Source: a virus. From it: a DNA stretch of 46,551 bases. The stretch is taken from positions 1-46,551 of the IMG/VR virus record IMGVR_UViG_3300048924_000575. One strand, 5' to 3'. The notes under the pieces are model-generated. The model searched no databases, was not told where the DNA came from, and saw only the letters and a program-made list of their open reading frames with translations. Shown here piece by piece: positions 1 through 46,551 of the stretch. The position numbers and the translations under genes are program-made. Numbering within the stretch: the first letter of the stretch is position 1; the number at the start of each line of letters is the position of its first letter.

Positions 1-357
1 TCAGTCACTACGGGTCTTTCCTATTTCTGCTGCTGCTCGGACGATGGCTCGACGCGTGGCTGCGCATATATCGCCAGCCTTCGCTTCCGTCCCTCGAAAG
101 ACCTGACCGTCTTCATCACCCACAATCACAGCGTCTATTCTCCGGACACCGATGCAAACTTGCATCTCAAGCTTCACCGCCAGCCGAAGCGCGTCGCCGT
201 CGTCGGTGAGCGGGTTCCACGCGACACCCGTTACCTTGCCGCTCGGATCGGCTTTGTCCGGACGCGTGAACAGCACGTGCGCCTGGGCGCCAGCGCCGGC
301 CCATACTTCGATTCCAGCAGCCTTCGCCGCCAGTTCCAGCAATTCACGATCTGTCAT
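1..357 (-). CDS. Hypothetical phage protein, last gene of the left operon
   Basis: A 118-residue soluble protein of unknown function. It has no membrane segment and no motif I recognise. Its TGA stop occupies bases 1-3, so the gene is complete. Its ATG lies inside the end of the upstream gene (14-bp overlap), which implies translational coupling. If the genome is circular, the integrase ATG at the other end of the window follows this stop immediately. Its position just before int would suit an accessory recombination gene, but it does not look like a known excisionase. Confidence 0.7.
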   Translation of the reverse strand: MTDRELLELAAKAAGIEVWAGAGAQAHVLFTRPDKADPSGKVTGVAWNPLTDDGDALRLAVKLEMQVCIGVRRIDAVIVGDEDGQVFRGTEAKAGDICAATRRAIVRAAAEIGKTRSD

Positions 358-526
358 CTTCCTTCTCCGGATTAGCCTTCACCCAAGCCCTGGCCCATCG
401 CTCCATCAGTACGCCGACGTGGCCCCAGTCTACGGCCTCGCGGTCGATAGTCTGGAATGCAATTGCGGGGTCTCGCTGCGCCCAGGCCGCTTCGTCTTCT
501 AGGTCGATTTCGGGGAGCATGGTCAT
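344..526 (-). CDS. Small acidic hypothetical protein
   Basis: A 60-residue protein rich in Asp, Glu and Trp with no recognised domain. Its start overlaps the stop of the upstream small membrane gene by the 4-bp ATGA arrangement, and its own end overlaps the next gene. It is therefore part of a tightly coupled leftward operon. Function unknown. Confidence 0.6.
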   Translation of the reverse strand: MTMLPEIDLEDEAAWAQRDPAIAFQTIDREAVDWGHVGVLMERWARAWVKANPEKEDDRS

Positions 527-678
527 TTCTTCTCTCTGATAGCTTTCACGATCTCATCCAAGCACATCAGGGCAGCAACGGCCCAAAACCCCAGGCCGGC
601 AGCTGGCGTTATCTCGTACATGGGTGCACCTACGCAAATTGCAGTGAGGATGAAAATGTAGGATCGGAGAGACATCAT
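523..678 (-). CDS. Small two-segment membrane protein (51 aa)
   Basis: This short frame encodes 51 residues. A hydrophobic stretch at about 5-18 and a second at about 25-40 are followed by a charged tail ending in EKK. The start (ATGATG at 678/675) overlaps the upstream stop as ATGA, and its own TGA overlaps the next start the same way. That makes it a convincing member of the operon despite its size. Function unknown; small inner-membrane proteins in phage left operons are sometimes superinfection-exclusion factors, but nothing here proves that. Confidence 0.6.
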   Translation of the reverse strand: MMSLRSYIFILTAICVGAPMYEITPAAGLGFWAVAALMCLDEIVKAIREKK

Positions 679-1151
679 TTTTCCTGTGCCAGAGCGGCGT
701 CTACGGCCCGCTCTGATTCATGCCGGCCAAACGCCGAGACATTGATTCGCTGTCCCGAGTCAGTCGTAAACCAGACCGGCTCGTCCAGCGTTATATCGGC
801 GTGGTCGCGCACGAAACACCATCGCAGCCCATCCCGCGCCATCGCCACCAGCGCATCCCGCTCGGCTCGCGACAGGGTGACTGCTTCGCCATCCGTCTTG
901 CAGTACGTACGCCGCTGCGCGATGGATTCGATTTCTTCGTTCGTCATGATTGCTCCGTTAATGACGCGTTGGGGCTTCGGCTGCTCGATATATGCGCTGC
1001 CAAGCTGCCCAACCTCGTTGCCCCCCGTGCAGGCGTAGATGTGATTGCTCGCCCGGGGACAGCGCTTGTTCCCGCACACCGGGCACAGCACCATCCGCAT
1101 ATTCCCGAACGACCCGGGGCGGCAGGTGGCGCACCAGCACGACTCAGCCAT
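675..1151 (-). CDS. Zinc-ribbon-like N-terminus fused to a small phage protein
   Basis: A 158-residue frame. The first 55 residues carry a cysteine cluster (CWCATC at 5-10, then CPVCGNKRC, then a further Cys), like the small cysteine-rich proteins common in phage early regions; zinc binding is inferred. The last 90 residues begin MTNEEIES and resemble a separate phage protein type. An internal ATG at 947 has its own GGAG site 5 bp upstream. The outer start at 1151 is chosen because it overlaps the upstream stop (1144-1146). Either one fused protein or two products from one frame is possible. Confidence 0.6.
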   Translation of the reverse strand: MAESCWCATCRPGSFGNMRMVLCPVCGNKRCPRASNHIYACTGGNEVGQLGSAYIEQPKPQRVINGAIMTNEEIESIAQRRTYCKTDGEAVTLSRAERDALVAMARDGLRWCFVRDHADITLDEPVWFTTDSGQRINVSAFGRHESERAVDAALAQEK

Positions 1152-1821
1152 GTCCGCCTCCGTCCGTGCGGGGGTGCAAGACGCGGAATTCCACGACCCA
1201 GACCCAGGGGTTGGCCTTCCAGGAACCGGGGCCATTCAGCGAGTTCCAGAGGGCGGCGAAACCGTACATTTCTGGAATGTGCTTCATCGGGACCCCACCA
1301 ATGGCCGCATGCTCTGCACGGCTGAAGGCCCGACCCGGAACGCTGTCGGGGTCCTCCAGTAGTTCGCTTATTCCCTCTTCGCAGAGGTCGTCGAGCGTCA
1401 TGTCTTGCAACCGCTCCACCCGCACGCCGGTAATCTCCAGCGTGATGCGGGAGCAGTCGCGCGGCATGTGGATGGATGGGATGCGCCCGAACTTGCGCGC
1501 CCACGGACGGACCTCGGCAGGCCGGTACTCTTTGCCGTGCCACTCGTCGTCATAGACCACGCAGGGCTGATCACCCCAGCCCGGCGCATCGCAACCCCAG
1601 AACGATTCCCTGACCCACAGGCGGTCGCCAGGCTGGCCGTAGGGGCATGCGCGATCAATAACATGCTGCGGTTCCCGCTCCAGCACCAGCGCTCCGGCGT
1701 CGTACAGATTGCCAAGGTCCGGGTGTTTTACGGGCTTGGCGATCCGCCGGGTCTGCGTCTTCGTTCCAGCCAGCAGCGCGCGCACCATCGGAGCGCTGAA
1801 CAGAATAGGGCGTTCACGCAT
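1144..1821 (-). CDS. Conserved phage protein, ASCH-like / 'morphogenetic' family
   Basis: A 225-residue protein beginning MRERPILFSAPMVRALL and continuing GTKTQTRR. This signature is seen in a widespread family of lambdoid-phage proteins with unsettled names ('morphogenetic protein', ASCH-like). The ASCH fold is linked to RNA binding, so a nucleic-acid role is possible but inferred. Start 1821 is chosen over longer in-frame starts because it has a purine-rich site, keeps the conserved N-terminus and overlaps the upstream stop. The C-terminal half contains a Trp-rich stretch (WVVEF) typical of the family. Confidence 0.65.
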   Translation of the reverse strand: MRERPILFSAPMVRALLAGTKTQTRRIAKPVKHPDLGNLYDAGALVLEREPQHVIDRACPYGQPGDRLWVRESFWGCDAPGWGDQPCVVYDDEWHGKEYRPAEVRPWARKFGRIPSIHMPRDCSRITLEITGVRVERLQDMTLDDLCEEGISELLEDPDSVPGRAFSRAEHAAIGGVPMKHIPEMYGFAALWNSLNGPGSWKANPWVWVVEFRVLHPRTDGGGHG

Positions 1822-2554
1822 CGCTACCCCCTTGCTTCTGCGCGGCCGAATGCTGCTCAGCGTGCGCCTTATCGTCCGTACACATGATGCAGATACCGGG
1901 CCCGCCGCATTTCGTGACCATGCCGTCCGGGCGGTCCCATACGTGCCCATGGCCGCTATTAGTGCCGACGCGGCTTTCTTGCTTCTGCGCGGCCAGCTCA
2001 TCCCCCGCACCCTTCGCGCAATCCCCGCCACCTTGCAAATCCGCCGATCTGTCAACCGGAAGACCTTGCAGATTCGGCGATTCGTCAACCGCGCCGTCCT
2101 TGTCAGCCTGAATGGATTCGACGAATTCTTTTGCCCGCGCGATGCGTTCCGCTTCCTTCTCTGGTGTGTTCATGAATGTGTGGTGGCGCTGGGCGGCGGC
2201 GATCACTGTAGACCAGTGGATGCCCTTGCCAAACCGAACTCCGCCGATTTGGGCAGGAGCATCCAGGCGCACCGCCTCGCTGGCCTGGGGCGCGGGATGG
2301 CCAAACAACCTCTTGTCCAGGTCGCGCACCGCCGCAGTGGGATTCAGGGTGTAGAACTCGATGGCGGCGCGCTCGTCTTCGGTCAAGTCCCGCAGCGGGT
2401 TTGCTGCCGCCTCCCCGGCTACAGGGGCGCTTGCCAGGGCGGCGAAAGCTGACACCACTTGAGCGCGGGCGTGGGTGGATAGGTCTTGTCCGAAGCGTTC
2501 GCAACGGAACCCGTACACGTCCAGCAGCCTTTCAAATTCTGCTCTGTTAGTCAT
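1814..2554 (-). CDS. Hypothetical protein with Cys/His-rich C-terminus
   Basis: A 246-residue protein. The N-terminal part has a helical region and an ALASAPVAGEA segment shared with the neighbouring gene. The middle (WSTVIAAAQRHH) looks like a short helical motif. The C-terminus holds a His/Cys cluster (HGHVWDRP, CGGPGICIMC) that could bind zinc. It overlaps both neighbours. No function can be assigned. Confidence 0.55.
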   Translation of the reverse strand: MTNRAEFERLLDVYGFRCERFGQDLSTHARAQVVSAFAALASAPVAGEAAANPLRDLTEDERAAIEFYTLNPTAAVRDLDKRLFGHPAPQASEAVRLDAPAQIGGVRFGKGIHWSTVIAAAQRHHTFMNTPEKEAERIARAKEFVESIQADKDGAVDESPNLQGLPVDRSADLQGGGDCAKGAGDELAAQKQESRVGTNSGHGHVWDRPDGMVTKCGGPGICIMCTDDKAHAEQHSAAQKQGGSDA

Positions 2555-3018
2555 TTCGATCCCCCGGCGAGGCTCCGCAGCGCCTTCATAGCTTCGTACA
2601 GAAGTTGCGTGCCCGAGTTCATCCGCCCATCCTGGGCGAGATACTGCTCAATGCGTTGAGCCAAATCCGCCGGGCTGCCATACTCCTGCGCTGCGCGCTC
2701 ATCGGCTACAGGGGCGCTTGCCAGGGCGGCGCGGCGTTGCCACCATTCCCACGCGCTGGGCACGTCCTGGTACACAAGCGCGACGTGGGCTGGCACTCGA
2801 TAGCGCTCGCGATACGAAGCCTCGAAAGCCTCCCACTCATCGCCCGCCTGCACGCCCTCTGCGCGCAGCTTGGACAGCATTTCCCGCAGCAGCCCGGCGC
2901 GCACGCCTATATGCACATTCGGCCCGAAACGCGCGATGTCGCGTTGCACTTCACTTTCCAGGCTCATCAAAGCGGATTCCGTCAGCCCAGGATGGGCGGC
3001 GTTGTTCTGGTCGGTCAT
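2551..3018 (-). CDS. Hypothetical phage protein
   Basis: A 155-residue protein. The ATG at 3018 (MTDQNN) follows an AGGA site and is preferred to an upstream in-frame start at 3174 that would add a low-complexity leader overlapping the previous gene. It contains an ALASAPVADERA segment encoded by the same 29-bp DNA repeat as in the downstream gene. Likely a helical soluble protein; function unknown. Confidence 0.55.
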   Translation of the reverse strand: MTDQNNAAHPGLTESALMSLESEVQRDIARFGPNVHIGVRAGLLREMLSKLRAEGVQAGDEWEAFEASYRERYRVPAHVALVYQDVPSAWEWWQRRAALASAPVADERAAQEYGSPADLAQRIEQYLAQDGRMNSGTQLLYEAMKALRSLAGGSK

Positions 3019-3019
3019 G

Positions 3020-3238
3020 TCATTCCTTCGTGGTGGGCTGGGCGGTGCGGTCAATGGCGGCTTGTGCATTCTCGCGGCTACGAAATCGGCCAGGCCGGAA
3101 AGACACTTTCCCGGACGCCTGAAGATATTCGTACCCGTCGAAGTAACAACCGGCACGGAATAGGCGCCGGACAACGCAGGATCGTGAGCTGGGACCGGGT
3201 GCGATTTGCCACGGCCCCGGGATGCGCGCAGCCTTCAT
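3020..3238 (-). CDS. Small basic hypothetical protein
   Basis: A 72-residue basic protein (MKAARIPGPW start, several Arg and Lys). The ATG at 3238 has an excellent AAGGAGG site 7 bp upstream; a GTG two codons earlier is less likely. It sits one base from the following gene start. The GPW near the N-terminus recalls small phage proteins that begin with a TPGPW-type motif. Function unknown. Confidence 0.55.
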   Translation of the reverse strand: MKAARIPGPWQIAPGPSSRSCVVRRLFRAGCYFDGYEYLQASGKVSFRPGRFRSRENAQAAIDRTAQPTTKE

Positions 3239-3240
3239 GA

Positions 3241-3903
3241 TCACGCCTCCTTCCGCTGGGACTGCTGGGCAATGGCGGCGTCGATTGCATCGCGGGCCGT
3301 GAGCCAGTTGTTGCCATCACCCCAGCCGCAAATCGGCACGTCTTGGCCGTCTGCGTCCACATGGAAGACGCGGCAGCATTCGCGGTCACGCGACCATGCA
3401 ATCCAGGCCCCATGCGTAGCGAGGAAGTCCAGCCGATCGCTGTCCAGCGCATCGCCAGCAGCGGGAGCGACGATAGCGGCGCGGGCGGCGCGCCAGATGT
3501 CGTAGGCAAGCTGGGTATCATCGTGGTCGTAATACTGGCCGCTGACCTCGAAGAAGTCGCAGTCCAGCGCAAACCCGTTGTCATCTGCCCACGCCTCAAA
3601 CGCCTGGCGCTCATCCTCCCCCGTCGCTCCGGTGGGTATAGGGTGCGCTCCGTTGTAGACGCAGCTCGATCCCTGGTACACGCCTACGCTCACGCCGCGA
3701 GGGTCGGGGTCGACGGTGACGGTCAGGGGAGGGGCTTCGGGCGCGGTGCCGAGCATGGCCCTGTACCGGGCCCCGATTTCAAGGTTCTCCCGCGCGATTT
3801 GCGAATCCAGCATCACGAGCGGCAGAGGCGCCCGGCGTGCGGCATCGAGCATTTCTTCGGTCGGCACCACAGGCACCAGCTTCCATTCGGGGTTCGTGTT
3901 CAT
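3241..3903 (-). CDS. Hypothetical phage protein
   Basis: A 220-residue acidic protein. The N-terminus (WKLVPVVPTEEMLDAA) is a common opening of phage left-operon proteins of unknown function. The central region (ERQAFEAWADDNGF, YDIWRAARAA) matches another recurrent phage module. It may be a mosaic of two common modules. It starts immediately after the small membrane gene at 3905-4060. Confidence 0.6.
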   Translation of the reverse strand: MNTNPEWKLVPVVPTEEMLDAARRAPLPLVMLDSQIARENLEIGARYRAMLGTAPEAPPLTVTVDPDPRGVSVGVYQGSSCVYNGAHPIPTGATGEDERQAFEAWADDNGFALDCDFFEVSGQYYDHDDTQLAYDIWRAARAAIVAPAAGDALDSDRLDFLATHGAWIAWSRDRECCRVFHVDADGQDVPICGWGDGNNWLTARDAIDAAIAQQSQRKEA

Positions 3904-3904
3904 G

Positions 3905-4060
3905 TCAGGCTCCGGGAAAGAAGAATTCGATTGCGCGGCGGCAGATGTAGAAAAGGGCGACGTTCACAGCAGCCAGCCCAATAACGAATCCTGGAAGTCC
4001 CCAGGACATGACGAAGTTCTCGATGGGGTCATCAGCTTCGGGGACGTCTTTGGATTCCAT
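3905..4060 (-). CDS. Small single-span membrane protein (51 aa)
   Basis: Translation of this short frame gives 51 residues: an acidic N-terminus (MESKDVPEADD), one membrane segment at about 20-40 (LPGFVIGLAAVNVALFYI) and a positively charged boundary (CRRAIE). The ATG at 4060 has GGAG 7-8 bp upstream, and the stop abuts the next gene's start. The charge pattern suggests an N-in or N-out single-span protein. Function unknown. Confidence 0.6.
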   Translation of the reverse strand: MESKDVPEADDPIENFVMSWGLPGFVIGLAAVNVALFYICRRAIEFFFPGA

Positions 4061-4129
4061 TTCGGATCTCCAGGCAATAGAAGGGCAGCCCCGGACAGAC
4101 GGCGGGGTACGGGGCTGCGGGGGAGGGAG

Positions 4130-4879
4130 TTACGCGGCCAAGCGCTGGAAGGTCATGCGGCGGTGGGCTTCGCGGGCCTTGTGAACGTCATCGGCGCAGT
4201 ACGCGATCAGTTCGGCAATGCGCCCGGCTTTCCAGTAGTCGTAGACCTGGCTGCCGTCGATTTCGCCCTTACCGGGTAGGCCCAGAGCGGTGCAGAGGTT
4301 GTCCAGTGAGATACGGTTACCGTGCCCAGCCCATTGCGTCATGGTGTCGAACACAGAATCGTCCCAAGGGCGCGCGCCGAAGGGGATAGCCAGCGGCGGC
4401 TGTACGCCTGTGATTACTGCGCGCTGGTAGATGAAGCGAAGGTCAAAGCCGGTCACGTTGTGCCCGATGAACACCGGGCGTCGGTTTGGATCGATGCCTT
4501 GGCGAATCATGTCGAACGCAACTGCCAATGTTTCCGCCTCGGTCGACGCATGGGCGACCACCGGGTCAGCGTCATCGAATGCAAGCCCAATCATCAATAC
4601 TTGGCCGCTGGCGCCATTCAACGCCGTCTTGCGCCATTCCTGCTCGGCCAGCTCAGGCCCCTTCGATTCTTTGAATTTGTTCACCCATTGCGCAATCATG
4701 GCGTCTTTGCTGGTGAACTTGATCTGGTCCTTGTCCGTCAGCCCCAGATCGGCTGCGGCCTGCTCCTTCGTCAGCGTCGAGGGTGCCTTGAAGTTCTCCT
4801 TGGCGTCGTCGATGAAGGCTTGCAGCGCGCCTTCGCGCATGTCCGGCAAGGTTTCGATATCGAGGTAGACGTGGGTCAT
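4130..4879 (-). CDS. DnaQ-fold 3'-5' exonuclease (DEDDy type)
   Basis: A 249-residue protein with the three exonuclease motifs of the DEDDy family: Exo I DIE (D7, E9), Exo II NVTGFD (N141-D146) and Exo III YCADD (Y227, D231). These acidic residues bind two metal ions to remove nucleotides 3' to 5'. It resembles the predicted PolB-like exonuclease group found in phage recombination cassettes. It lies next to SSB and Erf and overlaps the SSB stop by 4 bp. It probably generates or trims single strands for Erf annealing; that role is inferred from context. Confidence 0.85.
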   Translation of the reverse strand: MTHVYLDIETLPDMREGALQAFIDDAKENFKAPSTLTKEQAAADLGLTDKDQIKFTSKDAMIAQWVNKFKESKGPELAEQEWRKTALNGASGQVLMIGLAFDDADPVVAHASTEAETLAVAFDMIRQGIDPNRRPVFIGHNVTGFDLRFIYQRAVITGVQPPLAIPFGARPWDDSVFDTMTQWAGHGNRISLDNLCTALGLPGKGEIDGSQVYDYWKAGRIAELIAYCADDVHKAREAHRRMTFQRLAA

Positions 4880-5202
4880 TGGCTGTCCTTTGATCCAAGC
4901 ATCTGCATTTGGTCTGCGATGATCTCGGTGACGTAGCGCTTACTGCCGTCCTTCTCGTACTCGCGGGTTTGCATGCGGCCCTGAATGAACACCTGTTTCC
5001 CCTTTTTCAGATAGGTGCCGCAAATGCTCGCCAGCTTCCCAAAGGCGGTGACTCGTACCCATTCAGTGCCCTCTTTGCTGCTGGTCTTCCAGCCGCAAGC
5101 CAGAGAAAAGGTGGCTACTTCAGCGCCGTCAGGGGCATAGCGAATTTCCACGTCTTTGCCGAGTCGGCCAATAAACTGGCATTGGTTCAGGTCGTTGCTC
5201 AT
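4876..5202 (-). CDS. ssb: Single-stranded DNA-binding protein
   Basis: A 108-residue OB-fold protein. It begins with the usual SSB pattern (NQCQFIGRLGKDVEIRY), continues TFSLACG and WVRVTAFGKLA, and has the KGKQVFIQGRMQTREYEKDG strand pair. It binds single-stranded DNA during phage replication and recombination. It lacks the flexible linker and acidic DDIPF-like tip of bacterial SSBs, ending GSKDSQ, so it should not recruit host partners through that tip. It overlaps the Erf stop and the exonuclease start, forming one translationally coupled cassette. Confidence 0.93.
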   Translation of the reverse strand: MSNDLNQCQFIGRLGKDVEIRYAPDGAEVATFSLACGWKTSSKEGTEWVRVTAFGKLASICGTYLKKGKQVFIQGRMQTREYEKDGSKRYVTEIIADQMQMLGSKDSQ

Positions 5203-5801
5203 TACGCTGCCTTCTTGAGTTCGCTCATGCGTTGGTTGAAATGCTGGGTGACAAGGCGCTTTTGATCGGCAGCAAGGCCGTTCATCAGCTTCACCAAGTC
5301 GGGGACGGTCGCTGCGGCGTTCATCTGCGCGACGATCATTGCGTCAGCTTCGGTGGCCTGCGATTCAGCTGGCGCCGCATCGTTCTGTGCCTGGGTGGGG
5401 CGAGTGGCCGGGCCGGAGGCTGCATTACCGTCGTCGTCGTCCTGGTAGACGCCTGTGATGGCCGCCAAGGCGTAGCGGCGGGCGTAGGTCATCGCGCTGC
5501 CATAGCCTTGGGGGTCTTGCTTGGGCAGCGGCATGACCAGCGTGTCGGAAATCCATTCCCCGGATTCATGCATCAGCATGGTCGTCAGATGCAGGCGGTT
5601 GTCGTCTGACGGGCTGGCGGTCTGGATGTACACGATGCCGGCAGCGTTCAGGGCCGGTTTGACGGCCTCGATGACGGCGGGAAGGTCGGCGTACTTATTC
5701 TTGAAATGCGGGTTCGTGGCGTCCTTCTTGGCGAACTCCGTAGCCTTCTGGGCTGCCAAGAGTGCCGGGGCGATGGCCTTCATTGATTCGCTGTGTTGCA
5801 T
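5202..5801 (-). CDS. erf: ERF-family single-strand annealing recombinase
   Basis: A 199-residue protein of the ERF family (P22 Erf type). Recognisable features are the N-terminal helix MQHSESMKAIAPALLAAQ, the NPHFKNKYADL segment, and the core MHESGEWISDTL with GYGSAMTYARRYAL. ERF proteins anneal complementary strands and support recombination and circularisation of phage DNA. An Ala/Pro/Gln-rich linker from about residue 125 leads to a small helical C-terminal part. It is encoded directly before SSB and exonuclease, a standard recombination module. Confidence 0.92.
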   Translation of the reverse strand: MQHSESMKAIAPALLAAQKATEFAKKDATNPHFKNKYADLPAVIEAVKPALNAAGIVYIQTASPSDDNRLHLTTMLMHESGEWISDTLVMPLPKQDPQGYGSAMTYARRYALAAITGVYQDDDDGNAASGPATRPTQAQNDAAPAESQATEADAMIVAQMNAAATVPDLVKLMNGLAADQKRLVTQHFNQRMSELKKAA

Positions 5802-5868
5802 GGTCTTGCTCCTGATGTTCGAGTTCTTGCTGATAGGCCAGCGCGGCGGATTCGTCGTCGTTTGACAT
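5695..5868 (-). CDS. Possible small hydrophilic protein overlapping erf
   Basis: A 57-residue frame beginning MSNDDESAALAYQQ, very rich in Glu, Gln and His. It begins 2 bp after the stop of the upstream membrane gene and has a GGGAG site 5 bp before the ATG. It then overlaps the 5' end of erf by about 107 bp in another frame, which is unusual. The start region looks real; the overlapped part may be only what remains after a deletion or a late acquired stop. Confidence 0.4.
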   Translation of the reverse strand: MSNDDESAALAYQQELEHQEQDHATQRINEGHRPGTLGSPEGYGVRQEGRHEPAFQE

Positions 5869-5870
5869 GG

Positions 5871-6053
5871 CTACTCCCGTGCGGCGTACTTCGTCGCGCC
5901 GTCGTGCGCCCATTGCTCGTTAGAGGCCTTCTCGGATTGCTGAATCTTCCCGTAGGCCAGTACAGCGACACCGACGAACAGCAGGCAGGCAGAAAAAATG
6001 CCTACTTTCTCGTAGGCATCGGTTTGGAGTAGCTTGCGCAGGAGGCGGATCAT
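5871..6053 (-). CDS. Small single-span membrane protein (60 aa)
   Basis: A 60-residue protein with a basic N-terminus (MIRLLRKLL), one hydrophobic segment at about 18-34 (GIFSACLLFVGVAVLAYG) and a polar C-terminal tail. It overlaps the preceding gene by 4 bp. Function unknown; position and size resemble other phage small membrane proteins in this operon. Confidence 0.6.
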   Translation of the reverse strand: MIRLLRKLLQTDAYEKVGIFSACLLFVGVAVLAYGKIQQSEKASNEQWAHDGATKYAARE

Positions 6054-6385
6054 TGGGAACCTCGGGCTTTACGGATGGCGGCTCTTGCGGCATCCAGCTT
6101 TAAAGTTGGGTTGTCGCTCCCGTGATCAATGCATCCGAGCAAAGCAGCAAGTGCCTCCAGCAGATCGGGCGCGGCGGCAATGAGGGCGGCGTTGGGGCCA
6201 AGAACTCCATTCAGCCCAGGGAACAGATCCGGCTGCGCGTGTCCGCGCTTGGCAATCTCCGGAGATTCCAGAGTGCAAACTTGGTAGTCGGCGGTTCCGC
6301 CTAAGATGTGGCACGGATATACGCTGCCGTCTTCCATGACCTCGCGGTCAATGACGCGCCAAGGCCCGGGCGTAAAAGTCGTCAT
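6050..6385 (-). CDS. Conserved phage protein (TPGPW / NAALIAAAPDLLEAL type)
   Basis: A 111-residue protein with two hallmarks seen in very many phage left operons: an N-terminal FTPGPW motif and a C-terminal ANAALIAAAPDLLEAL-type helix. The family is widespread but has no established function. ATGA-type overlaps on both sides place it firmly in the operon. Confidence 0.7.
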   Translation of the reverse strand: MTTFTPGPWRVIDREVMEDGSVYPCHILGGTADYQVCTLESPEIAKRGHAQPDLFPGLNGVLGPNAALIAAAPDLLEALAALLGCIDHGSDNPTLKLDAARAAIRKARGSQ

Positions 6386-6486
6386 GCTGATTTCCTCAGA
6401 ATGGCCGCCACCTCGTCACCGATGAGCGCAACCAGGTACAGGGCGGCGAACAGGCCGATTAATTGGGATAGGGTGGGGAGGGTCAT
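6382..6486 (-). CDS. Very small membrane protein (34 aa)
   Basis: A 34-residue peptide, MTLPTLSQL followed by a hydrophobic segment (IGLFAALYLVALIG) and DEVAAILRKSA. The ATG at 6486 overlaps the upstream stop (6483-6485) and its TGA overlaps the next start (6385), so both ends fit the coupled operon. An upstream in-frame start at 6579 would overlap the neighbour by almost 100 bp and is rejected. Function unknown. Confidence 0.5.
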   Translation of the reverse strand: MTLPTLSQLIGLFAALYLVALIGDEVAAILRKSA

Positions 6487-6809
6487 TGCGGGTTCCAGTC
6501 GGGCCAATACCCGCGCACGTACTGCGTGGTTTGGTAGTCGGCAACGTGGCCTATAGCCAGCGTCATCTGGTCGCGGCATTCAGGTCCGAGGATGCCGGAC
6601 GCCGCCAGTTCTAGGATCTTCTCGGGCTTGTCAGCATCGCCAGCGATGAAAGCCAGCATCTGCGCTTCCTCGTCCGGGAATTCCTGCTCAAAGGCTTCTA
6701 TGAGAGCTTGGCGATGGGTAAACAGATCCGCCTCGATACCCCGGGCGACCTCTGCATACTTCATTGCGTACAGCTCGTCGGGAGGGTCGAAGGCGAATCG
6801 TGTTCCCAT
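6483..6809 (-). CDS. Hypothetical phage protein
   Basis: A 108-residue acidic, mostly helical protein. The centre (FEQEFPDEEAQMLAFIAGDADKP) is Glu/Asp-rich and the C-terminus ends GYWPDWNPQ. No domain recognised. It is separated from the next upstream gene by 36 bp, one of the few gaps in this part of the operon. Confidence 0.55.
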   Translation of the reverse strand: MGTRFAFDPPDELYAMKYAEVARGIEADLFTHRQALIEAFEQEFPDEEAQMLAFIAGDADKPEKILELAASGILGPECRDQMTLAIGHVADYQTTQYVRGYWPDWNPQ

Positions 6810-6845
6810 GTCTATCTCCAGGCGTTGCGAAGCATCTTCTTTAGG

Positions 6846-7337
6846 TCATCCATCGCGGGTCTCCGGGACAATGGATAGGCTCCCATTGCGGAGCGGAGCC
6901 AGTTTTGTAAGGATGATTACGACCCCGTACCGATCCTCGCCGTTGCTGACCTGGAAGCGGTGTTCCACGTCTTTGCCAAAGCCGGTCCCGCTTTCAAGCA
7001 AGGAAGCCACGCGCAATCCTTCGGCGTGGCCCAGCACAAGATCCGCAATCTGCTCTGCGTCTTTTGACGTGGGGCCAGCGTTCGCCAGGCCGCAGACGGT
7101 CAAACCGTGCTTGGCTGCAAATGCCTCGACGTTGGCCTTATCGTGGTGCCAGTAGCGGATGTTTCCCGACGGCGAGAAGATGGCCCACGCTACCGGCACC
7201 TGCGCCGCCAGAGCCTGGCGTACAGCTTCCTCGACAGCAGCCTGATTCCAGAACGGCGTCGGCGGTCCAACTTCCGTGCCGCACACATCCTCGTGCTTCT
7301 GATAGAACGACGGCGGCGGTAGATTGGGCTTGCTCAT
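6846..7337 (-). CDS. Hypothetical phage protein
   Basis: A 163-residue protein. Start 7337 (MSKPNLPPP) overlaps the upstream stop by 4 bp and is preferred to an in-frame start at 7400. It contains an AAVEEAVRQALAAQVPVAWAIFSPSGN segment; similar 'VAW...' segments occur in many phage proteins that precede such accessory regions. No catalytic motif seen. Confidence 0.55.
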   Translation of the reverse strand: MSKPNLPPPSFYQKHEDVCGTEVGPPTPFWNQAAVEEAVRQALAAQVPVAWAIFSPSGNIRYWHHDKANVEAFAAKHGLTVCGLANAGPTSKDAEQIADLVLGHAEGLRVASLLESGTGFGKDVEHRFQVSNGEDRYGVVIILTKLAPLRNGSLSIVPETRDG

Positions 7338-7534
7338 GGGCGTTCCTTGGGTGGTTCGGGTAGATCCATCCAGTGCGTCGGAGGGAACGGATGCACCCAC
7401 CGCGCAAACTCACCGGAAAGCGTCCGCCAGCCGACGTATTGGTCGGTCACGTAGTTCGGAACGCTGCCAACACTGATAAGCAGGACGGCCTTGTGAAGCG
7501 GCGGCAGTTCCGTAATGGGCTTCCACTCGCTCAT
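7334..7534 (-). CDS. DUF551-like phage protein
   Basis: A 66-residue protein opening with MSEWKPITELPPLHKAVLL and ending WMDLPEPPKE. This matches the DUF551 pattern (WxPIxxLPP ... WMPLPEPP) of small phage proteins of unknown function. Start 7534 gives the conserved N-terminus and a 4-bp overlap with the upstream gene; a longer frame to 7765 is not needed. Confidence 0.7.
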   Translation of the reverse strand: MSEWKPITELPPLHKAVLLISVGSVPNYVTDQYVGWRTLSGEFARWVHPFPPTHWMDLPEPPKERP

Positions 7535-7716
7535 GCCGCCGCCTTCACGTCTTCCGCATACATCTGGCGGTACTGCTGGAACTTGTCGTTGAATGCCAAC
7601 TCCAGACGCATACGCATGTCCGGGTCGAACGCGAGCCAGCAAGCGGCAAGCTTCTGAACACCGTTTCCGCCATACTTCTGCATCGTGGCGACTGCTTGGG
7701 TAGTCGTGATTTCCAT
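7531..7716 (-). CDS. Small hypothetical protein
   Basis: A 61-residue helical protein (MEITTTQAVATMQKYGG start) with a GGAG ribosome site 8-9 bp before the ATG. It is the first gene after the structured non-coding block (7.8-8.3 kb) in the direction of transcription, so its expression depends on transcription passing through that block. Function unknown. Confidence 0.6.
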   Translation of the reverse strand: MEITTTQAVATMQKYGGNGVQKLAACWLAFDPDMRMRLELAFNDKFQQYRQMYAEDVKAAA

Positions 7717-7821
7717 GTTTTGCTCCGTGTGGGATAAGTAAGCCGCTCAGGACGACGCACACCAATTGCCCATAGTGGAGGGCTTTGGCTTTTTCGCGTG
7801 TTGAAACGTTGAGGGGGGGGT

Positions 7822-7929
7822 GATAAGGCGCCCAAGGCCTTACCTTGGTATGCGCCGGCCTGAGTGGCTGTAGGGGTGCCGGTTACGTTTCCGGCGTCAG
7901 TTGGCGACTGACCGACTCGTGGCCTTATC
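7822..7929 (-). ncRNA. Structured RNA element A (multibranched fold)
   Basis: A 108-base segment closed by an 8-bp stem (7822-7829 with 7922-7929, GATAAGGC/GCCTTATC). Inside are three clear hairpins: 7827-7856 (GGCGC plus CCAAGG arms, loop CCTTA), 7878-7895 (GCCGG/CCGGC) and 7896-7912 (GTCAGT/ACTGAC, loop TGGCG). A further helix, GAGT (7862-7865) with ACTC (7915-7918), encloses the last two. No open frame of useful length covers it. Strand is inferred from the leftward operon, since base pairing alone does not fix it. Confidence 0.5.
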
Positions 7930-7944
7930 CGCAGCTTGCCAAGC

Positions 7945-8041
7945 CCAAATTCAAAGGCGCGGAGGCAACGTCTTTATTACTCGTCTGCCAGCGAGTCGCG
8001 GGTGGTAGGGGTTTATTGCCCTAACGTGGTCCGCAATTTGG
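7945..8041 (-). ncRNA. Structured RNA element B (cloverleaf-like fold)
   Basis: A 97-base segment. Two outer helices (CCAAATT 7945-7951 with AATTTGG 8035-8041; GCGGA 7959-7963 with TCCGC 8030-8034) enclose two hairpins: 7979-7996 (ACTCG/CGAGT) and 8006-8023 (TAGGG/CCCTA). A 4-bp ACGT/ACGT helix (7968-7971, 8024-8027) can form between them and the outer stem. Size and branching resemble a tRNA cloverleaf, but there is no T-loop or D-loop consensus. Transcription strand inferred. Confidence 0.45.
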
Positions 8042-8067
8042 TTGATGGCCCCGGATGCGGTCCCGGG

Positions 8068-8155
8068 TTGAAACGTCGAAGTGAGATTCGAACTCACGGC
8101 ATCCAGACGCTGTTCGGTTCGCTGGACTCTGACCCAACTAGACTAACGTTCCGAT
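8068..8155 (-). ncRNA. tRNA-like element C (irregular)
   Basis: On the minus strand there is a perfect T arm (GTGAG, loop TTCGAAT, CTCAC; 8081-8097) and a D arm with a 3-bp stem and GG-containing loop AGTTGGGTC (8128-8142). Between them a 6-bp stem (8101-8106 with 8122-8127) closes a 15-base loop instead of the normal 7, without U33. The acceptor arm (GAACGTT, 8145-8151) pairs with 8070-8077 only if one T is bulged and 3 bases separate it from the T arm. It is not a standard tRNA: either decayed or a mimic. Confidence 0.5.
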
Positions 8156-8202
8156 GCAACTAGCGAAGCGCATCTGCCCATCGCCTGGGCGGTACTGCTG
8201 CC

Positions 8203-8288
8203 ATCAGTGCAAGCCCCTGCTCCGCGTCCTACTCGATTCGGACTGCGCATAGACAGGGATGCGCTACCCTGCAAGGGCCTGCACTGAT
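8203..8288 (-). ncRNA. Structured RNA element D
   Basis: An 86-base segment closed by a 13-bp helix with one mismatch (9 bp ATCAGTGCA/TGCACTGAT at 8203-8211 and 8280-8288, then GCCC/GGGC). It continues TGC/GCA and encloses two hairpins: GTCC/GGAC (8226-8243) and GCGCAT/ATGCGC (8245-8264). The outer helix is too long for chance. Adjacent extra hairpins lie at 8153-8174 (GATGC/GCATC), 8176-8190 (GCCCA/TGGGC) and 8292-8308 (GCCGC/GCGGC). Strand inferred from the operon. Confidence 0.5.
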
Positions 8289-8316
8289 AGCGCCGCGTTT
8301 CGTGCGGCTACGGCTG

Positions 8317-8592
8317 CTATGCAGCACCAGGGGGAGATTGTTCCGGGACAGGCAGCAGATCCTTGATCCGCTGATTGCCGTCGCCACCGTAGGGGATGCA
8401 GTCTTTATCCCAGCCGGGCGGAAGTTTGTCGGTCAGCGTGATTTCTCCGACAACATAAATCTGTACGTCTTTGCGGGAATCTGATGCTGCTTCCTTCCAA
8501 TCCTGGCGCGCAATGCCCCACGCATCGTCTTCGTTGTCAGCCTCGACAACCATGTCCAAATCAAGCAACGTGTTCACTCGATACAGCGGCAT
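8317..8592 (-). CDS. Hypothetical phage protein
   Basis: A 91-residue protein (MPLYRVNTLLDLDMVVEAD start), acidic, with a beta-rich N-terminus and a short Pro/Gly-rich C-terminus. AAGGAG lies 7 bp before the ATG. It is the only protein gene between the two groups of structured RNA elements, so it may simply be carried along. The N-terminal strand pattern recalls small DUF-type proteins of phage RNA/ligase neighbourhoods, but I cannot assign a function. Confidence 0.6.
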   Translation of the reverse strand: MPLYRVNTLLDLDMVVEADNEDDAWGIARQDWKEAASDSRKDVQIYVVGEITLTDKLPPGWDKDCIPYGGDGNQRIKDLLPVPEQSPPGAA

Positions 8593-8615
8593 CTCGTTCT
8601 CCTTATTAATCGGTA

Positions 8616-8745
8616 TGAATCCTGAAAGAAGCGGGCGAGATTCGAACTCGCGCGCAGCGTATACCGGTGATCGATCGGCACGCCCAGGATAAGAATCGTC
8701 CCCGAGGCTCTAACCTGACTGAGCTACCGCTTCTTTCAGGATTCA
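8616..8745 (-). ncRNA. tRNA-like element E with 19-bp closing stem
   Basis: A perfect 19-bp inverted repeat (TGAATCCTGAAAGAAGCGG at 8616-8634 and its complement at 8727-8745) brackets a tRNA-like body. On the minus strand: acceptor GAAGCGG/CCGCTTC, TA, a canonical D arm (GCTC, loop AGTCAGGTTA, GAGC), then 55 bases, then a perfect T arm (GCGAG, TTCGAAT, CTCGC). The 55 bases fold as two hairpins: a 7-bp stem with a 10-base loop (ACGATTCTTA) and a second with a 9-base loop (ATCGATCAC). No standard 5-7-5 anticodon arm is visible and CCA is not encoded. Confidence 0.6.
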
Positions 8746-8760
8746 CGTGTCTGCGTCCTG

Positions 8761-9297
8761 TCACGGCGCCAGAGACTTGGGCGATTCGTCCTTAAGAATC
8801 GTTTTCTTGAATCCAACGCCAGCAGCAACGTGATAGATCACAATTCCTTCTGGATCCATGAAACCAGGAGCAGCACGGCTACCCAAAAGCGAAAGCTCGT
8901 CTATCACGCACTCCACCGTGCTTGCGCGCATCACTCCGCGATACAACTCAGGAACTACCAAACAGCATGCCGGCCGTATGCTGTCATCCGACCAGCGCGA
9001 TACGTTGAAAAGTGAAAACCGCTTGTCTGGTACCCCATAACGCCGTTGAATTCCAGCCCCCCACCATTCACCGAAATGTCGGCCGGGACCCAGCTTCAAG
9101 AGTTCGCTACGGTTTTCCTGCGCCCAAGCAGCAAACCCATAGTTGTCGGATTCAGGAGTAATCCACCGGGTACGGCTGCCTACGAACATGTCTCCGTGTT
9201 CGTTAATTGCGATTTGGGCATTTGTCCCGTCGATCTTTTCGGTGATGATGCATTCCCTAGAAAACCTGGCCATTTTTGGGAAATCTTCGAATTCCAT
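8761..9297 (-). CDS. Small RNA ligase (Rnl2-like nucleotidyltransferase fold)
   Basis: A 178-residue protein with the ordered motifs of ATP-dependent RNA ligases (RNA_ligase family): motif I EKIDGTN with the AMP-accepting Lys21, motif III FGEWWG (75-80), motif IIIa FSLFN (94-98), motif IV PEGIVIYH with E150, and motif V lysines (KK at 164-165, K169). It should seal 3'-OH/5'-phosphate RNA ends. It lacks a separate C-terminal domain. Start 9297 is chosen for AAGGAG 6 bp upstream; an ATG at 9315 is possible. It is the first gene of the pL operon, flanked on both sides by structured RNA elements, which suggests these are its substrates or partners. Confidence 0.85.
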   Translation of the reverse strand: MEFEDFPKMARFSRECIITEKIDGTNAQIAINEHGDMFVGSRTRWITPESDNYGFAAWAQENRSELLKLGPGRHFGEWWGAGIQRRYGVPDKRFSLFNVSRWSDDSIRPACCLVVPELYRGVMRASTVECVIDELSLLGSRAAPGFMDPEGIVIYHVAAGVGFKKTILKDESPKSLAP

Positions 9298-9329
9298 TCC
9301 TATCTCCTTGTTCATTCGTCAGCTCGCTC

Positions 9330-9434
9330 ATAGAACGGGCTGGCGGATGAATTCCGGAGCAGCGCGCTACCTGGCTGTTCCCGCTAATGCGGCTCCAGGT
9401 AGGGCGCTGCCTCTTCAACCAAGCCGCGTTCTAT
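9330..9434 (-). ncRNA. Structured RNA element F (long hairpin in pL leader)
   Basis: A 105-base fold in the pL leader, 32 bases before the ligase start. The outer stem ATAGAACG/CGTTCTAT (9330-9337, 9427-9434) continues as GGCT/AGCC. An inner hairpin has GCAGCGC/GCGCTGC (9359-9365, 9404-9410), one G-G mismatch, then CTACCTGG/CCAGGTAG (9367-9374, 9395-9402), and a terminal CCGC/GCGG hairpin with loop TAAT. About 15 paired positions in the inner arm make it very stable. It could be a leader control structure, an antitermination element or a ligase substrate. Confidence 0.55.
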
Positions 9435-9553
9435 AGCTCCACTCCCGGAGCCAGGCGCGACCTGGTAGCCGTCGATCTTTGTTCAGGGGTAACGGGTTGC
9501 GCCCTGGGCCTAGCCACCTTGCGGTCATCGGCCTGTTCTATCGCTTTGCTGGT

Positions 9554-9565
9554 TGTTAAAGAGCG
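9554..9565 (-). promoter_or_regulatory. boxA antitermination element (nutL-like)
   Basis: On the minus strand the sequence CGCTCTTTAACA matches the boxA consensus of lambdoid nut sites and rRNA leaders, where NusB/S10 bind the RNA. It lies about 105 bases downstream of the predicted pL start. No boxB hairpin with a GNRA-type loop is obvious next to it, and no Arg-rich N-like protein is recognised. Antitermination may instead be RNA- or host-driven. Confidence 0.75.
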
Positions 9566-9677
9566 GTGCTGCTGGTCCTGCTTCCCATGCCCACCCGACT
9601 TTGTGGCGGTAACGTCCTCTCGCTGGGATACGAGGCCGAGGGCTTGTTGCGGCGCCGTGTTTGCAGCGCATGGGTGA

Positions 9678-9706
9678 ATAATCGCATTTGCGATTAAGTA
9701 TGTCAA
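9678..9706 (-). promoter_or_regulatory. pL early promoter
   Basis: Minus-strand -35 TTGACA (9701-9706) is a perfect consensus. It is separated by 17 bp from -10 GATTAT (9678-9683). Both overlap the two CI operators. It drives the leftward operon beginning with the RNA ligase; the expected start is near 9671, giving a leader of about 370 bases. Confidence 0.85.
9680..9695. promoter_or_regulatory. Left operator 1 (CI/Cro binding site)
   Basis: AATCGCATTTGCGATT, a perfect two-fold site: half-sites AATCGCA and TGCGATT around a 2-bp centre. It overlaps the -10 of pL, so repressor binding would block the left operon. The same half-site occurs in the operators beside cI. Confidence 0.85.
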
Positions 9707-9720
9707 GCGCAAATGCGATT
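9705..9720. promoter_or_regulatory. Left operator 2 (CI/Cro binding site)
   Basis: AAGCGCAAATGCGATT, the same half-site pattern with one change. Its centre is 25 bp from left operator 1, and it overlaps the last bases of the -35 of pL. The spacing suits cooperative binding of two repressor dimers. Confidence 0.8.
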
Positions 9721-9768
9721 GCAATTCCGACTACCATGTTTGAATTGTTTTGTTACTAGGGGAGTGAA

Positions 9769-10194
9769 ATGAAAGTTTGGATTCTGGCTATGGTCGGCTC
9801 GGTCGCGTGGCTGTCCGGCTGCGCGGCGCAAAGACCCGCGACAACGGCTGTGCCCGCTGCGCAATTGGTGACGGCGGAGAAGGCATACGTAGATGCGAGC
9901 TTAAGCAGGCTCAGGAATTCTCTGAAAGACCCCGAGTCGGCGCGGTTTTATGGTGTCTATGCAGCTCAGAAGCCCGGTCAACCGCGGCCAAGCATCTGCG
10001 GCGCGGTAAATGCTAAGAACAGTTATGGAGGGTTCGCTGGGAAAACCCTGTTCTTGGCCACGCCGGATGTGGCAGTTCTTTCGGGTGGCCTTAATGTCGG
10101 GGCGGGGTCGGTAGGTTCGGAGGTGATCGTGAGCAACTGCACGCTTGCGCCAGGGCAGCCAGCGCCGCCTAGCCTCGATGTCGAATATCGTTAG
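9769..10194 (+). CDS. Lipoprotein of unknown function
   Basis: A 141-residue protein with a type II signal peptide: a short basic start, a hydrophobic core and lipobox LSGC with the lipidated Cys at 18. The mature part holds a DPESARFYGVYAA segment and two Cys (CGAV, SNCT). The ATG has GGGGAG about 7 bp upstream. It sits alone on the plus strand between pL and the cI operon, so it may be expressed in the lysogen and alter the host envelope. The function is inferred from location only. Confidence 0.7.
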   Translation: MKVWILAMVGSVAWLSGCAAQRPATTAVPAAQLVTAEKAYVDASLSRLRNSLKDPESARFYGVYAAQKPGQPRPSICGAVNAKNSYGGFAGKTLFLATPDVAVLSGGLNVGAGSVGSEVIVSNCTLAPGQPAPPSLDVEYR

Positions 10195-10233
10195 GAGATT
10201 GCCGCTGCGTGACGGCGCTGCGGGCTGTGTGGC

Positions 10234-10259
10234 AATAAAAAAGCCACCCGGAGGTGGCC
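10234..10259 (-). terminator. Rho-independent terminator of the cI operon
   Basis: A GCCACC/GGTGGC hairpin with loop CGGA (10241-10258) followed on the minus strand by TTTTTTATT. It ends the leftward cI-lipoprotein-membrane protein operon a few bases past the last stop. Confidence 0.85.
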
Positions 10260-10265
10260 GAAATA

Positions 10266-11276
10266 TCAAGTGCTGCCCTTTAGCAGCTTTTTTCGCGGCT
10301 TTCTTGGCTTTCTAGGCTCTACCGCTTCAAGAATTGGTGGGTGCTCAACTTCAAAATAAAGTGGGATCTGCGCAGCCGCCCGACGATGCTCCAGCACCTT
10401 CGTCAGCGTGTAGTCCGTCCTCATAGTGTCGCCTACGAGGGACTGAGTTCGCCGAAGCGAGGCTTTCAGAATATCGCCGCTCGCAAACGGCTCATTACTC
10501 TTCACTTGCTGCAAAAAGAGCGGATCGGAAACCGTTGCGTAGAAGACAGTGCTCCCGTCTGAAAACCGCCATTTATTGTCATCGCGAAAAGAAATGCTGA
10601 CGAGCTGCAAGTTCATCTCTACATCTTGCTCGGAAAGAACCTCAGGAACTAGTTCGGGCGCAGCCAAGCTGGGGACGTCATCTCGGGACACTGTGATGAA
10701 ACGCTTTGTCTGCTTCTGATCCGTGACTGCAAATTCCGTAATTCCTTCCGTCTCCAGTGGCTTAAGAACGCCTTCTAGGGACTGGCGCAGCTTGGTTTGG
10801 CGGAATAGGTCAATCACCTGTTGTTCAACGACGAGATGGGCGTCGTCAAGTTCCACGCGGACTAGGCCATCATCCATAAGGACTACGCGCTTGATCGTGC
10901 GGTTGCGGAGCCACTTCAAAAAGCCAATGAGCCCCAGAAGCGTGCCTCCCGTATACGCCGAGGTCTGCAGCAAAAGGCCAAGCCATTCCAGAATTTGCTT
11001 GGCGGTCGCCACTTTCTCATTTGAGAAGAGTGTTTGAGCTTGCTGCAGCAACGTCTGTACAACGTCGAGTTCAATTCCGAAGCAGCCAGTCTTGAAGGAA
11101 GCCTTGACCTTTACGGCAATCTTGGCTTTCCCATCGTTCAGCGCCGTGTTCGCATCTTCTAAAACTTGGCCAAGAGCAAGTAGGGCAGGAGCAAGGTCGC
11201 GCACATTCATCTCGTTCGACTCGAGTGCAGGCCCGTCGTAGAGGATGTGAAATTTGGCGTTGCTCATATCGGACAT
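10266..11276 (-). CDS. Hypothetical protein with one membrane segment, cI operon
   Basis: A 336-residue protein. A beta-rich first part (FHILYDGPALESNEMNVRDLAP) leads to a hydrophobic segment at about 98-123 (GLLLQTSAYTGGTLLGLIGFL), followed by a long soluble domain and a very basic C-terminus (KPRKPRKKLLKG). Start 11276 is chosen for an AGGA-containing leader; the next ATG at 11267 is also possible. Base composition is lower in GC than its neighbours, a sign of separate acquisition. It lies downstream of cI, where prophage-expressed exclusion or defence genes are often found; no family recognised. Confidence 0.6.
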   Translation of the reverse strand: MSDMSNAKFHILYDGPALESNEMNVRDLAPALLALGQVLEDANTALNDGKAKIAVKVKASFKTGCFGIELDVVQTLLQQAQTLFSNEKVATAKQILEWLGLLLQTSAYTGGTLLGLIGFLKWLRNRTIKRVVLMDDGLVRVELDDAHLVVEQQVIDLFRQTKLRQSLEGVLKPLETEGITEFAVTDQKQTKRFITVSRDDVPSLAAPELVPEVLSEQDVEMNLQLVSISFRDDNKWRFSDGSTVFYATVSDPLFLQQVKSNEPFASGDILKASLRRTQSLVGDTMRTDYTLTKVLEHRRAAAQIPLYFEVEHPPILEAVEPRKPRKPRKKLLKGST

Positions 11277-11291
11277 TCTATCTTTTCCTGT

Positions 11292-11303
11292 CTGTATATA
11301 CAG
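11292..11303. promoter_or_regulatory. Short palindrome upstream of the one-TM gene
   Basis: CTGTATATACAG lies 16 bases before the start at 11276 in an AT-rich stretch. The arms CTGT/ACAG are 4 bp apart rather than 8, so this is not a standard LexA site. It may be part of a promoter or an operator that allows expression independent of cI. Confidence 0.3.
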
Positions 11304-11402
11304 TTGTATTTTTTTATCAGGTTGTCTTTGTTGGCGCCGAGATTTCATGAGCGCACCCACTGTCCCGCCGCATCATCTCGCGGCCTGGCGCCAGTCCAGA
11401 CG

Positions 11403-11813
11403 CTATTCGCCGCCCACCTTTAGCGCCTTCGCGGTGCCGAAATATCGGAAGTAGCAGTTATAGCCAAGGTTCCCAGGCTGGCGGACGATCTGTAAGTCAC
11501 TGACGCCATTTGCCCCTTTGGCAAAGGCATTGATCAGCAGGTCGCCTCGCAAGGTCTCCTCGGTTGGCTTCGGCTCATAGAGATTGGCGTGGCAGCGAAT
11601 GGCCGTCACAGTACCCAGGCTTTCCGATGATTCTGGCGCGATCTCGTAAACCTTGACTGCCTTCGTCGCTGCTTGCAAATCGACCACGCTAGCCGGCGCG
11701 TTCCCGCGCCTGACTGTTGCGTCCTTTTCTTCTGGTGAGACTGTGATGCAGCTAGCCAATGTCGACGACATCAACAGGACAAGAGACACGCGCGCCAGGA
11801 GGGGACTTTTCAT
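11403..11813 (-). CDS. Lipoprotein encoded behind cI (Rcs-type DUF4156-like)
   Basis: A 136-residue protein with a type II signal peptide (basic start, core LARVSLVLLMSS, lipobox TLASC, Cys22). The mature part contains a VTAIRCHANL stretch and a second Cys near the end (GYNCYFRYFGTA). The pattern resembles small envelope lipoproteins related to DUF4156, but that match is tentative. Start 11813 is only 20 bp from the cI stop, so it is probably co-expressed with the repressor in the lysogen. Confidence 0.65.
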   Translation of the reverse strand: MKSPLLARVSLVLLMSSTLASCITVSPEEKDATVRRGNAPASVVDLQAATKAVKVYEIAPESSESLGTVTAIRCHANLYEPKPTEETLRGDLLINAFAKGANGVSDLQIVRQPGNLGYNCYFRYFGTAKALKVGGE

Positions 11814-11832
11814 AAAGCTGCCGGTTGAGTAG

Positions 11833-12906
11833 TTAGGATTTCTTCCATTGCCCTGACTCGTTATCCCCGAGCCTGGAGCCCGTCCATACCACCTGGCCAA
11901 GAACTCGCACGAGAGGACCGTTCTCTAGGGAAATGTCTGGATATAAAGGATTGAAAGACCGGGCCACCCACTTTTGGGTCAACTTGTCGCGCGCCACGGT
12001 CTTCACGATCATCTTGCCGTCATAGTTGATGGCATAGACGCCGCCGCCGGCCAAGTCGCGCAGCGTCAGGTCTTCGTTTGGGACAACGAGCAGGGCAGCG
12101 CCATCCTTGATGACGGGTTCCATGCTGTCGCCTTTTGCATACACCACGCGAGCCTTACCGGCGTCGGCGCCCACAGACCGTAGGAACGATCTACGGAACT
12201 GGATCACGCCGGTTTGAGTCTCGTCGTCGTTCTCGATCCCATCGCCCGCCGCCAAGCGAACATCCGATAGTTCCGGAACCTTCTCGAACTTGTCGTTTGC
12301 GGCGTGCGGTTCGCCTGGTCCTACATTAGCCACCACGCCTTCCTGCGTGCTGATCCGAAGCTTGGGCTCGCGCTCAGCCTGTGCCGTTGTCCGACCACCC
12401 TCCCAAGGAGCTGGCAACCCGGGGATCCGCATGGGGAATGCGTCGTCAGCGTGGTCCATGTCGACCAGGCCGCCGGGCTTGTGCGAACGCAAGGCCGCCG
12501 CAGTTGGATTTGGCAGTTGGGCCGCTTTAGGCGCAACGTCGACGCCAAGCTTTAACTGCGCAATCGCTAAGGCCAAAGCCCCCTGTAAAGCGTTCAGTTG
12601 AGCGGGTGGAAGCGCGCGCACATCCTGTTCGGAAATGTCGGGGAAGGGCCAGGCTGCTGCCGGCTCACGAATTGTGGAGGGCGCGGCGCCAGCGCCTCCC
12701 TTCTTAGGCCCAGCGCCGTCCATCAGCCATTCGACGTTCACATTCAAGGCGCGCGCCAGGTCCAGGAACAGGGACGACCCCTTATTCCTCCCGTTTTCGA
12801 TGCTGGCAATCGTGGATTGCCCCGCCCCTACGGCTTTCGCCAATTGGGCCTGGGATAGTCCTGCTTCGGTCCTTGCTTCAGCAAGGCGGTCTTTAAGGGC
12901 GCTCAT
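11833..12906 (-). CDS. cI: CI-type phage repressor (HTH_XRE + S24 peptidase)
   Basis: A 357-residue repressor. Residues 1-65 form an XRE helix-turn-helix (GLSQAQLAKAVGAGQSTIAS at 16-35). A long low-complexity linker runs to about 215. The C-terminal S24 self-cleavage domain has catalytic Ser261 (GDSMEP) and Lys302 (MIVKTV), with an Ala-Gly pair at 220-221 as the likely cleavage point. It should maintain lysogeny and be cut upon RecA activation. It is longer than typical (about 230 aa) because of the linker. Start 12906 lacks a ribosome site and abuts an operator, which fits a leaderless mRNA as in lambda cI. Confidence 0.92.
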   Translation of the reverse strand: MSALKDRLAEARTEAGLSQAQLAKAVGAGQSTIASIENGRNKGSSLFLDLARALNVNVEWLMDGAGPKKGGAGAAPSTIREPAAAWPFPDISEQDVRALPPAQLNALQGALALAIAQLKLGVDVAPKAAQLPNPTAAALRSHKPGGLVDMDHADDAFPMRIPGLPAPWEGGRTTAQAEREPKLRISTQEGVVANVGPGEPHAANDKFEKVPELSDVRLAAGDGIENDDETQTGVIQFRRSFLRSVGADAGKARVVYAKGDSMEPVIKDGAALLVVPNEDLTLRDLAGGGVYAINYDGKMIVKTVARDKLTQKWVARSFNPLYPDISLENGPLVRVLGQVVWTGSRLGDNESGQWKKS

Positions 12907-12921
12907 ATCGCAATTGTGATA
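12906..12921. promoter_or_regulatory. Right operator a (next to cI)
   Basis: TATCGCAATTGTGATA: half-sites of the same type as the left operators around an AT centre. It overlaps the first base of cI and the likely pRM -10 (CACAAT on the minus strand), so occupancy should shut down cI itself, like lambda OR3. Confidence 0.75.
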
Positions 12922-12929
12922 CTTACAGC

Positions 12930-12945
12930 AATCGCAATGGCGCTT
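12930..12945. promoter_or_regulatory. Right operator b (middle)
   Basis: AATCGCAATGGCGCTT, with one good and one diverged half-site. Its centre is 24 bp from operator a and 23 bp from operator c. It overlaps the -35 of pR and could position CI to activate pRM. Confidence 0.75.
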
Positions 12946-12972
12946 GCGTGATAAGCGCAATTGCGATTAAAT
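12944..12972 (+). promoter_or_regulatory. pR early promoter
   Basis: -35 TTGCGT (12944-12949), 17-bp spacer and -10 TTAAAT (12967-12972). The predicted start falls at or next to the cro ATG (12978), and there is no Shine-Dalgarno before that ATG, so cro is probably translated from a leaderless transcript. Confidence 0.6.
12953..12968. promoter_or_regulatory. Right operator c (next to cro)
   Basis: AAGCGCAATTGCGATT, close to the consensus, lying between the -35 and -10 of pR, 10 bp before the cro ATG. It is the best candidate for the tightest CI site (OR1 equivalent). Confidence 0.8.
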
Positions 12973-12977
12973 GGCGC

Positions 12978-13199
12978 ATGGACTGGAAAAACCTCATCTC
13001 TGATCTGCAAGCCATCGGCTGGACGCAAGTCCGAATCGCGAAAGCCATGGGAGACAAGCCTCAATCTTGGGTAGCTGACATTTGCAAGGGCCGATACCGA
13101 GACTTGAAGTGGTCGGACGGCGAGCGTCTCATCAAGTTGCACCGCCGCGAGACTCGTCGATCCGTTGCGAAGCGCGTAGAGGAAGCGAGGGCGGTATGA
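12978..13199 (+). CDS. cro: Cro-like repressor
   Basis: A 73-residue basic protein with a helix-turn-helix (WTQVRIAKAMGDKPQSWVAD at about 15-34). It is divergent from cI with shared operators between them, the expected place of Cro, which represses cI and lowers early transcription in the lytic cycle. ATG 12978 is chosen over an upstream in-frame GTG that lies inside the operators. Confidence 0.8.
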   Translation: MDWKNLISDLQAIGWTQVRIAKAMGDKPQSWVADICKGRYRDLKWSDGERLIKLHRRETRRSVAKRVEEARAV

Positions 13200-13201
13200 C
13201 T

Positions 13202-13366
13202 TCAATGAACCGTCGCCGATTCGCGGCCCTCACTTGCCCACGCCATTCGATCGCGCTCGGCGCACAGCTCCTTAAAGATTTCCAGAACCGCCGTTTCGGT
13301 GGGGTCGATGAACGTGCGCTTGGCCACTTCGGCCGCGCTTTTCAAAAGCTGCTCGGTCTCGGTCAT
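13202..13366 (-). CDS. Small hypothetical protein, opposite strand to the pR operon
   Basis: A 54-residue protein, MTETEQLLKSAAEVAKRT onward, helical and charged. Its ATG overlaps the stop of the upstream small gene (ATGA at 13363-13366), and it ends 2 bp from the cro stop in a convergent arrangement. It opposes pR transcription, so it would be expressed only when pR is off or from a strong promoter of its own. No family recognised. Confidence 0.5.
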   Translation of the reverse strand: MTETEQLLKSAAEVAKRTFIDPTETAVLEIFKELCAERDRMAWASEGRESATVH

Positions 13367-13521
13367 TTCTTTTCGGCGTCGTCGACGGGAATTGCTACGT
13401 CCTGCGGTTCCGCGGTCTCGGTTGCGGCCGCTTGCTCGGACGGCTGAGAGAGAAGGGTGGCGTCGATGCGCGCGAACAGATGCGCTCGGGTCACACGTTT
13501 GGATTCGTTGTTGTTTTCCAT
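13363..13521 (-). CDS. Small acidic hypothetical protein, opposite strand to the pR operon
   Basis: A 52-residue protein (MENNNESKRVTRAHLFARID start) with an Ala/Glu/Pro-rich acidic C-terminus. It is coupled to the next small gene by a 4-bp overlap. It starts 64 bp from the divergent CII-like gene, so promoters for both directions must lie in 13522-13584, where a TATAAA-like box occurs on the minus strand. Function unknown. Confidence 0.45.
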   Translation of the reverse strand: MENNNESKRVTRAHLFARIDATLLSQPSEQAAATETAEPQDVAIPVDDAEKK

Positions 13522-13584
13522 GTGCCGAACTTTATAGGCGGCGCAGAAATACCGAAACGTTGAAATTTTGAAGGAATCAGCCCT

Positions 13585-14106
13585 ATGACCGCTCACTACA
13601 CAAATACCCAGTGGCGCGACACGCTCTACAACACAGTGCGCAAGGCTGATGGTGGCGTATCGGCAGCCGCGACGTTCCTCACCGAGCGACGTGACACTTC
13701 CATTCATCCTGAATCTCTGCGCCGCAAACTGAAGGGCGACGAGCAACTGGACATTGACGTTGCGGTCCTGCTGACCGAGTGGCTGGAAAGAGACGTCACC
13801 ACGTCCGGCAAGTCCCGCGATTGGTTGCTGTCGCTTTGCGCGCAGGAAGGGCTGTTCGTTGATTTCGTTCCGCCGCCGCCGGTCAGCGGTCATCCGGACG
13901 AACTGGCGGCTCTCCAAGAAAAGCTGATGGAAGTCATGGCGAAGGTCGGCAAGATCGCCGCGGAGCTCCGTGATGCTATCGCTGATGGTGTCTTGTGCCA
14001 GAACGACGCCGACATGCTCGTACCGCTGTTCCGCGCAGGCCGCGTGATCTTGCATCGGATGGAGCGCAATGTACTGCGCGCGGTGTCGAAGGGAAGGGCG
14101 CAGTGA
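13585..14106 (+). CDS. CII-type phage regulatory protein (YmfL/CP76-like)
   Basis: A 173-residue protein. The N-terminal region (TLYNTVRKADGGVSAAATFL, HPESLRRKLKG) matches the phage regulatory CII family (Phage_CP76/YmfL), which binds DNA to set lysis-lysogeny timing. The second half is helical (ELAALQEKLMEVMAKVGKIA), probably for oligomerisation. AAGGA lies in the leader. First gene of the rightward operon after cro; the precise target is unknown. Confidence 0.75.
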   Translation: MTAHYTNTQWRDTLYNTVRKADGGVSAAATFLTERRDTSIHPESLRRKLKGDEQLDIDVAVLLTEWLERDVTTSGKSRDWLLSLCAQEGLFVDFVPPPPVSGHPDELAALQEKLMEVMAKVGKIAAELRDAIADGVLCQNDADMLVPLFRAGRVILHRMERNVLRAVSKGRAQ

Positions 14107-14516
14107 TGGACAAGCAAGTGTTCGTCCTGTCGCACCCGTTGGCACGGCGCAACGCTGCTTACGCTTGTTCCAACGCGCCAGAAGGCTACCGAGTGGAGAT
14201 CAAGCCTCGCACTCGCACGCTGGCGCAGAACGACATGATGTGGGCGATCCTGACCGACATCAGCCGCCAAGTTGAATTCATCGTCAATGGCGCGCTCGTG
14301 AAGGTCGCGCCGGAAGAAGTCAAAGACATCCTGACCGCCGGCCTGCGCCGTGAAACGCGCATGGCAATGGGCATTGACGGCGGCATGGTCCTGCTCGGCC
14401 AACGCACCAGCAAGATGAACGTGCGCCAGATGACCGAACTGATTGAACTGGCCTACGCCTTTGGCAATGAGAAGGGCGTTGAGTGGTCCCGTACCAGCCT
14501 TGGGAGAGAGGCGTGA
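14106..14516 (+). CDS. ninB: NinB / Orf-family recombination protein
   Basis: A 136-residue protein with the NinB pattern: RTRTLAQNDMMWAILTDIS, then EEVKDILTAGLRRETRMA, then TSKMNVRQMTELIELAYAFG. Lambda Orf (NinB) binds SSB and single-stranded DNA and assists recombination in place of RecFOR. Start 14106 overlaps the upstream stop (ATGA). Its place ahead of the replication genes is typical for betaproteobacterial lambdoids. Confidence 0.9.
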   Translation: MDKQVFVLSHPLARRNAAYACSNAPEGYRVEIKPRTRTLAQNDMMWAILTDISRQVEFIVNGALVKVAPEEVKDILTAGLRRETRMAMGIDGGMVLLGQRTSKMNVRQMTELIELAYAFGNEKGVEWSRTSLGREA

Positions 14517-15037
14517 TGCGCAGCTCCACCCTTCAGCGCAAAACGCCCATGAAGCGCGCCAAGGCCGTCCGCGGCGAGGGCCTGGGCCGCAAGGTCGAGA
14601 TCGTCATGGGCTTCTACCGCCCGCCAGGTCACAAGCTGCCGACGTTGCTCCGCAGTGAGCAGCACCGCTGCAACGTGGCGGCATTGGACTGCGCATGCTG
14701 TGGGCGCCAAGGGCCGAGCCAAGCCGCACACGCGAACATTACCAAGGGCATGGCGCTGAAGGCATGCGACAGCCTCACCTTTCCGTTGTGCCCAGAATGC
14801 CACCGTGACCTTGACCAGGGCGGAAAGCTGCTCAGGGACGCACGGCGTCATCGCGAGTGGGTGTGGGTCGATTGGGCGCGCGCCGAACTGATGGCGCTGG
14901 GCAAATGGACTCCGGAAATCGAATTGCACTATCGCAAGGCCATCGAGCCGCTACGCGCTCTTGGCAATCCGGACGACGCAAAAGAAAAGGCCGCTGTGAA
15001 GAGCGGCCCGGGTACTGCACTGATGGAGAAATTTTAA
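14516..15037 (+). CDS. HNH-like zinc-binding protein (DUF968-type)
   Basis: A 173-residue basic protein. A central CACCGRQGPSQAAHANITKG segment followed by CPECHRDLDQGG gives CxxC, His-Asn and CxxCH elements of an HNH/zinc fold as in DUF968-type phage proteins. The N-terminus is very basic. It may nick or bind branched DNA during recombination; this is by analogy to NinG/DUF968 proteins. Start 14516 overlaps the ninB stop; a longer in-frame start at 14483 lies inside ninB and is rejected. Confidence 0.7.
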   Translation: MRSSTLQRKTPMKRAKAVRGEGLGRKVEIVMGFYRPPGHKLPTLLRSEQHRCNVAALDCACCGRQGPSQAAHANITKGMALKACDSLTFPLCPECHRDLDQGGKLLRDARRHREWVWVDWARAELMALGKWTPEIELHYRKAIEPLRALGNPDDAKEKAAVKSGPGTALMEKF

Positions 15038-15867
15038 TGGCAAGAGCACGCAACATCAAGCCCGGATTCTTCACGAATGAAGATCTGGTTGAACTGGACT
15101 TCGGCACGCGAATTTTGTTCGCTGGGCTGTGGACGCTGGCCGATCGCGAAGGGCGCCTTGAAGATCGTCCGAAGAAGATCAAGATCGGAGTTTTTCCGGC
15201 TGACAACGTTGATATCGAGGTGATGCTCCAGGAGCTTCACCGTTATAACTTCATCAAGCGCTATGAGGCTAACGGTGAGAAGTACATCCAGATCGTCAGC
15301 TGGCACAAGCACCAAAGCCCGCACCACACTGAGAAGGCGTCTGTTATTCCGGCTGAGGACGGTGCGTTAACCGTTAAAGAACGGAAGGGCGACGGAGAGC
15401 CACGAAACGAAGACGGTGGAAATCCCCCTGATTCTCTGATTCCTGATTCACTGATTCCAAAAGACCCCCCTAACCCCCCTTCGCAGGGGGGTGAAGAGCC
15501 CGACGCGCCTTCGGCTGACAAACCGAAGCGTGAACGCAAGTCCGCTATCGCCCTGAAGACCTTTTTGGAAAATTGCAAGGAGCGTGGGGAGAAGGCGATC
15601 AGCGAGCACAAGCCGCTGCTGACCTACGTTGAAGACACCGGACTGCCGATGGAGTTCGTCAACCTAGCGTGGATGGAGTTCAAGCGGCGGCACCTACCCG
15701 AAGGTCCGGATGAGCGTCGGTTGCAGGCTGACTGGCGCAAGCACTTCGTGAACTGCGTTACGAAGGGCTGGTACAAGCTCTGGTACGCGAGTGCCGACGG
15801 CGGCTACATGCTGACGACGGTGGGAATCCAGGCCCAGCGCCTGCACGACAAGCGGGAGGCAGCATGA
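15037..15867 (+). CDS. Replication initiation protein (O/DnaT-like, HTH)
   Basis: A 276-residue protein. The N-terminal domain (RNIKPGFFTNEDLVELD, LFAGLWTLADREGRLED) is the winged-helix domain of phage replisome organisers. A Pro/Ser/Asp-rich linker with PDSLIPDSLIP repeats follows at about 131-160, then a C-terminal domain (ERKSAIALKTFLENC onward) likely to contact DnaB. The linker DNA contains repeated CTGATTC units, so the origin probably lies inside the gene as in lambda O. It overlaps its neighbours (TAATG, ATGA). Confidence 0.85.
   Translation: MARARNIKPGFFTNEDLVELDFGTRILFAGLWTLADREGRLEDRPKKIKIGVFPADNVDIEVMLQELHRYNFIKRYEANGEKYIQIVSWHKHQSPHHTEKASVIPAEDGALTVKERKGDGEPRNEDGGNPPDSLIPDSLIPKDPPNPPSQGGEEPDAPSADKPKRERKSAIALKTFLENCKERGEKAISEHKPLLTYVEDTGLPMEFVNLAWMEFKRRHLPEGPDERRLQADWRKHFVNCVTKGWYKLWYASADGGYMLTTVGIQAQRLHDKREAA
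15428..15492. repeat. Candidate replication origin: CTGATTC iterons and a hairpin
   Basis: Four copies of CTGATTC start at 15428, 15436, 15443 and 15451 (steps of 8, 7 and 8). They are followed by a perfect 8-bp hairpin, ACCCCCCT/AGGGGGGT, with loop TCGC (15473-15492). They lie inside the initiator gene, the arrangement of lambdoid origins. The repeats also encode a simple peptide repeat, so they may partly reflect coding slippage. Confidence 0.5.
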
Positions 15868-17258
15868 GCGCCGAAGCCTTGCGTGTACCTCCGCATTCCG
15901 TCGAAGCAGAGCAGGGCGTCCTTGGCGGTCTGTTGCAGGACAACCGGGCCTGGGATCGCCTCGGTGATCTCCTGAACGCGGATGACTTCTACCGCCACGA
16001 TCATCGGCTGATCTTCGAGGCCACCGTGCGCCTGCTGAACAGCAGCAAGCCCGCTGACGTCTTGACCGTTCACGATGCGCTGCAGGTCCAGGGGCGAGCG
16101 GAAGCGGCCGGCGGCTTGGCTTATCTGAACGCGATCGCCAGCAACGTGCCCAGCAGCGCCAATGTGCGCAGCTATGGCGAGATCGTCCGCGCCCATCGGG
16201 TCCGCCGCGACGTGCTGATGCTGGGCCATGATATTGCGGAACTGGCTGCTAACGAGGCGGGCGACCATTCCATGCTGGTCGAGCAGGCGACCGGCCTTGC
16301 CATGGCGTTGGCGGACACGCGCCAGGCTGGGCGAGAGCCGGTCGAGGTGGGCTTCCTGCTGCGCGAGGTTATCGAGTCCCTTGAGGCCCGGGGAGAGTGT
16401 GCCGGCGGCATTTCTGGACTGGCCAGCGGCTTCACGGATCTGGACCAGAAAACCAGCGGCTTCCAGGATGGCGACCTAATCATCGTCGCCGGTCGCCCCT
16501 CCATGGGCAAGACCACGCTTGCGATCAACTTCGCGGAGAACGTCACCGAGGAAGAAGGTGTGGCGCTGGTGATCAGCCTTGAAATGGCGGCCGCGCAGCT
16601 GGTGGAGCGGACGATTGCACGTTACGGGGCGATCGACACCCAGCGTTTGCGCACGGGCCGCCTGGAGAACAACGACTGGCCGCGGCTGACCCATGCCATC
16701 CAGAAGCTGGAAAGCCAGCGCCTGATCATTGCGGACGATCCGGGGCTGGCCAACGTCGCCCGAGTCCGGCTCGCCGCCCGAAAGGTCAAGCAGCGCCAGG
16801 GGCGCCTGGATCTGATCGTCATCGACTATCTGCAACTTATGCAGGGCGAGGGCAACAGCCGGAACGAAGACCTTGGCGGCATCACGCGAGCGCTGAAGCT
16901 GATGGCGCGGGAGCTCGGATGCCCCGTGATCCTGCTGTCCCAACTGTCCCGCAAGGTCGAAGAGCGTCCGAATAAGCGGCCCCTGATGAGCGACCTGCGC
17001 GAATCCGGCGCCATCGAACAGGACGCCGACGTGATCCTGATGGTCTACCGGGACGACTACTACCACGAAGACAGCCCTATGAAGGGGATCGCCGAGATCC
17101 TGATCCGCAAGCAGCGCATGGGGCCGTTGGGCGAAGTCTTCCTGACGTTCCAAGGCCAGCACTCGCGCTTCCTAGATGCAGATAAGCAAACCGTGACCGA
17201 AGCGCGCAATGCCGTGCAGTTCAAACCTAAGACCAAATACACGTCTCTGAGGGACTGA
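15864..17258 (+). CDS. dnaB: Replicative DNA helicase DnaB
   Basis: A 464-residue hexameric helicase. The N-terminal DnaB domain (PPHSVEAEQGVLGGLL) is followed by a linker and the RecA-like motor: Walker A GRPSMGKTT at about 211-219, Walker B IDYLQLM and the LSQLSRKVEERPNKRP arginine-rich loop, then SGAIEQDADVI. It unwinds the fork at the phage origin and would be loaded by the protein encoded just upstream. Full family length, no sign of damage; no intein. Confidence 0.95.
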   Translation: MSAEALRVPPHSVEAEQGVLGGLLQDNRAWDRLGDLLNADDFYRHDHRLIFEATVRLLNSSKPADVLTVHDALQVQGRAEAAGGLAYLNAIASNVPSSANVRSYGEIVRAHRVRRDVLMLGHDIAELAANEAGDHSMLVEQATGLAMALADTRQAGREPVEVGFLLREVIESLEARGECAGGISGLASGFTDLDQKTSGFQDGDLIIVAGRPSMGKTTLAINFAENVTEEEGVALVISLEMAAAQLVERTIARYGAIDTQRLRTGRLENNDWPRLTHAIQKLESQRLIIADDPGLANVARVRLAARKVKQRQGRLDLIVIDYLQLMQGEGNSRNEDLGGITRALKLMARELGCPVILLSQLSRKVEERPNKRPLMSDLRESGAIEQDADVILMVYRDDYYHEDSPMKGIAEILIRKQRMGPLGEVFLTFQGQHSRFLDADKQTVTEARNAVQFKPKTKYTSLRD

Positions 17259-17259
17259 T

Positions 17260-17661
17260 ATGACCACCAAAAACACGAATCCGATGATTACTGCGAATCG
17301 CAGAGGCAACAAGCGGGTTGTGCTCGCGGCCTTGGAGAATCAGGACTTGCAGACGATTGCCGAGATATCGGCGACTACGGGCCTGACCAAGGCCAGCGTT
17401 CGAGACGCGCTGGTTCTCCTTATGGAAGATGAAGCGGTTCATCGCCGCCCCGAGGTGAGGCAATTCGCTACCTACGAATCACACGTCTACGCGGTTGGCG
17501 CGGGTGAAGCCAAGGAAGAGCCGGAAATGCCCGTCATCAACGACCGGGATCGTAAGAAGGCGCTTGAGCACGTGGCCTTCACGATTGGCTTGGTTCGTAG
17601 CGGCTACGTGCCCGGCATGTTCGATCCGTTCCGTGTCCTTCGCGCACAGGTGGGCGTATGA
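17260..17661 (+). CDS. Winged-helix DNA-binding protein
   Basis: A 133-residue protein. Residues 15-60 (NKRVVLAALENQDLQTIAEI, then TGLTKASVRDALVLLMEDE) form a winged helix-turn-helix similar to DNA-binding regulators. The C-terminal part has no known motif. It begins 1 bp after dnaB and overlaps the next gene by 4 bp. A role in regulating late or replication genes is possible. Confidence 0.6.
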   Translation: MTTKNTNPMITANRRGNKRVVLAALENQDLQTIAEISATTGLTKASVRDALVLLMEDEAVHRRPEVRQFATYESHVYAVGAGEAKEEPEMPVINDRDRKKALEHVAFTIGLVRSGYVPGMFDPFRVLRAQVGV

Positions 17662-17909
17662 GCCAAATCGCGTTGGTTCTGGGCGCCATTGTGATGGCGT
17701 CCGGCGGTTTCGTCCTGGCGTTGGTCATTCTGGCGCTTGTCTCCATGGCAACAGGAGTATTGGGCGCAAAAGTCTCCCGGCGGCTAGGACGAGTCTATGA
17801 CCTCTACGTGGTCGAGTACTGGATCCGTGTTGCCACTGAGAACGGCCGCAAGATCCCGACGCGCAAAGATGTTGAGGCGCGCTTACGGGAACAGGAGAAG
17901 GAAGCATGA
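17658..17909 (+). CDS. Small membrane protein
   Basis: An 83-residue protein with one long hydrophobic region at about 4-38 (two possible spans, or one long span with a kink) and a basic cytoplasmic tail carrying a VEARLREQEKEA helix. Coupled to both neighbours by 4-bp overlaps. Function unknown. Confidence 0.6.
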   Translation: MSQIALVLGAIVMASGGFVLALVILALVSMATGVLGAKVSRRLGRVYDLYVVEYWIRVATENGRKIPTRKDVEARLREQEKEA

Positions 17910-18247
17910 ATCGATCCTACGCGCTGGGCCGCCTCAAGACTGGCCAACTCAACAAGACCGAGCAAGCCTATGCCGACTATTTGGGCCAGCTCCAGGCCGT
18001 CGGCGGCATCCTCTGGCACAAGTTCGAGGGGATGAAATTCCGCCTGGCTGACAACACGTTCTACACGCCCGACTTCGCGGTGATGGCACCAGACGGCCAG
18101 ATCCAGCTTCACGAGGTGAAGGGCTTCTGGCAAGACGACGCGCGCGCCAAGATCAAGATAGCCGCAGACATGTACCCGTTCAAGTTCGTCGCCGTGAAGG
18201 CCCGCGCCAAGAAAGACGGCGGCGGCTGGCAAGTGGAGGAATTCTGA
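17906..18247 (+). CDS. DUF1064 nuclease (PD-(D/E)XK fold)
   Basis: A 113-residue protein of the DUF1064 family. Likely catalytic residues: E20 near the N-terminus, D56 in YTPDF and E70/K72 in HEVKG. The family has a T7-endonuclease-I-like restriction fold. In this position other phages carry RusA-type resolvases, so it may resolve recombination or replication junctions; the substrate is inferred. Confidence 0.8.
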   Translation: MNRSYALGRLKTGQLNKTEQAYADYLGQLQAVGGILWHKFEGMKFRLADNTFYTPDFAVMAPDGQIQLHEVKGFWQDDARAKIKIAADMYPFKFVAVKARAKKDGGGWQVEEF

Positions 18248-18450
18248 TGGAAGACCTACGCAAATGGGAGTTCCGCGACCCGTTGCAGGTGGTGATGAGC
18301 CGTCAGCAGGCCGCCCTGAAGCAATCGTGCGAGGGCTGCGCGCATGCAAAGACAATCGAAACGCCCTTCATCGGCGACACGATTACGCGCTGCTTGAAAG
18401 GCAAACCCTACGGGAAGAAGTGTAGCCGGTACGAGGTGGCCAATGGATAG
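18247..18450 (+). CDS. Small Cys-rich hypothetical protein
   Basis: A 67-residue protein with four spaced cysteines (SCEGCAHA, TRCLKG, KKCSRY) that could bind zinc or an Fe-S cluster. This C-x2-C ... C ... C pattern is common in small phage proteins just upstream of late regulators. It starts on the last base of the DUF1064 stop and overlaps the next start by 8 bp. Confidence 0.6.
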   Translation: MEDLRKWEFRDPLQVVMSRQQAALKQSCEGCAHAKTIETPFIGDTITRCLKGKPYGKKCSRYEVANG

Positions 18451-18835
18451 CAGTCTGCCGCGGTGGGTAGAGGACGAGATCCACAACTGGGCGCGATCGC
18501 AATGGGAGGGGGAATGGCCCGGCCCTGGTCGACCAGTGCAGGACGAGCCGGCCGTATGTGCGTTCCCTCCGGAGCCCGGCCACGAAGATGACGACGAGCC
18601 GGCGCGGATCCCCGTGAACCACGACCGCGCGCGCAAGGTGAACCGACTTTATGAGGCGTTGCCGTTGGCGGAACAGCGCGTGATCCAGGCTGAGTACACG
18701 CGGCGCAATGAGTATGGCGACTTGCCGGCGCACCTTCGCCAGGACAAGGCGTGCCGCGTGATCGGAATCGCGCTGCCGTACTACAAGGTGGCGTTGGGAA
18801 GTTTCAAGCAGCAGGTTTGGAGGATGTTCGAATGA
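18443..18835 (+). CDS. Possible late-gene regulator (Q-like, sigma-4-like helices)
   Basis: A 130-residue protein. The acidic N-terminal half precedes a C-terminal half (LPLAEQRVIQAEYTRRNEYG, then ACRVIGIALPYYKVALGSFK) resembling a sigma region 4/ArpU-like helix-turn-helix, as in some phage antiterminators. It is one of the last genes before the late region, the usual place of Q. The identification rests on location and helix pattern, so it is tentative. Confidence 0.45.
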   Translation: MDSSLPRWVEDEIHNWARSQWEGEWPGPGRPVQDEPAVCAFPPEPGHEDDDEPARIPVNHDRARKVNRLYEALPLAEQRVIQAEYTRRNEYGDLPAHLRQDKACRVIGIALPYYKVALGSFKQQVWRMFE

Positions 18836-19125
18836 AGTACGCGCACGAAGTGATCGACCTGTTGGCGGCGTTCCCCGGCCGTCGGTTCAAGATGCGGCAG
18901 ATCATCAACCACGTGGCGCCTAGAGCGGACCAACGCCAGCGCGCCGTGGTGCGCACCGGCGTGTGGCGTGTGCTGGTCGCGCTGGAAGAATCTGGCCAGA
19001 TCGCTAGTACCCGCGATGAAGCAGAAAGCCGCGTCCATGTCGAATACTGGTGGGAAACCATAACATCAGCTTCTGGAAAAGCATTTCAGAAACCATCACA
19101 ATACGTGCGGGATCTTGCGCCCTGA
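18832..19125 (+). CDS. Small basic hypothetical protein, possible winged helix
   Basis: A 97-residue protein. The region HEVIDLLAAFPGRRFKMRQI and WRVLVALEESGQIASTRDE resembles a winged helix with wing, suggesting DNA binding. Start 18832 overlaps the previous stop (ATGA). Last gene of the continuous rightward early operon. Confidence 0.5.
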   Translation: MKYAHEVIDLLAAFPGRRFKMRQIINHVAPRADQRQRAVVRTGVWRVLVALEESGQIASTRDEAESRVHVEYWWETITSASGKAFQKPSQYVRDLAP

Positions 19126-19128
19126 ACA

Positions 19129-19146
19129 TTGACGGAAATCTGTCAA
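19129..19146. promoter_or_regulatory. Inverted repeat before the isolated small gene
   Basis: TTGAC (19129-19133) and GTCAA (19142-19146) separated by 8 bp. It lies in a 99-bp gap before the gene at 19225 and could be an operator or part of the late promoter. No convincing -10 is found at the right spacing. Confidence 0.3.
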
Positions 19147-19224
19147 AGTCGGGTTTGTACCTATCCTAACTTTGAAAGATGTTTGCCAATCTCCCGGTTC
19201 TGACAATCATGGACCGAGGACAGA

Positions 19225-19428
19225 ATGAGCACCAAACCGGCGGTAGCTGAAGAACGAGCCAAGCTCGAGAAAAACGCCAACTTTCAAGTTCGATCTGCGA
19301 GGGGCGTTGCCGAAATGTCGATCTTCTTTCGTGCAATGAAGGAAGAGCTTGCGGACTGCGTCCCTACTGAGAACATAAATTCGATCGCGGCGACGTTGAC
19401 TGTCGCGCATTTCTCAAAGAAAGACTAA
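19225..19428 (+). CDS. Small hypothetical protein
   Basis: A 67-residue charged protein (MSTKPAVAEERAKLEKNANF start) with a GAGGA ribosome site 5 bp upstream. It stands alone between the early operon and a strong terminator, in DNA of lower GC than its surroundings. Function unknown; it may be a separately transcribed accessory gene. Confidence 0.5.
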   Translation: MSTKPAVAEERAKLEKNANFQVRSARGVAEMSIFFRAMKEELADCVPTENINSIAATLTVAHFSKKD

Positions 19429-19617
19429 GTACCCCTCCAGATGATGAGAGCCGCCTACGGGCGGCTTTTTTATTTGCGCAGGATGGTGCGCATCGGCCGT
19501 TCCGACCGCCAGGTCATAGGCCAAACCGCGCACCGCTGCCCGGACAAGCTGGCCAGTGTCCGAAACAACACCAGCAGCGCGCCATACCGTTCCCCACATC
19601 TCCCGGGGCTTGGTCAT
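19414..19617 (-). CDS. Doubtful small leftward ORF
   Basis: A 67-codon frame starting MTKPREMWGTVWRAAGVV. The first 45 residues look protein-like, but the end is simply the translation of the opposing terminator hairpin. No good ribosome site. It could be a partner of the upstream HIRAN gene; it is kept only because the reading frame has normal composition. Confidence 0.25.
   Translation of the reverse strand: MTKPREMWGTVWRAAGVVSDTGQLVRAAVRGLAYDLAVGTADAHHPAQIKKPPVGGSHHLEGYLVFL
19449..19471 (+). terminator. Rho-independent terminator after the early/accessory genes
   Basis: A perfect 7-bp hairpin AGCCGCC/GGCGGCT with loop TACG followed by six T. It separates the rightward early transcript from the HIRAN insert and late genes, so late expression needs either antitermination or a separate promoter. 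Confidence 0.88.
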
Positions 19618-19667
19618 GGCGGTAGGGGCGCGCAATGATCGCCGGTTATCCGCTAGGCGAGAAGACC

Positions 19668-20189
19668 TTAGTCGAAAGGCCTCAGGTCGAGCCAGACCCC
19701 GAGACTCTGAACTTTCCCATCGACGATTCGGCCGCCAAATACGGTTGCAGGGCACGACGTAATCTGTCCAGTCAGCTTCTTGGCGCCCAGTCTACGGCGG
19801 AAGCTCCGCGCGTCGCTACGGGAGAGATGCCCGACCTTTGAGTCTCCTATGTATACGCCCACAGCTTTGTCGTCATGGGCGTTGTCATTCTCCGGCACGA
19901 GCGTCGCCACAAAGACAGCATCTCCGCGCGCGGCCTTGTCAGAGCCTACGAGGTCTTGGAGCGCATCTTGATAGTTGGACTCTCCAACGATCTCGAACGA
20001 AAAATTGCCTCCATCTGACCATTGGTATGTCGGGTCGCTGGCCACGGCGCTCGGGACGGTGGAGGATGGGCTACGTCGCCGAGTGGACGGCCGGCTGCGG
20101 TACCCACGCATTCCGGTGGCCGATTTTTCCCCATTGCGGACCCAGCCCCAAAGGACCGCGGCGACGACAATCGCGATGATGTATTCCAT
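19668..20189 (-). CDS. HIRAN-domain protein with N-terminal membrane anchor
   Basis: A 173-residue protein. Residues 3-16 (YIIAIVVAAVLWGW) form one membrane segment, followed by a basic Arg/Ser-rich linker. Residues of about 62-165 match a HIRAN domain (FSFEIVGESNYQ, ENDNAHDDKAVGV, SKVGHLSRSDARSF), a module that recognises DNA ends or stalled forks. Start 20189 is preferred to one at 20345. It is on the opposite strand to its neighbours, so it is probably a moron expressed independently. A defence or DNA-damage role is inferred. Confidence 0.7.
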   Translation of the reverse strand: MEYIIAIVVAAVLWGWVRNGEKSATGMRGYRSRPSTRRRSPSSTVPSAVASDPTYQWSDGGNFSFEIVGESNYQDALQDLVGSDKAARGDAVFVATLVPENDNAHDDKAVGVYIGDSKVGHLSRSDARSFRRRLGAKKLTGQITSCPATVFGGRIVDGKVQSLGVWLDLRPFD

Positions 20190-20283
20190 AGTGAGCTCAT
20201 AGTTGGGCCAAAGTGCTCGCCGATCGATTTTGCAGTGGGTCTGCGGCGATTCATAAACATATATCAAATTGTAAACAAACACC

Positions 20284-20850
20284 ATGGCGTTGACAGACAA
20301 ACAGCGCCGCTTCGTGGATGAGTACCTCGTTGACCTCAACGCCACGCAAGCGGCGATAAGGGCGGGGTATAGCCAGAAGACTGCCTCATCCCAGGGCGAA
20401 CGCCTGTTGAGGAATGTTGAGGTTTCCCAGGCCGTCCAAGATTCGCAGGCGAAACGGTCGAGCCGCGTACAGGTGGATGCCGACTACGTTCTGCGCCGCC
20501 TGGTAGAGATCGACCAGATGGACGTCCTGGACATCATGCGCGCAGACATGTCGCTCAAGCCGGTGTCTGAGTGGCCCCTGGTGTGGCGCCGGTATCTGTC
20601 CGGCTTTGACCTCGGCGAGATGTTCGAGGGCCGCGGCGAAGAGCGGGAAATGATCGGCATCCTGAAGAAGATCAAGTGGCCGGACAAGGTGAAGAACCTT
20701 GAGCTGCTTGGGCGCCATGTGGGCGTAAGGGCGTTCCGCGATCAGGTGGAGCACATGGGCAAGAACGGCGGGCCGATGGAATTTGCCACTCTGTCCAAAG
20801 AGGAATACCGCCAGGCCCGCCGCGAGATGCTGGCGAATGACGACTGCTGA
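20284..20850 (+). CDS. terS: Terminase small subunit
   Basis: A 188-residue protein of the Terminase_2 (XtmA) family. MALTDKQRRFVDEYL and NATQAAIRAGYSQKTASSQG are the family's opening and form the DNA-binding helix-turn-helix. The C-terminal half (GRGEEREMIGILKKIKWPDK) likely contacts the large subunit. It recognises the packaging site. No Shine-Dalgarno precedes the ATG; the upstream DNA is AT-rich. The packaging site may lie in or just upstream of the gene. Confidence 0.9.
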   Translation: MALTDKQRRFVDEYLVDLNATQAAIRAGYSQKTASSQGERLLRNVEVSQAVQDSQAKRSSRVQVDADYVLRRLVEIDQMDVLDIMRADMSLKPVSEWPLVWRRYLSGFDLGEMFEGRGEEREMIGILKKIKWPDKVKNLELLGRHVGVRAFRDQVEHMGKNGGPMEFATLSKEEYRQARREMLANDDC

Positions 20851-22300
20851 CCAGCGTGACTATGCCCGACGCCTAGAGTGCGAAGAAGACGGGCTGTACT
20901 TCGCCCGGTACTTCTTTAAGCAGCGCATGGGCAACAAGATGATCGTTGCCCCGCACCACAAAGTTATCCAGGACACTCTGGACCGGGTGGTAAGCGGTGA
21001 AATTACGCGGCTGATCATCAATATCCCGCCCGGGTACACCAAGACAGAGCTCGCGACGATCAACCTGATTGGGCGCGGCCTGGCGCTGAACAACCGCGCC
21101 CGGTTTATGCATCTGTCCTACTCGCACAACTTGGCGCTGCTGAACTCCAGCACGGCACGGGGCGTCATCAAGTCGCAGGCCTATCAGGCAATGTGGCCGA
21201 TGGCGCTGAAGGACGACGCAGACAGTAAGGCCATGTGGTGGACTGAGCATGGCGGCGGGGTGTACGCCTCGTCGGCTGCCGGCCAGGTCACGGGCTTTCG
21301 GGCTGGCCACATGGAGCCGGGTTGGCAAGGCGCGCTGATTATTGACGACCCGGTCAAGCCCGACGACGCATATAGCGATACGGTGCGGGGCGGCATCAAC
21401 GACCGCTTCAACGAGACGATCAAGTCCCGCTTGGCGATCGAGACGACGCCGATGATCGTCATCATGCAGCGGATCCACTATCAGGATCTAAGCGGATACT
21501 TGCTGCGGGGCGGGTCCGGCGAAAAGTGGCATCACCTGAATCTCCCGGTGATCATCGACAACAGCGATCCGTACCCGAGCGAGAACACGCACGGTATACC
21601 AATTGCGCACGGCCTGCCTGATGGATGGCTGTGGCCCTACAAGCACAACGAGACGCACCGGACGGCGCTCTTTGCCCACCGCCGCACTGCCGAAGCTCAA
21701 TACATGCAGCGGCCGCGCCGGTTCAATGCCGAGGGCGCATTGTGGACTGAGGCGTTGATCGCCGCGGCGCACGCGCTCCAGATTCGGCATGACCGGAATC
21801 GCACGGTGGTGGCAATCGACCCGCAGGCAACGAACAGCGACGAGAGCGACGAAACCGGCATTGTGGTTGCCAGCTCCTACGGCGCAGGTGACGCGAAGCA
21901 GTACTCGGTCGACGGCGACTACAGCGGCAAGTTCTCCCCTAACGGGTGGGCAACCAAAGCAATGGGCGCCTACGACCAGCACCGCGCCGACGCCATCGTC
22001 ATAGAGACGAACCAGGGTGGCGACATGGCCGAAGAGACTTTGCGCAATGCGGGTTTCAAAGGTCGCATTGTTCGAGTGCATGCGAGCAAAGGCAAGTACG
22101 CCCGGGCCGAGCCCATATCGGCGCTGTACGAGCAAGGCAGGGTTGCCCATCAAGGCAGCCTCTACCTGCTTGAGAACCAACTTATGGAATACGTCCCGGC
22201 CACGGCGAAGAAATCGCCCGACCGGCTGGACGCAATGGTCTACGCACTCACAGAGCTCGGTGGCGCCAAGCCCATCGGCATGCTTCTCCCAGGACGGTAA
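20837..22300 (+). CDS. terL: Terminase large subunit (ATPase/nuclease)
   Basis: A 487-residue packaging motor. The N-terminal ATPase has a Walker A-like IPPGYTKT at about 65-72 and Walker B-like ALIIDDPVK. The C-terminal RNase H-like nuclease has VVAIDPQAT, VIETNQGG and DRLDAMVYAL, which supply the metal-binding acids. It translocates DNA into the prohead and cuts concatemers. Start 20837 overlaps terS by 14 bp; a longer in-frame start at 20783 would overlap it more. Confidence 0.95.
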   Translation: MTTADQRDYARRLECEEDGLYFARYFFKQRMGNKMIVAPHHKVIQDTLDRVVSGEITRLIINIPPGYTKTELATINLIGRGLALNNRARFMHLSYSHNLALLNSSTARGVIKSQAYQAMWPMALKDDADSKAMWWTEHGGGVYASSAAGQVTGFRAGHMEPGWQGALIIDDPVKPDDAYSDTVRGGINDRFNETIKSRLAIETTPMIVIMQRIHYQDLSGYLLRGGSGEKWHHLNLPVIIDNSDPYPSENTHGIPIAHGLPDGWLWPYKHNETHRTALFAHRRTAEAQYMQRPRRFNAEGALWTEALIAAAHALQIRHDRNRTVVAIDPQATNSDESDETGIVVASSYGAGDAKQYSVDGDYSGKFSPNGWATKAMGAYDQHRADAIVIETNQGGDMAEETLRNAGFKGRIVRVHASKGKYARAEPISALYEQGRVAHQGSLYLLENQLMEYVPATAKKSPDRLDAMVYALTELGGAKPIGMLLPGR

Positions 22301-22498
22301 ATGGCAATTTTCAAGGTCACGCAGCGCGACAGTGGCAAGTCCATGGTCGTGCGGGCGAAGTGCGTCTCGTGCGCGCGCACCGTGGCTGTCGAGAATGCCG
22401 GGGCCGAGGGTACAGCCGTCTGGCGTGATCCGGATCAATCGAGCGTTGAGTTTGTACGCCACGACGACAGGCCCGGCCTGATTCTCAAATCGGAATGA
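22301..22498 (+). CDS. Small hypothetical protein
   Basis: A 65-residue protein with one CVSCAR motif and an otherwise beta-rich composition. It lies directly after terL and overlaps the portal start. Small proteins between terminase and portal are frequent in this phage group; function unknown. Confidence 0.6.
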   Translation: MAIFKVTQRDSGKSMVVRAKCVSCARTVAVENAGAEGTAVWRDPDQSSVEFVRHDDRPGLILKSE

Positions 22499-23868
22499 GC
22501 ATGTCAGACACGAACAACAGCGAACAGCTTCAGTTGGCAGTCAATGCCGCACTGAGCCAGGCGCAGATCGCTCGCGCCCGTATGGGCCTGCTGGGCGGCC
22601 AGGGGATCGACAACAAGCGGCCCCAGGCCTGGTGCGAGTACGGTTTCCCCGAAGACATCGGGTTTGCCGACTTCTACGCGCTGTATCGCCGTGGCGGCAT
22701 CGCGCACGGCGCGATCGATAAGATTACGTCCGCGTGCTGGAAGACGAATCCTTGGGTAATCGAGGGCGACGACCAGGACAACGCGACGGATGAGACTGCT
22801 TGGGAACGCGGCAACAAGAAGTTGTTCACCCCCAAGTTCTGGCGCGCGGTGGCCGAGGCGGACAAACGCCGTCTGGTTGGTCGCTATTCGGGCTTGCTCC
22901 TACAGGTGCGCGATAGCGGACGCTGGGACGAGGCCATCAAGCGCAAAGGCTCGCAACTGGTCAAGATCATCCCGACCTGGGCAGGTAGCCTCAAGCCGGC
23001 GGGATTCAACACCAACGCCCAGGACGAGGGATACGGCCAGGTCACGAAATGGCAATACACCGAGCACGGCATGGAAGGAACTGTCGGGCGCAAGGTGGAC
23101 ATCCACCCCGACCGCGTTTTTATCCTGGGCGATGCCTCATGTGACGCCATCGGCTTCCTGGAGCCGGCCTACAACGCCTTCGTCAGCCTGGAAAAGGTGG
23201 AAGGCGGCTCGGGTGAATCGTTCCTGAAGAACGCCTCGCGCCAACTGTCGGTCAACTATGACAAGGAAGTGGACCTGGGCAGCATCGCCCAGAGCTATGG
23301 CGTTTCGCTGGACCAGTTGCAGGCGCGCTTCAATGAGGCGGCCCGTGAGGTCAATCGAGGCAACGACGCTCTGCTGGTCACGCAGGGCGCCACGGTCAAC
23401 CCGCTGGTTACGGCCGTTGCCGACCCTGGCCCGACCTACAACGTCAACCTGCAGACGGCCGGCGCCGCTCTGGACATCCCCAGCAAGATCCTGGTCGGGA
23501 TGCAGACCGGAGAGCGCGCCAGCTCGGAAGACCAAAAGTACTTCAATGCCCGGTGTCAATCGCGGCGTGCCGATTTGGGTATGGAGATCCACGACTTGGT
23601 GGAGCACCTGACGCGCATCGGCGTGGTCCAACCCATATCCGAATACACGGTGATGTGGGACGACCTGACCGAAGCAACTCAGGCCGACAAGCTGGGCAAC
23701 GCCAAGGTGATGAGCGAGATCAACCAGACAGCACAGGCTTCCGGCGCCGAGGTCTTTACCACGGACGAGATTCGCGAGGCAGCAGGATACGACCCCAGCG
23801 ACGACACCGAGCCATTGCCCGACGAAGACGAGGATGACGATGGCCCGATCACCGATCCTGCCGAGTAA
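22495..23868 (+). CDS. Portal protein (DUF1073 family)
   Basis: A 457-residue protein of the DUF1073 (anti-CBASS/portal) group. Typical segments: FYALYRRGGIAHGAIDKITS, CWKTNPW, then LGDASCDAIGFLEPAYNAF and the C-terminal region PSKILVGMQTGERASSEDQ. Portals form the dodecameric ring at the capsid vertex through which DNA passes. The first ATG overlaps the previous stop; a second ATG two codons later is equally possible. The tail ends in an acidic stretch. Confidence 0.9.
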   Translation: MSMSDTNNSEQLQLAVNAALSQAQIARARMGLLGGQGIDNKRPQAWCEYGFPEDIGFADFYALYRRGGIAHGAIDKITSACWKTNPWVIEGDDQDNATDETAWERGNKKLFTPKFWRAVAEADKRRLVGRYSGLLLQVRDSGRWDEAIKRKGSQLVKIIPTWAGSLKPAGFNTNAQDEGYGQVTKWQYTEHGMEGTVGRKVDIHPDRVFILGDASCDAIGFLEPAYNAFVSLEKVEGGSGESFLKNASRQLSVNYDKEVDLGSIAQSYGVSLDQLQARFNEAAREVNRGNDALLVTQGATVNPLVTAVADPGPTYNVNLQTAGAALDIPSKILVGMQTGERASSEDQKYFNARCQSRRADLGMEIHDLVEHLTRIGVVQPISEYTVMWDDLTEATQADKLGNAKVMSEINQTAQASGAEVFTTDEIREAAGYDPSDDTEPLPDEDEDDDGPITDPAE

Positions 23869-24766
23869 TCAGGCAGACCCGACAGGGGTAGATCGGCTAG
23901 AGCGGGGCGCCATGAAGGACTTTGACCGGCGCATGCGGCGGATTCGGAATGGCTACGTTGAGGCGCTTGGCCGCATCCCGGCCGAGCCGGTCGTGAACAA
24001 GAGCTACACCTTCAGGCTGGATCAGGCGCTGCTGTCGTCGATCTTCGCTGACACAGACCGCCTGGTTGACGAAATTCTGCTGGAAGGCGGGGAGCGCAAC
24101 CTTTGGCTGTTTGAGTCCTATGTGGGCGTGGCTTACCAGCGCGGGACAGCGCAGGAGTTCGCCAACCTTGGCCAGCAGTCGCCGGCCTACAAGGCGGGGC
24201 GTGACTCTCTGCAAGCGTTGCTCAGATCCGAGCCATACCAAGCGCGTCTGTCCCTGGTGAGAGCGCGCCAGTTTGAGGAAATGAAAGGTCTGTCCGGTCA
24301 GGTAAAGGCGGACATGTCCCGCATCCTGTCCGATGGTATCGGCCGGGGCTTGAGCCCCCGCGATATCGCCAGAAATCTGACAGAGCAGACGGGTATCGAG
24401 GCCCGCCGGGGCCACCGCATCGCACGTACTGAAGTGCCGATGGCGCTGCGGCGCGCACGGTGGGATGAACAAGACCAGGCGCAGGAAGACTACGGCACCC
24501 AGGCGAAGCTGATGCACATGTCCGCTCTTAGCCCAACCACGCGCCTGACGCATGCCCGCCGGCACGCGAAGCTGTTCACCAGCGAAGAAACCCGCGAGTG
24601 GTACGCACGCGACGCCAACGCCATCAACTGCAAGTGCAGCCAAGTTTCGGTCCTGGTGGACGAGAAGGGCGAGCCCCTTGTGCCTGCGATTGTCGACCGG
24701 GCGCGTAAGAACTACCAGGTGATGAAAGACAAAGGCAACGGCCCCTGGGCCGATGACAAGGAATAG
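23834..24766 (+). CDS. Head morphogenesis protein (Mu F / SPP1 gp7-like)
   Basis: A 310-residue protein. The C-terminal part has the F-like fingerprint: ARRGHRIARTEVPMALRRAR followed by NAINCKCSQVSVLVDEKG with the conserved Cys pair. The N-terminal two thirds are helical. Such proteins are minor head proteins that bind portal and assist DNA injection or head assembly. The ATG at 23834 lies in the end of the portal gene (35-bp overlap). Confidence 0.88.
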   Translation: MTMARSPILPSNQADPTGVDRLERGAMKDFDRRMRRIRNGYVEALGRIPAEPVVNKSYTFRLDQALLSSIFADTDRLVDEILLEGGERNLWLFESYVGVAYQRGTAQEFANLGQQSPAYKAGRDSLQALLRSEPYQARLSLVRARQFEEMKGLSGQVKADMSRILSDGIGRGLSPRDIARNLTEQTGIEARRGHRIARTEVPMALRRARWDEQDQAQEDYGTQAKLMHMSALSPTTRLTHARRHAKLFTSEETREWYARDANAINCKCSQVSVLVDEKGEPLVPAIVDRARKNYQVMKDKGNGPWADDKE

Positions 24767-24768
24767 CC

Positions 24769-26007
24769 ATGCCGATGCAGGTAAACATCCGCACGCAGGT
24801 CAACAGTAAGTCCATCCGCCGCGAGCAGCACAACGGCCGGGAGCACATCGTAATCCCGAGCTACACCATGCCGTTTGACGTGGTGATGAACGGTGGCTTG
24901 TACCCGAAAGACCAAATCGTCGCCAATTACAAGAAGCTTGAAGGAACGCTGGCCCCGCTTGGCCACCCGACCGTTAACGGCGCGTTTGTGTCCGCCTTCT
25001 CCCCGGAAGGCATCAACCTGGGGCATATCGGCGCCTGGAACCGCAATACGAAGCTGGTCGGCAACCGCGTCTACACCGAAAAGTGGATTGACGTGGAGGT
25101 CGCACAGAACACGGCGGGCGGTCGGCGCGTGATCGAGCGCGTAGAGCAACTTGAGAAGGGAGAGGGCGAGCCGGTGCATACCAGCGTGGCCGTCTTCCTG
25201 GAGCGTGAGCCGGCCGTCAACGCCGACGGCTATGAATGGACCGCCAAGATCCACGGTATCGACCACGACGCCATCCTGCTTGACGAGCCAGGCGCCGCCA
25301 CCCCCGAGCAGGGTGTGGGCCTGATGGTCAACGCTGACCAAGCTAAGCCGCTCCATGTGAATGCCGGTGCGCTGGTAGGCGAATCGTTCCGCGAGCGCGA
25401 GAACCGCATCCAAGCCGCCGCCAAGGCCCGCTTTGCGCCGGGCACCGAGGATTACGTCTGGGTAGCCGATTTCACCGACACCCAGGCGGTTCTGGTGCGT
25501 AACGGCGGCGTGGCCGAAGTATATGGATATGCCACCGAGGGCGGAAAAATCGTCTTCGATGACGTCGGCTCCCCCGTCGTCCGCCAGGAATCCTGGGTCA
25601 CCACTGTGGTGAACAGCTTCAAACGAGTTTTCAACCATCAGGCTCGGCCTGATAAACCACTGGAGGGCAATATGCCTCTGACCGCTGAAGAAAAGGCCGA
25701 GCTGACCAACGACATCAGCAAAGCCTTCGCCGCCAACCTGGCGGAGCAACTCAAGCCGTTGACGGACAAGATCCAAGGCTTGGAGACCAACCACAAGGCG
25801 TTGTCCGACTCCTTGACCGCCAACGCCAAGGCCGAAGAGGCCGAAAAGCGCAAGGCCGTGGCCGCTGTGCATGGTGACATCGTTGCCAATGCGCTGTCCG
25901 GCGAGCCCTTGGACGCGATGTTCAAGGCGCTGGGCACCGCGGCGCCGATCACCAACGGCCACGTTGCCGATTCCGGCAAGCCGCGCTTTGACGAAGTCCC
26001 GGAATAA
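24769..26007 (+). CDS. Prohead protease (DUF2213) with scaffold-like C-terminus
   Basis: A 412-residue protein. The DUF2213 protease domain occupies about 1-260 (LEGTLAPLGHPTVNG, GEPVHTSVAVFLE). From about 302 it becomes highly charged and helical (MPLTAEEKAELTNDISKAFA, LKPLTDKIQGLETN), like a scaffolding protein. The protease matures the head and is expected to cleave itself and scaffold. The ATG at 24769 has no strong ribosome site; translation is probably coupled to the gene 2 bp upstream. Confidence 0.88.
   Translation: MPMQVNIRTQVNSKSIRREQHNGREHIVIPSYTMPFDVVMNGGLYPKDQIVANYKKLEGTLAPLGHPTVNGAFVSAFSPEGINLGHIGAWNRNTKLVGNRVYTEKWIDVEVAQNTAGGRRVIERVEQLEKGEGEPVHTSVAVFLEREPAVNADGYEWTAKIHGIDHDAILLDEPGAATPEQGVGLMVNADQAKPLHVNAGALVGESFRERENRIQAAAKARFAPGTEDYVWVADFTDTQAVLVRNGGVAEVYGYATEGGKIVFDDVGSPVVRQESWVTTVVNSFKRVFNHQARPDKPLEGNMPLTAEEKAELTNDISKAFAANLAEQLKPLTDKIQGLETNHKALSDSLTANAKAEEAEKRKAVAAVHGDIVANALSGEPLDAMFKALGTAAPITNGHVADSGKPRFDEVPE
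25672..26007 (+). CDS. Nested scaffolding protein (internal start in the protease gene)
   Basis: An in-frame ATG at 25672 is preceded by TGGAGGGCAAT, a strong ribosome site 5-6 bp upstream. It would give a 111-residue product identical to the charged helical C-terminal part of the protease gene. Lambda C/Nu3 uses the same layout, where the shorter product is the scaffold. Composition (Lys, Glu, Ala, coiled-coil prone) fits a scaffold. Confidence 0.65.
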   Translation: MPLTAEEKAELTNDISKAFAANLAEQLKPLTDKIQGLETNHKALSDSLTANAKAEEAEKRKAVAAVHGDIVANALSGEPLDAMFKALGTAAPITNGHVADSGKPRFDEVPE

Positions 26008-26019
26008 GGAGCCCAGATC

Positions 26020-26487
26020 ATGGCTGTGAAATGGAACAAGATTTACCGTGGCGGCGTTCATCGCACCACGCCCGAAACGCGCGAAGTGAACGCGCCGACC
26101 ACGGGCACCTTTCTGCCCGGTACGGCGGTCACCATCACCTCCGCCGCGGGCGACATGACCGTCCAGAAGGGCATCACTGGTGAGCGTGATTTCTGGTACT
26201 TGATCGGCGAGCAGTTGCACGGCTCCGTCGACGACAACCAGGTCGGCGGCGGCTCGTCCATGCGCCTGTACACGCCGCGCTCCGCAGACCTGATGGCCGG
26301 ACGTCTGGTGGCCGGTGTCGCGATTGCAGACGATGTGCCCCTGACGATCAACGCCGATGGGCGCTTCGCTCTGGCCGTCACTGACGACCCGATCCATGCG
26401 TACATCGACGATCCGGCCAATGCCTTCCCCGGCACGACCCCGACCACGTCGACGCTGGACCAGTTGGTCCCGATCAAGATCCGCTAA
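26020..26487 (+). CDS. Head decoration / capsid cement protein (DUF2190-like)
   Basis: A 155-residue beta-rich protein lying between protease and major capsid. The opening (KWNKIYRGGVHRTTPETREV) and Gly/Thr/Ala-rich strands (TGTFLPGTAVTITSAAG) suit a capsid-stabilising protein, as does its order in the head cluster. No exact family was confirmed. AAGGAG lies 8 bp upstream. Confidence 0.65.
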   Translation: MAVKWNKIYRGGVHRTTPETREVNAPTTGTFLPGTAVTITSAAGDMTVQKGITGERDFWYLIGEQLHGSVDDNQVGGGSSMRLYTPRSADLMAGRLVAGVAIADDVPLTINADGRFALAVTDDPIHAYIDDPANAFPGTTPTTSTLDQLVPIKIR

Positions 26488-26498
26488 GGAGGCCGAAA

Positions 26499-27554
26499 AT
26501 GGCTTTTTACGTAGACAAAAAGGGCCTGGAAGCGAATTCCGGCCTCAAGAAGCAGCACCAGTTCATCGTGAACGCGCGTACCGCGAACTGGGATCACGAA
26601 ACCGGCCTGATGAAGGCCGCCGGCCTGGAAGTGAACGAGGCCCGCATCCCCGGCGAGGTGTGGCGTGACTTCGATACGCAGACCAAGACCCTGATGCTGT
26701 CCGATGAAGGCGGCGTCCTGCTGAACGACCTGATGCCCCTGGCGCGCAACGTCCACATCGGCAAGATCGTCAGCGAATACCGCCGCTACGGCGCGGATGA
26801 GCTGGAAGTCCGGTCCAGCATCGACGGCCAGCACCGCAAGCCCGTGAACCACGTCAGCTTCGACTATGACGGCGCCATCGTTCTGGTTCACTCGACGCAA
26901 GTTGGCCGCATCTGGCGCGAGCTGGACGGCATGCGCTCGGAAGGCTACGACGCTCTGTTGGACGACCAAGCCGCGGCTACGCGCTTTGTCCGCAAGCGCA
27001 CCGTCGACAACTTCGTTGATGGCACGCCCGATCTGACGTACAAGACCTACCAAGCCTACGGCATCAAGAACAACCCGAACACCATCGCGTTGGACTTGGG
27101 CGCCGCTGGCCTGAACGTGGATCTGACCAGCCCGACGTTGACCTTTGCGCAGGCATGGGGCGCCTTCGTCGCCGCGCTGCAAGCGCTCCAAGGCCAGGGC
27201 AACAACGCGGTTGGCAATGTCACGTTCTACATCTCGGACGCGATCTGGTTCAACCTTCTGCGCATCGCCAATCCCGGCACCAGCAACGTTGAAACGATCC
27301 TCCAAGGTCTGCAACGCATCCCCGGTGTGGCTGGCTTCAAGCGCACGGACACCGTGACCGGCAATGAATTCCTGGCCATCATCTTGTCCAGCGAATACAT
27401 CCGCCCGGTCGTCGGCATGCCCGTCACCACCACGCCGATCCCGCGCGTCACGCCGATGGACGACTGGCATGTGCTGGTGTGGGGTGCGTCGGGCTTGCAG
27501 GTTAAGGCCGATGCGCAGGGCCGTAGCGGCGTGCTGTACGCCAGCGCGGCATAA
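26499..27554 (+). CDS. Major capsid protein
   Basis: A 351-residue protein in the standard position after protease and cement protein. It has the N-arm and E-loop region (GLEANSGLKKQHQFIVNART, HETGLMKAAG), a central AALQALQGQGNNAVGNVTFY segment and a C-terminal LVWGASGLQVKADAQGRSG strand typical of HK97-fold coat proteins related to DUF6260. No cleavable delta domain is obvious. GGAGG lies 7 bp before the ATG. Confidence 0.85.
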   Translation: MAFYVDKKGLEANSGLKKQHQFIVNARTANWDHETGLMKAAGLEVNEARIPGEVWRDFDTQTKTLMLSDEGGVLLNDLMPLARNVHIGKIVSEYRRYGADELEVRSSIDGQHRKPVNHVSFDYDGAIVLVHSTQVGRIWRELDGMRSEGYDALLDDQAAATRFVRKRTVDNFVDGTPDLTYKTYQAYGIKNNPNTIALDLGAAGLNVDLTSPTLTFAQAWGAFVAALQALQGQGNNAVGNVTFYISDAIWFNLLRIANPGTSNVETILQGLQRIPGVAGFKRTDTVTGNEFLAIILSSEYIRPVVGMPVTTTPIPRVTPMDDWHVLVWGASGLQVKADAQGRSGVLYASAA

Positions 27555-27564
27555 GGGGGGAATC

Positions 27565-27876
27565 ATGGCGAAATCCAAGTACATCCTCCTGCGCAAGATC
27601 ATAGGCGCCGAAGTGATGCTGCCCGGCGCGGTGATCGAGCTCACGCCCGACCAGGCCGCCCATCCGCTGTATCGCACCCGTGTGCGCAAGGCCGATGACG
27701 GTGTGGCCCTGGTGCCGGCCACGCCTGGGGCAGGTACGGGCGGTGCCGATCAGGAAAAGGGCGACGTCAAGAGCCGCCTGAAAGAGCTGGGTATCAAGTA
27801 CGACGGCCGGAAGAGTGCCGATGAACTGGTTGCCCTGCTGCCCGATGGCGATCCGCTGAAGCCTGCCGCCAACTAA
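27565..27876 (+). CDS. Small head protein / head completion accessory
   Basis: A 103-residue protein. The N-terminus (KYILLRKIIGAEVMLPGAVI) resembles small head or decoration proteins; the C-terminus (KSRLKELGIKYDGRKSADEL) looks like a short HeH/SAP-type DNA-binding helix pair, which would bind packaged DNA or the capsid lattice. GGGGGG precedes the ATG. The next feature is a terminator. Confidence 0.55.
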   Translation: MAKSKYILLRKIIGAEVMLPGAVIELTPDQAAHPLYRTRVRKADDGVALVPATPGAGTGGADQEKGDVKSRLKELGIKYDGRKSADELVALLPDGDPLKPAAN

Positions 27877-27898
27877 CCGCCTTCGGGCGGTTTTCTTT
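27877..27898 (+). terminator. Rho-independent terminator after the head genes
   Basis: CCGCC/GGCGG hairpin with a TTCG tetraloop followed by TTTTCTTTT. It would lower expression of tail genes relative to capsid genes, as seen in many phages. Confidence 0.85.
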
Positions 27899-27943
27899 TG
27901 GCCCTGCCTGATGGTGGGGCCATATTTATTTTGAGGTCTGGAT

Positions 27944-28333
27944 ATGGTGACGATCGACCAAGCCAAGCAGTATCTGGAAGGCCAGGGGATCGTCCTGCCG
28001 GTTTTCGTCCTGGCTGCGCTTGTCGCCCAGGCAAACAGCATCCAGGAATGTCTGGATGAGCATTACACGCCAGAAACGGCGCTGCTGATCCAGTTGTACC
28101 TGCTGAGCCTGATGGGGCTGGGGCAGGGGGATCGCTACATCAGCAGCCAGACGGCGCCTAGCGGCGCTTCTCGCTCGTTCCGGTATCAGGGATTCGCCGA
28201 TCGATGGAGCGGCGCGCTGTCTTTGCTACGCGGCCTGGACAAGTACGGGTGCGCTTCCGAGCTGATCCCGCCCGATCCGACCAAGAAGGCGTTTGCGGGC
28301 ATGTGGATCGCTAAGGGCGGGTGCCACGAATGA
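27944..28333 (+). CDS. Head-tail connector protein (DUF7370-like)
   Basis: A 129-residue helical protein (MVTIDQAKQYLEGQGIVLP start) with YTPETALLIQLYLLSLMGLG as a long helix. This pattern and its place between capsid and tail genes fit the gp6-like adaptor that binds the portal. It has a GAGGT upstream. Confidence 0.65.
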   Translation: MVTIDQAKQYLEGQGIVLPVFVLAALVAQANSIQECLDEHYTPETALLIQLYLLSLMGLGQGDRYISSQTAPSGASRSFRYQGFADRWSGALSLLRGLDKYGCASELIPPDPTKKAFAGMWIAKGGCHE

Positions 28334-28668
28334 GCGCCACCGCCAATTGGAGCTATACGAACATCGCGACGGTCCGACCGTTTGTGTCGATCGACATGAT
28401 GACCGGCGAAACGGTTTACGGCGCTGAGTTCGATATCGCCTGCACCTGGACGGCAGAAAGCAAGATGGAGCGCGAGTCGGGCGGGCCGAGTGGGGCGCGC
28501 GGGGCGGAATTCCTCTCGCAGCACATCATCTTCACCGAAGACAAGCGCCCGAAGTACCTGGATCAAATCCGCTTTGACGGCTCGAACGGCTGGGAAGAAA
28601 TCCGCTCGGTGACGAACTGGGATATGTCCTTCTTCGGCGAAGAGCCGGACTTGAAACTGGTGACCTAA
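28330..28668 (+). CDS. Probable head-closure / neck protein
   Basis: A 112-residue beta-rich protein. Start 28330 overlaps the previous stop. Its order (adaptor, stopper, tail completion) suggests the head-closure role. No family could be named with certainty. Confidence 0.5.
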   Translation: MSATANWSYTNIATVRPFVSIDMMTGETVYGAEFDIACTWTAESKMERESGGPSGARGAEFLSQHIIFTEDKRPKYLDQIRFDGSNGWEEIRSVTNWDMSFFGEEPDLKLVT

Positions 28669-28937
28669 TGAATGCGAAAGAAATCATCGAAGCGGCCTAC
28701 CGGAAGCTCTCCGAGGACTACGACGAGGACCCGCGTAGTGCCCTAATGCGAGGGCTGTCCGCCCTTATGAACGCCGACGCCGAAGTGCCCACCGGAGAAA
28801 TCGAACTGAACGCGAACGTACGCGCAGGCGGGCTCTTCACTGTCTCAGATCAGCATGGCCGCCCGGTGAGGGGTGTGAAGGCCGTTTCGATGTTCCGGGA
28901 CCAGGATGGGCAACCGGTGCTCCAGGTGAGCCTCTGA
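28668..28937 (+). CDS. Hypothetical structural protein
   Basis: An 89-residue protein: an acidic helical N-terminus (KEIIEAAYRKLSEDYDED) and a beta-rich C-terminus (GLFTVSDQHGRPVRGVKAV). It overlaps both neighbours by one base each and sits inside the connector cluster. Function unknown. Confidence 0.5.
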   Translation: MNAKEIIEAAYRKLSEDYDEDPRSALMRGLSALMNADAEVPTGEIELNANVRAGGLFTVSDQHGRPVRGVKAVSMFRDQDGQPVLQVSL

Positions 28938-29374
28938 TGCCGGTCAAGGGCATCGAGCGCGTCAAGCGCGGCTTTCGGATCGCGGTCAAGGAGATCGGCG
29001 AAGGCAAGACCGAGCGCGCCGTCTACGAGACGTTGTCGCAGGGCTCGGCAATGGCTGCGCAGATGACGCCGATCGACTCAAGCAACCTGGTCAACAGCCA
29101 GTACGCACCGCAAATTGACGTGAAGGAAGGCAAGGTGTCCGGCTCGGTCGGGTATACGGCTTCCTATGCTGCGGCGGTTCACGAAGCCTCCGGGAAGCTC
29201 AAGGGAAAGCCTCGGGCCGACTTTGGCAGGACGCGCGCAGGCGTGGGTTTCGGAGGCGGCACAGGCAACGGCAACTATTGGGACCCCAATGCGGAGCCCG
29301 AATTCCTTACCAAGGGCTTTGATCAGATCAAGGGTGCGGTGCCGGCCATTCTCAAAAGGATCTACGGTGTTTGA
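28937..29374 (+). CDS. Tail completion protein (HK97 gp10-like)
   Basis: A 145-residue protein with the gp10 signature: MAAQMTPIDSSNLVNSQYAP, then TASYAAAVHEASGKLKGKPR and EPEFLTKGFDQ near the C-terminus. Such proteins join head and tail. It overlaps the next gene by 8 bp. Confidence 0.8.
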   Translation: MPVKGIERVKRGFRIAVKEIGEGKTERAVYETLSQGSAMAAQMTPIDSSNLVNSQYAPQIDVKEGKVSGSVGYTASYAAAVHEASGKLKGKPRADFGRTRAGVGFGGGTGNGNYWDPNAEPEFLTKGFDQIKGAVPAILKRIYGV

Positions 29375-29735
29375 CGCCTTCACTGATTGGCTCAAAGCGG
29401 TTGTTGGCGACGGATACCAGTACAGCCGCGGCATGTGGGTAGATAGCCCCGCGCTCAACGGCGCGTTCATCGCCTCCGTGCAGCAGATGGGCGGACCGAA
29501 GCCCGACGTCGAGGACCGCGTTATTCGTTTCAAAGTGATCCTGCTTGGCCCGCGTGATGGGCGCAAGCATGTCGTCGCTGTCGAACAAACCATGGAATCA
29601 CTGGCCCAGGCCGCATTAGGCGATTCGTCGCCCTGCGGCGCTGCGTCCGTGCGCGCGGTCGGCGAAGCCGTCGGCCCCGGCTACACGAGCGAGAACCGCC
29701 CCTGGTACTCGCTTGATTTTGAAGTGCTTTTATAA
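29367..29735 (+). CDS. Tail terminator-like protein (GTG start)
   Basis: A 122-residue protein (VFDAFTDWLKAVVGDGYQYS start) in the usual tail terminator place, one gene before the tail tube. AAAAGGA lies 6 bp before the GTG, and the start overlaps the preceding stop. No ATG is available in the right range. The role in capping the tail tube is inferred. Confidence 0.6.
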   Translation: MFDAFTDWLKAVVGDGYQYSRGMWVDSPALNGAFIASVQQMGGPKPDVEDRVIRFKVILLGPRDGRKHVVAVEQTMESLAQAALGDSSPCGAASVRAVGEAVGPGYTSENRPWYSLDFEVLL

Positions 29736-29748
29736 CTGGAGGCCACTA

Positions 29749-30747
29749 ATGGCTACTTGCAAGAACCAGAAGTATGTTGGCCGTGACGTGGTCCTGGAGT
29801 ACCACATCGGTTGCGGCGATCAACTGCCCGCTGAAACGGACTGGAAGCGCTTCGCCGCTCTCCGAACGAAGGAATTCACCCTGGAATGGGAAACTGCCGA
29901 CGCGACTGCTGACGACTCGGTGGGTGCGTTGCGCGAGAACATCGCCACGTTCCAGACGCTCAGCATCTCGGGCGACGGCACGGCCAAAGCTTCCGGCGCC
30001 GGTTCTGAAAACCTGATCGAGATCACCAAGCACGTTGCGCGCCCCGACGCCACTGGCGGCCAGCCTGTGGCCTGGATGCGCATGACTTTCCCGGATCTGA
30101 CGTTCACCGCTTTCATGCTCGTGTCGAACATGAGCCGCAGCGCGCCGTTTGATGACGTGGTCACGTTCAGCCTGGAAGCCAGTGCGACGGGCAGCGACTT
30201 CGGCTTGATCGTTGAAGACACGCCGAACCCGGACGCCGCGGACCCCACGAGCGTTGAGGTGATTCCGTCCACGCTGAGTCTGACCGTCGGCCAAACCTTC
30301 GATGCGGAAGCGGTAGTGCTGCCGGTAGGCGCGTCGCAGTCGCTGCGCTGGACGTCGTCCAACCCGTCCATGGCTACCGTGAACCAGGTTACCGGCCAGA
30401 TCACAGCGATCGCCGCCGGCTCGGTGACCATCACCGCGGCGTCCAGCGCGGCGCCTGCCGTGACCGACACGGTCGCCCTGACCGTGGTCCCGCTGGTTCA
30501 AGGCATCACGGTGTCGCCGACCGCCGTGTCCGTGGAGGAGGGCGCTACGCAAGCGCTGACCGCCTCCGTCTCGCCGTCTGGCGCAGCGCCTGGCCTCGTC
30601 TACGAAAGCGCCGCGCCTGCCGTGGCGACGGTCAGCAACGTCGGATTGGTCACGGGCGTGGCCGAGGGCACGACCAGCGTCAAGATCACCAGCGCAGCGC
30701 GTCCGGCCGTGAGCGTTACCGTCCCGGTGACTGTTACGGCGCCCTAA
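29749..30747 (+). CDS. Major tail tube protein with two Ig-like (BIG2) domains
   Basis: A 332-residue protein. The first 165 residues form the tail tube domain (FTLEWETADATADDSVGALR, NIATFQTLSISGDGTA). Two Ig-like domains follow at about 165-245 and 246-330 (VEVIPSTLSLTVGQTF, ITVSPTAVSVEEGATQ), each with WTSSNPSMATVN-type strands. The extra domains should project from the tail and bind carbohydrates. GGAGG lies 7 bp before the ATG at 29749. Confidence 0.85.
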   Translation: MATCKNQKYVGRDVVLEYHIGCGDQLPAETDWKRFAALRTKEFTLEWETADATADDSVGALRENIATFQTLSISGDGTAKASGAGSENLIEITKHVARPDATGGQPVAWMRMTFPDLTFTAFMLVSNMSRSAPFDDVVTFSLEASATGSDFGLIVEDTPNPDAADPTSVEVIPSTLSLTVGQTFDAEAVVLPVGASQSLRWTSSNPSMATVNQVTGQITAIAAGSVTITAASSAAPAVTDTVALTVVPLVQGITVSPTAVSVEEGATQALTASVSPSGAAPGLVYESAAPAVATVSNVGLVTGVAEGTTSVKITSAARPAVSVTVPVTVTAP

Positions 30748-30750
30748 GCC

Positions 30751-31380
30751 ATGATCCTGACCGAAATTGGCGAGGTCGGCGTGTACGCGGGGGAGCAGGT
30801 GGTCCGTCTACGACCCTCCCTGTACGCGATGTCGCGATTGGGTGATCCGGTCGAGATAGTCGAGACGTTCGCTACGGTCATGGGTGGGGCGGACGATGAA
30901 GCCCAGGCAGGCCGGCTGTTTCAGGCCGCCTTGGGCGTCATCTACGCCTGCGCAGAGGGCGATTCCGATCCGTCGGGTCTGTTCGGCACCTACGAGAGCG
31001 AGGGCGGGTCGTTTCGGTATATGCCCGGCGCCGCACCAGGGGAACATGTCGTCGCTCTGGCGCGGTGCCTCCTGAAGCACGGCATAACCGGTGCCCTGCG
31101 TCCGCTGCCGCGGCGCCCGGGAGACGACGAGCCGGCGTACGTGAAAGAGTTCATCGCGCGCGACCACGTGGCCATAGCGATGGCTCATCTGGGCGTGTCT
31201 GAGCGCGATGCATGGAACATGACCATGACGGGGCTCGTCGGCGCACTGCGGGCGAAGTTCCCGCCGGCCGAAAGCAACGCACCGGGTGCCAAGGCACCCA
31301 CCAAAGAGCAGCATGACGCCACCATGGCGTGGTTCGACAAGATCGAAGCAAAGCGTAGGGCAGCGAAAGGGGTTCACTGA
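30751..31380 (+). CDS. Tail assembly chaperone-like protein (DUF6246 type)
   Basis: A 209-residue protein between tail tube and tape measure, the usual site of tail chaperones. Features: MILTEIGEVGVYAGEQVVRL start, a helical centre and a Lys-rich C-terminus. No slippery frameshift site linking it to a second frame was found, so only one product is predicted. Confidence 0.65.
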   Translation: MILTEIGEVGVYAGEQVVRLRPSLYAMSRLGDPVEIVETFATVMGGADDEAQAGRLFQAALGVIYACAEGDSDPSGLFGTYESEGGSFRYMPGAAPGEHVVALARCLLKHGITGALRPLPRRPGDDEPAYVKEFIARDHVAIAMAHLGVSERDAWNMTMTGLVGALRAKFPPAESNAPGAKAPTKEQHDATMAWFDKIEAKRRAAKGVH

Positions 31381-34358
31381 TGGCAGGCGGAATGAATGTC
31401 GGGGCGATCTACTACGAGGTAGAGGCCGACACGTCGAAGCTCGTCAATAGCTCCAACAGTGTCGATTCGACGCTGGACAAGATGAACAAGCGGTTCGACC
31501 AGACGGACAAGGCGGCCAACCAGGCCCAATTCCAGATGACGAAGACCGCCACCGCGGTTAAAGGCCTCGGCCGCGAGGCGACCGTGTCTTCGTCTGCGCT
31601 GAGGGGTCTGACGGGCGTTCTGGCCGGCCTCGTGTCGCTTCAAGGCGTCACCAGCCTGATCCAGATGGCGGAGGCGTACAACGAGATGGCCGAGCGCGTG
31701 CAGATGGCAACATCGAGCACGGCGGAATACAACACGGTGCAGTCGCGGCTGCTCGAAACGGCCAACAAGACGTACCGTTCTCTCGCTGAGGCGCAAGAGG
31801 TCTACATTCGCACTTCGGCCGCGCTCAAGTCGATGGGCTACGACACTGAGGCCGCGCTCGATGTAACGGACTCGCTGTCTTACTCGTTCGTGAAGAACGC
31901 CACGAGCGTTGACCGGGCCAAGAGCGCGACGGACGCCTTTAGCAAGGTCCTGAACAAGGGTAAGGTCGAGGCCGACGCGTGGGAAACCATTCTTGCCGCT
32001 ATCCCGACGGTGGTTGGTGACGTCGCCACCGCGGCCGGCCTCACCGCTGAGGAGGTGCGCAAGCTAGGTGTGAGCGGGCAGTTGACCGCGCGCCAGTTGT
32101 CCGAGGGTCTCCGCACGTCGCTGGATGACAATAGGAAAGCCGCGGACGGAATGGCGACCACGATCAAGGACGCCTTCACCGCACTGCGCAACAACCTGTC
32201 CGCGCTGGTGGGCGAGGCGAACCGGTCGTCCGGCGCTACCGGCGTGCTGTCGCAGGCGGTGCTGGCGCTGGCTGGCAACCTGAACACGGTTGTCTCCGCT
32301 CTGCTTGCCATCGGGGCGGGCGCTGCCGCGAAGTACATCGCGGGCATGACGGGCTCTGTCGTGGCGAGCGCCAAGGCGGCACTAGCGGCCCGTGAGCAAG
32401 CCGCGGCCTCCCTGCAGCAGGCGGTTGCAAATGAGAGAGCAGCAGCGGCGGCGGCTGGTCAAGCCGCAGCTCAGGTGCGCCTCGGCGGCTCGCTGGCCGC
32501 TTCGACTGCCGCGGCTAATGCGCATCGCGTTGCTCAGACGGCCCTCGCCTCGGCTCAACGAGCGGCTACTGCGGCTGGAACCGGGCTGGTCTCAATCTTG
32601 GGCGGCCCCGCCGGGATCATCGGCCTGCTCGCCACGGCAGCAGCCAGCGTGATGCTGTTCGGGGACAACTCGAAGAAGGCGGCCCCCAACGTCGATCAGC
32701 TCGCGGATGCCATCGACAACCTGACGCAGGCGCAGTTGGATCTGCGGCGTATCCAGGTGGGCGATGCTATCGCTCAGGTCGAGAAGGAGGCCCGCGACGC
32801 GGCGCGCAGCGTCAGCACGATCACCAAGGACATTATCGAGCTGCAAAAGGCTCAGGCGAATGGGGCGAACCTTGGCGCCGACGGGATGGCGAATGCCAAT
32901 AAGACGCTCGTCGAGCAGAAGGCCAATCTGGACGAGGTAAACGCTCGGCTTCAGAAGCTGTATGAGACGCAGGAGAAGCTTGCCAACCAGAAGCCGCGCG
33001 AGCGCACGAGTTCCGGGCCAGCGGCGCCGCCGGACGCAGATCCGGAAGTCGCCAAACGCCTGCAAGGCATGCGCGATGAACTTGCGCTGGCCAAGCTCAC
33101 CGGCGATGCACGCGCGCGTTGGGCTGCCATCCAGAAACTCGGGGCGAATGCCACCAAGGAGGAGCGCGCGGAGGCTGAGCGCCTGGCCTCTGAGATCTAC
33201 ACGCTCGAACAGGCCCAAAAGGCAGGGGAGTCAAGCACCAAGAAGTCGACCGAAGCCACCAAGGAGAACCAAAAGGTAATCGATGGCCTGGCAACGGCGC
33301 TTTATGAGGCGGGGCTCGCGGGCACTGAGCTGGAAGTGGTCAAAGCACGGGCAGCGCTGAACCCGTTCGCAACTCCCGAGCAGGTTGAGCAGGTCGAGGC
33401 GCTGGCCCGCGCGATTGGCAAGGTAAACGAGGCGGAGCAGAACAAGAAGCTGCTCGGCCAGGTCGATCCTATCGCCGGCGCGCAGATGGAGTTCCAGACC
33501 CAAATCGAGAACCTGCGCAAGCTCAACGAAGCGAAGTTGCTTGAGGACCAGCGCTACCTTGAGCTGAAGGCCCAGGCCGAGACTGCCTACGACGAGCGAG
33601 CGCGCGTCCTGCAGGAGGAGAACTTCCGTCGACAGTCCAGTTGGAACGAACTCCTGATGTCCAGCTTGGACCAGCTTGGGGCTAGCGCGACCGACACTCT
33701 GGTCGGCATCGCCACTAGCGCCACGAGCGGGGAAGACGCCATCAAGGCGTTGGCCGGCGCAATCCTCAAGCAGGGCGTTGCCGCACTGGTGCAGATGGGT
33801 ATCCAGTATGTGAAGAACCTGATTATGGGAAAGGCTGCCGGCGCCGCCGCAACCGCCTTTGGCATCGCTCAGGCAGCTACCTTGGCTACGGCGTGGGCTG
33901 TGCCAGCCGCGTTAGCCTCCTTGGCTTCGTTCGGCGCTAACTCTGCGCCAGCTATGGCCGGTATTGCGTCCACGGTGGGTCTAGCCGAAGGTCTGGCGAT
34001 GGTCAGCGGCGGGGGTCGACAGTACGGCGGGGGAGTTGATGCCGCCAAGATGTACCGCGTGAATGAGAACGGCGAACCAGAAGTGTTCAACGCCGCTAAC
34101 GGGCAACAGTACATGATCCCCAACCGCCGCGGCGAAGTCGTCAGCAATCGCGATGCGACGGCTGGCGGCGGATCTGGGCAGACTTGGCCGATGGTCAATG
34201 TCAACTTGATCGAAGACCGGTCTCGCGCTGGCGAGGTTACTCAAACTAGGGATGGCCAATTCCTCACTGTTGACGCATTCGTCGCAGATATCAGGGGAGG
34301 GGGAGAAATGTCCCAAGCAATAGAGTCAACGTACGGCTCAACTCGTCAAGGGCGGTAG
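31380..34358 (+). CDS. Tape measure protein
   Basis: A 992-residue protein, the longest in the genome, with an Ala/Gln-rich helical and coiled-coil composition. It begins with the tape measure domain (VGAIYYEVEADTSKLVNSSN) and has several hydrophobic segments (GVLAGLVSLQG, LLAIGAGAAAKYIAGM, GIIGLLATAAASVML). It sets tail length and is ejected during DNA entry. By the usual 1.5 A per residue it implies a tail of about 150 nm. It overlaps the previous stop (ATGA). Confidence 0.95.
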   Translation: MAGGMNVGAIYYEVEADTSKLVNSSNSVDSTLDKMNKRFDQTDKAANQAQFQMTKTATAVKGLGREATVSSSALRGLTGVLAGLVSLQGVTSLIQMAEAYNEMAERVQMATSSTAEYNTVQSRLLETANKTYRSLAEAQEVYIRTSAALKSMGYDTEAALDVTDSLSYSFVKNATSVDRAKSATDAFSKVLNKGKVEADAWETILAAIPTVVGDVATAAGLTAEEVRKLGVSGQLTARQLSEGLRTSLDDNRKAADGMATTIKDAFTALRNNLSALVGEANRSSGATGVLSQAVLALAGNLNTVVSALLAIGAGAAAKYIAGMTGSVVASAKAALAAREQAAASLQQAVANERAAAAAAGQAAAQVRLGGSLAASTAAANAHRVAQTALASAQRAATAAGTGLVSILGGPAGIIGLLATAAASVMLFGDNSKKAAPNVDQLADAIDNLTQAQLDLRRIQVGDAIAQVEKEARDAARSVSTITKDIIELQKAQANGANLGADGMANANKTLVEQKANLDEVNARLQKLYETQEKLANQKPRERTSSGPAAPPDADPEVAKRLQGMRDELALAKLTGDARARWAAIQKLGANATKEERAEAERLASEIYTLEQAQKAGESSTKKSTEATKENQKVIDGLATALYEAGLAGTELEVVKARAALNPFATPEQVEQVEALARAIGKVNEAEQNKKLLGQVDPIAGAQMEFQTQIENLRKLNEAKLLEDQRYLELKAQAETAYDERARVLQEENFRRQSSWNELLMSSLDQLGASATDTLVGIATSATSGEDAIKALAGAILKQGVAALVQMGIQYVKNLIMGKAAGAAATAFGIAQAATLATAWAVPAALASLASFGANSAPAMAGIASTVGLAEGLAMVSGGGRQYGGGVDAAKMYRVNENGEPEVFNAANGQQYMIPNRRGEVVSNRDATAGGGSGQTWPMVNVNLIEDRSRAGEVTQTRDGQFLTVDAFVADIRGGGEMSQAIESTYGSTRQGR

Positions 34359-34360
34359 GG

Positions 34361-34822
34361 ATGCAAACCAATATAAATTACCCCGCTGAGCTACCGGCGC
34401 CTCTATGGGCGCCAAACCAGTACTCGGTCGTTTCGCCCAACCAGCGAACGAGCATGGAATCGGGGCGGTCTCGGCAACGACGCAAGTTCAGCTCGGTTCC
34501 CGTGATGAGGTCTGCGACGTGGACCATGAACAGTGCGCAGGCCCGCCTGTTTGAACTTTGGTACAAGGAGACGCTCAAGGACGGGACGGAATGGTTCAAC
34601 ATCTACCTGCGTCATCCGCTTGGATATGTCGCCCTGGTATGTCGTATTTCTGGCGTCTACAACGGTCCCACTGCCTGGGGCGTTGATAGGTGGCAGTACT
34701 CGGCCACGCTCGAAGTGTGGGAGCGTCCATTGCTCCCCGATGAGTGGCTATTGATCCCGGACTTTCTGGCTAATCCAGAGATCTTTGATCTTGCTATGAA
34801 CCGGGAGTGGCCTGAAGCATGA
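34361..34822 (+). CDS. Minor tail protein
   Basis: A 153-residue protein directly after the tape measure gene, with a Trp/Tyr-rich beta core (RLFELWYKETLKDGTEWFNI, WQYSATLEVWERP). This pattern is typical of distal tail or tail tip linker proteins (gpM/gpL neighbourhood). Exact role inferred from position. Confidence 0.65.
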   Translation: MQTNINYPAELPAPLWAPNQYSVVSPNQRTSMESGRSRQRRKFSSVPVMRSATWTMNSAQARLFELWYKETLKDGTEWFNIYLRHPLGYVALVCRISGVYNGPTAWGVDRWQYSATLEVWERPLLPDEWLLIPDFLANPEIFDLAMNREWPEA

Positions 34823-35289
34823 GTACCCTGGCTGAGATTTATGCAAGCGCGCCTGCTGGCGAGTTGATCATCCCGACCCTTGAGATCGCGATCGCCGGCC
34901 AGCCGCCGATACGCATTTGTTCCGGATTCGAAGATCACGTGCTGAGCGGAATGCTTTTTGAAGCTGGTTCCTTGTCCCTCTCCTTGCCCTCTAAGAACAC
35001 CACTGGAGTGCAGACGCTCAACTTCGGCGTCGCCGGCGTCAACAGCCTGGTCCAGAAGTACTTTGACCAAGCGCTGGAGACGGGCGAGGCTGTAAAGATC
35101 ACGTATCGCGAGTATCTCGAGAGTAACAAAAGCCAGCCGGCACGACGGCCATATGTAATGGACCTCATTGGCGGTTCCCTGCAGGATGGCGAGGCGCAGT
35201 TGAGTGCGGGCTTCTTCGACGTGCTAAATCGGCGCTGGCCGCGGGAACTTTACACGGCTCAGAACGCACCGGGCATTCGGTATCTATGA
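34819..35289 (+). CDS. Tail protein (DUF1833)
   Basis: A 156-residue protein with the DUF1833 pattern (LAEIYASAPAGELIIPTLEI, then VLSGMLFEAGSLSLSLP). DUF1833 proteins lie between tape measure and tail tip proteins and are thought to assemble the tail tip. It overlaps both neighbours by 4 bp. Confidence 0.75.
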   Translation: MSTLAEIYASAPAGELIIPTLEIAIAGQPPIRICSGFEDHVLSGMLFEAGSLSLSLPSKNTTGVQTLNFGVAGVNSLVQKYFDQALETGEAVKITYREYLESNKSQPARRPYVMDLIGGSLQDGEAQLSAGFFDVLNRRWPRELYTAQNAPGIRYL

Positions 35290-35681
35290 CGCTTGAAAAA
35301 TTCTTGCTTACACGATACGTCGAGGGTGGACGTGGCCCGGTCGACTACGACTGTTGGGGAATGACGCGCGACGCCAAACACGCTCTATTCGGTGGTCGTC
35401 TGATGCCCACGTGTGCGGACGCAGCGCCTGGCCTACTTCCAGTCATCACTAGGACGGTCGAACGTGTTGCAGCCGATTTTGGCATGCGTCAAGAGCGACA
35501 GCCGTCTGCCGGAATGGTGGCTACGGCCTGGATGGGCCGTGTATGCGTGCACGTAGGTTTGGTGGTCGGGGCGAACGGCGGCATTCGAATCCTTGAGACG
35601 GACAAGCCCACTGGACCCTGTCTCACCCGAGTCGCTCAGTTCGAGGCCAGATATTCCAAGGTTGTCTACTATGCGGATTGA
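35286..35681 (+). CDS. NlpC/P60-type tail tip peptidase
   Basis: A 131-residue protein with a catalytic Cys23 in YDCWGMTRDA and His89 in VHVGLVV, as in the NlpC/P60 peptidase domain of lambda gpK. It may cut peptidoglycan peptides during DNA entry or mature the tail tip. Its place between DUF1833 and the gpJ-like gene is standard. Confidence 0.85.
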   Translation: MTLEKFLLTRYVEGGRGPVDYDCWGMTRDAKHALFGGRLMPTCADAAPGLLPVITRTVERVAADFGMRQERQPSAGMVATAWMGRVCVHVGLVVGANGGIRILETDKPTGPCLTRVAQFEARYSKVVYYAD

Positions 35682-38340
35682 AATCTACTCGGCGCCGGCC
35701 CTAGATGTTTGCGTGGAATCGCTGGACTGGGATGGTCATTTTGAAGGATATCTCGATTCCACAATACCGATGTGGCGCCAGTACGAAGTGCAGCGTTTTG
35801 CCGCGTACTTCGGCGACGAGCCTTTCCCGCGCGAGCTCTGGAATAAGCCGTTGCCGTCGAACGCCGTGCTTCGTGTCAATATCGTCCCAATGGGTGGCAT
35901 CTTCAAAGCGCTTGGGTCTATCATCGGCAAGCTCTTTAGCTTCCTGGGCGGGCGAGCGAGAGCGACGGGATCTACGGAGACGCCGCAGGGAACAGAGCTG
36001 AAAGCGTCGCAGGGCAAGGCCAACACTGCGAAGTTGGCTAGCGCGGTGCCAGAGCCGGCCGGAACGTATCGCCGATTTGTGGATTACCTAACACCTCCGC
36101 GCCGGTACTTCGTCAATAAGCGCGAACAGTGGCTTGTCTTCCTGGCGAACATCGGCCCCGGCGATTACCAGGTCTTGGATGAAAATGTTCGCGTCGGGTC
36201 TACGCCCTTTAACCAGCTGGGAGGAGACGCTTCATATGGGGTGCATCCGCCCAACACCGATCTATCCAGCATAGAGGCCGCCCAGATTTGGCACACGACC
36301 ACAGAGGTGGGCGGAACGTCGTCGGGTACGGCCGGGCTCGAAATGACCACGGAGCCGGCAAACCGGGACAACTCTAATGCGACGTCCTACTCTTTGACCG
36401 GCGCGACGATAACTCGGTCGGATGGGGACTTCCCGCCGGGCTGGGGCGTGGGGACTCAAATTGCGATCGAGTACGGACGCGAGTACGAAATTGTCGATCA
36501 CGCTGTAGACCCGACTGAGAGCGACCCCGGGTACGTCATCAGTCGATTCACCGGGTTCTTTGGCCATCTGCCCACCATTACTGTAGGCACCGTGGTCTAT
36601 GTCGGTCTTTTCGGCGCGACCATCAAATGGCGCGTTAACCAGGTGGTCGCGACGCTCGGCGCCGGCCGCTACACCCTACAATTTGAAGAAGATGTGCAAG
36701 AGGGGTTTGTACCGGTGCGTGTCACGCCCGGGCCGGTCCTGACCTACTATTTCGGGTCCGATATCGCCCGGACCATAACGGACTACGATCTCACGCAGAT
36801 AACCGTAAGTCCAGGGGCGTTCGAAACCGGCCCAGTTACTGACCGCGTGCGATTCGCCGGCGGGGCGGTCTACGGGGAATGGTCCAGCGAATTTATCGCC
36901 ACGCCGCCAGGGCAGGTGACGACCCTGATCGAGTTAGATGTGTTTTTTCCGAACGGACTTTGCTTCCTTTCGGACGGGGGAGACATAGAGCCGCGAGCCG
37001 TAGGCGTTGAGTACCAGTACCGAAACTCATCTGGCGGCCCCCGCGTGACTATTTCTCGCACGTTTTCCGACGCCACTGTCGATCAGATCGGGTTTACCGA
37101 GCAGTTCGCTATTTCGCCTATGGCGCCTGCGGTGCGCGTGCGACGTGTCGGGGCGCAGTCCACCAGTACGCAAGTTCAAGACAAGTGCCAATGGTACGGT
37201 CTGAAAGCGCGATTGCCGGACTACTGGCGCTATCCGAATTGGACCACGCTTTCTGTCAATCTGCGCAGCGGCGGCAAGCTCGGCGCGCAAAGCGAGAACC
37301 AAATCAACGTTACGCCCACACGTGTGCTGCCTACTCTACTGCCCAATGGGACGTGGTCGGCGCCGCAACCGACTCGAGATATTAGTGCTTTCGCAAGGCA
37401 CATCCTCAATTCGTCGGGCGTACCGGATGACCAGATAGACATGACAGAAATGGTTCGGCTGCATTCAATCTGGACCGCCCGAGGAGACACCCTGGATTTC
37501 GTGTTCGACGCGACGACCGTTAAAGAGGCGTTGCAAACAGCATTCGGCGCCGGCATGGGCGAGTTCACGTGTGGAGATGGCCTTGTGCGTCCTGTCCGGG
37601 AAGATGTCCTAGAGTCCTGGGAACAGTCGTACTCGCCACAGAATATGTCAACATCACTTCGCCGAAATATCACTGCGCATTCACAAATCACGGATTACGA
37701 CGGGGTGGATGTGGAGTACACCAACGCTACAACATGGGCGAAAGAGACTGTGCCCTGCCGTTTGCCCGGAGACGTGGGCGCAAAGGTCGAAAAGGTCACT
37801 ATTGATGGTGTGACGGATCGTACTCGAGCATGGCGAATCGGCATGCGCCGGCGGCGCGCGCTCTTCTATCGCCGCAAGGAGTACTCATTTTCCACCGAAC
37901 TGGACGCCCTGAATAGCAACTACCTTGATCGGGTTGCGTTGTTTGGGTCCGACCCGGGTTATGGGCAAAGTGCACTTTTGGTGGCGATGCGGGATGGAGC
38001 TTCGGGCGTAGCTGTGATGCGCAGCAGTGAGCCGCTAGTGTGGGAGGCTGGGGCGCAGCATATAGTTGCATACCGACGCGCCGACGGGAAGATGATCGGG
38101 CCGTTCGCAGCATCTCCCGGAGCAGACGCGTACGAAGTTATAGCCACAATCCCTAATCCGTGGCCGGCGATCACTCTTAGTCAAGAGCTTCCGCACTTGT
38201 ATTTCGGCAAGTCTGAGACCTTCGCCTTCCCTGCCCTGATAACGGCTGTAAGTCCCAGAGGAGACTATGAGGTGTCTGTCTCCGCCGTGAACTATGACGC
38301 TCGCGTCTACGCCTCAGACAACGATTTCCCTCCAACGTAA
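35671..38340 (+). CDS. Host-specificity / tail tip protein (gpJ-like)
   Basis: An 889-residue protein. The first 150 residues include a short hydrophobic stretch (GGIFKALGSIIGKLFSFLGG) characteristic of the gpI/gpJ region. Then comes a large beta-rich body with FNIII-like and baseplate hub-like segments (WRYPNWTTLSVNLRSGGKLG, WRIGMRRRRALFYRRKEYSF). It forms the tail tip and contacts the host receptor. Start 35671 is chosen because it overlaps the previous stop and precedes a normal N-terminus; an earlier in-frame start is only readthrough. Confidence 0.85.
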   Translation: MRIEIYSAPALDVCVESLDWDGHFEGYLDSTIPMWRQYEVQRFAAYFGDEPFPRELWNKPLPSNAVLRVNIVPMGGIFKALGSIIGKLFSFLGGRARATGSTETPQGTELKASQGKANTAKLASAVPEPAGTYRRFVDYLTPPRRYFVNKREQWLVFLANIGPGDYQVLDENVRVGSTPFNQLGGDASYGVHPPNTDLSSIEAAQIWHTTTEVGGTSSGTAGLEMTTEPANRDNSNATSYSLTGATITRSDGDFPPGWGVGTQIAIEYGREYEIVDHAVDPTESDPGYVISRFTGFFGHLPTITVGTVVYVGLFGATIKWRVNQVVATLGAGRYTLQFEEDVQEGFVPVRVTPGPVLTYYFGSDIARTITDYDLTQITVSPGAFETGPVTDRVRFAGGAVYGEWSSEFIATPPGQVTTLIELDVFFPNGLCFLSDGGDIEPRAVGVEYQYRNSSGGPRVTISRTFSDATVDQIGFTEQFAISPMAPAVRVRRVGAQSTSTQVQDKCQWYGLKARLPDYWRYPNWTTLSVNLRSGGKLGAQSENQINVTPTRVLPTLLPNGTWSAPQPTRDISAFARHILNSSGVPDDQIDMTEMVRLHSIWTARGDTLDFVFDATTVKEALQTAFGAGMGEFTCGDGLVRPVREDVLESWEQSYSPQNMSTSLRRNITAHSQITDYDGVDVEYTNATTWAKETVPCRLPGDVGAKVEKVTIDGVTDRTRAWRIGMRRRRALFYRRKEYSFSTELDALNSNYLDRVALFGSDPGYGQSALLVAMRDGASGVAVMRSSEPLVWEAGAQHIVAYRRADGKMIGPFAASPGADAYEVIATIPNPWPAITLSQELPHLYFGKSETFAFPALITAVSPRGDYEVSVSAVNYDARVYASDNDFPPT

Positions 38341-38361
38341 CGATATCCAGCATCAACCAAG

Positions 38362-38384
38362 GCCCCTTCCAAGGGGCTTTTTTT
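38362..38384 (+). terminator. Rho-independent terminator after the gpJ-like gene
   Basis: GCCCCTT/AAGGGGC hairpin followed by seven T. It separates the structural operon from the tail fibre and lysis genes. Confidence 0.88.
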
Positions 38385-38397
38385 ATTGGGCCAAAGA

Positions 38398-40149
38398 ATG
38401 ACGACCTACAACACTGGAAATCCTGTCGGAAGTGTGTCCGTCAAGGACCTGTATGACAATGCTGAAAACCTGGATCAGGCGGTAAACACGCCGGAGACTA
38501 CCTGGGTGGACCGGCTTGGCCACGAACGACTTAGCTTGGCCGGTATGGCATCGGCTGCGGGTGATGCCACGATTGCTATCCAGGCTGCTCAGAGCGCGTT
38601 GGATTCAAAAAACAGTGCAAGCGCCAGCGCGGGCGCTGCGGCGGCAAGCGCGGACCGAGCCTCGGCGGCTGCGGACCTGACTCAGGCGTCCAGCGCTACG
38701 GTGTGGCGTTCAACTTTGGCGGCATTGACTGCCGCCATGGCCGGCAAACCTACTGGCACGCCTGGCGTCGTTACGAATGATCCTGACGCTGCCAATAACG
38801 GCTACTGGCTCTGGAATGGTTCATCTCTTACACGCACCATTCTTCAACCGGCCGATATGCGGTCCGCGCTGCCATACAACGGGATTGTCATTAACGGAAG
38901 TTCGCTGAACGTTGTCCTGACCCAGGGTGTACATCGGGGAAATGCCAACGGCGGCTATGTGGATCTGCCACCCGACTTTCCTGCTGCGTCGGCGTTCTCA
39001 CTCGTCAATCTCAATCTGTCTACGGTTGGGGACAGCAGCCGCTTCGTGACGCAGTCTCTTCGACAGTTCACCACACCATGGAATTCGTGGTCTCGCCTCG
39101 TTGATCGGAACAATCTCGGCTTATATCAATGGGAGCGGGACGCCACGGCAACGTATCGGGGTTCAGTCTCAGTTGATCTGAATACCCTGACGCAGCCCGG
39201 GCAATGGATTTATACCGGGTCTCCTGCAAATCGGCCCGTCGGCGCTGCAGCAAGCGGTATGGTCGAAAACACCGCCTATGGCTCCTACTATGTGCAGACC
39301 GTGAGGGATCTCAATAGTCCACTGCTTGTTTGGGAGCGCATCAACCGTACGTCTCCAGTAAGTCATGGCCTATGGTCGCGAGTGTATAGCTCCGCGGTCT
39401 TGGAGGGGACGACAGCCTTCTTCGGCGATTCCATGACCCAGAGTAGCGACTATCCGAGCTGGATCGCGCAACGAACGGGCTTGACCGCCCTGAAATTTGG
39501 GTTTGGCGGCTGCAATCTCGCGAGGCACAACCGCAGCGCGGAAAGCAGCCCCTACTACGACAAGCTATGCATGTACAACCTGGCTCGATATATCGCTACC
39601 GGCGATTACAGCGAGGCCGTGGCTGCCGCTGATTGGCTGGCTGCTAATACATCGAGCGATTTCCGACCAACTGTCGCTTTGATGCAGGCGACCAATTGGG
39701 CGAACGTGAAACGCTTGACCATGATGTTCGGGACGAACGATTGGGATTCGGGCGTGGCGCTTGGCGCCGATGCTGATGTGACGGCGGACGGGAGCACGTT
39801 CAAGGGCGCCTTCAACTACATCGTTCAGACGTTGCTGGCGGCCTATCCGCATCTTGATCTCATATTCATTAGTTCCCCGTGGCGGTGGCGCGTTTCAACG
39901 ACCAGGTTTGACAGCGACCTTGAGCCGCAAGCGGTGACTGGCCTGTACTTGTACGAGTACGTCGACGCGATGCTCACGCTGGGGCCGTTGAACAAGGTCC
40001 CTGTGCTCGATATGTACCGAACCAGCGGGATTAACAAGTTCAATCATGAGTTCACCATCCCTGACGGCCTGCATCCTGGGGACGGGGAATTCGGGGGCAA
40101 ACGCAGAGTGTCCGATCGGATCGGCGGATTCCTGATAGGCCGAGCTTGA
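38398..40149 (+). CDS. Tail fibre with SGNH-hydrolase (esterase-like) domain
   Basis: A 583-residue protein. An N-terminal virion-binding part (NTGNPVGSVSVKDLYDNAEN), then an Ala/Ser-rich helical stalk, then a tail fibre region (LPYNGIVINGSSLNVVLTQG). The C-terminal 240 residues form an SGNH hydrolase with GDS at about 343, FGTND at about 444-448 and DGLH at about 555-558. Such domains remove acetyl groups from surface polysaccharides, so it probably processes the receptor. The ATG at 38398 has only a weak AGA site. Confidence 0.85.
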   Translation: MTTYNTGNPVGSVSVKDLYDNAENLDQAVNTPETTWVDRLGHERLSLAGMASAAGDATIAIQAAQSALDSKNSASASAGAAAASADRASAAADLTQASSATVWRSTLAALTAAMAGKPTGTPGVVTNDPDAANNGYWLWNGSSLTRTILQPADMRSALPYNGIVINGSSLNVVLTQGVHRGNANGGYVDLPPDFPAASAFSLVNLNLSTVGDSSRFVTQSLRQFTTPWNSWSRLVDRNNLGLYQWERDATATYRGSVSVDLNTLTQPGQWIYTGSPANRPVGAAASGMVENTAYGSYYVQTVRDLNSPLLVWERINRTSPVSHGLWSRVYSSAVLEGTTAFFGDSMTQSSDYPSWIAQRTGLTALKFGFGGCNLARHNRSAESSPYYDKLCMYNLARYIATGDYSEAVAAADWLAANTSSDFRPTVALMQATNWANVKRLTMMFGTNDWDSGVALGADADVTADGSTFKGAFNYIVQTLLAAYPHLDLIFISSPWRWRVSTTRFDSDLEPQAVTGLYLYEYVDAMLTLGPLNKVPVLDMYRTSGINKFNHEFTIPDGLHPGDGEFGGKRRVSDRIGGFLIGRA

Positions 40150-40165
40150 AAACCGTTCTTGCGTT

Positions 40166-40187
40166 GCCCGCCGAGGCGGGCCTTTTT
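40166..40187 (+). terminator. Rho-independent terminator after the tail fibre gene
   Basis: GCCCGCC/GGCGGGC hairpin with a 2-base loop, followed by CTTTTT. It separates the tail fibre gene from the lysis cassette. Confidence 0.85.
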
Positions 40188-40229
40188 CGTCTATAGGGGA
40201 CGCGATGTTGTCGCTTCAAAGGAAAGTCC

Positions 40230-40517
40230 ATGGCTGACGAACATCTGTCCGATGCGTTCATCAAGTCACTGCACGCGCGCGTCGTGCAAATGGAGCAAGA
40301 CATGGCCCACAACGCGGAAGCCACCGCGCGGAATACGGATTCTATCGAGACGATCCGGCAAAACACGCAGGACATCGTGGACACCTTTGCGGCGCTGGCT
40401 GGGGGCTTCAAGGTCTTGCAGGGACTGGGGCGGCTTGCCCGCCCGATCGGATACATCGCCACGGCGATCGCGGCCACGTTAGCCGCGGTGGCGGCGGTGA
40501 AGGGGATTTGGAAATGA
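40230..40517 (+). CDS. Holin (XhlA-like, one membrane segment)
   Basis: A 95-residue protein. A coiled-coil N-terminus (HARVVQMEQDMAHNAEATAR) and a single C-terminal hydrophobic segment (PIGYIATAIAATLAAVAAVK) match XhlA/holin III-type proteins. It lies directly before the endolysin gene and overlaps its start by 4 bp. With a SAR endolysin it probably acts as a pinholin or timing factor. Confidence 0.75.
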   Translation: MADEHLSDAFIKSLHARVVQMEQDMAHNAEATARNTDSIETIRQNTQDIVDTFAALAGGFKVLQGLGRLARPIGYIATAIAATLAAVAAVKGIWK

Positions 40518-41008
40518 TCTCGGAAAGTCTGAAACGCAAGTTGCTTGCAGCGGCGGGCGCCGGATCGGTCGCTATCGCCAGCGTGCTGGTCACCCACTTC
40601 GAGCCCGGTAAGGCGCGAGGCAAGCCCCACATCGATCCGGTCGGGGTGCTGACCGTGTGCGATGGGCATACCGGGCAGGATATCGATCCGAAGCGGATTT
40701 ACACGGATGCCGAGTGCGATGCGTGGCGCGATGCTGACATGGCGGTCGCAGACCGGGCGGTGCGACGGCTGATCACGGTTCCGCTCAGTGACTGGCAGCG
40801 CGCGGCCTTGATCGACTTCACCTACAACCTGGGCGCCGGCAACCTGGCCGAATCCACCATGCGGCGCAAGTTCAACGCGGGCGACTACGAGGGCGGCTGT
40901 GCCGAGCTGGACCGCTGGGTGAAGGGTAGGAAGGGCGGTGTGCTGGTGACGCTTCCCGGTCTGGTAACTCGACGGGAGGCTGACACATGGGTGTGTCTAC
41001 AGCGCTGA
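40514..41008 (+). CDS. SAR endolysin (GH24 lysozyme)
   Basis: A 164-residue muramidase. The N-terminal hydrophobic stretch (LAAAGAGSVAIASVLVTHF) rich in Ala/Gly/Ser is a signal-arrest-release segment. Catalytic positions E30, D41 and T47 follow (FEPGK, HIDPVG, LTVCDGHTG), close to the E-8-D-5-T pattern with two extra residues between Glu and Asp. It overlaps holin and Rz genes. It degrades peptidoglycan after release from the membrane. Confidence 0.88.
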   Translation: MISESLKRKLLAAAGAGSVAIASVLVTHFEPGKARGKPHIDPVGVLTVCDGHTGQDIDPKRIYTDAECDAWRDADMAVADRAVRRLITVPLSDWQRAALIDFTYNLGAGNLAESTMRRKFNAGDYEGGCAELDRWVKGRKGGVLVTLPGLVTRREADTWVCLQR

Positions 41009-41493
41009 TGGGTTGGAGGGGTTATGCCGCAGCGTTCGCGGTGGGCGCGCTCATCGCTGGCGGCGCGGCGTGGAAGGCTCAGGGCTGGCGGTATGGCGCT
41101 GAGGTCGGCGCGATGAAGGCCGAAGAGTCGGCCCGCGTTGCCGAGTCTCAGCGCCAAGCCCACGAAATCCTGGTGCGCCGCGTGGCCGAAGTTGGCCAGA
41201 TCAACGAACAGAATGGCAAGGCCGAATGGGCCGCTTACGGGGGTATGCGCAATGCGCAAGTTCAGGATGACGGCTTACGGTCTGATGTTGATGCTGGGCG
41301 CCAGCGGCTGCACATCGCTGCCTCCTGCCCCGCCGTCAGTGGTGGAATGCCTCAAGCCGGAACCGCCGCCGGCGTGGGTGATGGAGCCCGCGCCGAACTT
41401 GATCCTTCTGCTCGATCGGATTATTTCGCCCTCAGGGCTGGAATCCAACGAATAGCGGCCCAGTTGACAGCTTGCCAAGCAAGGCTTCGTTAG
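40987..41493 (+). CDS. Rz: Rz inner-membrane spanin
   Basis: A 168-residue protein with an N-terminal signal-anchor (YAAAFAVGALIAGGAAW) and a coiled-coil periplasmic part (ARVAESQRQAHEILVRRVAE). It fuses inner and outer membranes with Rz1 at the end of lysis. It overlaps the endolysin end by 22 bp and contains Rz1 in another frame. Confidence 0.85.
   Translation: MGVSTALMGWRGYAAAFAVGALIAGGAAWKAQGWRYGAEVGAMKAEESARVAESQRQAHEILVRRVAEVGQINEQNGKAEWAAYGGMRNAQVQDDGLRSDVDAGRQRLHIAASCPAVSGGMPQAGTAAGVGDGARAELDPSARSDYFALRAGIQRIAAQLTACQARLR
41252..41455 (+). CDS. Rz1: Rz1 outer-membrane spanin lipoprotein
   Basis: A 67-residue lipoprotein entirely inside Rz in a different frame. Signal peptide and lipobox LGASGC (Cys20), then a Pro-rich mature part (SLPPAPPSVVECLKPEPPPA), as in lambda Rz1. 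ATG 41252 is chosen because it gives the short signal peptide; a longer frame starts at 41138 but lacks a signal. Confidence 0.82.
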   Translation: MRKFRMTAYGLMLMLGASGCTSLPPAPPSVVECLKPEPPPAWVMEPAPNLILLLDRIISPSGLESNE

Positions 41494-41591
41494 GGTTTTC
41501 CTTACGTAAAGCCTAATTTGAGCTTACATTTTCCTGTAGATATTGGATAAGATGCGAAAAACGTAACCTACAAGAAACTGAACGGATTGCT

Positions 41592-42365
41592 ATGCGCATC
41601 AGCATACTAGGCAGCTGCGTCTCCCGCGATGTATTTAATGACGCGCCATACGGCGAGTTCGACGTGGCAGCGTATTGGGCGCGGACTTCCATTGGATCGC
41701 TTTTCGCTGAGATCCCCGTTAAGGACGTGTATACGCCCAAGATCAAATCGACCTTCCAGCGTCGGATGGTGTTCGCGGACATTCGCAAACAAACTAAAGA
41801 CACGGTGGTCGACGGTGACATGGATGTCATTCTGGTCGACCTCGTGGATGAGCGGTTTCATCTATTGGAGTCGCGCCCGGGTGCACGGTTTACGTTGTCG
41901 AACGAATTGCGCAGTGTCCTTGGGGACGATCTGCGGAAGTTCCGCATGATCGCCAGTGGTAGCCCAGAGTTCTTGAAGCACTGGGAGGACGGGTGGACCA
42001 AGCTTGTCGAAGCGTGGAAGGGACGCGGCGTGCTCGAGCGTGTGATGGTGAACAAGGTCTATTGGCAACCCGCCACTGTCGGCGGCGTCCCATTCCATGG
42101 GGAGCCCTGGGAGCAAACCAATGATGTCCTTGCCACGATGTACGAGCGCCAGGCCAAGGATCTTCATGCCACACAATTTCTAGAATACGGCGATTTGCTG
42201 ACCTGTCCTGACGACCATCAATGGGGCGCTGCGCCATTTCATTTCAGCAATGAGTCTCATGCCTTCGCGCGCGAGAAGATACGGGCATTTGTTCGGAGGG
42301 AGATCTCTCCCGCCCATCACAGAGAGCCGCCATACAGTCTGGTGCCAGCCGTTAGCCCGGCGTGA
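41592..42365 (+). CDS. DUF6270-like protein (possible SGNH-type enzyme)
   Basis: A 257-residue protein. The opening MRISILGSCVSRDVFND matches DUF6270 (GSCVSRD signature) and the end has FHFSNESHAFAREKI, reminiscent of an SGNH/GDSL-like catalytic layout; the enzyme type is inferred. The 5' flank is AT-rich with a plausible promoter (TTACAT and TAAGAT, 18 bp apart). Downstream of the lysis cassette and of different composition, it looks like a moron that may modify host surface glycans. Confidence 0.7.
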   Translation: MRISILGSCVSRDVFNDAPYGEFDVAAYWARTSIGSLFAEIPVKDVYTPKIKSTFQRRMVFADIRKQTKDTVVDGDMDVILVDLVDERFHLLESRPGARFTLSNELRSVLGDDLRKFRMIASGSPEFLKHWEDGWTKLVEAWKGRGVLERVMVNKVYWQPATVGGVPFHGEPWEQTNDVLATMYERQAKDLHATQFLEYGDLLTCPDDHQWGAAPFHFSNESHAFAREKIRAFVRREISPAHHREPPYSLVPAVSPA

Positions 42366-42587
42366 CCGCGCCAATGTCTTGGCATCTCGCTCCGGTGCAG
42401 ATCGAGCCGCTGTGAACGCTGTTTACGCGCGTTAATGGCGTGGAGTGCTTCATATTTCGCCTGCGATCTCGCCACCCGTTTTCGAGTGGTTCACCAGGAA
42501 TGATGCTGCCCGCGCGTGGTGAAAATCGCGGACGGCTGCCGTTACCACATCGGGACAGGTGACAAGTTTGCGTTCACATCTCGTTGA

Positions 42588-43466
42588 CTACACTGGTTCG
42601 GGCGCTGGCGAACTATTGGCGAGTACGACCCCGTCTGCCAGCAGAGCAGCTCTGGCGGCTTCTTCCACTGTTCGAGCCTTAAAAACGACCCCTATATCCA
42701 GCATCTCTTCGTGCTCCACGAACGGCCCTTGGACGGTCGGAATGGGCCGAGCGACAATCTGTTTGTGCTCGGTTCTTGCGTAAACGGATGCAACTACACC
42801 TAGGAAATGGAAGCGTCGGCCAAAACTTATCGAGCCGTCTCGGTTGGTGTATTGACCGTCGGTGGCGATGAAAACGGGACTGCCGCTGGAACCGCGAAAC
42901 ACGGATGCGTCAATCAGGAACTGTGGCTTGCCCTCGAAATCAATCGGTAGGGGCGAAGCGGTTGTCCCGCGTCGCGCGATCGGCAGAAAGTTTTTGGTAT
43001 CCCACAGTCCATCCGGATAGCCTACAAAAGTTACGGTCTCGATAGAATCAAAGCTCACTTCGACTTCTGGACTCGGGATGGTGCGAGCGTCGATTTGTCG
43101 GTGGAACACAGAGCAGCCGAATTGTTCCTCGCACTGATCCAATATCAGCTTTAGCGGACATACTGCGATGTCGACGGCAGGGTCTTGGTGCCCGAACCAC
43201 AGCTTGGACCAAACTTCGGTGGGAACATTCATTCTGAGGCCTCGCCCGAGTGACGGCTTTCCGTCGCAATCGGGAATGAACGTCAAGGCCCCTGAACTGG
43301 TGCCGTTAACTACATGCTTATTGGTAACTATGAAGCTGTAGCCACCGTCGTCCCCGTCTGGCAGAAGAAAGAAAAATCCAGTTCCGGCGCCTGTTCCCTT
43401 CTGAGATTGGGTTTCAATTTTCACGGTACTGAAAAAAAGTTGATCCGAAATCGTCGTGACCTGCAT
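42588..43466 (-). CDS. Trypsin-like serine protease
   Basis: A 292-residue protein with the trypsin-like triad: His51 (TNKHVV), Asp99 (AVDIAV) and Ser194 (RGSSGSP). Around the triad is a typical two-barrel layout (GTGFFFLL before His; VGYPDG; VFIATDG after Ser). No signal peptide, so it acts in the cytoplasm. Composition is less GC-rich than the structural genes. As cargo next to integrase it may be a defence or regulatory protease. Confidence 0.85.
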   Translation of the reverse strand: MQVTTISDQLFFSTVKIETQSQKGTGAGTGFFFLLPDGDDGGYSFIVTNKHVVNGTSSGALTFIPDCDGKPSLGRGLRMNVPTEVWSKLWFGHQDPAVDIAVCPLKLILDQCEEQFGCSVFHRQIDARTIPSPEVEVSFDSIETVTFVGYPDGLWDTKNFLPIARRGTTASPLPIDFEGKPQFLIDASVFRGSSGSPVFIATDGQYTNRDGSISFGRRFHFLGVVASVYARTEHKQIVARPIPTVQGPFVEHEEMLDIGVVFKARTVEEAARAALLADGVVLANSSPAPEPV

Positions 43467-43537
43467 TCACCACCCCGAGCGCTGACATTTGTTGTTACGA
43501 ACACTGGAGTATACGTCTGGCTCAGTAATGAAGTCAG

Positions 43538-43849
43538 TCAGATGTTCGTTGTCCACTGTATCCACCACCCCTGGTAATAGCGCCGACCGTCGATTTCCTC
43601 GAACCCGCAGACCATCATGCCGCGGTCGGACGAGAAGGTCAGTAGCGTGGGCTCTAGGAGATCGGGAATGGCTCCCTTGTCGGTTGCGCCGAATTTCATC
43701 AGGTCGTCCATCGTCATGACGCGGATGGACCGCTTCATGTCGTCCCGCATGACCGAATACATGCGGACGGTGCCGGTGATGGTCGGGCCCGGGTCGCGGT
43801 CGTGACGCTTCTGGCCGAGATGGTGGGTGCGGGTGACGGTGCAGAGCAT
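43538..43849 (-). CDS. Small hypothetical protein beside a LexA box
   Basis: A 103-residue protein (MLCTVTRTHHLGQKRHDRDP start, MVCGFEEIDGRRYYQGWWIQ near the end), resembling small conserved proteins of proteobacterial prophages and plasmids. The ATG at 43849 lies 17 bases from a LexA-type site, so SOS control is likely. A longer frame to 44086 would start inside the neighbouring gene. Function unknown. Confidence 0.6.
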   Translation of the reverse strand: MLCTVTRTHHLGQKRHDRDPGPTITGTVRMYSVMRDDMKRSIRVMTMDDLMKFGATDKGAIPDLLEPTLLTFSSDRGMMVCGFEEIDGRRYYQGWWIQWTTNI

Positions 43850-43866
43850 GATGTGCGGGAAAACTA

Positions 43867-43882
43867 CTGTATGGACATACAG
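43867..43882. promoter_or_regulatory. LexA (SOS) operator
   Basis: CTGT-ATGGACAT-ACAG fits CTGT-N8-ACAG, and the extended TACTGT...ACAGTT also matches. It lies between two divergent genes. It overlaps the -35 of the plus-strand promoter (TGGACA). Confidence 0.8.
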
Positions 43883-43900
43883 TTTAATCGCGCCTAGAAT
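43872..43900 (+). promoter_or_regulatory. Sigma70-type promoter under the LexA box
   Basis: -35 TGGACA (43872-43877), 17-bp spacer and -10 TAGAAT (43895-43900). LexA bound at 43867-43882 would cover the -35. It should drive the small gene at 43942 after DNA damage. Confidence 0.65.
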
Positions 43901-43941
43901 TCGCGCAATTCGGCCCCCTTTATGGCCGACGGGGACGGAAC

Positions 43942-44130
43942 ATGGCGGATCTTGGGGAGTGGGCGCAGCGCGACGAGTATTACTGGGCAGGCCCGGGCGG
44001 CTGGACCATTTGCCGCGTGTTTGCGCAAGCCCGCTGGCAGTTCGAAGTGTGGGCGGGCAATGGCACGCGCCACGGGATGGAGGCATCTATGGCTAAGGCC
44101 ATCCAGCTTTATGAACGCGTCAAAGGCTGA
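43942..44130 (+). CDS. Small hypothetical protein, probable SOS gene
   Basis: A 62-residue aromatic-rich protein (MADLGEWAQRDEYYWAGPGG start). It follows a promoter overlapped by a LexA box and is convergent with the SRAP gene, ending 2 bp from it. GGCGGAC-like purines precede the ATG. Function unknown. Confidence 0.55.
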   Translation: MADLGEWAQRDEYYWAGPGGWTICRVFAQARWQFEVWAGNGTRHGMEASMAKAIQLYERVKG

Positions 44131-44132
44131 CG

Positions 44133-44804
44133 CTATTTGCCCGGCATCGGCGTCGCGATCAGCTTGTCAGCCGGGAAAGGCACCAGAAAGTCGCGGGTAG
44201 CCTCGGCCGGTGCGGTCAGCCAATCTCCGTAGGCGCCTTCGGGTAGGATCACGACCATCCGCTTTTCCTTGCCGGCCTGGTGGTAATCCCGAAAGAGTGG
44301 GTCATCATCCGCGTTGATGGTGAGCATGGTGTAGCTCTCCTGCACCTGGCCGGCGGCGTCGCGCCAGCGATCCCAGAGGCCGGCGATCCCCAGCGGCGCG
44401 CCGTCGGCCCGGGTAAAGCGCGTGGCCACCGCGGCGCCTGATCTCCAATCGGGTTCGAAGATGGCGTCGGCGGGAATGATGCAGTGCTGGCCGCGACGCC
44501 AGGCGTTCCCGAAGGTGAAGGACTTGGGCGCCGTCTCGCTGCGTGCGTTGAACGTGGATAGCTTGCCGGCCTTGTCCAGGCCGTCGGCTTTTGTCATGGC
44601 GCTGATGAGGCCCCAGCGGCCGGCCACGGCTTCCCGCTCCGGCACCGCCTCGTCGCCCGCGTCATGCTCGACCGGTCGGCGCACGAACACGCCCTGGTAG
44701 CGCGGCCACATGTCGTACTTGCCGATCACGGCCGGCTTCTCGCGCACGCCGAACTTCTTGAGCAGCAGCTCGGCGTCCTTCAAGGTCTGGTAATGGCTGC
44801 ACAT
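44133..44804 (-). CDS. SRAP-family peptidase / abasic-site protein (YedK/HMCES)
   Basis: A 223-residue SOS response-associated peptidase. Cys2 is exposed after Met removal (MCSHY) and forms the DNA crosslink at abasic sites. Other conserved positions: N86-A-R-S-E90, E117 (PADAIFEPDW) and H175 (RDYHQAGKEKRM). It protects abasic sites in single-stranded DNA. It lies next to a LexA-controlled gene. The family is common in hosts and occasionally carried by phages. Confidence 0.93.
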   Translation of the reverse strand: MCSHYQTLKDAELLLKKFGVREKPAVIGKYDMWPRYQGVFVRRPVEHDAGDEAVPEREAVAGRWGLISAMTKADGLDKAGKLSTFNARSETAPKSFTFGNAWRRGQHCIIPADAIFEPDWRSGAAVATRFTRADGAPLGIAGLWDRWRDAAGQVQESYTMLTINADDDPLFRDYHQAGKEKRMVVILPEGAYGDWLTAPAEATRDFLVPFPADKLIATPMPGK

Positions 44805-44882
44805 GGAACCCTCCGTGAAGGGTTTCAGTATAGGATTAGTTCCTCGTCCAAGCCGAATTGGCTGCTGAATAGGGGGACCTAG

Positions 44883-45473
44883 GTGGATGACTACTTCGTG
44901 ATGTTTGTGATCAGCGCTCTAAGTTTTCTGATCGGCTCAGTGGTTCGTCCTGTCTATGAGGGCTATTGGAAACGTCGGGGGGAGCTGGTGGCAGAGAGAC
45001 TGTACGCAGCCGAAATGGAGGCACATAGAGCGCGCGCCCGGCAGCCAGTTGATCAAGAAAATGCGGAACACAAGGCACAATTGGACGTAAAGAATCAGCT
45101 TCGTACCGCAGCTGTCGAGCGCCGACTCGAAGCACATCAGGAGGCGTTTTCGCATTGGCGCCGACTACTTCTCGTCTACAACAGCATGGACGTGACGCCC
45201 ACGGTCATCGCAACTCAAGAGTGGTGGGATAAGAACTGTCTTTACCTGGAGCCAGATGCTCGCGAGGCGTTGAGCGAGGCATGGGCGTTGGCCTCAATCG
45301 CCCCGCATCGAATGCGCGGAGGGCCTATCGATAACGAAACGGCTGCTCAATTCAAAGAGGACTTTTGTCGGTTTCACGCGGCCGGAGACAGGATTTTGCA
45401 AGCTGTTGCCCTCCCGCCCATGGCGCCAGCTGAGCGGCAAGCACTCGGCCGTGATTTCGGCAACGCGCCGTAA
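44883..45473 (+). CDS. Membrane-anchored helical protein
   Basis: A 196-residue protein with one N-terminal membrane segment (MFVISALSFLIGSVVRPVY), then a long coiled-coil (GELVAERLYAAEMEAHRARA) and a helical C-terminal domain. The GTG start at 44883 is chosen because GGGGGA lies 6 bp upstream; an ATG seven codons later is an alternative. Similar layouts occur in proteins of unknown function in defence islands and prophages. No function assigned. Confidence 0.55.
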   Translation: MDDYFVMFVISALSFLIGSVVRPVYEGYWKRRGELVAERLYAAEMEAHRARARQPVDQENAEHKAQLDVKNQLRTAAVERRLEAHQEAFSHWRRLLLVYNSMDVTPTVIATQEWWDKNCLYLEPDAREALSEAWALASIAPHRMRGGPIDNETAAQFKEDFCRFHAAGDRILQAVALPPMAPAERQALGRDFGNAP

Positions 45474-45555
45474 ATCTGGTCGGTTTCACCGTGCCAGTGG
45501 GTACAGGTCCAGCACCCGCCGAGCTTTGGGGGCATGGGCTTGAAGTAGGACATTG
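45474..45555. other. Candidate attP region
   Basis: This 82-bp gap lies between the end of int and the convergent cargo gene. In most temperate phages attP directly follows int, so this is where it should be. No core sequence or tRNA fragment is recognisable here; the call rests on location alone. Confidence 0.3.
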
Positions 45556-46551
45556 CTACCTGTGCAGAGATTCGGGCCGGATCTGGGTGTAGCGGCGTAG
45601 TTGATTCCAGCTACGGTGGCCGGTAAAAATCGCGACCTCTTGGATACCATAGCCCATTTCGAACAGACGGCTAGTGCCTTCGTGGCGCAGATCGTGGAAC
45701 CGCAGATCCTTGATTTCCAGGTGCGCGCAGGCGCGGGGAAACGTCGAAGAGATGGTTGCCGCTTTGTAGGGGAAAATTCTGCCTTTGTGGGGCTTCGGCT
45801 GACGCTGGATGATCTCCCAGGCAGCCGGTAGCAGCGGGACAACCTGATGGTTGCCGGCCTTGCGCTTGGGGTCTTTGCGGTCGCGGATGATAACCGTCTT
45901 CTTCTTGGTGTCCACGTCTTCCCAGGTAATCGAGAAGATCTCGCCCGCCCGCATGGCGGTAGCTATGGCGAAGTCAACGATGTCCGCCATGGGGAGCTTA
46001 TAGCGCTCGGACGTGTTGAAGTGGTCCTTCAGCGTCTTCAGTTCCTCGGCGGTGGGGCGCCTGGTCCGTTCCCGTGGGGTCGTAACGACCCCCAGCATCT
46101 TGAACGCCTCGCGGGCGTCCCTTATCGGGTCACCAAGGAACGAGAAGTCCCAGAGGCTACGTGCTACACGTAGCACTGTGTTCAGGTAGGAAAGCTCCAT
46201 GGACCACGTGGGAGGCGCAACTCCCCGCTTCTTGGTGTATTCGATTATTCTTGCGCCAGTCAGTCCGGACAGGGTGACGGCCCCAAGCTCAGCCCGTAGC
46301 ACCTTGAAAGATTCCTTCTTAGCTGTGCCCATCCGGTGAACTTCGCGTTCGTAGCGGTCCAGGAGGTCGCCCACGGTCGTAACTCCAAGGGGTTTGGTAT
46401 CCTTGAAGTCTCCCCGCTCGATCTCCGCCTCTATGGCCGTGGCCCATCTGTTGGCCAATGCCTTCGTGGTGAAGGTCTTGGTTTGGGTGGGGTGTCCCTT
46501 CTTCCGTACCTGGGCGCGCCACTTGCCGCCTATCTGAATTATCGAAGCCAT
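45556..46551 (-). CDS. int: Tyrosine-type phage integrase
   Basis: A 331-residue tyrosine recombinase. N-terminal arm-binding part (MASIIQIGGKWRAQVRKKGH), a core-binding SAM-like domain, then a catalytic domain with R201 (AMRAGE), a Lys near 226-231, H286-x-x-R289 (HDLRHEG), H312 (TGHRSW) and nucleophile Y321 (RRYTQI). It integrates and excises phage DNA. Its ATG is the final base triplet of the window, so it is complete. It reads leftward, consistent with being the last gene of the pL operon on a circular genome. Confidence 0.93.
   Translation of the reverse strand: MASIIQIGGKWRAQVRKKGHPTQTKTFTTKALANRWATAIEAEIERGDFKDTKPLGVTTVGDLLDRYEREVHRMGTAKKESFKVLRAELGAVTLSGLTGARIIEYTKKRGVAPPTWSMELSYLNTVLRVARSLWDFSFLGDPIRDAREAFKMLGVVTTPRERTRRPTAEELKTLKDHFNTSERYKLPMADIVDFAIATAMRAGEIFSITWEDVDTKKKTVIIRDRKDPKRKAGNHQVVPLLPAAWEIIQRQPKPHKGRIFPYKAATISSTFPRACAHLEIKDLRFHDLRHEGTSRLFEMGYGIQEVAIFTGHRSWNQLRRYTQIRPESLHR

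What the first reader, a model, noticed from the sequence alone, without database searches (positions are those of the whole stretch)
7822..8308. Half-kilobase ornate RNA block with at least ten strong hairpins and no ORF
Stems such as ATCAGTGCA/TGCACTGAT, GTCAGT/ACTGAC, CCAAGG/CCTTGG, GCGCAT/ATGCGC and nested outer helices fill nearly every base. Density and nesting recall large ornate phage RNAs (GOLLD, ROOL), which also lie near tRNAs, but size and sequence appear different.
Basis: partly seen in the sequence, partly recalled or inferred. Interest (0 to 1): 0.72.

Follow-up and report, generated by a model that had tools for sequence, protein, structure and literature searches.

The report
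Array of tRNA-mimic RNAs in phage
This stretch of a bacterial virus does not code for protein; it encodes a row of separately folded RNAs, some shaped like transfer RNAs without the part that reads the genetic code, and close and distant relatives of these RNAs lie unannotated in many other phages.

Summary
The block is real, but the RNA strand is the minus strand (folding z -3.49, 0 of 100 shuffles; plus strand z -1.17, 13 of 100). It is not one RNA. It is part of a row of stem-closed modules in the early leftward operon of a temperate phage related to Achromobacter prophages, downstream of a boxA site and upstream of Erf. Module C (8043-8206) recurs in 10 genomes of 268 with strong scores, and its helices covary. 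Module A (8616-8745) is a tRNA mimic: acceptor stem extended to about 20 bp, D-arm, T-arm, no proper anticodon arm, no encoded CCA. At the same site, relatives carry a different tRNA-like RNA, here called K. K was found in 87 modules with a 7-bp acceptor stem, D-arm, T-arm and a variable insert, with overwhelming covariation. K is not in Rfam 15 and lies in unannotated gaps of isolated phages phiKX1, phiKX2, DMCA and QDWS595. GOLLD, ROOL, Y RNA and tmRNA membership fail for the window. Most likely these are stable RNAs that mimic tRNA for host factors; the decoy function is inferred, not shown.

The parts
9554..9564 (-). boxA (GCTCTTTAACA), nut/rrn-type antitermination signal, followed by a GCAA-loop hairpin at about 9507-9533
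   Evidence: 11 distinct boxA sites in held loci, each followed by a short hairpin; 6 of 11 loops are GNRA.
9294..9411 (-). Conserved structured leader in front of the RNA ligase gene
   Evidence: 93% identical over 118 nt in the Achromobacter marplatensis prophage L082; inverted repeat 9359-9374/9395-9410.
8761..9315 (-). RNA ligase gene (184 aa, PF09414, phrog_548); an exchangeable neighbour, not a constant part
   Evidence: absent by tblastn from 58 array-related loci.
8616..8745 (-). Module A: tRNA-like domain (8627-8733) inside an about 20-bp helix made of the acceptor stem plus a 12-13-bp extension
   Evidence: RF00005 42.5 bits; 19-nt arms 100% complementary; fold z -4.70; same helix with other interiors in relatives.
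8317..8592 (-). 91-aa gene of unknown function between modules A and B
   Evidence: 90% identical relative in L082; no PHROG or Pfam match.
8292..8308 (-). Small border hairpin GCCGC-ACGAAAC-GCGGC
   Evidence: Conserved border 8285-8337; L253 has GCTGC...GCAGC, a two-sided change.
8200..8291 (-). Module B: about 21-bp outer helix holding two hairpins; outer helix differs in sequence but stays paired in relatives
   Evidence: Fold z -6.09, 0 of 200 shuffles; L244, L247, L253, L276.
8043..8206 (-). Module C: P1 8200-8206/8043-8049, P2 hairpin 8176-8190, P3 hairpin 8050-8067; P1 5' strand overlaps the 3' strand of the module B helix
   Evidence: Covariation on 6 and on 13 sequences; overlap with a helix of the preceding module in 7 of 13.
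8070..8152 (-). Second tRNA-like element nested in module C: T-arm GTGAG-TTCGAAT-CTCAC, 7-bp acceptor GGAACGT/ACGTTTC separated from the T-arm by 4 nt, irregular anticodon region
   Evidence: and sequence; no Rfam or ARAGORN match; weakest part energetically.
7869..7999 (-). Module D-like stretch with hairpin CCGG-AAACGTA-ACCGG
   Evidence: 84% identical over 133 nt in genome G023 (L252).
7742..7868 (-). Module E: long hypervariable outer helix around 2-3 hairpins and the core CAACACGCGAAAA
   Evidence: Fold z -5.79; relatives L082, L247, L256, L262, L253.

Best explanation
The finding lies in the early leftward (pL-type) operon of a temperate phage of the Achromobacter group. The transcript starts at the 9.7-kb promoter region, passes a boxA site and then alternates small genes with a row of independent, stem-closed, untranslated RNA modules, before reaching the Erf recombination gene. 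Shown here: the RNA strand, the modules, the covariation of modules C and K, the conservation and exchange of modules, and the tRNA-like anatomy (7-bp acceptor, D-arm, T-arm, no regular anticodon arm, no CCA) of module A and of the K family that takes its place in relatives. Inferred: the start site and antitermination that let polymerase read the untranslated RNA; that the modules persist as stable RNAs, either within the transcript or cut out by host enzymes that act on long helices and tRNA-like folds (RNase III, RNase P); and that they work by presenting a tRNA elbow and acceptor to host tRNA-binding proteins, most likely as decoys for tRNA-cleaving defence or toxin nucleases or for tRNA-processing factors. 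The variable insert in place of the anticodon arm would set specificity.
For: Minus-strand folding and per-module z-scores. RF00005 match with about 29 extra nt, and RF00005 matches for tRNA-like modules in three relatives L259, L261, L273 while ARAGORN calls none in the window, L259 or L261 (L273 was not given to ARAGORN). T-arm hairpins: 15 on the RNA strand of 24 array segments, 0 on the opposite strand, shuffled mean 0.23, maximum 2 of 300 (part of the loop pattern was chosen after seeing examples). Module C covariation. K family covariation: acceptor pairs 5-7 paired in 86, 84 and 83 of 87 with all four Watson-Crick types against shuffled means of 35-48; 98.7% of cells paired, 87 double changes, slid controls at most 44%; RNAalifold predicts the same 17 pairs unaided. 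CCA at 74-76 in 0 of 88. Same outer helix of module A holds K in L247 and L253 and L365. Early-operon setting next to Erf or RecT/RecE in window, G068, G185, G213, G191. Isolate phages carry K, some beside tRNA or tmRNA genes.
Against: No expression, processing or binding data exist here. The K model does not match the window, so module A is linked to K by position and anatomy, not by sequence. 10 of 24 array segments hold no T-arm hairpin. The RNA ligase, which would fit a tRNA-repair story, is absent from 58 array-related loci. K modules have no constant gene neighbour. Extended acceptor helices would hinder ordinary RNase P cleavage (established knowledge). Type C modules of relatives fold only slightly better than shuffles (z -0.9 to -1.8).
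Confidence: 0.5

Rival explanations
1. Cis-acting elements only: the modules are intercistronic structures that direct processing, protect the early mRNA from exonucleases or keep Rho off untranslated gaps; they have no function once cut out.
For: They sit directly between small early genes and in front of ribosome-binding sites; outer helices are long and often perfect while interiors vary; boxA at the operon start.
Against: Pure stability elements would not need D-arm and T-arm sequence conservation or a 7-bp acceptor; K modules also stand in varied places near terminase, DNA polymerase or integrase genes.
Confidence: 0.3
2. DNA-level function: the borders are short conserved boundary sequences used by the Erf/RecT annealing proteins to exchange modules; folding is a by-product.
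For: Borders are conserved while interiors and even whole genes are swapped; in L244, L248 and L251 only the 3' half of the module A helix remains beside a gene; Erf or RecT lies in the same operon.
Against: Compensatory changes in helices of C and K, and strand-specific T-arms and folding energy, show selection on RNA. Both may hold at once.
Confidence: 0.08
3. Decayed tRNA genes without function.
For: Irregular anticodon regions and no CCA (sequence).
Against: Decay would not keep acceptor, D and T helices paired by two-sided changes in dozens of divergent phages.
Confidence: 0.03
4. Antisense immunity RNA like phage P4 CI RNA or P1 C4 RNA (recalled), with repeated complementary segments on one transcript.
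For: Left CCATCA, middle TGATGG and right CCATCA can pair in two ways; overlap of the two helices in 7 of 13 strict cases against 62 of 2600 random positions.
Against: No 14-nt complementarity of the array to the rest of the window and only two 13-mers; no C4 match in Rfam; the shared segment is only 5-7 nt; the phage has a protein repressor.
Confidence: 0.05

Closest known systems
Bacterial Y RNAs of the YrlA type
   Same: Non-coding RNA with a tRNA-like domain; a role of YrlA's tRNA-like domain as competitive inhibitor of an anticodon nuclease has been proposed (PMC7790460, passages read). The extended stem of Y RNAs is recalled.
   Different: No Ro60/TROVE gene in any of 15 genomes or records examined; no Rfam Y RNA match; modules come in rows and with variable inserts.
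GOLLD and ROOL RNAs
   Same: Ornate phage or prophage RNAs near tRNA genes, function unknown (PMC12286853, passages read).
   Different: No Rfam match; modules of about 90-200 nt instead of one RNA of hundreds of nt.
tmRNA, including the permuted form RF04321
   Same: tRNA-like domain without an anticodon (recalled); found in the same RNA islands of phages PHB04 and QDWS595.
   Different: No tmRNA match in the window; K has a D-arm hairpin; a tag reading frame in K was not sought.
Phage tRNA genes
   Same: 7-bp acceptor, D-arm and T-arm, RF00005 score above the gathering score for module A.
   Different: No regular anticodon arm, no CCA, not called by ARAGORN.

Membership tests
tRNA (functional, RF00005) | 7-bp acceptor, D-arm, T-arm | tested here: met
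   Module A, 42.5 bits against a gathering score of 29; note that the gathering-mode scan of the whole window, with faster filters, listed nothing.
tRNA (functional, RF00005) | 5-bp anticodon stem with 7-nt loop | tested here: not met
   ARAGORN finds no gene; the region between D-arm and T-arm is about 29 nt too long and has no regular arm (sequence).
tRNA (functional, RF00005) | CCA end encoded or added | tested here: inconclusive
   Not encoded in module A (sequence) or in any of 88 K modules; addition after processing cannot be tested here.
GOLLD | Match to the family model | tested here: not met
ROOL | Match to the family model | tested here: not met
Y RNA (YrlA) | Partner Ro60 (TROVE, PF05731) | tested here: not met
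   0 of 15 genomes or records; the control rang in Deinobacterium chartae.
tmRNA | Match to a tmRNA model or ARAGORN tmRNA | tested here: not met
   None in the window.
C4 / P4 CI antisense immunity RNA | Complementarity to own early transcript | tested here: not met
   No complementary stretch of 14 nt or more outside the array; imperfect pairing was not tested.
Module C family (defined here) | P1, P2, P3 with covariation | tested here: met
   Window row; the window is one of the six training sequences of model R1, so its 114.5 bits are no independent test; five genomes outside the training set score 48.8-78.8 bits.
K family (defined here) | Match to model R2 | tested here: not met
   No match in the window at E up to 1; K sits in the same outer helix in L247, L253 and L365.

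The most novel reading that the evidence does not exclude
Phages carry a natural tRNA-scaffold system: a constant tRNA-like frame (acceptor, D-arm, T-arm) that stabilises the RNA and docks it on tRNA-binding proteins, with exchangeable inserts in place of the anticodon arm. The early operons of Achromobacter-type prophages are cassette rows of such RNAs, traded by single-strand annealing, and they serve as counter-defence against tRNA-cleaving systems.
Probability: 0.2. Interest if true: 0.92.

Novelty: new variant of a known kind. Interest (0 to 1): 0.77.

Why it matters
A covarying tRNA-like RNA family without an anticodon arm, absent from Rfam 15 and unannotated in isolated phages, is a direct experimental entry to RNA-based counter-defence and to how phages exploit tRNA recognition. 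It also offers an explanation for some long 'empty' gaps in phage early operons and tRNA islands.

Tried and rejected
One GOLLD/ROOL-like RNA: rejected by Rfam scans. Structure on the plus strand: not supported by folding. DNA similarity to deposited phages for the block itself: none (the L082 block, also none). RNA ligase as constant partner: tried through 80 ligase loci, no general link; one of them, L004, gave the first K module. Ro60 partner: 0 of 15. Self-antisense: nothing beyond what chance would give. Model R1 beyond the family: order 3 of 399 and class 4 of 369 at E up to 0.01, each count including G001; the five other places read by eye as coding sequence. In the family search (16 of 268 at E up to 0.05) ten genomes have strong matches, L278 looks real by eye, L277 and L283 look coding, and L279-L282 were not inspected. 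A conserved gene neighbour of K: none found with a crude ORF caller. In one search, 13 of 15 rows were used; two weak window matches (41344, 21270) were dropped as chance.

One of 88 modules did not fit the D-arm register (87 counted). A5 used 44 of the 88, the shorter ones (at most 118 nt between anchors) that fit the register. PHB04's K-like module was judged by eye and is not found by R2. Claims of absence from print rest on ten searches of one open-access library (one search is no paper search), seen as listings and abstract starts; passages were read in PMC2864571, PMC12286853 and PMC7790460 only.

Full report
1. Observation. Folding decides the strand: 7822-8308 as minus-strand RNA gives -202.3 kcal/mol against a shuffled mean of -180.6 (z -3.49, 0 of 100), as plus-strand RNA z -1.17 (13 of 100). 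Module-sized pieces of the minus strand do better: B 8199-8292 z -6.09, E 7742-7868 z -5.79, A 8616-8745 z -4.70; the piece 8043-8145 alone does not (z +0.41). No ORF of at least 60 aa on the minus strand lies inside.

2. Setting. The window is a virus record of 46,551 bases. The left arm is read leftward and carries an S24-type repressor at 11833-12960, an RNA ligase at 8761-9315, Erf at 5202-5801 and an exonuclease-like protein at 4130-4879. A promoter-like region with operator-like repeats lies near 9680-9720 (and sequence, by eye), then boxA at 9564-9554. Eleven distinct boxA sites occur in the loci held; each is followed within tens of nt by a hairpin, and 6 of the 11 loops are GNRA, as in nut or rrn leaders (established knowledge).

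3. Relatives. No deposited phage has DNA similar to the block. The 91-aa neighbour led to a prophage contig of Achromobacter marplatensis B2. In that genus 17 of 43 genomes match pieces of 7700-9700. The matches are mostly short conserved borders separated by unlike interiors. The helix of module A (19-nt arms, 100% complementary in the window) encloses a tRNA-like domain in the window, K-type RNAs in L247 and L253 and L365, another T-arm RNA in L082 and almost nothing in L249; in L244, L248 and L251 only its 3' half remains, beside a gene.

4. Module C. Six sequences gave 98.9% paired cells with four two-sided pairs, slid controls at most 48.9%. A model found strong matches in ten genomes of 268 in the family. 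Over 13 rows nearly all P1, P2 and P3 cells stay paired while pair types change, for example P2 CG 7 and GC 5, P1 CG 10 and TA 3, with one non-standard cell (two chance rows dropped). The 5' strand of its P1 is shared with the helix of the module before it in 7 of 13 by a strict rule, against 62 of 2600 random positions, so the two outermost helices exclude each other there. The surroundings are phage early regions: Erf in G068, RecT/RecE in G185 and G191, RecT plus exonuclease and integrase in G213.

5. tRNA mimicry. Module A matches RF00005 at 42.5 bits with an insert between D-arm and T-arm; L259, L261 and L273 carry like modules at 45.8, 42.4 and 38.7 bits. ARAGORN finds none in the window or in L259 and L261 (L273 not given). 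In 24 array segments (8678 nt) perfect T-arm hairpins number 15 on the RNA strand and 0 on the other; shuffles average 0.23, at most 2 in 300. Fourteen of the 24 segments have one. Part of the loop pattern was chosen after seeing examples.

6. The K family. By motif alone 88 modules were found among all loci then held; 87 fit one register. Acceptor pairs 5, 6 and 7 from the inside are formed in 86, 84 and 83 of 87, with all four Watson-Crick types; pair 8 in 69 and pair 10 in 52, so the stem is 7 bp as in tRNA, and is longer in a subset (28 of 88 have at least 6 further uninterrupted pairs). The D stem (loop GANGGA in most) is paired in 85-87 of 87. The insert is 38-174 nt, median 77; CCA follows in 0 of 88. 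On 44 aligned members, 98.7% of cells pair with 87 double changes, and RNAalifold predicts the same 17 pairs. No Rfam family other than tRNA or tmRNA elsewhere in the locus matches the K stretches of L004, L150, L272, L418, L419 or L420. Model R2 hits 20 of 268 genomes of the family at E up to 0.01 and 2 of 398 drawn from the phylum at E up to 1e-4. Named isolates with K in unannotated gaps: Alcaligenes phage vB_Af_QDWS595, Komagataeibacter phages phiKX1 and phiKX2, Caulobacter phage DMCA. QDWS595 and Bordetella phage PHB04 also carry tRNAs and a permuted-type tmRNA nearby. R2 does not match the window.

7. Mechanism. Shown: conserved, strand-specific RNA structure; modular exchange; tRNA-like frames without a regular anticodon arm. 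Inferred: transcription through boxA-type antitermination, survival as stable RNA, engagement of host tRNA-binding proteins, decoy action. A decoy role for a tRNA-like domain has been suggested for YrlA (PMC7790460, passages). I give about 0.9 to a conserved structured RNA array, about 0.5 to trans-acting tRNA mimics and about 0.3 to decoys in particular.

8. Known kinds. GOLLD, ROOL, C4, tmRNA and Y RNA membership fail in the window. It works most like a tRNA-mimicking non-coding RNA, a known kind; the families, the row arrangement and the variable insert are, as far as ten library searches and Rfam 15 go, not described.

Noticed in passing
window 8761-9315 (minus): Minimal RNA ligase (PF09414, phrog_548) next to tRNA-like RNAs; at least 80 viral contigs carry relatives, so it is common and not tied to the array.
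   Followed up: partly
L263:1246-1318 (minus): Rfam family RF02917 Burkholderiales-2 matches the strand opposite to a boxA site and its following hairpins in a related prophage; the family may be modelled on the wrong strand and be a nut-like leader.
   Followed up: partly
L259:1461-1720, L260, L261: In three Achromobacter genomes module C is followed by an ORF of about 24-27 codons with an amphipathic-looking product, like a small membrane peptide or type I toxin.
   Followed up: no
L417:2157-2528 and L418:71-447: Phages PHB04 and QDWS595 encode tmRNAs (tags ANDDYIRAAA and ANDNVYAAAA) not annotated in the features shown.
   Followed up: partly
L417:2791-3878: Second long gap of phage PHB04 holds a stretch like module D of the prophage arrays (CGAAAGCGGATGC, GCGAGTAGGA, GGAGACGTAACC).
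   Followed up: no
L297:13182-14189 (plus): A queuine tRNA-ribosyltransferase-like gene (phrog_887) lies in the same prophage region as an array in G023.
   Followed up: no
window 9679-9720: Inverted repeats AATCGCATTTGCG/CGCAAATGCGATT around a TTGACA box, probably operators of the early leftward promoter.
   Followed up: no
L274, module before module C: tRNA-like module whose outer helix GCCATCACATAGGCGG is also that of K modules in L311, L343 and L382 from other contigs.
   Followed up: no

Follow-up and report, generated by a model that had tools for sequence, protein, structure and literature searches.

The window, as we call the whole 46,551-nt stretch of viral DNA analysed here, carries on its minus strand, read from 8745 to 8616, a tRNA-shaped RNA gene in which the outer half of the tRNA is kept and the decoding arm is replaced (Table 1). 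The element sits in a leftward operon, 15 nt past the stop codon of a gene for a small RNA ligase and 23 nt ahead of the next start codon. The ligase is a 184-aa, stand-alone protein of the T4 Rnl2 type, consisting of the nucleotidyltransferase part only, and has more than 100 viral relatives. Elements that share the outer stem of this one (hereafter the window group) also have linkers in common, with GCCGTGACAGGACGCAG before the element and GATTAACAAGGAGAACGAG-ATG after it, and the genes that flank them differ.

Table 1. Features in and around the element of the window, and loci elsewhere that carry its 3' end.
Feature	Coordinates	Strand	Remark
Upstream gene, small RNA ligase (PF09414, T4 Rnl2-related)	8761..9315	-	Chance neighbour
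Conserved 5' linker, GCCGTGACAGGACGCAG-ACACG	8746..8767	-	Contains the stop codon of the upstream gene
Outer helix, 5' strand, 19 nt, TGAATCCTGAAAGAAGCGG	8727..8745	-	Inner 7 nt are the acceptor-like GAAGCGG
2-nt link, TA	8725..8726	-	In the place of tRNA positions 8-9
D-like arm, GCTC-AGTCAGGTTA-GAGC, loop with GG	8707..8724	-	
Hypervariable domain, 55 nt, in the place of anticodon arm and variable loop	8652..8706	-	Hairpin with 9-nt loop predicted in its 3' part
T-like arm, GCGAG-TTCGAAT-CTCGC, abutting the outer helix	8635..8651	-	
Outer helix, 3' strand, CCGCTTCTTTCAGGATTCA	8616..8634	-	CCA not encoded
Conserved 3' linker, TACCGATTAATAAGGAGAACGAGATG	8590..8615	-	Carries the start codon of the downstream gene and its ribosome-binding site
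Downstream gene, 91 aa, no family	8317..8592	-	Same gene follows the element in L263
Loci with 3' arm and linker only: L215, L221, L225, L230, L236, L239, L243, L248, L250, L254, L256, L261, L265, L269, L273			

The arms TGAATCCTGAAAGAAGCGG and CCGCTTCTTTCAGGATTCA form a perfect 19-bp helix, as the initial annotation had described for this locus, and this helix is the sole perfect inverted repeat of at least 13 nt with arms within 300 nt of each other in the whole window. The folding energy of the element corresponds to a z score of -4.7, which none of 200 shuffles equalled. Its acceptor, D and T arms stand in tRNA order, and CCA is not encoded at the equivalent of tRNA positions 74-76. When applied to the short stretch, the Rfam tRNA model RF00005 scores the element at 42.5 bits (cut-off 29) with a large insert; together with the arm sequences, this confirms the earlier description of the D and T arms as canonical. 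ARAGORN makes no tRNA call at the element, and a fast Rfam scan of the whole window did not pick it up. A reading on the plus strand, which folds well because the helix folds on both strands, was rejected; it is on the minus strand that the two loops, D and T, read as those of a tRNA.

The stretch between the D and T arms is exactly 55 nt long, as had been counted, and the suspicion of an abnormal anticodon region proved correct: it contains neither a 5-7-5 anticodon arm with 5/5 pairs nor a 5-bp stem closing the whole insert. The proposal that it makes two hairpins is half supported, in that the hairpin with the 9-nt loop (GUGCCG/CGGUAU) appears in both the MFE and centroid folds while the one with the 10-nt loop does not, because that stretch competes with the D arm. 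The central domain of the window element has no covariation of its own.

Other structured stretches lie nearby on the same strand. At 8198-8293 there is a second long hairpin (z -4.8) with a closing stem of 21-22 bp, GCTATCAGTGCAGGCCCTTGC/GCAGGGGCTTGCACTGATGGC, and no clear D or T arms; a tRNA-like element in contig L277 has an outer stem similar to its ends, GCTATCA..TGATGGC. At 8081-8145 there is a weak tRNA-like stretch of 14.8 bits, below the cut-off, whose T arm (GTGAG-TTCGAAT-CTCAC) is canonical and whose anticodon position is taken by a 15-nt loop. The surrounding 480 nt are noncoding, and blocks of 166-227 nt are 90-98% identical in L226, L253 and L275. Our covariance model R1, described below, gave no match of note on the second RNA-rich stretch of the window.

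Full elements with the outer stem of the window occur in 14 other phage contigs, in which the 5' strand of the helix is identical or nearly identical and the interiors differ. One of these contigs, L214, was found by an exact search for the junction of T arm and stem, and a search with the stem only gave more. All 14 relatives have a D-like arm 2 nt past the stem and a T-like arm directly ahead of its 3' strand, and the exact arm search returned one full element per record. The element of L214 has the same 19-bp stem and arms as the window around a different interior of 69 nt, while L259 and L267 have the same interior in different surroundings. In an alignment of nine window-group members, 99.2% of the cells are paired and 10 pairs are double-changed (0/500 shuffles), including 5/5 pairs of the D stem and 4 of the T stem; in L285, the outer stem also carries a compensatory change. 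A BLAST search with the element against phages, plasmids and E. coli found no close copies, and an exact search for the stem found none in 398 genomes of one phylum centred on a Rhizobiales-labelled MAG, which is not a close host.

Membership of a widespread phage RNA family, like the operon position between two genes, goes beyond what the initial annotation had noticed. The layout of this family consists of an outer stem of 7-20 bp, 2 nt, a 5-bp D-like arm, a hypervariable domain and a 5-bp T-like arm abutting the stem, and the window element shows the same order of helix, 2-nt link, D-like arm, insert and abutting T-like arm, with its outer helix above the 7-bp minimum. The 2-nt link is CG or CA in nearly all relatives, the D-like arm of most has 5 bp and the loop GAAGGA (GAAGGA or GATGGA across the family), and an 8-nt T loop, mostly TATCAAGC, is present in most members. 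The outer stem measures 7-9 bp in 42 of 58 scanned members and reaches up to 20 bp in the remainder; over the 58, the length of the central domain is 45-208 nt (median 84.5), and CCA is encoded in 2. The claim that such a molecule should not decode is well supported: the window element lacks an anticodon arm, and dozens of relatives have an unrelated hypervariable domain in its place.

Several lines of evidence indicate that the pairing is maintained across the family. Model R1 retrieved members with the same body and unrelated outer stems (L277, twice; L279; L282), and the commonest D arm, GCRGCGTGGAAGGACACGC, is a motif carried by at least 120 viral contigs. Among the matches listed, 59 of the 74 D-arm cases that were distinct, new and had enough sequence show a 7/7 complementary strand directly abutting the T arm, compared with 3.6% when 5' strands were swapped among loci and 0/74 in reversed sequence. 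In set A5, made up of 40 divergent members of the 58 scanned, 15/17 pairs covary, with 123 double-change cells against 28 expected; pairing was a selection criterion here, so that the pairing percentages of A5 are inflated by the scanner's requirement for it and the strand-swap test on the 74 cases is the fairer one.

A covariance model built from homologues had been suggested as a check, and its outcome is divided: R1 matches the window and L214, both of which were part of its training set, while R2, a second and independent model built without the window group, matches neither the window nor L214. R2 does match nine window-group members with E values of 8e-14 to 3e-6, recovering L227, L285, L257, L222, L259, L267, L253, L226 and L223, as well as L275 weakly. 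Their D and T loops, which are tRNA-canonical, set the window and L214 apart from the GAAGGA type, and neither is matched by R2, so that their membership rests on the shared 19-bp stem, the flanks and the layout. Either the family descends from a tRNA, with the window and L214 keeping the ancestral loops, or tRNA arms were recombined in. In one cultured carrier, Pseudanabaena phage Pan3 (L444:2497-2657), the central domain holds a nested tRNA-like body of 34.9 bits, with AGCGG-TA-GCTC as in the window, which points to exchange of tRNA arms into the family frame. Rfam searches of sampled members found no family, except that the window and one relative score as tRNA.

Besides Pan3, the cultured carriers of the family include Caulobacter phage DMCA, Komagataeibacter phages, Alcaligenes phage QDWS595 and Acidovorax phage AP1, in all of which the spot is unannotated; the element also occurs in a Sinorhizobium meliloti and a Roseomonas plasmid. 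R2 has matches in 4 of 100 sampled genomes, and no element was found in E. coli at BLAST sensitivity. In L277, two elements stand in tandem upstream of a phage tRNA-Arg, and the surrounding 1 kb or so (L277:5120-6140) is noncoding and rich in hairpins, with the two tRNA-like elements, a further long hairpin and the tRNA-Arg in a row. In QDWS595, tRNA and tmRNA genes lie within a few kb of the element; a permuted betaproteobacterial tmRNA and several tRNAs (L446:67-986 and 3473-3898) are absent from the annotation table of this record. The host of the window phage is probably a member of the Burkholderiales, as suggested by the DNA near the element, which has a 92% match to a Bordetella plasmid, and by the presence of the Burkholderiales-2 RNA in relatives.

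The position of the window-group element between co-directed genes, with a ribosome-binding site directly after it, and its long and perfect helix raise the question of whether this is simply processing punctuation, in which body and helix would offer RNase P or RNase III cut sites that separate or stabilise operon mRNAs and would have no further role. We regard this as unlikely, albeit worth keeping in mind. Elsewhere in the family, elements are found in tRNA regions or in broad intergenic gaps where the adjoining genes may be on either strand, and a cut site needs neither a hypervariable domain nor conserved D and T loops. In addition, there are 15 other loci where the 3' arm CCGCTTCTTTCAGGATTCA and the 3' linker stand after a gene and the RNA is missing (Table 1). 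These loci are recombination scars or cases of reuse as a linker, and their existence at 15 junctions means that the linkers take part in mosaic exchange.

The same junctions, together with linkers that flank different genes in different phages and the identical interior of L259 and L267 in different surroundings, could be taken to mean that the element acts at the level of DNA, its repeats and linkers being homology for cassette shuffling or the ends of a small mobile element and its tRNA likeness incidental. This explanation is improbable, since the covariation in the D and T stems is that of an RNA, other phages keep their outer stems paired although the sequences are unrelated, the orientation to the flanks is constant and each record has a single full element.

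A bacterial Y RNA, the partner of Ro60, with a tRNA-like module would be a more familiar identity, as passages of PMC7790460 and PMC12282133 that cite Chen et al. 2014 describe Y RNAs as occurring in phages, mimicking tRNA and having their ends paired into a helix. However, no TROVE/Ro60 gene was found in any of 16 records (the window record and 15 related ones) in a search for which a control genome was positive, and no Rfam Y RNA appeared among permissive matches. Given that Ro60 is absent, the element is not a classical Y RNA, and we consider a Y RNA identity very improbable.

Slightly less credible still, and largely refuted, is a tRNA gene that is decaying or contains an intron, or a tRNA of type II. 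The score of 42.5 bits with RF00005 and the canonical arms would fit such a gene, as would the existence of a separate class of phage tRNA-like genes with 39-69 nt between canonical arms; of 56 intact ones, an intron-like closing stem is present in 16, and another 4 are type II-like. The window element, on the other hand, has no 5-7-5 arm and no closing stem, L214 keeps stem and arms around a wholly different interior, and the homologues show purifying, compensatory change. Of the two outcomes that had been named as fatal to the original proposal, the insertion into a normal anticodon arm thus fails for want of an intron-closing stem, and the decaying gene fails on the conserved, covarying structure of the homologues. 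Since the window RNA belongs to a large conserved family, it is a conserved phage RNA and not a broken tRNA. The separate class itself (L095-L213) comprises at least 56 distinct genes with canonical D and T arms and a 7/7 acceptor, of which 36 lack both a normal anticodon arm and a closing stem of the intron-like kind. Finally, the T4 Rnl2-like ligase gene immediately upstream could suggest that the element is a substrate of this enzyme in repair or circularisation, but the 15 other records tested that bear the element lack the ligase (1/16 phages has both) and no element-like body occurs at 89 related ligase loci, so we set it aside as a chance neighbour and this reading as extremely improbable.

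On balance, we believe that the window element is a phage-encoded, non-decoding, tRNA-shaped non-coding RNA from a widespread and apparently undescribed phage family in which a hypervariable, structured domain replaces the anticodon arm. This identity is well supported; the function that we propose for it is an inference. The RNA would be made within a phage mRNA or a tRNA-region transcript. Its D and T loops would dock as a tRNA elbow, and the body may be excised or protected by host RNases (RNase P, RNase Z, RNase III) through recognition of either the elbow or the long helix. Terminators are not enriched downstream of the elements (3/56 against 1.3 expected), as is the case for RNAs cut from longer transcripts. 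It is established that RNase P, RNase Z and the ribosome recognise the elbow (PMC4810234), and recognition of the element by tRNA-binding enzymes, as proposed earlier, is plausible, since the element retains both arms, D and T, with their loop contacts. Most members of the family have a T loop of 8 nt and not 7, which makes a true tRNA elbow uncertain.

The finished RNA might then occupy an elbow-recognising host factor or act as a stable scaffold, with the fast-changing central domain giving it a phage- or host-specific action, for example as a decoy or inhibitor of an enzyme that handles or cuts tRNAs. It is known that phage tRNAs can rescue from, or act as decoys for, tRNA-cutting defences (PMC13096335). 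No protein family is conserved among the neighbours of the elements, the best recurrence being 3/95. More speculatively, and with considerable doubt, hypervariable tRNA-elbow RNAs may act in trans across phages against host or rival systems that handle or cut tRNAs. If so, a conserved tRNA-shaped platform that displays a diversifying RNA domain would be the RNA counterpart of hypervariable anti-defence proteins.

In phages of both Proteobacteria and cyanobacteria, annotations leave blank a structured, covarying RNA that here has no Rfam match, and a covariance model is now at hand for annotating its members. The family keeps the outer corner of tRNA, the part read by RNase P, RNase Z, modification enzymes and the ribosome, and discards decoding; the long-standing question of why phages carry non-decoding tRNA-like genes can therefore be tested directly in cultured phages. 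We found no description of the family in Rfam 15 or in the open-access literature searched. While tRNA-mimicking RNAs as such are already known, among them Y RNAs and viral tRNA-like structures, this family, with its hypervariable domain and its spread, appears to be undescribed, and there is a real chance that its function is new.

Of the known systems, 'species 1' and 'species 2' of phage T4 are stable RNAs of about 120-140 nt that are transcribed with the phage tRNAs; the family may be comparable to them as phage-encoded stable RNAs. Bacterial Y RNAs (YrlA, Ro60 partners) are likewise non-coding, tRNA-mimicking and known from phages, with ends paired into a helix, whereas the phages of this family have no Ro60 gene and its elements no Rfam Y RNA match. 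The likeness to tmRNA lies in a tRNA-like half, with acceptor helix and T arm, and a long insert replacing the anticodon arm. However, the family has a real 5-bp D stem and its insert is usually far too short for pseudoknots and a tag; tmRNA covariance models have no match at the elements, the tmRNA match in L446 lying elsewhere. From tRNA (RF00005, phage tRNAs included) the family differs in having a hypervariable domain of 45-210 nt and no anticodon arm, an outer helix of up to 20 bp and, in most members, an 8-nt T loop, a GAAGGA D loop and no encoded CCA. It resembles tRNA in that acceptor helix, 2-nt link, D arm and T arm follow and abut one another in the same way, as well as in the GG of the D loop and the TCRA of the T loop, and some of its members adjoin phage tRNA genes.
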